Below, piece after piece: positions 1 to 39,603 of a DNA stretch of 39,603 nucleotides. Below the pieces are notes generated by a model. That model had not been told where the DNA came from. It did no database searches and was given only the letters and a program-made list of their open reading frames with translations. The translations under genes were made by a program, and so were the position numbers. Each line of letters starts with the position of its first letter. Position 1 is the stretch's first letter. The DNA comes from Halieaceae bacterium (GTDB lineage Bacteria; Pseudomonadota; Gammaproteobacteria; Pseudomonadales; Halieaceae), in contig JALRFH010000175.1 in assembly GCA_023253715.1 (NCBI GenBank), positions 1 to 39,603 on the forward strand, in the 5' to 3' direction.

Positions 1-246
1 GGCGGCGGCACCTACGGCATGGAGGCGGTCGCCCGCCAGTTCGGCAATGCCGCGCATGTGATGATCGTCCGCAACGGCTGGTTCTCGTTCCGCTGGACCT
101 ATGCCCAGGCCCTGGCGCATCGCCAGCCGCGCTATCAGGCGATGGCGGAAAACTGGGGTATCACCGTCACCGCCGATGATATCGCCGCGGTGCAAACCCC
201 CGCTGATTTTGACACGTTAATCGCCGATACGCTTGCCACCGGCTGA
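1..246 (+). pseudogene. Truncated ORF: N-terminal part resembles a class-V aminotransferase fragment (GGGTYGMEAVARQF...RNGWFSFRWT); the rest is unassigned
   Basis: Open from base 1; the motif GGGTYGMEAVARQ...VRNGWFSFRWT looks like class-V aminotransferase, but the expected continuation is absent after RWT and a short unrelated-looking tail ends at TGA 244-246. Confidence 0.4.
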
Positions 247-291
247 ACCCGGCCCTAACTATGCCGCTGTAAACCAAGGATTATTCAAGCA

Positions 292-465
292 ATGCCCATC
301 ACCCTGCCCGCAGATCTGCCCGCCTATAACGTGCTTCAGCGCGAAGGCGGTATGGTGATGGCAGATGATCGCGCCACGCGGCAGGATATTCGGCCGCTGC
401 GCATTGGGTTGCGACTACGCGCAAGGCTTTTATATTGCGATGCCAATGGCGATTGGCGATTTTGA
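292..465 (+). pseudogene. metA: metA (homoserine O-succinyltransferase) 5' remnant, about 39 codons, reading into unrelated sequence
   Basis: ATG at 292 gives [39 protein letters not shown], matching the MetA N-terminus (MPIR.P..LPA...L..E...VM...RA..QDIRP); it then runs into out-of-family sequence and a stop. Confidence 0.6.
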
Positions 466-517
466 CCAGTGGCTGGCTAACCCTGACAAACCCTGGGGTG
501 TCGGGCAGCAAGCGTGA
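407..517 (+). pseudogene. EAL-domain phosphodiesterase C-terminal remnant
   Basis: Frame from 407 reads [36 protein letters not shown], matching the EAL C-terminal signature (D..QG(Y/F)...PM....F..WL); no upstream EAL domain is present. Confidence 0.6.
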
Positions 518-539
518 GGCGTTTGCTGCCTTAGCCGTT

Positions 540-2126
540 TCAGCTTGCCCGCAACGACTGGCCCGGTATTGATTGCAATAGGGTTTGGGTATAGCTGTCC
601 TGTGGCGTGTTGAACAAGGCCTCACTGCTACCTTGTTCCACGATTTTACCGTGGTACAAAACAATGATCCGATCAGCGATGTGTCGAACTACGGCTAAAT
701 CATGCGATACAAATAGCATGGTCAGGCCATACTGTTGTCCTAGCGCTAACATCAGGTCCAAAATCTGCGCTTGAATGGTGACGTCCAATGCCGAGACGGG
801 CTCGTCGGCGACAATAAAGTCGGGCTTGGTGGCAAGCGCTCGGCCAATGGCGATGCGTTGACGCTGGCCGCCGGAAAACTCGTGCGGGTACTTGCGGATA
901 AAAGCGCGCGCTAAGCCCACATCATCCATGAGTTTAAGCACAGCTTGCTCTACAGTTTTTCGTGATTCCAGTCCGTGTAACAACAGGGGTTCTGCTAGGG
1001 TGTCGTAAACACTCATGCGCGGATTTAGTGAAGCGTAAGGATCTTGAAAAATCATTTGCATGCGACGTCGCATGGCCTTCAAATCCGAAGGTTTGAGCGC
1101 GGTGATATCGGTGCCAGCAAAGCTTACCTTGCCTGCCGTTACAGGTAATAATCTGAGTATGGAGCGTCCGATGGTTGACTTGCCCGAGCCCGATTCGCCG
1201 ACCAAACCAAGAATTTCGCCTTTATTGATTTGGAAACTCACGTCATCGACCGCTTTAACGAGCTGCGAGGGCGTCTCAAAATACGTTTTTAAATGCTCCA
1301 CTTGTATCAAGGGCTCAGGTTCGTGGGAGCTTGTCGCTTTTGTGCTGTTGGGGATCGCCGCAAGAAGTTTTTGGGTGTAAGGGTGTTGGGCTTTATGGAA
1401 AATCTGCTCGCGATTCCCACGTTCAACCAAATGTCCTTTCTCCATCACGATAATTTGATCGGCGATATCGGCGACGACGGCGAGGTCATGACTGATAAAG
1501 ATGACGCCGATGTCGCGTTTTGTTTGTAATTCGGCGATCAGCTTAAGAATCTGAGCCTGGATAGTGACGTCCAATGCCGTTGTTGGTTCATCAGCAATCA
1601 ATAATTTGGGCTCATTAATAAGCGCCATCGCTATCATCACGCGCTGACGCATGCCACCCGAGAATTCGTGGGGGTAATTATTGATCGTCGTGTCCGGATC
1701 TCGGATTCCTACCTCGACCAGTAGCTCTTTGGCGCGGGCTAGCGCATCATTTTTACTGAGCTTTTTGTGGTAAATCAAAGGCTCGATCAGTTGGTCACCG
1801 ATGGTCATAAAGGGGTTTAGGCAAGTCATCGGGTCCTGAAAAATCATGGCGATATCGCGCCCCCGGATGGCTCTCAGCTCGGCCTCGGACATTTGCAGTA
1901 AATCGTGTCCTTCAAACAATGCTTGACCCGACTCGATACTGGCAGGGGGTTGGGGTAATAAGCCGAGCAGGCTGTAGCATGCGACAGATTTGCCCGATCC
2001 AGATTCACCAATGATGGCTGTGATTTGCCCCTTCTCTACCGAGAAGCTGATGTCATTAACGGCGATGGTGTGCCCGTTGCGGGTATTAAAATCGACTCGC
2101 AGATTGGATACGGATAAAAGGCTCAT
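540..2126 (-). CDS. Fused dipeptide/oligopeptide ABC transporter ATP-binding protein (OppD-OppF / YejF-like, two ABC domains)
   Basis: Two Walker A motifs (GESGSGKS x2), two ABC signatures (FSGGMRQR, FSGGQRQR), two Walker B (LLIADEP, FIVADEP); 528 aa. Confidence 0.93.
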   Translation of the reverse strand: MSLLSVSNLRVDFNTRNGHTIAVNDISFSVEKGQITAIIGESGSGKSVACYSLLGLLPQPPASIESGQALFEGHDLLQMSEAELRAIRGRDIAMIFQDPMTCLNPFMTIGDQLIEPLIYHKKLSKNDALARAKELLVEVGIRDPDTTINNYPHEFSGGMRQRVMIAMALINEPKLLIADEPTTALDVTIQAQILKLIAELQTKRDIGVIFISHDLAVVADIADQIIVMEKGHLVERGNREQIFHKAQHPYTQKLLAAIPNSTKATSSHEPEPLIQVEHLKTYFETPSQLVKAVDDVSFQINKGEILGLVGESGSGKSTIGRSILRLLPVTAGKVSFAGTDITALKPSDLKAMRRRMQMIFQDPYASLNPRMSVYDTLAEPLLLHGLESRKTVEQAVLKLMDDVGLARAFIRKYPHEFSGGQRQRIAIGRALATKPDFIVADEPVSALDVTIQAQILDLMLALGQQYGLTMLFVSHDLAVVRHIADRIIVLYHGKIVEQGSSEALFNTPQDSYTQTLLQSIPGQSLRAS

Positions 2127-2135
2127 AGGCTCTCC

Positions 2136-3011
2136 TTAATCTGCCGAGCGACGCACATCAAGGGCGTCACGTAAACCATCGCCCAAAAAGTTAAGTGCGA
2201 ATAATGTTAGGGTTAGCGCCAAGCCAGGAAAGATCAATAACCAAGGATATTCCTCCATGGTCTCGGCACCGTAAGAGATTAGCAATCCCCAAGACGTTTT
2301 CGGAGGTTGAATACCCAGCCCTAAAAAGCTTAGGAATGCCTCTAGTAACATGACACTTGGAATGGTCAGCGTGGTGTAAACGATGATGGGGCCAAGCGCA
2401 TTGGGCACTAGGTGACGACGAATGATGGTGGCGGGAGCCAAACCCAAAGAAATCGCTGCCTCAACGAATTCTTGTTTGCGTAAGCTCTGCACTTGGCCGC
2501 GCATAATACGTGCCATGGTAAGCCATTCTACGGCGCCGATCGCCAAGAACAACAAGAGTAGATTGCGGCCAAAGACCACCATCAACAAGACAATGAAGAT
2601 CATAAAGGGTAGGGCGTAAAGAATATCTACAATGCGCATCATGACAGCGTCGACGCGCCCGCCCAGGTAACCGGCAATAGCGCCCCAGCTTACGCCAATC
2701 AGCAGGGCTACGGCGGTGGCAACGAAGCCAACGGCAAGCGAAATTCGGCCGCCGTACATGATTTGAGTCAATAAATCCCGGCCAAAGATATCGGTGCCTA
2801 GCCAGTGTGCCGCAGAGGGTGGCGTGGCACCCAAATCCAAGTTTTGAGCGTCGTAGGCGTAGGGCGCGATCCATGGTGTAAGCAGAGCAATGACGACAAA
2901 GCTGCTCAGTAGTCCAAGCCCGAATAAGGCCAATTTATTTTTCTTCAGGCGACGCCACGCGTCTTCCCATAACGAAGTGCCTTTTTCGGCCTGTAGTGTT
3001 GTGTCAGTCAT
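2136..3011 (-). CDS. oppC: Oligopeptide ABC transporter permease OppC
   Basis: N-terminal WEDAWRRLKKNKLALFGL, HWLGTDIFGRDL and the EAA-loop EAAISLGLAPATIIRRHLVPNALGPIIV; 3' neighbour of OppB. Confidence 0.9.
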   Translation of the reverse strand: MTDTTLQAEKGTSLWEDAWRRLKKNKLALFGLGLLSSFVVIALLTPWIAPYAYDAQNLDLGATPPSAAHWLGTDIFGRDLLTQIMYGGRISLAVGFVATAVALLIGVSWGAIAGYLGGRVDAVMMRIVDILYALPFMIFIVLLMVVFGRNLLLLFLAIGAVEWLTMARIMRGQVQSLRKQEFVEAAISLGLAPATIIRRHLVPNALGPIIVYTTLTIPSVMLLEAFLSFLGLGIQPPKTSWGLLISYGAETMEEYPWLLIFPGLALTLTLFALNFLGDGLRDALDVRRSAD

Positions 3012-3014
3012 AAT

Positions 3015-3944
3015 TTATTCGCTTAACTGCGCGCGTAATCGTGGGTTGAGCCACGCCGCGACAATGTCGGACAGTAGATTGAAAAGAACAATCAGGGTCG
3101 AAAGAAAAACGGTTGTCCCCAAAATCATGGTGTAGTCTCGGTTGAAGGCTGCCTGCACATAGAAGCGGCCAAGTCCAGGAATTTGGAAGATCGTTTCCAC
3201 CACAAAAGAGCCTGCGAGCAGTCCGGCAAAGGCAGGGCCTAAAAAAGCCACGACAGGTAACATCCCACCGCGGAGCCCGTGTTTGATCACGACCTGCCAT
3301 TCGGGTAGGCCTTTGGCCCGCGCGGTACGGATGTAGTCTTGGCTTAAGACCTCTAGCATGCCCGCACGAGACAGGCGCGCGACATAGGCGGCATAGGCGG
3401 CTCCCAACGTAATGCTGGGCATCAACTTGTCGCCCGGGATGTCACCCCAACCCGACACCGGTAGCCAATCTAGCTCAATACCAAAAAGTAGCACCAGCAA
3501 AGGTCCTAGCAAAAACGTTGGCATGCAAATGCCAACCATTGCTAGTGACATAGGGATGTAATCTTGGAGGGTGTTGGGGCGCAATGCCGCGAGTATACCC
3601 GACAGGCCGCCCACAACAAGGGCAATTAACAAGGCGTAAGCACCCAGTTCTGCGGTAACGGGTAAGCCAGATTCGATTAATTCATTAATGCTTCGCCCGG
3701 GATACTTAAACGAGGGCCCAAGATCGCCTTGCATTAAGTCGCCCAAGTAGGCGAAATATTGTTCGTGCAACGGGAGGTCAAGGCGGTACTGTCGCTCAAG
3801 CGCTGCTTTAACCTCTGGAATCACGGCTTTTTCGGCGTCGAATGGCCCTCCGGGTGCCGCGCGAACCAGGAAAAAAGTTGCGGTGATCACAACAAATATC
3901 ACAGGGATAGCCTGTAACAACCGGCCTATAACAAAACGCCACAT
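3015..3944 (-). CDS. oppB: Oligopeptide ABC transporter permease OppB
   Basis: MWRFVIGRLLQAIPVIFVVITATFFLVRAAPGGPFDAEK and EAA loop YIRTARAKGLPEWQVVIKHGLRGGMLPVV; internal ATG at 3944 preferred over the ORF-track start 3983. Confidence 0.9.
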   Translation of the reverse strand: MWRFVIGRLLQAIPVIFVVITATFFLVRAAPGGPFDAEKAVIPEVKAALERQYRLDLPLHEQYFAYLGDLMQGDLGPSFKYPGRSINELIESGLPVTAELGAYALLIALVVGGLSGILAALRPNTLQDYIPMSLAMVGICMPTFLLGPLLVLLFGIELDWLPVSGWGDIPGDKLMPSITLGAAYAAYVARLSRAGMLEVLSQDYIRTARAKGLPEWQVVIKHGLRGGMLPVVAFLGPAFAGLLAGSFVVETIFQIPGLGRFYVQAAFNRDYTMILGTTVFLSTLIVLFNLLSDIVAAWLNPRLRAQLSE

Positions 3945-3946
3945 GA

Positions 3947-5584
3947 TTATTCTGCCTTCAGAGTTTCGTTGGAGTCGAGCCAAACGTAACGAATATTCAG
4001 CGAATCCATTAGGTTAGGCGGCATGCCTTTTACACTGGGGTGTATCAGGTGTTTGCTGGTGTAGGTATAAATTGGAAGGATGGGCATTTCTTCCATCAGC
4101 ATGGTTTCTGCTTTGCGGAATAGGGCATAGCGCTCTTCCCGAGAGGGAGCGTTTGGCGCTTGGCGCAAAATAATTTCGTCGTATTCGGGGTCGCTGTATC
4201 CGGTGTTGTTATTACCGCCTTCGGTGATGAATAAGTCGAGAAAGTTGTTGGGATCAACGTAGTCGCCAATCCAGCCGCGGCGCGCAATTTGGAAATTCAT
4301 TTGGTTGACCGAATCCAGGTAAACCTTCCATTCTTGGTTTGCGAGGGACACTTCGATATTCAGTACATCTTTCCACATTTGTTGGATGGCGACGGCGACT
4401 TTGCGATGGTTTTCGCTGGTATTGTAAGTCAGCTCTAAGCCCGGCCAGTTTTCACCATTGGGGTAGCCGGCTTGCGCGAGTAATTGTCGAGCTTGTTCTG
4501 GGTCGTAACTAAAGGTTTTTGGGGGAAAGTACCCAAGTGTATCTGGCGGCGTGATGGAGTAGGCTGGCACATAGGCATTCTGTAACACCGTACTGACAAG
4601 GGTTTCGCGATCTACAGCCATGGAAAGCGCCTTGCGTACACGGACATCGTCCATTGGTGCTTTGTTGGTGTTCAACAAATAGTAGTAGGTGCCGAGGTAG
4701 GGGGCTTGTGCAAAAGGCGAGTTCTGCATGGACTTATAAACGGGAATTTTGTCCAAAGGCACTTCGTTGGTGTAATGCAGCTGGCCCGCTCGGAACATCC
4801 GTTCTTCGCTTGTGAGGTTTTCGGTGGGGTAGAACATCACTGCATTCAAAGTCACGTTGTCCGCATTCCAATACATCGGGTTCTTTTCCACCCGGATGTA
4901 GCGATTAAGCTTCCATTCTGTGAGGACAAAAGGACCGTTGCTGACCATATTACCGGCGCGTGTCCAGGGCGTAAAACGATCAGTAGCCCCACCGAATTGA
5001 CTGACGGTTGCTGGGTGGACGGCGAAGGTTGAATAGTGATCCATCAGTTGAATGAAATAAGGCGTGGGTGCGTTCAGGGTGACTACGAGGGTCAGGTCGT
5101 CCTTTGCTGTCACGCCCAATTGCTCGACATCATCGAGCTGCCCTGTGGCATAGGCTTCGGCATTTAATACGGGGTACAGCATGTAGGCGTACTGGTTGCC
5201 CATGTTGGGATCAAGCGCACGCCGCCATGACCAGACATAGTCATGTGCCGTTACGGGGTCTCCATTCGACCAGCGCGCTTTTGGATTAATGTGGAAAACG
5301 ATTTGTTTACCATCAGCGCTGATGTCCCAGCTTGCGGCGACGCCGGGTTCGGGTTCCAGTGTGTACGGGTTTTTGACCGCTAAACCTTCAAACAGCGTGC
5401 GGATAATTTTGTTTTCTGGGACACCGGTCACCACATGAGGATCTAAGCCTTGTGGCTCAGAGCCATTCCCGTAGTGAAGAACACCTTCACGATTGCCTTG
5501 TTCTACTTTAGATTCCCCGCCCATACACGCTGCAAGGCTAAGTAAACACACCACACTAAGTGCTCGAATGATCGACTGTACCAC
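3947..5584 (-). CDS. oppA: Peptide ABC transporter substrate-binding lipoprotein OppA
   Basis: Lipobox LSLAAC; SBP family 5 motifs (GSEPQGLDPHVVTG, ARWSNGDPVTAHDYVWSWRRALDP). Confidence 0.92.
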   Translation of the reverse strand: MVQSIIRALSVVCLLSLAACMGGESKVEQGNREGVLHYGNGSEPQGLDPHVVTGVPENKIIRTLFEGLAVKNPYTLEPEPGVAASWDISADGKQIVFHINPKARWSNGDPVTAHDYVWSWRRALDPNMGNQYAYMLYPVLNAEAYATGQLDDVEQLGVTAKDDLTLVVTLNAPTPYFIQLMDHYSTFAVHPATVSQFGGATDRFTPWTRAGNMVSNGPFVLTEWKLNRYIRVEKNPMYWNADNVTLNAVMFYPTENLTSEERMFRAGQLHYTNEVPLDKIPVYKSMQNSPFAQAPYLGTYYYLLNTNKAPMDDVRVRKALSMAVDRETLVSTVLQNAYVPAYSITPPDTLGYFPPKTFSYDPEQARQLLAQAGYPNGENWPGLELTYNTSENHRKVAVAIQQMWKDVLNIEVSLANQEWKVYLDSVNQMNFQIARRGWIGDYVDPNNFLDLFITEGGNNNTGYSDPEYDEIILRQAPNAPSREERYALFRKAETMLMEEMPILPIYTYTSKHLIHPSVKGMPPNLMDSLNIRYVWLDSNETLKAE

Positions 5585-5680
5585 TGAGGATTTCCTTTTT
5601 TTGGGTGTCTAAGACTTCAAGCACGAATCCTACCGCAATGTCGCCTTTGGTGCGAAGCGTAATCCGTCACAAATGTAGGT

Positions 5681-6211
5681 TTATTGGACGGGTTTGGGGA
5701 CTTCTTGTTTGACCCATATAAGCTGATCGAGGGAAAAGCCCTGCTTTTGGGCTGCCGTCAAAAACGCTTGTTTGACATCGTCACTGACCGTGGGCGTTCG
5801 GGCTAGTAACCAAAGATATTCCTGGGTGTTCCCGGTGACGAAGGCATAGCGATACTCCGGGTCAAGATTGAAGACGATATAAGAGGCGTAAAAAGGACCG
5901 AAAAATGACACTTTTAAATGCGCGATGGTCGGGTCGCCCACAAAATAGGCTTTGCCCTCAGCGCGCGCCCATTCTTGAGTCTCTTGCGAAAAACCTTGAT
6001 TAAGAACCGTGATACCGCCGTCGGTTCTCAGTGAGTAAGTGGCAGTGACCTGTTCGAGGCCCGCTTCAAAGCGGTTGTCAATTCGAGCCACTTCATACCA
6101 TTGCCCCAAGTAGCGCTCTTGGTCAAAATCTGAGACAGCAACAATGCCTTCGGGAACCCCAGTGCAAGCGCTGAGCCAAAAACACAATACTAGCAAACCG
6201 AAATTTCGCAT
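5681..6211 (-). CDS. blc: Lipocalin family lipoprotein (Blc-like)
   Basis: Lipobox WLSAC; lipocalin motif YLGQWYEVARIDNRFE, KVSFFGPFYASYIVFNLD. Confidence 0.9.
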   Translation of the reverse strand: MRNFGLLVLCFWLSACTGVPEGIVAVSDFDQERYLGQWYEVARIDNRFEAGLEQVTATYSLRTDGGITVLNQGFSQETQEWARAEGKAYFVGDPTIAHLKVSFFGPFYASYIVFNLDPEYRYAFVTGNTQEYLWLLARTPTVSDDVKQAFLTAAQKQGFSLDQLIWVKQEVPKPVQ

Positions 6212-6732
6212 GAGTCTGGTCCCAGGAGTTGCGCCCTAAGTTCGGGACGGCTGGTATTGGGCGATAGCCAGATGTCCAAAAAGTGTTGGCCAAATTGGGG
6301 GTGGTCTAAACCGCCCAAGGCATGGCCGTTATAGTAAAACGCATTTGTTCCATCGGGTAAAACGATAAAGGTCAAAGAATCTCCTTTTTTTATGTCGGGC
6401 CACAATGTTTCCAGAGGCTTCAGGAAGGGCAAGTAAATAGCTTGAGCGAGTCCAAGCGCTTCCCATTCTTTGGCGGTTTGTTTCACTAAAACTCTGGATG
6501 TAATGTCCCGTAAATAGTGAATCTCAAGTGCCACCGGTTCTTCGTAGCCCTTGTATTGGCCAGAGGGCGTTTTTAAGGTGGAGTCATAGACGTCAAAGAA
6601 CAGCACCGACAAACGCGCTTTGCCGACCTCAAGCCAGGAGCTTGGGTCACTATTCGTAGAGTTTGAAAAAGCAAAAAGCGGTGTGCACCATAACAGACTA
6701 ATTGTGAACACTAACTTCGGTAAGATCTTCAT
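6190..6732 (-). CDS. Chalcone isomerase-like family protein, secreted
   Basis: Signal peptide MKILPKLVFTISLLWCTPLFA; LEVGKARLSVLFFDVYDSTLKTPSG, LEIHYLRDITSRVLV, FLDIWLSPNTSRPELRAQLLG. Internal ATG 6732 chosen. Confidence 0.8.
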   Translation of the reverse strand: MKILPKLVFTISLLWCTPLFAFSNSTNSDPSSWLEVGKARLSVLFFDVYDSTLKTPSGQYKGYEEPVALEIHYLRDITSRVLVKQTAKEWEALGLAQAIYLPFLKPLETLWPDIKKGDSLTFIVLPDGTNAFYYNGHALGGLDHPQFGQHFLDIWLSPNTSRPELRAQLLGPDSCEISVC

Positions 6733-7246
6733 TGTACAGTTGCCTTGCAAGTGTAAAAAACAAAGGAAGTAAGCAGGCCCAGATCACGGCTAACAACAGC
6801 AGTGTGGGGATCAGTTCATGCCCAAAGTCTACCGCACCAAAACGGTATCCCGCAAAGTAGCTGCTGGGACCCCCGATCGCTCCGAACAGGGCGGCTAACA
6901 GCAGATGGCGATTCAAAAATTTCAGGCTTCGCACGAGAGTTGTACTGAACCCAAGCCACAATAGGGCAAGCCACAGCGGTATAAAAGCATGTTCTGGGAA
7001 CACAAAGATTTCGCTGCGTGTTAAGACAATATCCACCAGTATGCCAATGGTGGCGATTCTTGCCGCAAGCAAACCGGTTTTTCCAGAGTCTGGTGTGGCG
7101 ATTACTAGAATAAACAGCGCCGCTACTGTAAAGGGGAGTGCTGTATCTTGGCCAATACAGGCCAGCGCCCAAAAACCGTTAAACGCTAAGGCATTACCCA
7201 CGGTTGTATTGTTTAGCTGAATCAAACGTGCTCGCCAGTGGGGCAT
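6698..7246 (-). CDS. DUF2878-like membrane protein
   Basis: Multi-TM protein of 182 aa, directly upstream of the chalcone isomerase-like gene, matching DUF2878 layout (FNGFWALACIGQD, LPLWLALLWLGF-type segment). Confidence 0.7.
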   Translation of the reverse strand: MPHWRARLIQLNNTTVGNALAFNGFWALACIGQDTALPFTVAALFILVIATPDSGKTGLLAARIATIGILVDIVLTRSEIFVFPEHAFIPLWLALLWLGFSTTLVRSLKFLNRHLLLAALFGAIGGPSSYFAGYRFGAVDFGHELIPTLLLLAVIWACLLPLFFTLARQLYNEDLTEVSVHN

Positions 7247-7255
7247 GATGAAATA

Positions 7256-7272
7256 CTCAGAAGATTTCTGAG
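7256..7272. promoter_or_regulatory. Inverted repeat CTCAGAA-GAT-TTCTGAG in the divergent intergenic region
   Basis: Perfect 7-bp arms (7256-7262 / 7266-7272), upstream of the DUF2878-like gene start at 7246. Confidence 0.45.
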
Positions 7273-7288
7273 CTATACGAAGCGAGTG

Positions 7289-7322
7289 CTCAAGCGGATG
7301 AAATCTGACGGTCCCGCTTGAG
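7289..7322. promoter_or_regulatory. Inverted repeat CTCAAGCGG-N16-CCGCTTGAG in the divergent intergenic region
   Basis: Perfect 9-bp arms 7289-7297 / 7314-7322 between divergent genes. Confidence 0.45.
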
Positions 7323-7414
7323 TTTAGATTTGCCTGAGCATCGCGCTTACCACTTGCGTTAACGATTGGGCTTAGTCGACAATGTTTACTTACCTCGTGT
7401 GCATGGGAGGCGCT

Positions 7415-8596
7415 GTGAAGGCCCTAAGGATAATTTTTTTTGTATTGCTGGTGGTTGCGCTCGTTTTGGCGGGCATGAGTCTGGTGTTCGCACCTAAGGG
7501 GTTTCCTGAGGGTTCAAAAACCGATCAAAGAGCGGCTTTACGCGACTATCCCGTTCAAAGCGAATCGATTGACCTGCGAGACGAATCCAGGGTTACTCAA
7601 GCAAATAAAGACGTACCCGAAAAAGCGGGGCGTGCACTTGCCGGTTTCGTGTTTTTTCCTCATTCCGAGACCGCATCACAAAAACGATTTCCTTTGGTGA
7701 TTTATAGTCATGGGTTTTCGTCCTCCCATAAAGGAGGAGAGTACTTGGGGCGTTATCTGGCAGGTCTTGGCTTTGTGGTCGCCATGGTGGATTTTCCTTT
7801 GACCAATATGTACGCCGAGGGCGGCCCTTTTGTGAAAGACGTGGTGAATCAACCGGCTGATGTCTCGTTTTTGATCGATACCTTGCTAGAGCGATCACAG
7901 CGAGAGGGCGATGTACTCAGTGGACTCATCGACCCAGAGCGCATTGGTGCGATGGGGGTTTCATTGGGTGGCTTTACGTCTACTTTATTGGCGTATCATC
8001 CGACGATGGGAGACCCAAGAGTCGATGCCGCGATCTCCATCGCTGGTCCCAGCTCACTTTTTACCGAGCGTTTTTTTGCCTCTCGTTCTTTGCCGTTTAT
8101 GATGATAGGCGGCACCTATGATGTGCTGGTACCCTACGAAACCAATGCGGCCCCCATTCAAAGCAAAGCCCCTGATGCTTGGTTGTTGAGTATTGAAGGC
8201 GGTGCACACACTGCCTTTTCGGGCCCCGCTGCTGCCTTCCGGTTTTTGGATAACGTGGATGTGATTGGCTGTTGGGCTGTGCTTCGCAATACAGAGGGCG
8301 ATTTGGATGAGCCCTGGTACGATTTGCTGGGGGACGAAAGTATCGGTATCAATCAAAAGGATCGGCCGGTTCTGTGTGAGGACCCTGTGCCGGAAAATGC
8401 CATGAACGTGGTTCAGCAACAATGGATTACACAGGTTGCTGTTGGTGCATTTTTTGAAATGACGCTGTCAAGCGACCCTCAAAAGCAAGGTCTTGCGAGG
8501 GAGTTTTTGGCGAATTCGTTTGCCAGTGAAATTGCTGAGGTGCAGGTCAGCACCCCAGCGGATGGCCTTATCTCTGCCCTAGGTGGTACAGAGTAA
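7415..8596 (+). CDS. Alpha/beta hydrolase (dienelactone hydrolase / PAF-AH-like), membrane-anchored or secreted
   Basis: [17 protein letters not shown], nucleophile elbow [16 protein letters not shown] 7415 preceded by GGGAGG (ORF track opens at 7382). Confidence 0.8.
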
Positions 8597-10712
8597 AGGC
8601 AAAGATATCAACGTATTGATCGATCACTTTAGAGGTGGGTGTGCCCGCGCCGTGACCAGCGTCTGTTTCGATACGGATCAAAACGGGAGCGTCGCCAGCC
8701 TGTTTGGCTTGTAAGTGTGCCGCAAACTTGAATGAGTGTGCAGGTACCACGCGATCATCATGATCGGCCGTTGTTACCAACGTGGCGGGGTAGTGGACGT
8801 CGGCTTTGACATTGTGAACCGGTGAGTAGCCAAGCAGGTATTCGAACATTTCGGCTGAATCATTGGCGGTGCCGTAATCATAAGCCCAGCCTGCGCCCGC
8901 TGTGAAGGTGTGATAGCGCAACATGTCCATCACCCCAACGGCGGGCAGGGCGACTGCGGCGAAGCTTGGTTGCTGGGTCATCACGGCGCCAACGAGCAAG
9001 CCACCGTTCGAACCTCCCCTAATAGCCAGTTTGTCGTGGCTTGTATAACCCCGTTCGACAAGGTAGTCGCCGGCCGCGATAAAGTCGTCGAATACGTTTT
9101 GTTTTTTCAGTTTTGTACCGGCAAGGTGCCAAGCTTTGCCGTATTCGCCGCCCCCCCGCATATTGGCCACCGCGTAGACTCCGCCTTCTTCTAACCAGGC
9201 AGCGATGGTGCTAGAAAAGCTGGGAGTCAAGCTGATATTGAAGCCCCCGTAACCGTACAGCATGGTGGGGTTGTTGCCTTCAAGCGAGAGTCCTTTTTGG
9301 TGAGTAATAATCATGGGCACACGGGTGCCGTCTTTAGAGGTGTAAAACACCTGCTTGGATTCGTAGTCGTCGCTGGCGAATTGCGCCTTGGATGCGCGGT
9401 ATACGGCGCTCTCGCCTGAACTTGGGTTAAGGCTGTACAGAGTTGAGGGTGTTTTGTAATTGGTGAAGGTGTAGTAAAGCGTGTCGGCATTTACCTTACC
9501 CGACAGACCCGAAGCCGTTCCTGGACCGGGTAGCTCGATTGTTCTTACGGCTTCGCCTGCGGTGTTGTACTGGGTGATCTGTGAAATTGCATCGACCATG
9601 TAATGGGCAAAGAAATAGCCGCCACCGGTGCTCAGGTCTAAGACGTTGTCGGTTTCAGGTATTAGGTCGATCCAAGCATCGGGCGTGGGTTGCATGACTG
9701 TCGCACGCGCAAGTTTGGTATTGGGTGCGTCCAAGTTTGTTTGAAAAAACAGCGTGTCACCCTCGCTGTGGACCAGCGATGTATCAGACTCTTCATGATC
9801 CAAGACGGTGATTAAAGCATCGGTTTCAGATTGTAAGTCCTGCAAATACAGCTCGTTACCCGAGGTTGTATTTGCCGCATAGATCGCTAAATACCGATTA
9901 TCTTCGCTAACACTCCCTGAGACATAGCGATATTTTTGGTCTGCACCGGCTCCAAACACTACGCTGTCTTGCGAGCTGGGTGTGCCGATGGCGTGGTAGT
10001 ACAGTTTGTGGTGGTCGGTCTTGGCGGATAGTTCACTGCCATCGGGTTGATCGTAGCGGCTGAAGTAAATCCCCACGTTGCCGCGCCAGCTAATACCGCT
10101 GAATTTGACGTTGCGAATGACCTCATCCACAGGCTCTTTTGTTGTGGCGTCGATAATGTGGATGGTGCGCCAATCGCTACCACCCTCAGACAGTTGGTAG
10201 GCGGCCATGGAGCCGTCGTCTGAAAAGCGCAAAGACGACATTGAGACGGTGCCGTCGTCACTGAAGGTGTTAGGGTCTAAAAAAATTTCTTCGTCCGTCG
10301 ACCCATCTTTTATGCGATACACCACAGATTGGTTTTGCAGGCCGTCGTTACGATAAAAGTAAGTATAGTCGCCCTCGATAAAGGGCGCGCTTTCCCGTTC
10401 GTAATCCATCAGCCGAGTCAAGCGTTCCCGCAAGCGATCACGGCCGGGGAGCTGTTGTAAATAGTCATGAGTCACTTGGTTTTGTGCTTTCACCCAAGCC
10501 CCTGTCTCCTCGCTGCGGTCGTCTTCGAGCCAGCGATAAGGATCGATCACCTCGGTGCCAAAATAGACCTCACTTACCGGTTGTTGTTCGGTCGTAGGAT
10601 AGGTCTGCAAACTTACAGTGTCGGACTCAGGCGTCGTTTCATTTGGTGTTGAGCAGGCAGAGACCAACGCGCCAACGAGCGTGCTTGCAGCAATCAACTT
10701 AACAGTGTTCAT
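8568..10712 (-). CDS. Prolyl oligopeptidase family (S9) lipoprotein
   Basis: [35 protein letters not shown] catalytic Ser motif, C-terminal [15 protein letters not shown] and DAGHGAG; lipobox LVSAC after start [10 protein letters not shown]. Confidence 0.92.
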
Positions 10713-11536
10713 CATTTCGGTGCGTCCTTTTGATAGACGATGGTTACGGGATAGATAGCGGCCTTGTTTTGTTTTGGGTTGAGGCCAGCCACCTCTGATG
10801 CGCGAGCTCTCAGAGCGTTCAATCGGGTCGCTGGGTCTGGGTGGGTGCTCAGAAACTCGGGGGGGCGTTTGTCGCTCAAGTTGCCCATTTTTTGCCACAA
10901 ACTCACCGCAGCCTCTGGGGCAAACCCCGCCAGTGTGGCTAGCTCTAAGCCTATGGTGTCGGCCTCGGATTCTGCCGTACGACTGTTGGGTAGCTGTAGC
11001 GCCAGCACAGCAGCCAGTTGAGCACCTTGCGTGGTTGCGCTGTTGCCATCACTGGCCGCATTAATTGCGCTTAAACCGATCTGCATTGCTACTGCGCGGG
11101 ACATTTGCTCGGCTGTGTGGTTCGCTAAAGCATGCGCGATTTCGTGGCCCATGATTTGTGCAAATTCATCATCAGTTAACTTCAGCTGTTCAAAAAGGCC
11201 GGTGTAAACTGCCATGCGCCCGCCCGCCATACACCAGGCGTTAACTGTTTCAGAGTCATCGATCAGTGCGACACTCCAGTCCCAGGTTCGACTTTGAGGG
11301 TAGTGGTCTTGTGCGCTGGTTACGAGGCGGCCGGTGATACGTTGAACGCGGTCTGCCAAACGATGGTCTGCAGAGAGCTGATCTTCGCTTTCGAGCTGTT
11401 TGACCGTGTCTGCGTAGGCCTTTTGGGACTGCACGATCGCCGCTTGCGGCGAAATGATCATAAATTGTGAGCGGCCTGTGGGACTGGTGGAGCAAGCACT
11501 GGCGAGTAAAGCAAGTGCAACAACTAACCAACGCAT
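10712..11536 (-). CDS. M48 family metallopeptidase lipoprotein
   Basis: [10 protein letters not shown] zinc motif, [31 protein letters not shown]; lipobox LASAC. Confidence 0.9.
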
Positions 11537-11560
11537 CGTTATGGTTTCCTTGGGGTCATG

Positions 11561-12562
11561 TTAACCGGGCTCGGATTCGGCACCTGCCGTAACCCGCAAC
11601 AAACCTTTGAAGATTCGTGAGGGTGAACTTTCGCCGATAATGACACGGTACACATCCGTTACGATCGGCATTTCGATGCCTAAATCGGCTGCAATTTCGA
11701 GCACCACGGGCGCGCTTTTCAGCCCCTCTGCAACCATGAACATACTGCTGGTAATTTCTTGGACGGTTCGACCTTTTGCTAACTCCATCCCGACGGTGCG
11801 GTTGCGGCTTTGATCGCTGGTGCAGGTTGCGATCATATCCCCCATGCCCGCCAAGCCCGAAAATGTCTCGGCTTGTCCGCCTAAAGCTACGCCCAGTCTG
11901 GTGATCTCGGCCAGTCCGCGGGTGATTAGGGCAGATCGGGTATTATCGCCAGCGCCCAGACCATCCCCCATACCAACGGCAATGGCAATGACGTTTTTTA
12001 AAACCCCTCCGAGTTCGCAACCGACTACGTCAGGGTTGGTGTAGCAACGGAATAGGCCGCTACTGAAGACGCCCTGCAGGGCGCGCATGATGATGGGATC
12101 TTCCATTGCCAAGACGCTGGCCGCCGCTTGTCCCGCCATGATTTCACGCGCTAGGTTGGGGCCTGATAGCACGCCAGCGGGGTGCCCCGGTAGGATTTCG
12201 TGAATGATTTCGGTCATGCGTTTCTGTGTTCCGTTTTCCAGGCCTTTCGTTAGGCTAACCACCGGAACCCACGCGCGAATGTAGCCCGCTACTTCGTTTA
12301 ACACGCTTCTGAAATGCTGTGAGGGTACGGCCATCACAATCACATCGGCCTTGCGAACGACTTTGCGGATATCGCTATCCGCTTTTAGCTTGGGTGATAA
12401 ACTCGCACCCGGTAAATAGGTTTGGTTGGTGTGGGAAGTATTAATTTCCGCCACAGTGTCAGGGTTGCGAGCCCACAGGGTGACGTCGGTGTTACGTGAC
12501 ACCAAGTGGGCCACAGTCGTGCCCCAAGAACCGCCCCCAAGTACTGCTACATTCAAATCCAT
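11561..12562 (-). CDS. gpsA: Glycerol-3-phosphate dehydrogenase [NAD(P)+]
   Basis: VLGGGSWGTTVAHL, LSGPNLAREIMAGQAAASV, ELGGVLKNVIAIAVGMGDGLGAGDNTRSALITRGLAEI, GLAGMGDMIATCTSDQSRNR. Confidence 0.96.
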   Translation of the reverse strand: MDLNVAVLGGGSWGTTVAHLVSRNTDVTLWARNPDTVAEINTSHTNQTYLPGASLSPKLKADSDIRKVVRKADVIVMAVPSQHFRSVLNEVAGYIRAWVPVVSLTKGLENGTQKRMTEIIHEILPGHPAGVLSGPNLAREIMAGQAAASVLAMEDPIIMRALQGVFSSGLFRCYTNPDVVGCELGGVLKNVIAIAVGMGDGLGAGDNTRSALITRGLAEITRLGVALGGQAETFSGLAGMGDMIATCTSDQSRNRTVGMELAKGRTVQEITSSMFMVAEGLKSAPVVLEIAADLGIEMPIVTDVYRVIIGESSPSRIFKGLLRVTAGAESEPG

Positions 12563-12572
12563 AATGTCACTC

Positions 12573-14897
12573 TTATTGTAATGTCTGCGTCAAAGCCATG
12601 GCTTTGATTGCCTCTAAACGGCGAAGGATATCACGGATTTGCATGGCCAAGGCGCGTCTTTGTCGTGTGGTTTCCTCGTCGACATGTTGGTGTAACGCTT
12701 TGTGCTGCAGCAGTTGATAACCGTTTTGAAATAAGAGCTTGGCGATTGAGGACTCGCTACTGATGCGGCGTTGTAAATAGGCTTGCTTGCCCAGTTTGAG
12801 TGCCTGATCGGTGAAACTCTTGCTGTCAAGGTCTTGCTGGCCTAACTGGCATGCAAGGTCGGCGACCACACTGTAGGCTTCAGTAAAAATTAGCAGTGTT
12901 TGGTGAGCAACCAGTGGTTTAACCGCCCGCAAAATGTCTTCACCTTGAATATGGGCTCGATCGAGTTGATTCAGGGCGTCTGGGAAATGGCGATTGAGTT
13001 CATCCTCGATTTCTGCACGAAAGAGTTCGCTTGGCGCATAAAAGAACTCGAATTTGAAGATATCGCGCAAGGACTCTACTTCCAACCAGAATGCGGTCAG
13101 GGCCTCAGGGCCTTTTAGCTCTCGAATTTTCATGACGGCCAACTCGATGATGGCCTGATGCAAAAAGAAATGAATGATACTGTTGCGGTAGTAGCTCGCG
13201 ATCGGGTGCTGACTTTGATCAATACCGTATACGGTCTCTGGGCCGGCGTCGTAGCGCGTAATGATGCGCTCTGAGATCATGAGGCCTAACACGCCTTCCA
13301 AATTTGAGCTGATGTCTTTTTGTAGGTCATCTGACATAAATATTTGGCGTTGATGCGCCCAAGCCACTAGGGATTCGAGTTCTGTAACGACTTCGGCTTC
13401 TGTTAACGCTCGAGGTGCAACCCCCAGAAGACTCATTGAAATTAGGGCGGGGAACGTAATTGGGGTGACTTTATTGGCTTCAACGGCGACCTCAAACGCA
13501 ATTTTGGCGAGCGCCAGTTTGTCATCGGGGTTGGGTGCGCTTTCTAGCACTACCGGTTTGCCCACGTTCATATAGACCCGGCCCATGGGGCGGGCCAGGC
13601 TTTTGACATAACCGATAAACCACATTAACGATTCCGCTTTTTTGACGCGGCCAGCTTGTTCGGTAGCGTACTCTTCCACATCGCGGATCAAGTCGTAACT
13701 GATTGAAACAGGTGTGATGTGAATGTTTTTGGCCCCCGTAACGTAACAAGCCTCGAGTACATACTTTAACAGCCCGTAGCGCGGCGGCATGAGTTTACCA
13801 ATTCGAGAGCGTGTGCCCTCAAATGACCAATTCATGGGGAAACGTTTCTCCATCAAATAGCCGATGTATTGACGCAGAACCATTTTGTATACCGGGTTCT
13901 CTTGAAAGCTGCGGCGAATAAAAATGCCACCTGCTCGACGCAGTAAAAACCCGAGTCCGGCGAAGCTTAAGTTGGCGCCGCCAAACATGTGAGGCATTGG
14001 GAAATCATTTTCGTACAGAACTTTGGGCACGACCATGCCGTCTAAGTAGGTCTTGTGGGTCCACAGCAAAATCGAGGGGTGATCACGAACCTGGGCGCGA
14101 AGCGTTTCGATTTCCGTTTGGCTAACCACCACATTATCTTCATAAGCTAGGCCCAAACAGTACTGATTGAACTTGGCGTAAAAATCCAACCAGAAAGTCG
14201 ACGGGTTTGAGATCATCTCTTTCATGTAGGTTTCCGCTTCGCGGGCGGCGCTACTGATTGATTGCCCAGTTTCGGCAGCGACTTCCCGCAGAGACTGTTT
14301 GAAGCGCCGGCGGTTTCGAAGGTTCGCTGCAACGAAACGCGGCACCTTGTAGCGGCCACCTTGCTGTTTGCGCTCGGCGATATCGAGTACCAAGGCGGCT
14401 TGCCGAGCGATAAATTCAGCGAAGGCTGCCGGGGCGTCAGGGTCATGATCCGCCAGTTTGATAAAGCGATCTCTTAAATTGATTACGGTATCGGGTTCAC
14501 CACTTAAAAAGGTCGCTCGATCGGGGCGCTTGACGAGAATACGTTTGCCGCGGGCAGCTCGAGGTCGGCGCGGGTCGCCGAAAATAAGATCGCGTAAACG
14601 GGGTCCGGAGGCGATTGCTTTGGCCGAGGGTCGCCACGCGATCCGGATGGGTACGATTAAGGTGTCGTCGGGTTGTGCTTGGATGCTGGCGGCAATCTCG
14701 CTTTTGACGACCAATTGCTTGTCCATGAGCACTAGCGCTGCGAATCTGGGCTCTTGCGTTTTGGGTTTGTGATGATTAAGCCAGTCTAATAGTCGTTTGC
14801 GTTCGAAGCGGTTGCGCGCGTCCATGATAAAAAAGACGGGGCCAGTGTGTGAGTTTGGCCATGGATTCGTTTGTTCCGCTTGTAAGGTCAATGCCAT
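12573..14897 (-). CDS. plsB: Glycerol-3-phosphate 1-O-acyltransferase (PlsB family)
   Basis: H(X4)D acyltransferase motif THKTYLDGM, GGIFIRRSF, FEGTRSRIGKLMPPRYGLLKYV, ITPVSISYD; 774 aa. Confidence 0.88.
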   Translation of the reverse strand: MALTLQAEQTNPWPNSHTGPVFFIMDARNRFERKRLLDWLNHHKPKTQEPRFAALVLMDKQLVVKSEIAASIQAQPDDTLIVPIRIAWRPSAKAIASGPRLRDLIFGDPRRPRAARGKRILVKRPDRATFLSGEPDTVINLRDRFIKLADHDPDAPAAFAEFIARQAALVLDIAERKQQGGRYKVPRFVAANLRNRRRFKQSLREVAAETGQSISSAAREAETYMKEMISNPSTFWLDFYAKFNQYCLGLAYEDNVVVSQTEIETLRAQVRDHPSILLWTHKTYLDGMVVPKVLYENDFPMPHMFGGANLSFAGLGFLLRRAGGIFIRRSFQENPVYKMVLRQYIGYLMEKRFPMNWSFEGTRSRIGKLMPPRYGLLKYVLEACYVTGAKNIHITPVSISYDLIRDVEEYATEQAGRVKKAESLMWFIGYVKSLARPMGRVYMNVGKPVVLESAPNPDDKLALAKIAFEVAVEANKVTPITFPALISMSLLGVAPRALTEAEVVTELESLVAWAHQRQIFMSDDLQKDISSNLEGVLGLMISERIITRYDAGPETVYGIDQSQHPIASYYRNSIIHFFLHQAIIELAVMKIRELKGPEALTAFWLEVESLRDIFKFEFFYAPSELFRAEIEDELNRHFPDALNQLDRAHIQGEDILRAVKPLVAHQTLLIFTEAYSVVADLACQLGQQDLDSKSFTDQALKLGKQAYLQRRISSESSIAKLLFQNGYQLLQHKALHQHVDEETTRQRRALAMQIRDILRRLEAIKAMALTQTLQ

Positions 14898-14906
14898 AGT
14901 GCGTCG

Positions 14907-16466
14907 CTATTTATTGGAGTTATTCCGTTTTTGTACACCTGTTGCCTTAGATTTTGCAAGTGAGTCCGGTGTTGCCGTCGCCTTGGGTTTACGTGTTGGT
15001 TGACCCGGGCTCGTGTTTTTGGGTTTGCTTGCCGCGGGGCTGGCTTGGCCCAGGGTGCTAAGATACAGCTGTCGAACGTCGCGAATATGTTGGTCTAAGT
15101 TTTCCAGACGCCAAGTTCTAACATCGATCGGTTCAAGCACCTCAACTTTGACTTTGCCGGGTCGAAACACAAAGTCGCCTTTTGGTGCGATATCACTGGC
15201 GTTGTGGATCACGATTGGAACAATCGGTACGCCCGCTTGCATTGCAAGGTGAAAAGCGCCTTTTTTAAATGGGCCTAATTTACGCGTAGTTGAGCGCGTG
15301 CCCTCTGGTGCTAGCACCACCGATTTCCCCTCGTTTTGCATGACGTCAACCAATGGCTTCATGGCGGCGATTGCCGACTCCGCATTTTTTCGATCAATCA
15401 TGACGACGCCACCCCATTCCATGACCTTGCCAATAATGGGTAGCTTTTTGATTTCTTGTTTGCCGACGCCCGCCATATCCTGTCGCACCAGTTTGGTGGC
15501 AATGATTACGTCGGTTTTACTTTGATGGTTGAAAATAAAGACCGCTGGGCGCTGCTTCCAAATATTGGCTTCCCCTGTTACCTCCAGCTCTAAACCCACT
15601 AAAGCGCTCGCTGTTTCTGCAAACAGCGCGTAGGAAAAGTTCCGGCTTTGGCGCATAGACCCTGTCAAGGCAAAGACGGGAATGCCCGCGGCAAATGCGG
15701 ATACGACACTGGTTGTTGCTGCCAATGAGCGAACAAATTGGCTCAGCGTTGGCGTGCCTCTACTGTCGAATGTAGCTTGCGGCCATTGGTGTTCTCGGGC
15801 CATTTCGCGCAGTGCTCTCGAGGGATTCAGTGCCACGGGGTGGCCTACGGCCTGCAATAGATCGCTATCGTCGGTGCTGTCGGAGTAGAAAAAAGTCTGA
15901 GTTAAGCGGCCTTTGGTCTGTTTTAACAGCGCCTTAGCTGCGTCAACTTTACCCATACCAAAGCAGGGGGCGCCCTCTATTTTTCCGGTAAAGTGGTCGT
16001 CCTCTACCGCTAATTCTGTGCAGTACACATGCGCTATGCCTAGGTCTTTGGCGGCCGGTTCCACTTGAAATCTCGTGGCAGAAGACACAATCGCTATGGT
16101 GTGCCCCGCCGCTCTGTGGGCGTCGATCAGTTGGCGAGCCTCGGGGTAGATCAAGCGACCAATGTGTTTGTCGTAGACCGTTTGAGCAAAGGCGTCGTAA
16201 TCGGTTTTTGAATAGCCAGCCATGAATTGCGCAGTCAGGGCGATCAGACTGGCAAAATCGATATTGCCGAAGCCGAACTGAGTCATTGCTTGCAAAGTGC
16301 TCATTAGGTCTTTGATGTCGAGATCGCCTTTGATGACCTGGGCTCGCAGAAAATGAAAGGCGGAATAGCCGTAAATAATTGTGCCGTCAAAATCGAATAA
16401 AGCGGTGGTTTTGGGGCCTTGTGGAGCGGCTTCAATGGCGCCAATCAGCGCATTAATCTTCGACAT
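14907..16466 (-). CDS. HAD-IB family hydrolase fused to 1-acyl-sn-glycerol-3-phosphate acyltransferase (HAD-PlsC)
   Basis: N-terminal HAD motif ALFDFDGTIIYGYSAFHF and YSDSTDDSDLLQAVG; C-terminal FNHQSKTDVI (HX4D), APEGTRSTTRKLGPFKKGAFHLA, VPIVPIVIHN. Confidence 0.88.
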   Translation of the reverse strand: MSKINALIGAIEAAPQGPKTTALFDFDGTIIYGYSAFHFLRAQVIKGDLDIKDLMSTLQAMTQFGFGNIDFASLIALTAQFMAGYSKTDYDAFAQTVYDKHIGRLIYPEARQLIDAHRAAGHTIAIVSSATRFQVEPAAKDLGIAHVYCTELAVEDDHFTGKIEGAPCFGMGKVDAAKALLKQTKGRLTQTFFYSDSTDDSDLLQAVGHPVALNPSRALREMAREHQWPQATFDSRGTPTLSQFVRSLAATTSVVSAFAAGIPVFALTGSMRQSRNFSYALFAETASALVGLELEVTGEANIWKQRPAVFIFNHQSKTDVIIATKLVRQDMAGVGKQEIKKLPIIGKVMEWGGVVMIDRKNAESAIAAMKPLVDVMQNEGKSVVLAPEGTRSTTRKLGPFKKGAFHLAMQAGVPIVPIVIHNASDIAPKGDFVFRPGKVKVEVLEPIDVRTWRLENLDQHIRDVRQLYLSTLGQASPAASKPKNTSPGQPTRKPKATATPDSLAKSKATGVQKRNNSNK

Positions 16467-16517
16467 GTCGCAATCCTCGTACTGAGATGCTAAGACTAGA
16501 GCGAAATGTTGCAATTG

Positions 16518-17231
16518 TCACATTAGCATTTTGCAAGTTTTACCGCTCATCGACTTGGTTGCAGCGTTTGCGGTGTCAAAGAGTTCGTTGAAGTGGTGTA
16601 TCGAGGGATGTAGGGTGCTGGTTTTTGCGGTAAGCCCTGAATCCGGTTGCCTGAGGGTAATTAACTGTTCAATCCCGAATTGCTTTGCGGCGCTCAGTAC
16701 TGTTTCGTTATCGTCGATCAGGACTGTGCGTTTTGGGTCAAACGGGTGAGCCTGCGCGAAGCTACGCCAGAAGCGTTGAGATTCCTTCGGGGCCTGAAAG
16801 TCGTGTGAGGAGACGATGTGATCAAAATAGGCCGCGATATCGATGTGTGCCAGTTTAGAGTCCAGCACAACGTGGTGAGCGTTGGTCACCAACAAGAGGT
16901 GCTTGTTGTGCGCTTGCAGAAAGTTCAAAAATTCGAAAACCCAGGGTCTAAGACTGGACTTGTGAGCGGTCTTTCGGACTTGCTCGTGTACATCAAAGCC
17001 CAGGGTCTCGGTCCAGTGGTCGATGCAGTACCAGGCCAATGTTCCCTGGGAAGCGCTCATTGCTTCGTGGAGTCGAACTTTTGCTTGGTGTAGGTTCAGT
17101 AGATGCGTTTTTGCGTAGACTTCGGGGATATGCTCTAACCAAAAATGGTTGTCGTAGGCAAGGTCCAGCAAGGTGCCGTCCATGTCGAGTAATACGGTAT
17201 CGATGTCCTGCCAAGTCAGCATCGTGAGCAT
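16518..17231 (-). CDS. yrfG: GMP/IMP nucleotidase (YrfG-like HAD phosphatase)
   Basis: WQDIDTVLLDMDGTLLDLAYDNHFWLEHIPEVYA, LLVTNAHHVVLDSKL, SSHDFQAPKESQRFW, VLIDDNETVL. Confidence 0.88.
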   Translation of the reverse strand: MLTMLTWQDIDTVLLDMDGTLLDLAYDNHFWLEHIPEVYAKTHLLNLHQAKVRLHEAMSASQGTLAWYCIDHWTETLGFDVHEQVRKTAHKSSLRPWVFEFLNFLQAHNKHLLLVTNAHHVVLDSKLAHIDIAAYFDHIVSSHDFQAPKESQRFWRSFAQAHPFDPKRTVLIDDNETVLSAAKQFGIEQLITLRQPDSGLTAKTSTLHPSIHHFNELFDTANAATKSMSGKTCKMLM

Positions 17232-17275
17232 GTCCTAAGTCAATCTGTCCGATTCAGACATGATACACTAGCTGC

Positions 17276-18151
17276 ATGACAAAAGATCTTGCCGACACCA
17301 TCCTAACCGACGTTTATTTGCGCCAGCTGCTTGAACTTGTCAGTTGCGCGAGCCGAGCAATACTCACGCACTACCATTCGGAGGCTGCGGTTGAGTACGA
17401 GGACAAAACCGATTCGACACCGCTCACGCAAGCGGATCTTCTGGCACATGCGATTATTTGTCAGGGCTTGCGTGCGCTATTCCCCGACATCCCCGTATTG
17501 TCGGAGGAGTCGGATGTGAAGGTAAAAAAAGCGCGTCGAGAGTGGCGGGAATACTGGTTGGTGGATCCACTAGATGGCACTCGGGAATTTTTGAATCGCA
17601 CTGGCGAATTCACGATCAATATTGCGTTGATCATTGATCACCGCCCTGTGATTGGCTTTATCGCGGCCCCCTGCTCGAACACGGTGTGGTTCGGAGGGTT
17701 GCACCATGGTGCCTATAAGCTGGCGCTGGATGGTCAGCTCGAGACCCGGCGAAGTATTGCGTGTCGGCCGCTCTGTGCTGACATGGGTGTGACTTTGCTG
17801 TCTGCGGCGCGACACCGCAACAAATACTTACAGGCGACGCTCGATTATATCAAAGGGGTCACCTCAGATTTGCGGCGTTTGGATAGCGGTAGTGCGCTTA
17901 AGTTTTGTCAGTTGGCAGAGGGTATTGGGGATCTTTATCCGCGTTTTTCACCCTGCTGTGAATGGGACACGGGCGCAGGGCAGGCATTGGTTGAAGGCGC
18001 TGGGGGCGCTGTCTTGAGTTTGGCGGGTGAGCCCTTGGGCTATAATCTGCACAGCAGTTTAATGAGCCCGCATTTTGTCGCTTTCGCTGACCCTGAGGCC
18101 GAGTTGTGGCTTGGCTTAAGGCGAGCCCTACAAGCGATTAATTCTGCTTAG
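17276..18151 (+). CDS. cysQ: 3'(2'),5'-bisphosphate nucleotidase CysQ
   Basis: KTDSTPLTQADLLAH, PVLSEES, WLVDPLDGTREFLNRTGEFTINIALI, CEWDTGAGQALVEGAGG. Confidence 0.93.
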   Translation: MTKDLADTILTDVYLRQLLELVSCASRAILTHYHSEAAVEYEDKTDSTPLTQADLLAHAIICQGLRALFPDIPVLSEESDVKVKKARREWREYWLVDPLDGTREFLNRTGEFTINIALIIDHRPVIGFIAAPCSNTVWFGGLHHGAYKLALDGQLETRRSIACRPLCADMGVTLLSAARHRNKYLQATLDYIKGVTSDLRRLDSGSALKFCQLAEGIGDLYPRFSPCCEWDTGAGQALVEGAGGAVLSLAGEPLGYNLHSSLMSPHFVAFADPEAELWLGLRRALQAINSA

Positions 18152-19736
18152 GGTGCAAGGATTCAAGGCGATATTGGTCCAAAAAATGGTGCAAATATTG
18201 CTCGAATGACATCGAATCCGCGGCTTCGATTTTTGCTTGTTCTTGCAAACTTGCAGTCGCTTCGTGTTCGAACTTTTCACGCACGGTAGTTTCAAGTTCC
18301 TGAGTTAAAAAGGCGCTTTTCGTGGCTTTGGCCTGATTCAACGCTGCGGTGAAAAAACTTCCTTGCTGCACGCGCTGACTGACTTGCGCTGAGGGTGTTA
18401 GCTCAGGGTTGACCAACTTTTGTCGCTGGATGGATAAAGCGTCGGCGTAACCCGGTTCGATTAAGGTATCGAGTGTCGCGGCGAAGTCCTCGAGTTCGTC
18501 CATGATGTTGTGGCCCCATTGTTGCAGTGACAATGACTCGCTACCGGTATCGAGTAAGAGGCCTGGCTCGCGCCCTTGCTTTACCGTTCGGCTGAAATTT
18601 TCCGCTAGACGGTTCTGTTCGTCGAAGGTGCACTGCGGACTGTCTTTGAGTAAGCAGTACAATAAAAATAAATCTAAAAAGCGGATCTGCGGCGCGTCGA
18701 TACCCGTGGGTAAAAAAGGGTTCAAATCGATACAGCGTACTTCGATGTACTCAATACCCCCCAGCGCCAGTGCGTGCAAGGAAGGCTCGCCACTTCGCGA
18801 CACCCGTTTGGGTCGGATGGGGCTATAGAACTCGTTTTCGATTTGTAACAAACAATCGCTGAGTTGCTGATACTCGCCCTCGATTATTTTCGGGATTGCG
18901 CTGTAAGCTGCATGCGGTTGCACAATGGCTGCACGCAGGGTGTCTACGTAAGTCTCCAGTTGGTTGTAGCAAATTTGCAGAGACTTTTGCGTCTCGCTGT
19001 TATACCCAAGCCCACCCATTCTGAGCGATGTGGCGTATGGCAAGTGGTAGCTGTTGTGCTCGGCATCCACAGGTTCTAAGCCGTGGTCTGAGCGGCCACG
19101 TAAAAAGGTTGAGCAAACCGCAGGGGAGGCGCCAAACAAATAAACCAGCAGCCACGACCAGCGCTGGAAGTTGCGGATTAGACCTAAGTAACGTTCGGTG
19201 CGGAAGCTATTCAGATCTTGGTCGGAGCTACTGTAGGCATGTAACCAAGGCCAAAAACGCTCGGGTAGGGAGAAGTTGTAGTGGATTCCTGCAATGGTTT
19301 GCATGCGGCGGCCGTAGCGATGACCCAAGCCGTAGCGATAGACGGTTTTCAAGCGCGCCGAATTTGAAGAGCCATATTGGGCAACCGGGATATCACTGTC
19401 CGCGGTCAGTGCGCAGGGCATGCTGGCTGTCCAAAGTAGCTCATCCCCCAACTGATCGTAAACATAGCGATGAATCTCATGGAGTTGCTGCAGGGTTGCT
19501 TCCGTGGAGTCAGATACTGGCGTGATAAATTCGAGTAAAGCCTCGCTGTAGTCTGTGGTAATCGACGCGTGCGTCAGCGGTGACCCCAAGGTTGTTGGGT
19601 GTGGTGTTTGAGCCAACAACCCGTTGGCGTCGATGCGCAGCGCTTCTTTTTCAATGCCTCGTTGGAAACGCAATAGCGATGTCGCTTCGGGATCTTGGGC
19701 AAGGGCGTCCAGCAAGGCAGCAATGCGTTTTTTCAT
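18138..19736 (-). CDS. gshA: Glutamate-cysteine ligase
   Basis: RFQRGIEKEALRI, GIHYNFSLPERFW, RNFQRWSWLLVYLFGASPAVC, LRMGGLGYNSETQKSL, EYIEVRCIDLNPF. Confidence 0.95.
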   Translation of the reverse strand: MKKRIAALLDALAQDPEATSLLRFQRGIEKEALRIDANGLLAQTPHPTTLGSPLTHASITTDYSEALLEFITPVSDSTEATLQQLHEIHRYVYDQLGDELLWTASMPCALTADSDIPVAQYGSSNSARLKTVYRYGLGHRYGRRMQTIAGIHYNFSLPERFWPWLHAYSSSDQDLNSFRTERYLGLIRNFQRWSWLLVYLFGASPAVCSTFLRGRSDHGLEPVDAEHNSYHLPYATSLRMGGLGYNSETQKSLQICYNQLETYVDTLRAAIVQPHAAYSAIPKIIEGEYQQLSDCLLQIENEFYSPIRPKRVSRSGEPSLHALALGGIEYIEVRCIDLNPFLPTGIDAPQIRFLDLFLLYCLLKDSPQCTFDEQNRLAENFSRTVKQGREPGLLLDTGSESLSLQQWGHNIMDELEDFAATLDTLIEPGYADALSIQRQKLVNPELTPSAQVSQRVQQGSFFTAALNQAKATKSAFLTQELETTVREKFEHEATASLQEQAKIEAADSMSFEQYLHHFLDQYRLESLHPKQN

Positions 19737-19952
19737 GCGTGTATCTCCGCCTCTTTGGTGTAAACTCAGGGAGAGGCTGATTGTGATCGTCGCCGCGCAG
19801 TGTAAAGGCTAGAGCACATTAAGTATATGTTCCGGTGACGCCCTTTTTGTTTATTCTGGTGACGGGTCTTGTTGCAGTGCTCACCTGCGGTGATCTGCGG
19901 AAGTTGGGATAGCGTATCGAAGCGGGGTGCCGCAGGCGGTTTGGAGAGTGTT

Positions 19953-20987
19953 ATGTTGAAGTGGTTTCCGGTACTGGCCGGTGTCCTAGGGTTGATTTGG
20001 TTCTGGGCTGGGCCAGAGTCTGCGGATGAAGGGCGTCAATACGCTGGTCGATCGACGCCGGTGACAATTGCCGAGGTCCAGCGCTCTGAATTTTTCGATA
20101 GCGTCGCTGCGGTTGGCACACTCGAGGCTTGGGAGTCGGTCGAGATTCGCCCCTCTGTCGCGCAAATCGTGACGGAGTTGCTGTTTGAAGACGGAGATCG
20201 TGTCAACGCGGGTCAGGTCTTGGCGCGCCAAAAGCAGGACGCAGAAAAGGCGCGTTTTTCTGAGTTATCGGCGTCCTTGGTGGATGCCAAGCGAGAGGTC
20301 GAGCGGCTGTCTAATCTAGCGACCAAAAACCAAGTCGCGCAGACTGATTTGGATCGCGCTACCACCAAAGTACAAGTTTTGGAATTTCAGTTAGAAGAAG
20401 TACAAGCAAGGATTCAGGACCGCACCATTGTCGCACCTTTTTCAGGGCAACTTGGCCTGCGAGAGGTCAGCCCTGGGGCCTTGATTACACCAACGACGCG
20501 CCTGACAACCTTGGATGATGTGGCGCGAATGCGCCTGACTTTTGCCGTGCCCGCCGTGGAGCTGGGTGTACTATCGGTGGGGCAGCAAGTGACGGCCCGC
20601 TCGGCCGCATTTCCCGACAGCTTCACGGGGCGTATCTCAGCGATCGACAGTCGGGTGGATCCCATCAGCCGCTCGATTCAAGTTCGGGCTGAGTTGCCGA
20701 ATCCCGAGGGTCGCTTGCGACCGGGTATGCTCATGAATACGCGGGTAAAAGCCAATCCGCGTGAAGCCATTGTGATCCCAGAAGAAGCCATTGAGTCACG
20801 CGGCAAAGAGCATTTTGTCTGGTTGCTGGAGGGTGCCGATACCGCAACCAAATCTCGGGTCAGCATTGGTGGTCGGTCGGCGGGGCTGGTTGAAATCACT
20901 GACGGTTTAACCTCTGGGCAGCACATCGTTGTTGATGGTGTTGGACTGTTGCGTATGAGTCCCGCCAAGGTGCAGCCGAAGGAGTAA
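19953..20987 (+). CDS. RND efflux system periplasmic adaptor (MFP) subunit
   Basis: VTIAEVQRSEFFDSVAAVGTLEAWESVEIRPSVAQIVTELLFEDGDRVNAGQ, TIVAPFSGQLGLREVSPGALITPTT; downstream RND permease. Start at ATG 19953 preferred. Confidence 0.9.
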   Translation: MLKWFPVLAGVLGLIWFWAGPESADEGRQYAGRSTPVTIAEVQRSEFFDSVAAVGTLEAWESVEIRPSVAQIVTELLFEDGDRVNAGQVLARQKQDAEKARFSELSASLVDAKREVERLSNLATKNQVAQTDLDRATTKVQVLEFQLEEVQARIQDRTIVAPFSGQLGLREVSPGALITPTTRLTTLDDVARMRLTFAVPAVELGVLSVGQQVTARSAAFPDSFTGRISAIDSRVDPISRSIQVRAELPNPEGRLRPGMLMNTRVKANPREAIVIPEEAIESRGKEHFVWLLEGADTATKSRVSIGGRSAGLVEITDGLTSGQHIVVDGVGLLRMSPAKVQPKE

Positions 20988-20990
20988 ACT

Positions 20991-23900
20991 ATGCTACTGT
21001 CAGACCTATCGGTAAAACGCCCTGTCTTTGCGTTGGTGCTGAGTGCCTTGTTGGTTGCCTTTGGTGTGTTGTCTTTCGATCGGCTGCCTTTGCGTGAATA
21101 TCCCGACATCGAATCCCCCATCGTCAGCGTCTCGACCAACTATCCGGGCGCATCGGCTGCGGTGGTAGAGAATCGCATTACCGAAGTGATCGAGGACCGG
21201 TTAGCGGGGCTGCAGGGGATCAAGGTCATGGAGTCGTCAAGTTACGATGGCCGGTCTTCGATCCGTTTGGAGTTTCAGCTGAGCCGCGATATTGATAATG
21301 CCGCCAACGATGTCCGTGATCGGATTTCAAGTGTACTAAACAACATTCCTCAAGAGGCGGAGCCACCTGAGGTCCGCAAGGAAGAAAGCGGCGAGGATGT
21401 GGTGTTTTGGGTACATCTGGTCGGTCCTGAAATGTCGCAGCTAGAGCTTACCGATTATGCCCGCCGGTATTTAGAGGATCGATTTTCGGTGTTGGACGGG
21501 GTGGCGCGAGTACGCATATCAGGGGGTAAAATCTATGCCATGAGGGTTTGGCTGGATCCGCAAGAATTGGTGGCACGCCAGCTCACTGTCACTGATGTCG
21601 AAAATGCCCTGCGAACACAGAATATCGAATTGCCAGCGGGTACTCTGAACTCGCTATCGAAAGATTTTATTATCCGCATAGAGCGTAGTTATCTTACTGA
21701 GGATGACTTTCGTGCGCTCGTCATACGCCGATCGGACGACGGTTATTTGCTGCGCCTTGGCGATATTGCGCGGGTTGAGCTCGGCAGTGCGGAGGATCGA
21801 CGATTCTTTCGCGGCAATGGCGAGCCTATGGTGGGCTTAGGCATTGTTAAACAGAGCACCGCCAATGCGCTATCCATTAGTCGCTTGGTGCAAGCTGAAA
21901 TTGACCGGGTCAATCAGGATCTGCCACCGGGCTTAAGTTTGATTGCCAGCTACGACGACAGCGTGTTCGTAGAAGAGGCCATCTCGGAAGTGTATTTTAC
22001 CTTGTTGGTGGCAGCGGCCTTAGTGATCTTAGTTATTTTTATTTTCTTGGGTGACTGGCGCAGTTTGTTGATCCCTGCGCTGACCGTGCCCATCTCTTTG
22101 ATTGCCTCCTTTTCCGCCTTATTGGCACTCGGTTACAGTATTAATTTGCTCACTTTGCTGGCCTTAGTACTGGCAATTGGCCTAGTGGTGGATGACAGTA
22201 TTGTTGTGCTTGAGAATATTCATCGACGATTAACCTCGGGAGAAACGCCCTTGGTCGCCAGTTTGTTGGGTGCTCGTCAGGTCGGGTTTGCGGTGGTGGC
22301 GACCACCTTGGTGTTGGTTGCTGTGTTCGTACCGATTACATTTCTAGAGGGAGACGTTGGGCGTTTATTCAGCGAATTTGCCGTGACGATGGCGATTGCC
22401 GTGGGCTTTTCCAGTTTTGTTGCCCTCACGCTTGCGCCAGTGATTGCTAGCAAAGTGTTGAAATCGGCAGAAGCGGAGTCTTCTCTAGTTAAGTGGGTAG
22501 ACCGTATTTCTGGGCGACTGGAAACGACGTATCAACGTTCTTTGCGGGCATTACTGCATCAACCGCTCTGGGCCTTGGCGATTATCGTTGTTTCGTTTTT
22601 TGGTGTAGTGGCCCTGTATCAAAGTGTTGAGCAGGAGTATGCGCCCAACCAGGATCGAGGGATGTTGTACCTGCGCGTCAACGCGGCCGAGGGCGCTTCG
22701 TTTGAATATACTAAAGGCGTGTTAGAGCAGGTAGAGCAAAAATTGATGCCTTTGGTTGATCAAGGGGATATCAAACGCTTGCTGATTCGCGCACCTGGTT
22801 GGGGCGGTGGCGAATCTTTTAATAACGGCTTCGCTTTGATGGTCTTGGCGCCCTTTGGCTCTGGGCGCCGTGACACGGCGGATATTTTGATGGACGCGCG
22901 AGCACGAGTCGCGGACATTGCTGGTGCCAGTATTTGGATCAGTGGCCCTCGGTCACTCGGGGGTGGCAGTGGTTCACCGGTCAATGTGGCTATTGGGGGT
23001 AATTCCTACGAAGAGCTCGCAGATTGGCAAGATGTTTTGCTGGCGAAGCTTGCCGAAAACCCTCGAATTATCAATATCAATACGGATTTGAAACCCACGA
23101 AACCACAGCTTAGGCTCAGTATAGATCGCGATCGCGCCGGTGATCTTGGGGTAAATATCCGCGATATTGGCCGCACCCTCGAAACAATGATGGGGGGGCG
23201 TCGGGCTACCACGTTTCTGATGGGTGGACGCGAGTACGATGTTCTGCTCGAGGCGGAGCGCGTCAAACGTCAAACGCTCGCCGATCTGGATGTCTTATAC
23301 GTTCGCTCGGCCAGCACCGGAGAGCTCGTTCCCCTAGCCAACATAGTCTCGATCACGGAGCAGGCCGATGCAGGCAGTTTAAACCGACATAACCGTGTTC
23401 GTTCCTTTACCTTAACTGCCGATCTCGCTGCAGGGTATAGCTTAGGTGAAGCGCTTGACGACATTCGTGGCGTGGTTCGAGCAGACTTGCCGGACCATGC
23501 CAGTATCGCCTATAAGGGAGAGTCTTTAGACTATCAAACAGCGGGTTACGACGTGATTTTTACCTTCTCGTTGGCGCTGTTAATCGTCTATCTTGTGATG
23601 GCGGCACAGTTTGAGTCCTTCGTTCACCCCGCCGTTATACTGCTTACAGTACCCTTGGCCTTAATCGGCGGATTGGGTGGTTTGGTGTTGTTTGATCAAA
23701 CTCTAAACATCTACTCGCAAGTGGGTATGGTGATGTTAGTGGGGCTGGCCACCAAAAACGGTATTTTGTTGGTGGAGTTCATTAATCAACTGCGAGATGA
23801 AGGACTCGCGTTCGAAGAGGCGGTGCTCGGTGGTGCTGCTACGCGCTTGCGCCCGATTGTGATGACGGCTTTGACCACGGTCATTGGCGCTATTCCACTA

Positions 23901-24101
23901 ATTTTATCGAATGGGCCGGGTCACGAATCGCGGACAGTGATTGGGGTCGTCGTCATGTGTGGCGTTTCAGTAGCAACTATTATCACTTTATACGTGATAC
24001 CGATGGTGTATGCTAAAGTATGTCGACAGACGGGATCTCCAAATGCCGTGGCGCGGCAATTGGAGACGGAATTGCACTCCAACAATGAGGCGAGCGTATG
24101 A
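20991..24101 (+). CDS. RND multidrug efflux permease (HAE1-type)
   Basis: 1036 aa; LSVKRPVFALVLSALLVAFG, PLREYPDIESPIVSVSTNYPGASA, LVLAIGLVVDDSIVVLENI, VGLATKNGILLVEFINQ. Confidence 0.95.
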   Translation: MLLSDLSVKRPVFALVLSALLVAFGVLSFDRLPLREYPDIESPIVSVSTNYPGASAAVVENRITEVIEDRLAGLQGIKVMESSSYDGRSSIRLEFQLSRDIDNAANDVRDRISSVLNNIPQEAEPPEVRKEESGEDVVFWVHLVGPEMSQLELTDYARRYLEDRFSVLDGVARVRISGGKIYAMRVWLDPQELVARQLTVTDVENALRTQNIELPAGTLNSLSKDFIIRIERSYLTEDDFRALVIRRSDDGYLLRLGDIARVELGSAEDRRFFRGNGEPMVGLGIVKQSTANALSISRLVQAEIDRVNQDLPPGLSLIASYDDSVFVEEAISEVYFTLLVAAALVILVIFIFLGDWRSLLIPALTVPISLIASFSALLALGYSINLLTLLALVLAIGLVVDDSIVVLENIHRRLTSGETPLVASLLGARQVGFAVVATTLVLVAVFVPITFLEGDVGRLFSEFAVTMAIAVGFSSFVALTLAPVIASKVLKSAEAESSLVKWVDRISGRLETTYQRSLRALLHQPLWALAIIVVSFFGVVALYQSVEQEYAPNQDRGMLYLRVNAAEGASFEYTKGVLEQVEQKLMPLVDQGDIKRLLIRAPGWGGGESFNNGFALMVLAPFGSGRRDTADILMDARARVADIAGASIWISGPRSLGGGSGSPVNVAIGGNSYEELADWQDVLLAKLAENPRIININTDLKPTKPQLRLSIDRDRAGDLGVNIRDIGRTLETMMGGRRATTFLMGGREYDVLLEAERVKRQTLADLDVLYVRSASTGELVPLANIVSITEQADAGSLNRHNRVRSFTLTADLAAGYSLGEALDDIRGVVRADLPDHASIAYKGESLDYQTAGYDVIFTFSLALLIVYLVMAAQFESFVHPAVILLTVPLALIGGLGGLVLFDQTLNIYSQVGMVMLVGLATKNGILLVEFINQLRDEGLAFEEAVLGGAATRLRPIVMTALTTVIGAIPLILSNGPGHESRTVIGVVVMCGVSVATIITLYVIPMVYAKVCRQTGSPNAVARQLETELHSNNEASV

Positions 24102-25222
24102 GTCGCATACAGGAATGGTTAAAAACATTAGCACGGGATAAAGGCTCTGATCTGTATTTAAGTACGGGCGCGCCGCCTTGTGCCAAGTTTCAAGGCAAAC
24201 TCAAACCGATTGCCAATGAGGTGCTAAAGCCGGGTGAAATTCGCGACATCGCCTACGAGCTAATGGATGACACCCAGATTGCGGATTTTGAGCGTGAACT
24301 GGAGATGAACTTAGCAACCTCGATCTCTGGCTATGGACGTTTCCGGGTCAATATTTTTATTCAGCGTTCCGAAGTCAGTATCGTGGCGCGTAATATCGTT
24401 GCTGAAATACCCAACTGGCAAGATCTGAGATTGCCTGAGATCATGCTCGATGTAATTATGCGCAAGCGCGGACTGGTTTTGTTCGTCGGTGGAACGGGGT
24501 CCGGTAAATCAACATCGCTGGCGGCCTTGATTGATTATCGCAATAGCAATTCTAATGGCCATATTGTGACCGTTGAAGATCCGGTGGAATACGTCCATCG
24601 GCACAAAAAGTGTATCGTCAATCAACGTGAGGTGGGGGTCGATACGCGGAGTTGGCATAACGCTCTGAAAAATACGCTACGTCAAGCGCCAGACGTGATT
24701 TTGATCGGAGAGATTCGCGATCGAGAAACCATGGAGCATGCGTTGGCTTTCGCTGAAACGGGACACCTGTGTTTATCTACCTTGCATGCCAATAATGCTA
24801 ACCAAGCGCTGGATCGTATTGTGAACTTTTTTCCTGAAGATCGCCGCCCCCAGCTGTTAATGGATTTGTCCCAAAATTTGCAGGCGTTTGTATCGCAAAG
24901 ACTAATTCCTACCGTCGACAGCAAGCGTGTGGCAGCCATCGAAGTGCTGCTGGGTACCCCCTTGGTTTCGGACATTATTTTGCGCGGCCAATTTGATGGC
25001 TTGAAAGAGGTCATGGAAAAATCTGAAAACCTCGGTATGAAAACCTTTGACCAAGCTTGTTTTGAATTGTACCGAGAGGGTTTGATCAGCGAAGAAGAAG
25101 CATTGCGTAACGCGGACTCTGCCAATAACGTTCGATTGAAAATCAAGTTTGCTGGTAGTGCCGCTGGTGGTGCTGACGACGAAGACGACCTTGGCTTGTC
25201 ACTCGATGATGACGAGTTTTGA
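24098..25222 (+). CDS. pilU: PilT/PilU-type type IV pilus twitching ATPase, most like PilU
   Basis: GGTGSGKSTSLAALIDYRN (Walker A), ITVEDPVEYVHRHKKCIVNQREVG, LIGEIRDRETMEHALAFAETGHLCLSTLHANNANQALDRIVNFFPEDRR. Confidence 0.88.
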   Translation: MSRIQEWLKTLARDKGSDLYLSTGAPPCAKFQGKLKPIANEVLKPGEIRDIAYELMDDTQIADFERELEMNLATSISGYGRFRVNIFIQRSEVSIVARNIVAEIPNWQDLRLPEIMLDVIMRKRGLVLFVGGTGSGKSTSLAALIDYRNSNSNGHIVTVEDPVEYVHRHKKCIVNQREVGVDTRSWHNALKNTLRQAPDVILIGEIRDRETMEHALAFAETGHLCLSTLHANNANQALDRIVNFFPEDRRPQLLMDLSQNLQAFVSQRLIPTVDSKRVAAIEVLLGTPLVSDIILRGQFDGLKEVMEKSENLGMKTFDQACFELYREGLISEEEALRNADSANNVRLKIKFAGSAAGGADDEDDLGLSLDDDEF

Positions 25223-25265
25223 GTCTACTTGCGACGGGGTGAGTTGCCGAGTCCGTGGATTTTGG

Positions 25266-26642
25266 TCAACGAGTCAGTGTCATAAGCTGGTCAACGATGG
25301 TCTCTAGTTGCCCTAGGGTATTGCACTCGTGTGCTACCTGACAAACGCGTTGATAGCGCAGCATTTCTGAATCACCAGTTCCCCACTGGTTTTTGCCTTC
25401 AGGATTTAACCAAATGATGCGCCGGCACCTTTCACTGATTTCAAGTAGCCGCTCAAATCGGTGATCACCGTAGTTGTTACGGGCGTCACCGAGTAGGATG
25501 ATTGTGGTTTGCTTGGTAATGTCTTGTGCAGCGATTTCCCAGAATTTATCTAAGCTTGAACCGTAATCAGTCGCGCCTCCGTAGCGCCAGTTAGCGATCT
25601 CAATGGCTTTTTCTACCGGGTGTTGCTGGAACAGTGTGGTAATTTCACCGAGGTCGTGAGCAAAGGCGAACGAGCGTGTTCTTGGCAGTACGTCTTGCAA
25701 ATAATATAAAAGCATCAACAGAAATTTGGCATAGGCTGACACTGAGCCGCTGACATCGCACACCGCCATGATTTGTGGTTTGCGTTTTTCTGTGCGGCGC
25801 CAAAATGTATCAAACATAACACCGTCATGAGCGATACCGCGGCGCAGCGTTTTGATCATATGTAATTGTCCTCTGCGGGTGTGCTTGGGACGTTTGCGAT
25901 GCCTTTGAGTCAACTTACGTGCTAGCTTTTGGATGAGTCCTTGCAGGCGATCGGCGTGACGGCGCTCCACCGCGCTGAGTTTGGTTTTGCGGAGTAACTC
26001 GGCCATGAGTTGATCGTGCTGTCCCGCGGCGTTGAGCTCAAATGCGCGTTCGATGGCCTGCTTGGCTTGTGCTTGCATGGTCTCTTGTACTGATAGGAGG
26101 GCTTGGCGCGCAGGTGAGTCCTGCGCCATGGCCGCAAGTGTTTGGCGAATGGGTGCTTCGCCTAGGGCATCGAGAAGGCGGCGGGTGAAGAGTCCTTTTT
26201 GAGTAAAGAACGATAATTGTTGCAAGGGTAAAGACCCCAAGGCTTCTGCCATTTGAGCGTCGATTTCAGCTTGATCTTGTTTGAGCAGGGCTTGCACAAA
26301 ATCGCTTTGCGCCAAAATTTCTTGGGTCTGCTGATCGTTGGCGAGTGCTTGTGCAAGCTCTTGCCGATGGTCTGGCTCGGCTTCTGCTTTGGGTGGGGTA
26401 GCGGCGTCTTCGTGCTGCTCTTCAGGTGTCTGCCGCAAAAAAAATTGATCGAAGCAGGCCTTGCAAATCGCCTCCTCTTCCTGCGTTTTGGCCAAGGTCA
26501 TAGCCATGGATTCACGCAGTAAGCTCGGCGATTCCAGCCCCGCAATCTGAGCGGCTTTTAGGGCGTCCATGCTTTCGGCCGGCGAAATCCTAACCCCTTG
26601 TTGCCGTGCTAGTTGCATAAAGCGTAGCAGTTCGGCCTGCAT
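25266..26642 (-). CDS. VWA domain-containing CoxE-like protein
   Basis: MIDAS DVSGSVSAYAKFLLMLLYYLQD, FAHDLGEITTLF, RYGGATDYGSSL; paired with MoxR ATPase. Confidence 0.85.
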   Translation of the reverse strand: MQAELLRFMQLARQQGVRISPAESMDALKAAQIAGLESPSLLRESMAMTLAKTQEEEAICKACFDQFFLRQTPEEQHEDAATPPKAEAEPDHRQELAQALANDQQTQEILAQSDFVQALLKQDQAEIDAQMAEALGSLPLQQLSFFTQKGLFTRRLLDALGEAPIRQTLAAMAQDSPARQALLSVQETMQAQAKQAIERAFELNAAGQHDQLMAELLRKTKLSAVERRHADRLQGLIQKLARKLTQRHRKRPKHTRRGQLHMIKTLRRGIAHDGVMFDTFWRRTEKRKPQIMAVCDVSGSVSAYAKFLLMLLYYLQDVLPRTRSFAFAHDLGEITTLFQQHPVEKAIEIANWRYGGATDYGSSLDKFWEIAAQDITKQTTIILLGDARNNYGDHRFERLLEISERCRRIIWLNPEGKNQWGTGDSEMLRYQRVCQVAHECNTLGQLETIVDQLMTLTR

Positions 26643-27589
26643 CAGTTGAGGGCTCGAGATGCACTTGTCAGTGTGGGTTTTAGCAGATCGCTGAGTTGCT
26701 CGGTGGCGGCTTCAATGTCGTGTTCGAATTTGAGCAGCACATTGAGTGTGTCGCGTACCAGTTGCCGATCCAGCGCATTGGCTTTAAGTAATATAAGGCT
26801 GCGTGCCCAGTCGATTGTCTCTGAGATAGCGGGTGCTTTTTTTAACTCCATGGCACGTAATCCATGCACAAAGGAGACCAGTTGTCGGTTGAGCTCGGGA
26901 TCGATTTCGGGTAGACGTGAAGCAATGATTTTTTGTTCGAGACGTTCATCAGGGTAGGGGATATACAAGTGCAGGCAGCGACGCTTCAGAGCATCTGACA
27001 AGTCACGCGTATTATTGCTGGTCAAAAACACCCTGGGTGGTACCTCGGCTTTGATCGTGCCGAGCTCAGGAATGGACGTTTGGTAATGTCCGAGCACTTC
27101 CAGTAATAGGGATTCGAACTCTTGATCCGCTTTGTCGATTTCGTCAATCAGCAGAACCGCACCTTCCGCTGCAGTTAGCGCTTTCAGTAATGGCCTGGGC
27201 TCGATAAAATTGTTGGAGTAGAAGACGTCGCCAAGGCTATGTAGTCGTTCCATTGCGCCATCAAGACCCTGGGTTCCCTCCAGCAACTCCCCCAGTTTCT
27301 CTTTCAGAATTTGTGTATAAAGTAACTGTTTCCCGTACTTCCACTCGTACAAAGCCTTGGCTTCATCAAGCCCCTCGTAGCATTGCAATCGGATCAACTC
27401 CTGTCCGGTGATCATGGCCATCGTGTTGGCGAGTTCGGTTTTTCCGACGCCCGGAGGTCCTTCGATTAGAACCGGTTTTTCTAGGGCATTGGCCAAAAAT
27501 ACCGCGGTCGCAATTTTTTCGCTGCAAATGTAGCCCTGTTCGGCAAAAGCGCTGATGATAGAGTCGATACTGCTCAGAGTGCTGCTCAT
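26642..27589 (-). CDS. MoxR-family AAA ATPase (CoxD-like)
   Basis: VLIEGPPGVGKTELANTMA Walker A, VLLIDEIDKADQEFESLLLEVL Walker B, FLTSNNTRDLSDALKRRCLHLYIPYP. Confidence 0.92.
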   Translation of the reverse strand: MSSTLSSIDSIISAFAEQGYICSEKIATAVFLANALEKPVLIEGPPGVGKTELANTMAMITGQELIRLQCYEGLDEAKALYEWKYGKQLLYTQILKEKLGELLEGTQGLDGAMERLHSLGDVFYSNNFIEPRPLLKALTAAEGAVLLIDEIDKADQEFESLLLEVLGHYQTSIPELGTIKAEVPPRVFLTSNNTRDLSDALKRRCLHLYIPYPDERLEQKIIASRLPEIDPELNRQLVSFVHGLRAMELKKAPAISETIDWARSLILLKANALDRQLVRDTLNVLLKFEHDIEAATEQLSDLLKPTLTSASRALN

Positions 27590-27619
27590 GTTTCGTCCTT
27601 GTCGTGCGATTGCGTCCGA

Positions 27620-28609
27620 TCAGCCGCCGGTGGCGCTCATAAACCTGAGAATTTGAGGATGCTCAGGGTCGTAAAAATGATGGCGTTCGGGCTTGAGGCT
27701 CAAGGCATCAATAATCGCTGTTTTTAGTGTGTCTCTTGAATAATTGGGTCGACGCAGTATAGCCCTTAAATCGAGCGAGTGCTCGTTACCCAAACACAAG
27801 AGTAAACGGCCTTCAACGGTCACTCTGATGCGATTACAGCTCGAGCAAAAGTTGTTACTGTGAGGTGAAATGAAACCGATGCGGGTGTCGGTGTTGACAA
27901 TTTTTTGGTAGCGAGCAGGACCTGCAGTGTCTTCTAGTGCGTCGGGGCGCTGGAAGCGATAGCGTGATTCGAGCTCTTGCATGAGCGTTTCATTCGATAG
28001 CCAGCGCTCTTCGCGTTGACTATTTGGCATTGAGCCTAAGGGCATCTCTTCGATAAACGCGATATCGAGACGCTTCGCGATTGCGAATTCGATAAGTTCT
28101 TCGACGTCCTGCAGGTTGTAGTTCTGCAATATCACGGAGTTAAGGCGGATGTTTTCAATGCCAGCTGCTTGTGCCGCATTGATGCCAGCTAACACCTTGG
28201 TGAGGTCGCCGGTACGAGTGATTGATTTGAATTTGATGGGATCTAAGCTGTCGAGGCTAATATTCAGCGACCTGACGCCTGCTGCGGCGAGTGCATCGGC
28301 ACACGATGCCAGTTGCGACCCATTGGTGGTAATGGCGAGGTGTTCCAGACCATCAAGAGCACCGAGTGCTCTCGCTAGGGTGGCAAGGTCTTTGCGAATC
28401 AAAGGTTCTCCGCCGGTTAGACGAATTTTTTTTCCGCCCAGTTCGACAAAGGCGGCACCGATTTCGCCCAATTCTTCCAAGCTGAGGATGTCTTTGCGCG
28501 GCAAAAAAGTCATATCCTCGGCCATGCAGTACACGCAGCGAAAGTCACAGCGATCAGTCACCGATAAGCGCAAATACGAGATGGTTCGCTGGAATTGATC
28601 AGTGAGCAT
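27620..28609 (-). CDS. moaA: GTP 3',8-cyclase MoaA
   Basis: YLRLSVTDRCDFRCVYCM radical SAM motif, RLTGGEPLIRKDL, FISPHSNNFCSSCNRIRVTVEGRLLLCLG, C-terminal ATGG. Confidence 0.95.
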   Translation of the reverse strand: MLTDQFQRTISYLRLSVTDRCDFRCVYCMAEDMTFLPRKDILSLEELGEIGAAFVELGGKKIRLTGGEPLIRKDLATLARALGALDGLEHLAITTNGSQLASCADALAAAGVRSLNISLDSLDPIKFKSITRTGDLTKVLAGINAAQAAGIENIRLNSVILQNYNLQDVEELIEFAIAKRLDIAFIEEMPLGSMPNSQREERWLSNETLMQELESRYRFQRPDALEDTAGPARYQKIVNTDTRIGFISPHSNNFCSSCNRIRVTVEGRLLLCLGNEHSLDLRAILRRPNYSRDTLKTAIIDALSLKPERHHFYDPEHPQILRFMSATGG

Positions 28610-28691
28610 GGACGACCTTGGACGCGTTTTTTACGCGCTCAAACCTTTACTTATGAAATGGGTTTGGACAGGATAGACCAAGCGAAACACG

Positions 28692-29747
28692 ATGGAAATG
28701 ACAATGATAAAAATACTCCTGGTAACTTTCTTGGGTTTGCTAAGTCAAACCTTACATGCAGCGGATGTGTGTGGTGAAGCAGCCACACTTCGCACTGTCT
28801 GTGGGTTTACGGCCCCAGAAGATATTGAGCTTGCGGGTGATAGTCAATCGCTTCTTGTTGGCGAGATGATTTTGGGCGGTCGACTTTTGCGACTTGCGGT
28901 GGATGATTTGAATGCCCCGGCCGTCGAGCTTTATCCAGCGCTCGCGGAGGTCGGTCGCCCCAATTGGGGCAGCGCAGATTGTACGCAATACCCCGAGCAA
29001 ATGACCTTTCATGGTATTGACCTGTCGCAGCGCGCCGATGGCGTTTGGCAACTGTTGGTCGTGAATCACGGCTTGCGTGAATCCGTGGAATTTTTCGAAG
29101 TTCGTACCAATCCACAAGCGACGCCTGAGGGTTTAGTGTGGCGAGGGTGCGCACTGGCTCCAGGGAATGAGAGTCTAAACGATGTAGCCGCATTGCCCGA
29201 CGGCGGTTTTTTAAGTTCCACACCCTTTGTCGGAAATGAGCTGTGGTCGATAGCGAAAGCCTTGGTGGGTTTCAACACTGGGCACATTAGGCGCTGGAGC
29301 CAATCCGAAGGATGGAGCAGGGTGCCTAATACCCAAGGTCGCTACCCCAATGGTGTGATTGCTGAGCCGGATGGCAGTCGTTTTCACGTCAACATGTATA
29401 TTGATGGCTTGGTTAAAACCTTTACCTTAGATGGGGAAGAACTCGGCTCAGCTAAGGTCTTGAATGGCGATAATCTGAGTTGGGGTGAAGATGGCAAGAT
29501 TCGAATCGCTTCGCACCGAGCGGGGAAATTGGATATGGTCGAGGCACTCGAGATGCCCCCAGAGACGAATCTGAGAGTGCCTTTTGCTATTGTGGAATAC
29601 GATCCGGCCGCCGGTACGGTGGCTGATGTATTTGTCCATGACGGCAGTGAATTCGGTGCCGCAACGGTGGCTCAGCAAGTCGGTAATGTCGTAGTGATGG
29701 GTTCCTTCAAAGGCGGCAGAATTGCCGTCGCAAAGGTCAATGAATGA
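28692..29747 (+). CDS. Secreted SMP-30/paraoxonase-like beta-propeller (possible lactonase/arylesterase)
   Basis: Signal peptide ILLVTFLGLLSQTLHA; HGIDL...LLVVNHG, SLNDVAALPDGGFLSSTPF, YPNGVIAEPDGSRFHVNMYIDGLV propeller repeats. Confidence 0.65.
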   Translation: MEMTMIKILLVTFLGLLSQTLHAADVCGEAATLRTVCGFTAPEDIELAGDSQSLLVGEMILGGRLLRLAVDDLNAPAVELYPALAEVGRPNWGSADCTQYPEQMTFHGIDLSQRADGVWQLLVVNHGLRESVEFFEVRTNPQATPEGLVWRGCALAPGNESLNDVAALPDGGFLSSTPFVGNELWSIAKALVGFNTGHIRRWSQSEGWSRVPNTQGRYPNGVIAEPDGSRFHVNMYIDGLVKTFTLDGEELGSAKVLNGDNLSWGEDGKIRIASHRAGKLDMVEALEMPPETNLRVPFAIVEYDPAAGTVADVFVHDGSEFGAATVAQQVGNVVVMGSFKGGRIAVAKVNE

Positions 29748-31117
29748 AATTGATCGGAAGTTTGTGGTGGGGGCCTTGCTTAAGCGCCGGCGTCTACGGT
29801 TTGATTTCTGCGAGTGGTGGTCACCAAGATATGGCTTTGGTGGCGGCTTTGGCTTGTCTGTGCGTGGTTTGGTGGATATCGGAAGCGGTACCAATACCCA
29901 TAACATCACTGCTTCCGCTGGCGATACTGCCGTTATTTGATGTGTTGACCCCTGCCCAAGTGGGGCAGGCCTATGGTTCGCCTCTGATACTGTTGTTGTT
30001 GGGCGGATTCTTACTCTCAAAGTCCTTGGAGCACAGCGGGGCTCACCGTCGCATGGCGTTGTGGATGATTCGTGTCGTCGGCACCCACAGTGGCCCGAGA
30101 TTGGTGCTGGGTTTTATGCTGTCGGCCTCCGTCTTGAGTATGTGGATATCGAACACCGCAACAACTTTAATGCTGTTACCCGTGGCTTTGGCGATTATTG
30201 AGGCCGCCCGGCAGCCCGATAAGCTCGCCATACCATTGTTGTTGGGCCTAGCCTATGGTGCGAGTGTCGGTGGTTTGGGTACGCCTATTGGTACGCCGCC
30301 AAATTTGGTGTTTATGCAGGTCTATGAGAATACGGTGGGGCAGAGCGTTTCATTCAGTCGCTGGATGTCCTGGGGTGTGCCTGTGGTTGTGATATTGATT
30401 CCTTTGATGGCTTGGGTTCTGTCGCGACGTTTTACCGAAGCGATCGAGGTCGAATTACCCAGAGTGGGTGATTGGCATGTCGCTGAAAAGCGTGTGCTTT
30501 GGGTGTTTGGGTTAACAGCTTTAGCCTGGATTACACGTGGTGAGCCCTTTGGTGGTTGGAGTCATTGGTTCGGGTTTCCCAATGCCAATGATGCATCGGT
30601 AGCCTTGTTAGCGGTTGTCGTTATGGCAATGATTAGTGACGGCAGAGGCGGCAGGTTGTTGACTTGGGAGCGCGCGGTCACTATTCCGTGGGGGGTGCTG
30701 CTGCTGTTTGCCGGAGGCATATGCTTGGCTCAGGGTTTTGTGAGCTCGGGCTTGAGCGATGCGATTGGTCAGTCACTGGTGCAGCTAACGGTAATGCCGA
30801 CCTATTGGTTGATTTTGTCGATTTGTTTAATCGTGACTTTTACGACGGAAACCACCTCGAATACCGCTAGCACGACGCTGCTGATGCCAATCTTAGCCGC
30901 GACCGCAATATCGGCTGGTATCGCCCCAGAATTGGTGATGGTGCCTGCTGCAATGAGTGCGAGTTGCGCTTTCATGTTGCCCGTGGCAACGGCCCCAAAT
31001 TCGGTCGTATTTGGAAGTGGTCGGTTGAGAGTAAAAGATATGGCGGTCGAAGGGTTTAAAATGAATCTGTTGGCGGCTGGTGTAATCAGCGTGGTGTGTT
31101 TTATCGTGCTGGCGTAA
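29744..31117 (+). CDS. SLC13/DASS family anion transporter
   Basis: ACLCVVWWISEAVPIPITSLLPLAILPLFDV, WISNTATTLMLLPVALAI, ETTSNTASTTLLMPILAA, MLPVATAPNSVVFGSGRL. Confidence 0.9.
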   Translation: MKLIGSLWWGPCLSAGVYGLISASGGHQDMALVAALACLCVVWWISEAVPIPITSLLPLAILPLFDVLTPAQVGQAYGSPLILLLLGGFLLSKSLEHSGAHRRMALWMIRVVGTHSGPRLVLGFMLSASVLSMWISNTATTLMLLPVALAIIEAARQPDKLAIPLLLGLAYGASVGGLGTPIGTPPNLVFMQVYENTVGQSVSFSRWMSWGVPVVVILIPLMAWVLSRRFTEAIEVELPRVGDWHVAEKRVLWVFGLTALAWITRGEPFGGWSHWFGFPNANDASVALLAVVVMAMISDGRGGRLLTWERAVTIPWGVLLLFAGGICLAQGFVSSGLSDAIGQSLVQLTVMPTYWLILSICLIVTFTTETTSNTASTTLLMPILAATAISAGIAPELVMVPAAMSASCAFMLPVATAPNSVVFGSGRLRVKDMAVEGFKMNLLAAGVISVVCFIVLA

Positions 31118-31121
31118 AGAA

Positions 31122-31144
31122 AGAGCGATGCGGAGCATCGCTCT
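31122..31144. terminator. Hairpin between convergent genes; fits the minus-strand best
   Basis: Perfect 10-bp stem AGAGCGATGC-GGA-GCATCGCTCT. Read on minus, the stem is followed by a T-rich tract (TTTCTTTACG); but this is downstream of the peroxiredoxin stop (31153) on the minus strand, and immediately downstream of the transporter stop on plus. Confidence 0.75.
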
Positions 31145-31152
31145 ATTGATAC

Positions 31153-31632
31153 TTACAGAGACTGCATGATGGTCTCGGCAGAGCTGACATCGACACCCGG
31201 TCCAGGCTCTACATTCAGTTGCGTAACTTTACCGTCTTCTACGATCATAGCGAAGCGCTGACTTCTCTTGCCCAAGCCAAAACCTGAACCGTCCAGTTCA
31301 AGGCCCAAGGCGCTGGTGAGTTCGCCGTTGCCATCAGCCAACATCAAAATTTCTTCGGCATTTTGTGCTTGGCCCCAGGCGCCCATCACAAATGCGTCAT
31401 TCACTGCCATGCAGACGATGGTGTCTACACCAGCCGCTTTGATTTTATCGGCATTAACCACGTAGCCGGGTAGGTGGGTCATGCTACAGCCAGGGGTGAA
31501 CGCGCCGGGTACCGCAAATAAAACGACTTTTTTGCCGTCGAAAATTTCACCCGTGGTGATGTTGATTGGGCCTTCAGCGCCCATTGTCTTCAACGTGCAG
31601 GCAGGAATCGAATCCCCAACTTGAATTGTCAT
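31153..31632 (-). CDS. Peroxiredoxin (Prx5-type redoxin)
   Basis: VVLFAVPGAFTPGCSMTHLPGYV, MAVNDAFVMGAWG, RSQRFAMIVEDGKVTQLNVE. Confidence 0.93.
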   Translation of the reverse strand: MTIQVGDSIPACTLKTMGAEGPINITTGEIFDGKKVVLFAVPGAFTPGCSMTHLPGYVVNADKIKAAGVDTIVCMAVNDAFVMGAWGQAQNAEEILMLADGNGELTSALGLELDGSGFGLGKRSQRFAMIVEDGKVTQLNVEPGPGVDVSSAETIMQSL

Positions 31633-31835
31633 ATCGTGCTCCTAGTGTGTGACTGATACGTGAACAGTGATTGTAAATGATTTTCGTTCTCTGTTGCTGC
31701 TTTGGGTCGGATTTTTCGTCGTTTTTTTCAACCTTACGCGTCTTAATGAGAGCTAGATCACAACTCGGGTTTACCTCTACCGCGCAAGTTACTAGACTTC
31801 ACAAATTGTCTTATAAAAAATAGGGTAATTGCATC

Positions 31836-33668
31836 TTGCTAATTTTGCGTATCGCAATATCACGGTTATGTTTCGCGGTGTTCACATTGCTGTGCGTATT
31901 CGTTGCGCCTGTTCCAAACGGTTACGCTCAGTCTAATGAGCTTCGTCTTAGTGTTTCGCAGCTGAGCGAGCCGATTGTCATTGACCGAGACTGGTCTCGG
32001 CGAGTTGGTGATTCGGCGCATTACGCTGAACCAAATTTCGACGATGCGGGCTGGGAGCGAGTGCCTCTTAACGCCCCTTGGCCGACCGGTGGGTACCCCG
32101 AATCCAATCAGATTGCGTGGTATAGACTGGCGGTGGACTTTGGTCGCCAAGCACGTGTTAATCCCCAATTTATGGGTAATTTAGGGCTAAAAATAGGTCG
32201 TGTTTATAGCGCTTTTGAACTCTACGCTGGCGGGCAGTTAGTGGGTGTTCGCGGCGGTATGCCCCCGAACGCGTCACCTGATTGGGATCGTGATATCGTG
32301 GTGCGTGTGCCACCCGAATCGATCAGCAAAGAGGGGAGGCTGGTCTTGGCTTTGCGGGTTTGGGGTGGACCCAAGGCGGTGACCTCACGCTGGGGCGGAG
32401 GGGTCTATGGCGATACCTTGTGGTTAGGTGATTACTTTACTCTGACATCGGCCGATTTTCGCACCGCGCTGGCGCCTTTGTTTTTAGCGTCCCTGTTTTT
32501 ACTTAGTGCTGTGTTTTCTTTTTATATTTACAGTCGCAGTGCGAGTCTGAGGTCATATTTTTGGTTTGCGCTGCTCTCAAGCACACTGGCGGTCTATTGT
32601 TATTCATTGTCGGATTTACGCTTTGTAGTCCCTTTGGATTTCGTGGCTTATGAGAAAATCGAGTACGCCTCGGTGTGTTTTATCGCCCCTTTGTTAGTGC
32701 ACACCGTGTGGTCGATATTGGAGGTGGAGCTGACACCTCTTACACGCGCGTTAACAGCTGCCTGCGCGGTATTGGGTGCCGCCATTGGCGTGATTCCCGG
32801 TCTAGAGATTAACTTCGCCGCGATTGATGTGTTTCGAGTATTCGCTGCAGTCTTGGTTTATCAATATGTCCGAACCGTTTACCGTGTTTGGCGACAAGGT
32901 GATGATCGCGCCGTGGTATTCATTCTTGGCAGTCTGGTTTTCATCACGACGTCGGTGCACGATTTATTCGCGGCGGTGGTGCTAAAGGTGGGGCCAGGGA
33001 ATATGTGGTCGATGTATGGGTTCGTGTCTTTGGTCGTGTGCATGGGGGTTTTGCTCAGTCGTCAGTACGCTGCTGTGTTAGATAATTTAGGCGGTCTAGT
33101 CACAGGGCGCACGCAGGAATTACGCGATGCCAATACGCGCCTCGCGCGTTACGCTCGAGAGGATGTATTGACACAGTTGCTCAACCGTCGAGGTTTTCAG
33201 GAGTCGGCTGAAGCACTGATCGCGCGAGCACAAGCTCAGGGCTCAACCTTGAGTCTGATTCTTTGCGACGTGGACCATTTTAAGCGAATTAACGACCGCT
33301 ACGGTCACACCGTAGGTGATCGCGTGTTACAGCACCTGGCGCAACATTTAACCTTGAACGTCCGCGATGTTGATATCTTGGGGCGTTGGGGTGGGGAAGA
33401 GTTTATTCTAGTGTTACCTGAGTTAAGTTTGTCGGGCGCACAGACTCTGGCGCAACGTTTGTGTGATTCGTTGCCATCGCAGATTTTTCGAGTCGATGAT
33501 ATTCGTTTGGGCTTGACCATGACCTTTGGTGTAGCTCAGTGGCGCGCGAGTGACTCACTCGAGAGTCTTATTGCTCGAGCGGATGTTGCTTTATACGACG
33601 GGAAAACCCGAGGTCGGTGCCAAGTCGTGTCTGAGCGACCCACTGCAGCTAAGGGATCGTTGGGATGA
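31836..33668 (+). CDS. Membrane diguanylate cyclase with N-terminal periplasmic jelly-roll-like domain, multi-TM region and GGDEF domain
   Basis: GGDEF active site RWGGEEFILVLPE; I-site RDVD 5 residues upstream; SLILCDVDHFKRINDRYGHTVGD; TTG start at 31836. Confidence 0.9.
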   Translation: MLILRIAISRLCFAVFTLLCVFVAPVPNGYAQSNELRLSVSQLSEPIVIDRDWSRRVGDSAHYAEPNFDDAGWERVPLNAPWPTGGYPESNQIAWYRLAVDFGRQARVNPQFMGNLGLKIGRVYSAFELYAGGQLVGVRGGMPPNASPDWDRDIVVRVPPESISKEGRLVLALRVWGGPKAVTSRWGGGVYGDTLWLGDYFTLTSADFRTALAPLFLASLFLLSAVFSFYIYSRSASLRSYFWFALLSSTLAVYCYSLSDLRFVVPLDFVAYEKIEYASVCFIAPLLVHTVWSILEVELTPLTRALTAACAVLGAAIGVIPGLEINFAAIDVFRVFAAVLVYQYVRTVYRVWRQGDDRAVVFILGSLVFITTSVHDLFAAVVLKVGPGNMWSMYGFVSLVVCMGVLLSRQYAAVLDNLGGLVTGRTQELRDANTRLARYAREDVLTQLLNRRGFQESAEALIARAQAQGSTLSLILCDVDHFKRINDRYGHTVGDRVLQHLAQHLTLNVRDVDILGRWGGEEFILVLPELSLSGAQTLAQRLCDSLPSQIFRVDDIRLGLTMTFGVAQWRASDSLESLIARADVALYDGKTRGRCQVVSERPTAAKGSLG

Positions 33669-35422
33669 TTCGTCTGGCACTTTTGTTGTGGCTAGTGCTG
33701 ATTGGTCAGGCGCATTCTATGCCCCTGCAGTCGGTGTTAGAGGATGGTCTGAGTGTTAACCAGGGATGGGCGTTTATGCCCCAAGATGATGATCGCTATG
33801 CTGACCTTGATTACGACCACTCAACCTGGCCGCTGAGAAATTTAACCGATAAATGGCCAGAGTCGGGCTATCCCGCCAGTGGTCACATTGTATGGCTGCG
33901 CAAAGAAGTGCAGTTTGACGTGCCCGTGGATTACGCTCGAGCGGCGCGCCTAGGGTTAAGGATTGGGCCTGTCAGGCAGGCGGCAGAGGTGTATGTCGGC
34001 GGTATTAAGTTGGGTGCGATCGGTCAAATTAACGACCAATTAATTCCTGACTTTCGCAAAACAAGGGTTTGGCAAATTCCAGCGGAAGCGCTGACTACGG
34101 ATGGGCGTTTGCTCATTGCAATTAGGGTCTGGGGCAAGAACTTGCGCCTGAGCGATCAGGGCGAGCGCTTTTTTCAGCACTCACAGATTTTGGGTGATTT
34201 TGTCGATCTGAAACGCGAACTGCGAAGTAGCAAGCTGCCCGCACTCTTCATATCTGCGGTGTTATTGTTGTTTTCGGTCTTTGCGTTTTACTTGTATCGT
34301 CGGTCCAAGGCTCTGCGCGATTATTTTTGGTTTGGCGTTGTGACATTGAGTACCAGCGCTTTTACTTTTGTATTTCACGACTGGCGCGAATTAGTGGGTT
34401 GGTCGGTGGGGGTTTCGGAACGCTTGCTGTTCGTCGCATTTACAGCCTTGGTACTGGGTGGGCAGCGCTTGTTGTGGAGTTTGATGCTTGAGCCTTTTCC
34501 CCGGTGGCTTGGGGTTTATCACCTAATTACGCTCGCGGGCGCCCTGGTGTTTGTATTGCAACCTTCATTACCGCTATTGCTTGGCGCAAGGGATGTCTTT
34601 TGGTTGGTTTTTTCGGCAACGGTCCCGGCAGTCGCCATGTTGTTATGGCAAAAACTGCGCGCCGGCTTTGCTGAGGCTCGCGTTGTTACGCTGGCCGTGT
34701 GTGTGTTTTTGTTGCTCGGCTGGCACGACATGGTGCGTGAACTATTCTCTTACCATAGCAGCTGGGCCATTCTGTATCCCTATGGATTTTTAGTGTTAGC
34801 GGCAACCATGGCTGTCTTGATTGCGAACCGGTTCGGGGCTCAGGTTGATATTCTCGAGGCTGCGGTGGCCGTTAAGTTAGCGGAACTTGAAGACATTAAT
34901 GGCAAATTGCGCTCTTTGTCTGAGCGCGATACGTTGACACAGTTGGATAATCGCCGAGGCTTAGAAGATAAAGCAAGATCACTTTTGGCTCGGCCGACCG
35001 ATGTCAACAAACCAGCGGTTATCGCCTTGCTCGACATCGATCATTTCAAAACACTCAACGATCAGCACGGGCACCATATCGGGGATCAGGTATTGGGCGA
35101 GTTCGCAGAGCGGCTGCGCGCATTTTGTCGCTCGCACGACTTAGTGGGGCGCTGGGGTGGAGAGGAATTTATCTTGGTACTGGAAGGGATTGACCGCAAA
35201 GCCTCGCGAGAAAGGATAGACCAGTTGCACGCGTGGATTGCGTCGCGGCCCTTCTATTGTGATGCCGATTCCGAGACTGCGCTTTACGTCAACGTTACTA
35301 CCACCATCGGCGTGACCTACTACCGCGCCGATGACACCTTTGAGTCCGTCTTGAGCCGAGCTGACCGCGCCCTCTATCGGGGTAAAGAGCGGGGCCGAAA
35401 TCAAGTCGTCTATATTGATTAA
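33665..35422 (+). CDS. Membrane diguanylate cyclase, paralogue of the preceding gene
   Basis: Same architecture; RWGGEEFILVLEG, I-site RSHD, ALLDIDHFKTLNDQHGHHIGD; ATGA overlap with upstream gene. Confidence 0.9.
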   Translation: MIRLALLLWLVLIGQAHSMPLQSVLEDGLSVNQGWAFMPQDDDRYADLDYDHSTWPLRNLTDKWPESGYPASGHIVWLRKEVQFDVPVDYARAARLGLRIGPVRQAAEVYVGGIKLGAIGQINDQLIPDFRKTRVWQIPAEALTTDGRLLIAIRVWGKNLRLSDQGERFFQHSQILGDFVDLKRELRSSKLPALFISAVLLLFSVFAFYLYRRSKALRDYFWFGVVTLSTSAFTFVFHDWRELVGWSVGVSERLLFVAFTALVLGGQRLLWSLMLEPFPRWLGVYHLITLAGALVFVLQPSLPLLLGARDVFWLVFSATVPAVAMLLWQKLRAGFAEARVVTLAVCVFLLLGWHDMVRELFSYHSSWAILYPYGFLVLAATMAVLIANRFGAQVDILEAAVAVKLAELEDINGKLRSLSERDTLTQLDNRRGLEDKARSLLARPTDVNKPAVIALLDIDHFKTLNDQHGHHIGDQVLGEFAERLRAFCRSHDLVGRWGGEEFILVLEGIDRKASRERIDQLHAWIASRPFYCDADSETALYVNVTTTIGVTYYRADDTFESVLSRADRALYRGKERGRNQVVYID

Positions 35423-35437
35423 GGCCCGGATACATTC

Positions 35438-35842
35438 TTAATGCAGCCGTTTTTTGTAATCTCGATAGGCAAGGCCTGTCCAACGGCGAAAGGCGCGGTA
35501 AAAGGAGTTGGTCTCAGTGTAGCCTAGCTCCGAGGCTAGGCATTTTCCGGGCAGCCACTTTTTGGTGAGTATTTGTTCGCACCGATACTGTCTGACACGA
35601 TCGCTCAAATGAGAAAAGCTGGTGTTGTCCTCCTTTAAGCGACGGCGCAACGTGCTGGCGCTGATCCCGAGTGATCGCGCGACATAGTTCGCATTGCAAC
35701 AACCCAAATCATTGTTTAACAGTGTTCTGAGCACGGCGTGCGTGGTGTTACTCGAATCGTAATTACGTTTGATGCGGGGTGGGCGGATAATGGGTGCAGT
35801 GCTACGCAGGGTGTCGCGCACACTCAAAGATAAACGCTGCAT
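35438..35842 (-). CDS. Small AraC-family-type DNA-binding protein
   Basis: Two HTH: NYVARSLGISASTLRRRLKED and ASELGYTETNSFYRAFRRWTGLAYRDYKK. ATG at 35842 has strong RBS AAGGAGG. Confidence 0.85.
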   Translation of the reverse strand: MQRLSLSVRDTLRSTAPIIRPPRIKRNYDSSNTTHAVLRTLLNNDLGCCNANYVARSLGISASTLRRRLKEDNTSFSHLSDRVRQYRCEQILTKKWLPGKCLASELGYTETNSFYRAFRRWTGLAYRDYKKRLH

Positions 35843-36012
35843 CGTAACCTCCTTGTTAACGATAATGCGGTGTGTTGTGTCGGCCTCATGCCTGGCTGAC
35901 ATGGTGCCTCAAAAGGCCCAAACTGTGCAAGCTTGTGCGCATAATTGATGACTTTGCTTGGTTGTTATTCGGAATCAGGTACACTGTGGGAGTGCCCATA
36001 AGGAGTAGCAGT

Positions 36013-36597
36013 ATGGACTGGCTTACGATATTAATTCCGCTAACGCTGACGGTCATTGTTATCTGGCTAGTCGCGACGTACAACAACTTGGTTGCGCTCA
36101 AAAATCGCTATAAAAATGCTTTCGCCCAAATCGAAGTGCAGCTCAAGCGGCGGCACGATTTAATCCCGAATCTCGTCGAAACAGCTCGAGCGTACATGGC
36201 GCACGAGAGCTCGACCTTGGAAGCCGTGGTGGCCGCGCGCAATGAAGCCACGGCCGCACTCTCAGCCTTGAAGTCAGGAGGAAGTGTCGCGACTCTGGCG
36301 GATGCTGAGTCGGTGCTACAGTCGGCTCTAGGTAAGCTGACCGTGACAATGGAGGCTTATCCCGACCTTAAGGCATCAGCTAATATGCAACAGCTGACCG
36401 AAGAGCTAACCAGCACGGAAAATCGTGTGGCCTTTGCTCGTCAGGGCTATAACGACAGTGTGCTTTCCTACAATACCTACCGCCAAGCGTTTCCCGCCAT
36501 TTTGGTTGCGGCAAGGTTTGGTCATAGTGCTGATGCAGAGCTTCTGGTGTTTGCCGACTCAGCCGCTATTCAAGAGGCGCCCAAGGTTAGCTTTTAA
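36013..36597 (+). CDS. lemA: LemA family protein
   Basis: YNNLVALKNRYKNAFAQIEVQLKRRHDLIPNLVETARAYMAHE, LTSTENRVAFARQGYNDSVLSYN; ATG 36013 with AGGAG upstream. Confidence 0.93.
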   Translation: MDWLTILIPLTLTVIVIWLVATYNNLVALKNRYKNAFAQIEVQLKRRHDLIPNLVETARAYMAHESSTLEAVVAARNEATAALSALKSGGSVATLADAESVLQSALGKLTVTMEAYPDLKASANMQQLTEELTSTENRVAFARQGYNDSVLSYNTYRQAFPAILVAARFGHSADAELLVFADSAAIQEAPKVSF

Positions 36598-36602
36598 AAT
36601 CC

Positions 36603-38498
36603 ATGGACTTTTTCAAAGGTCAAGATCGGGCACGACGCAATACCAGGCTATTGATTGTGTTGTTTGTTGTCGCGAGCCTTGGTCTTGTGCTCGCTGCCAA
36701 CCTATTTGTGTCGGTCTTTGTATTTATGGGATCTCCCGCAGGAGCGGGTAGCTGGCTTGACTACTTTGTTTCGCGTCAATTTTTGTGGGTCAGCGGTGCG
36801 ATGGTCAGTCTCATTGGCATTGTTATTTTGCTGCGCTGGACGCAGTTGTCTGCTGGCGGCGCGGCGGTGGCGGAAATGATAGGCGGTGTCCGAGTCCCGC
36901 CAAATACCGATGAGCCTAAATTGCGCCAATATCAAAACGTTGTGGCTGAAATTGCACTGGCTGCGAATATGCCGGTGCCCGGTGTGTATCTATTGCCAAA
37001 TGAGAGAGGCATGAATGCCTTTGCTGCAGGTATTGCGCCGCGTGACGCGATTATTTGCGTGACTGAAGGCTTGTTAGATCACCTTCAACGCGACGAGCTT
37101 CAGGCGGTTGTTGGGCATGAGTTCAGTCATATATTAGAGGGTGACATGCGGCTTAATATCCGATTGGCAGCGACTCTAAAGGGTATCACTTTTATTGGTG
37201 ATATCGGTCGTCTGTTGATGTGGTCAGGGCGCCGTTCGCATCGGTCAAAAGAGCGCAGCGCTCTGCCATTTATGGGTCTTGGATTGTGGTTAATCGGTTC
37301 GGTAGGGGTGGTTGTCGCTCGCCTGATACAGGCAGCGATATCGCGTCAAAGAGAGTTTCATGCGGATGCTAACGCCGTGCAATTTACTCGAGACGCGGGT
37401 ACCGTCGCGGATGCTCTAAAAGTGATTGGTGGTTATGTGCCCTCAACGCATGTGCAGTTGCCAGGGGCGGGTGAATTCGCACACGCGTTTTTTGGCACCA
37501 TTAAGCCCTCGTTTTGGGCTTGGGTCTCGACTCATCCACCGCTCGAGGAGCGAATTCGAAGGTTGACCCCAGGGTGGGATGGGAAGTACCTGGAGCGGCC
37601 GATGATCCATTATGGACAACCGGCGACGGGTGTCGATACACCAGAGAAGGCGCGCATAGCGGCAGCCGCCATATTGGCGGGTTCAAGCTTTGCGTTCTTA
37701 TCGGCCGATGGCGTGTCAAACCTTGTGGTTCCTGCGCCAAATAATGGCCAAGAGGATGGTGCAGGGCAAGGTGGGGAGCTGGATTATCGCGCTGTTTTAT
37801 CTGAGCCTCTGGTTGCCTGCGCAGCGATAACAGCTTTGTTTGTGAGTGATAAGGCCGAGGTGCGAACAAGGCAGTTTGAGCTGATTCAGTCCTCCAAGCT
37901 TGACGGTTTGATGTCTGAATTGCTGAAGCTTGAACAGCGTATCAGCGCAACACCATCGAACCAAAGGTTGGCGATGGTCGAGTTGGCCTGTGCTGCGCTC
38001 CGCCAATTATCGTACCCGCAGTACCAAAATTATAAGCTCTTACTGAAAGCACTGATCCGCGCGGATAATGTGATCGATCTCACTGAGTGGGTGCTGTTCC
38101 ATTTGATGCTGCACTACGTCGAACCGGAATTTGTAAGGTCCGCCTCAAAATCGCCAAAGTATCGACACTTGCAGCAGGTCTGCAAACAGATTGTCTGCGT
38201 CTTGTCCTTGCTGGCGCATATGACCCGCGGGGATCCAGAGTTGGTGTTCGTGGCGGCGGTTGAAGATCTGCGCCTGCGAGATGCTCGCCTGCTGCCGCTT
38301 AGGGATTGCTCGGTCGCGGATTTTTCCAAAGCGGTTGACGATTTGGGCTTGCTTTTTCCCTTACTCAAGCCGCGAGTTTTAAAGGCGATGTCGATCGCTG
38401 CCCGTTGCGATGATGATGTTTCGCCTTTGGAGACCGAGCTAATTTACGCCGTGGCGGCGGTCATGGACTGCCCCGTGCCGAGTTTCGACTTGGAATGA
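36603..38498 (+). CDS. HtpX-like M48 membrane metallopeptidase with a long C-terminal alpha-helical extension
   Basis: GMNAFAAG, VVGHEFSHILEGDMRLN zinc motif, REFHADANAVQFTRD, STHPPLEERIRRL; roughly 270 extra C-terminal residues. Confidence 0.88.
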   Translation: MDFFKGQDRARRNTRLLIVLFVVASLGLVLAANLFVSVFVFMGSPAGAGSWLDYFVSRQFLWVSGAMVSLIGIVILLRWTQLSAGGAAVAEMIGGVRVPPNTDEPKLRQYQNVVAEIALAANMPVPGVYLLPNERGMNAFAAGIAPRDAIICVTEGLLDHLQRDELQAVVGHEFSHILEGDMRLNIRLAATLKGITFIGDIGRLLMWSGRRSHRSKERSALPFMGLGLWLIGSVGVVVARLIQAAISRQREFHADANAVQFTRDAGTVADALKVIGGYVPSTHVQLPGAGEFAHAFFGTIKPSFWAWVSTHPPLEERIRRLTPGWDGKYLERPMIHYGQPATGVDTPEKARIAAAAILAGSSFAFLSADGVSNLVVPAPNNGQEDGAGQGGELDYRAVLSEPLVACAAITALFVSDKAEVRTRQFELIQSSKLDGLMSELLKLEQRISATPSNQRLAMVELACAALRQLSYPQYQNYKLLLKALIRADNVIDLTEWVLFHLMLHYVEPEFVRSASKSPKYRHLQQVCKQIVCVLSLLAHMTRGDPELVFVAAVEDLRLRDARLLPLRDCSVADFSKAVDDLGLLFPLLKPRVLKAMSIAARCDDDVSPLETELIYAVAAVMDCPVPSFDLE

Positions 38499-38532
38499 GC
38501 TTGTTTTTGGTTGCCTCGAAAGGCCGGTAAAA

Positions 38533-38608
38533 TGGAGCTGGCGAGAGGAATCGAACCCCCGACCGGCTGATTACAAATCAGCTGCTCTACCTACTGAGCT
38601 ACGCCAGC
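38533..38608 (-). tRNA. thrU: tRNA-Thr (anticodon TGT), 3' CCA encoded
   Basis: Minus strand GCTGGCGTAGCTCAGTAGGTAGAGCAGCTGATTTGTAATCAGCCGGTCGGGGGTTCGATTCCTCTCGCCAGCTCCA; acceptor GCTGGCG/CGCCAGC; loop TTTGTAA. Confidence 0.96.
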
Positions 38609-38622
38609 GAATGCGGATCGCA

Positions 38623-38651
38623 ATGATAGGCAAACAGGCCAGATGATGCAA
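38623..38651 (-). promoter_or_regulatory. Predicted sigma70 promoter for the inverted tRNA-Thr
   Basis: Minus strand TTGCAT (38651-38646) - 17 bp - TATCAT (38628-38623), about 15 nt ahead of the tRNA 5' end. Confidence 0.65.
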
Positions 38652-38685
38652 TCTTTCTTGATAAACTTTTTTCAGACTTTTTTGG

Positions 38686-38714
38686 TTGACAAACACCTTC
38701 GTCGTCTGGAAAAT
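38686..38714 (+). promoter_or_regulatory. Predicted sigma70 promoter for the tRNA-Tyr/Gly/Thr-tuf unit
   Basis: TTGACA (38686-38691) - 17 bp - GAAAAT (38709-38714), followed by GC-rich GTGCCGCC; T-rich tracts upstream. Confidence 0.6.
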
Positions 38715-38726
38715 GTGCCGCCTTTC

Positions 38727-38810
38727 GGAGGGGTTCCCGAGTGGCCAAAGGGATCAGACTGTAAATCTGACGCGAAAGCTTCGGTGGTTCGAATCCACCC
38801 CCCTCCACCA
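38727..38810 (+). tRNA. tyrU: tRNA-Tyr (anticodon GTA), 3' CCA encoded
   Basis: Acceptor GGAGGGG/CCCCTCC, loop CTGTAAA, long variable arm, T arm GGTGGTTCGAATCCACC, ACCA end. Confidence 0.97.
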
Positions 38811-38859
38811 AGTTAAAGTTGTTCTGTACCGCTTTATGGTGGAACTGAACAGTGAGTGG
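38792..38859 (+). repeat. Repeat copy 1: tRNA-Tyr 3' end plus downstream spacer
   Basis: AATCCACCCCCCTCCACCAAGTTA, then AAGTTGTTCTGTACCGCTTTATGGTGGAACTGAACAGTGAGTG; matches copy 2 at 38968 (offset 176). Confidence 0.85.
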
Positions 38860-38896
38860 AAGGTTAGTGTGTGTTCGAACCACCTGGTTCGACCGA

Positions 38897-38963
38897 GCAA
38901 CCACTGAAGTGGTTGCGAAGGAGCGCCGCTTGCGGCGACCCGAAGGGCGAGAGCCGAAGGCTC
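38897..38963 (+). repeat. Cluster of four short hairpins in the tRNA-Tyr/tRNA-Gly spacer
   Basis: GCAACCACT-GA-AGTGGTTGC (38897-38916), CGCCGC-TT-GCGGCG (38924-38937), CCC-GAA-GGG (38939-38947), GAGCC-GAA-GGCTC (38951-38963). Confidence 0.8.
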
Positions 38964-38967
38964 GAGT

Positions 38968-39035
38968 AATCCACCCCCCTCCACCAAGTTAGTGCTGTTT
39001 TGTTGCGCTTTGCGGTGGAGCAAGACAGTGAGTGA
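38968..39035 (+). repeat. Repeat copy 2: tRNA-Tyr 3'-end fragment plus diverged spacer
   Basis: First 24 nt AATCCACCCCCCTCCACCAAGTTA identical to copy 1; then GTGCTGTTTTGTTGCGCTTTGCGGTGGAGCAAGACAGTGAGTG. Confidence 0.85.
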
Positions 39036-39188
39036 AGTGTGGCTTCGCCCAAAGGGTCTGAGTGCACTAAAACCAAATTTGTTTTGCCCTTGGCTTGGTA
39101 AATTTGAATACACCCTGCCGTTGCTTCGGTGACCGCGGGGATTGGTTGCAGAAAGGCGAAAAGCTTTGCTGCAACAGGAAACGGTAGT

Positions 39189-39262
<74 letters not shown>

Positions 39263-39281
39263 AAAGAATAGGAAGTTATAG

Positions 39282-39357
<76 letters not shown>

Positions 39358-39463
39358 CTTCCGATAGAACGCAACGGTGGCTGTGCCAGCGTTGTTTTAA
39401 CAGACGGTTTAGGCCGTCAAACGTAGCTAGCAGCGCTGGTGCAAGATTTAGGAGACTGTCGTA

Positions 39464-39603
39464 ATGGCAAAGGAAAAGTTTGAGCGTAGTAAGCCTCACG
39501 TAAACGTGGGTACAATTGGTCACGTAGACAATGGTAAAACGACTCTGACCGCGGCTCTGACTCGAGTTTGCGCAGAGGTATTTGGTGGACAAGCGGTTGC
39601 GTT
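39464..39603 (+). CDS. tuf: Elongation factor Tu, N-terminal part (runs off window)
   Basis: [46 protein letters not shown]; tRNA-Tyr-Gly-Thr upstream as in tufB operons. Confidence 0.96.

Follow-up and report, generated by a model that had tools for sequence, protein, structure and literature searches.

An RtT element behind tRNA-Tyr in a Halieaceae tuf operon, with flanks that appear to follow the adjacent tRNA

The stretch of DNA analysed here (the window) comprises 39,603 nucleotides of a Halieaceae bacterium (GenBank assembly GCA_023253715.1, contig JALRFH010000175.1) and contains a tRNA-tuf gene cluster at its 3' end. A tRNA finder identified an intact tRNA-Tyr(GTA) gene at 38727-38810 of the forward strand. 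The next operon gene on this strand is tRNA-Gly(TCC) (39189-39262), followed by tRNA-Thr(GGT) (39282-39357) and the 5' end of tuf, encoding EF-Tu, which is cut by the window end (39464-39603). The arrangement reproduces the tyrU-glyT-thrT-tufB order of E. coli, as the initial annotation had recognised in describing a tyrU-type locus beside tuf; the tyrU-glyT spacer of E. coli is only 116 nt long and bears no annotated RNA feature. A sigma-70-type promoter-like site (TTGACA-17-GAAAAT, 38686-38714, forward strand), assigned by consensus match only, lies upstream of tRNA-Tyr, and no terminator-like site was found within 38480-39480. Directly upstream of the tRNA cluster, 36603-38498 encodes a 631-aa protein with a Peptidase_M48 domain. 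A tRNA-Thr(TGT) gene at 38533-38608 is opposite in strand to the Tyr-Gly-Thr-tuf operon, unlike E. coli thrU.

The last 19 nt of tRNA-Tyr (AATCCACCCCCCTCCACCA, 38792-38810) recur exactly at 38968-38986, and AGTTA follows both occurrences. Such a 24-nt exact repeat within 200 nt is far beyond chance. A repeat finder run on the window paired 38792-38858 with 38968-39034, a repeat of 67 nt with 82% identity in which the first 24 nt are exact, bearing out the 176-nt spacing reported in the initial annotation. The similarity noted there over a further stretch of about 44 nt corresponds to a hairpin that the two copies share, at 38820-38851 and 38996-39027, and that differs between them by compensatory changes. 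The first hairpin belongs to spacer D1 (38811-38857), which is 30% diverged from the sister species; the second belongs to spacer D2 (38987-39034), which resembles D1 and is the remnant of a second repeat unit with no second core.

The repeat is one part of a larger element on the forward strand. The Rfam RtT model (RF00391) matched 38842-38986 over its full length (model positions 1-130) with 51.6 bits, above the gathering score of 45, and the earlier label "rtT-like" was therefore correct. Beyond the direct repeat, the match contains an inverted copy of the T arm (38869-38884) and four further hairpins. In full, the 3' end and T arm of the tRNA are copied in inverted (antisense) orientation across 38858-38884; the outer stretch of this copy is more degenerate, and its best-kept part, 38869-38884 (GTGTGTTCGAACCACC), is 88% complementary to 38783-38798. 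Hairpin P2 (38877-38890, GAACC...GGTTC) follows, and the 3' strand GGTTCGA (38886-38892) copies the 5' strand of the tRNA T stem together with the start of the T loop. The RtT core (38893-38967) then forms hairpins P3 (38897-38916), P4 (38924-38937), P5 (38939-38947), and P6 (38951-38963) and ends in CGAGT. The direct copy at 38968-38986, 19/19 identical to the end of tRNA-Tyr, comprises the end of the T loop, the 3' strands of the T stem and the acceptor stem, and CCA. The copied tRNA thus reads GGTTCGA-core-AATCC...CCA, with the core at the position of the T loop.

Core covariation and aligned GAG/GAGT motifs show a conserved secondary structure with tandem G-A beside the last hairpin; tandem G-A has been reported in RtT (PMC7657543). 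The predicted fold of the window element is more stable than that of shuffled sequence (z -2.65), and a covariance model restricted to the core (R1, see below) matched 38871-38972 with an E value of 2.7e-13. The score, the location after tRNA-Tyr with a copy of its 3' end, and the unit length (176 nt here, about 178 bp in E. coli tyrT) identify the element as a new copy of a known RNA family and an ordinary RtT member at this locus.

Comparison with the E. coli region confirmed that the tyrT operon has the repeats to which the initial annotation had likened the window, each beginning with the terminal sequence of tRNA-Tyr. Both loci give a full-length Rfam match and have a unit of about 176-178 nt, consisting of a spacer after tRNA-Tyr, an inverted arm, the core, and a direct copy of the tRNA-Tyr 3' end. 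The window element differs in lying in a tufB-type Tyr-Gly-Thr operon and not in tyrT-tyrV, in having a single complete unit, and in its more degenerate outer arm. RttR of E. coli is annotated as a 171-nt RNA that runs from 8 nt after the CCA of tyrV to exactly the CCA of the copied end. The initial annotation had also offered a processed spacer RNA as a reading of the window repeat. Co-transcription fits, given the promoter-like site before tRNA-Tyr and the stretch free of terminator-like sites; processing would follow by likeness to RttR. An additional feature of the E. coli locus is that tpr overlaps rttR, and a 46-aa ORF (38852-38992) likewise overlaps the window element. We tried this ORF as a candidate for a small basic protein like E. 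coli Tpr and rejected it, as its frame is not kept in the congeneric genome G314 and it has no Pfam match; a protein of this kind is hardly credible as the product.

The element was then compared with the same locus in relatives. Within the genus, G314 retains the element, a deletion remnant is left in G297, and the element is absent from G326, as judged by alignment, and from G334, as judged by the gap between its two matches. Substitutions between the window's genome (G000) and G314 number 3/86 in the core and 0/19 in the copy (together 3/105), as against 14/47 in D1 and 49/110 in D2 with the adjoining spacer (together 63/157; Fisher p about 1e-13). A second same-genus pair, at tRNA-Glu in G361 and G062, showed the same pattern, with identities of 0.97 for the core, 0.74 for D, and 1.00 for the copy, in a pair that came from a set selected on core similarity. 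Since core and copy are conserved while the flanks diverge, and since members of the genus have lost the element, it is constrained yet dispensable over longer times.

These data also bear on the suggestion in the initial annotation that the repeat is the scar of a lost second tRNA-Tyr, that is, a simple degenerate duplicate. The recurrence of the 19-nt tRNA end with the following spacer is what such a duplicate would leave, and related mirror-image forms described below do hold nearly whole tRNA copies. Upstream of 38968, however, there is no tRNA 5' half; the inverted arm is found there instead, together with a core that is common to elements behind Gln, Ser, Lys, Arg, and Val tRNAs and tmRNA and is conserved between species. 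The relatives were inspected for two intact tRNA-Tyr genes, as had been proposed, and every Tyr locus inspected in the family has one tRNA-Tyr and no second. We consider the scar reading highly improbable.

RtT elements are far more widespread than the Rfam model indicates. With that model, 18/274 genomes of the class passed the cut-off and 74 matched at E <= 0.1. We built the core-only covariance model from 43 elements, trimming the tRNA arms except for four inner pairs. It detected RtT cores in about half of the gammaproteobacterial genomes sampled (178/369, E <= 0.01) and in 61/119 genomes of the window's family at E <= 0.001, and it also matched genomes from other classes of the phylum. 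Among the hits inspected in detail, 204/284 lie within 300 nt downstream of a tRNA gene; at loci that had no part in model building, 70/102 hits do so. The neighbouring tRNAs include Tyr, Gln, Ser, Lys, Arg, Glu, Pro, Val, Asp, Asn, Thr, and Gly(CCC). Cores were also found downstream of tmRNA genes (L025, L181, L197, L201, and L211), and a tmRNA-type 3' end closes the element in at least L025 and L211. Some elements are arrayed in tandem as 2-4 nearly identical units. The core pattern of the window itself had no match in a scan of named genomes, and a general core pattern matched 16 named contigs, including Alteromonas flava, Nevskia sp., a Rhodanobacteraceae, and Chromatiales.

The window's own genome has six places matched by the core model: the Tyr element of the window, a tandem pair, elements at Arg(TCG) and Lys(TTT), a probable element at Arg(ACG) that was assigned by homology to G314, and a weak sixth match. 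The tandem array in this genome (L002, G000:C25:1-260) has 174-bp RtT units, each including a rho-independent terminator; the contig begins inside the array, and the copied end (CCCTGGCCCACCGCCA) equals the tRNA-Ser(TGA) end of a relative (L287). The phylum-wide scan (L171-L212) gave RtT-like cores in other classes, many with truncated tRNA copies of 10-13 nt, some of which are then followed by a further hairpin. Core-model hits away from tRNA genes were obtained in two many-copy genomes (L185-L188, in G633 and G621) and may be akin to BIME-type repeats. REP/BIME repeats and rtT-like attenuators are hairpin-rich, and similarity to rtT has been reported for them in Enterobacteria (PMC2965389); unlike RtT, REP/BIME repeats are not tied to tRNA ends, and L185-L188 may belong with them.

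The wider set extends the comparison with E. coli RtT, as the same element occurs at many other tRNAs with its arms re-specified. The copy is identical to the end of the adjacent tRNA (19/19) in 86/125 distinct full-copy elements, a set in which inclusion required a match of at least 15/19, and in 1039/1070 comparisons it resembles its own tRNA more than it does the same isoacceptor in another genome. Without the 15/19 filter, a match of at least 17/19 was found in 122/160 first-unit hits, and many of the others stop abruptly after 10-13 matching nt. The antisense arm, a weaker inverted copy before the core, scores on average 29.5 against its own tRNA, 19.3 against tRNAs of other amino acids, and 15.0 against shuffles, and it can extend over at least 30 nt, into the variable loop. 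The core does not behave in this way: core similarity is 0.637 between elements at the same anticodon in other genomes, 0.631 to those at any other tRNA, and 0.701 within a genome. The clearest case is G015, in which the cores of a Gln and a Val element are 95% identical and the arms of each are those of its own tRNA; several tRNA sites that share the same core within one genome were also found in G314 and in the window's own genome. As judged from these sequence comparisons, RtT flanks, unlike the core, match the identity of the tRNA beside them. In open papers we found no description of a shared core whose arms are re-specified by the tRNA next to it; because the literature search covered open papers only, the novelty of this rule is provisional.

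A second arrangement is the mirror image of the first and places the core inside a tRNA copy. In clear single cases, such interrupted copies sit about 110-190 nt upstream of an intact tRNA with the same anticodon, which they match in their 5' part at up to 73/73 positions. T-loop-interrupted copies upstream of an intact tRNA were found at L078, L221, L214, L094, L128, L130, L066, and L273, and in eight distinct cases removal of the core restores a tRNA gene to the finder. Three interrupted copies stand in tandem before tRNA-Ser(GCT) in G314, and a tRNA-Ser(GCT) copy at L014:1391-1628 (reverse-strand coordinates) has cores in both the D loop (after nt 21) and the T loop. Tandem or partial duplication of tRNA parts, of which these nearly whole tRNA 5' copies are examples, therefore does occur in RtT history. 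Because of these interrupted copies beside intact tRNAs, the core seems to behave as an occupant of tRNA loops, positioned at TTCGA^A or at a comparable site in the D loop and in every case accompanied by an intact tRNA. A recombinase, template switching, or duplication with conversion may bring it there.

Further results bear on whether the core acts as RNA or as DNA. The core structure was set by hand and then tested, the first RNAalifold structure having missed P3 and P4 because of gaps. Its covariation score is 0.359, compared with 0.146 for shuffled alignments (0/500), and collapses when the pairing partners are slid. On the tRNA strand, G-U pairs outnumber A-C mismatches by 295 to 93 in P1, P2, P4, P5, and P6, counted in covariance-model alignments that were fitted to the structure and lean towards it; P3 has no G-U excess. 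A simple mismatch count over the whole antisense arm versus the copy gave no G-U preference and was replaced by these structure-anchored counts because arm placements are unreliable. Covariation between the two arms alone proves little, because both copy the same tRNA; the covariation within the core and the G-U excess favour pairing in RNA. The terminal helix is unpaired at about 10% of positions beside the core, 30% in its middle, and about 50% at its outside. The outer helix thus decays, and a full acceptor-like helix is therefore not maintained. The tRNA and the element are separated at many Ser, Gln(CTG), and Arg loci by a rho-independent terminator, which is repeated along with the element, so co-transcription is not general.

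The position of elements beyond a terminator would be accommodated by a DNA-level miniature insertion or repeat element, in which the core enters tRNA loops (T, sometimes D), tandem duplication restores an intact tRNA, the conservation stems from copying and gene conversion, and RNA, if made, is incidental. Such an element would also account for cores that are more alike within a genome than at the same anticodon across genomes, for the Gln and Val elements of G015, for the tandem arrays of 2-4 near-identical units, and for the interrupted tRNA copies, including the tRNA-Ser copy with cores in both loops. The compensatory changes and the G-U excess on the tRNA strand, however, point to RNA pairing, and core and copy are conserved between G000 and G314 where the flanks diverge. 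In addition, no associated recombinase was identified, the unit has no ORF of recombinase size, and one exact core pattern had no match in viral contigs (a single pattern and a weak negative). A purely DNA-level element is unlikely on balance, though it has to be taken seriously.

Integrative elements provide a further comparison. They, too, leave the tRNA intact, with the insert flanked by a directly repeated tRNA 3' end. The RtT unit differs in being only about 150-190 bp long, in having no recombinase within it, and in carrying both a conserved RNA-like core and a tRNA-end copy in inverted orientation. The part from T loop to CCA is commonly used by tRNA-targeting integrases. The copied part of RtT matches these targets and stays exact, and an exact second tRNA 3' end could serve as a decoy attachment site that draws phage or integrative-element integrases away from the tRNA gene. 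This would leave the conserved RNA core unexplained, and an unsystematic look at the loci inspected found no integrated element at the copied end; we give the idea very little weight.

The window element, an RtT member, is best explained, with a probability of roughly 60%, as a co-transcribed structured RNA that ends in CCA and has an insertion-type origin. The 176-nt unit behind tRNA-Tyr is ordered as spacer, inverted 3'-arm copy, hairpins P2-P6, and the direct 19-nt copy including CCA. As RNA, the copied T stem and acceptor strand would close a multi-branched structure in which the core replaces the T loop. The element is most likely transcribed together with tRNA-Tyr, tRNA-Gly, tRNA-Thr, and tuf, and tRNA processing enzymes would then trim the transcript to an RNA of roughly 170 nt whose 3' end is the copied CCA, in line with the RttR annotation. 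Because its conserved 3' end tracks the tRNA, this RNA may mimic the tRNA 3' end, serve as a decoy of it, or aid the processing of that tRNA. In evolution, the core acts like an insertion at tRNA loops (TTCGA^A), retained only where an intact tRNA copy survives alongside.

RtT is cited as a modulator of the stringent response in E. coli in passages of PMC4986893 and PMC2965389, and it is also mentioned in a study of the cold response (PMC8092127) and in structure papers (PMC7657543 and PMC8250186). In Pasteurellaceae, the RtT-family RNAs Arrc20 and Arrc21, near Asn and Lys tRNAs, were detected by RT-PCR, according to a portion of PMC4986893. They resemble the elements described here in standing beside tRNAs other than Tyr; they differ in being placed upstream of the tRNA genes, and that portion of the paper describes no tRNA-tracking arms.

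The arm rule matters more than the window element itself, as it makes a common element out of what was a little-known by-product of a single E. coli operon. Comparison across tRNA types makes the function, spread, and processing of RtT testable, and pairs like the Gln and Val elements of one genome provide natural before-and-after cases in which to study how a short sequence comes to copy the end of a neighbouring gene. With a little less than even confidence, we propose that RtT is the visible tip of a widespread proteobacterial element, a compact RNA core that enters tRNA and tmRNA genes at the T loop, or in some cases the D loop. An intact, regenerated copy would always stand next to it, and its flanks would be remodelled time and again, in both orientations, to fit the tRNA beside it. 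If this holds, the element would follow a new strategy of tRNA-targeted insertion and yield a structured RNA.
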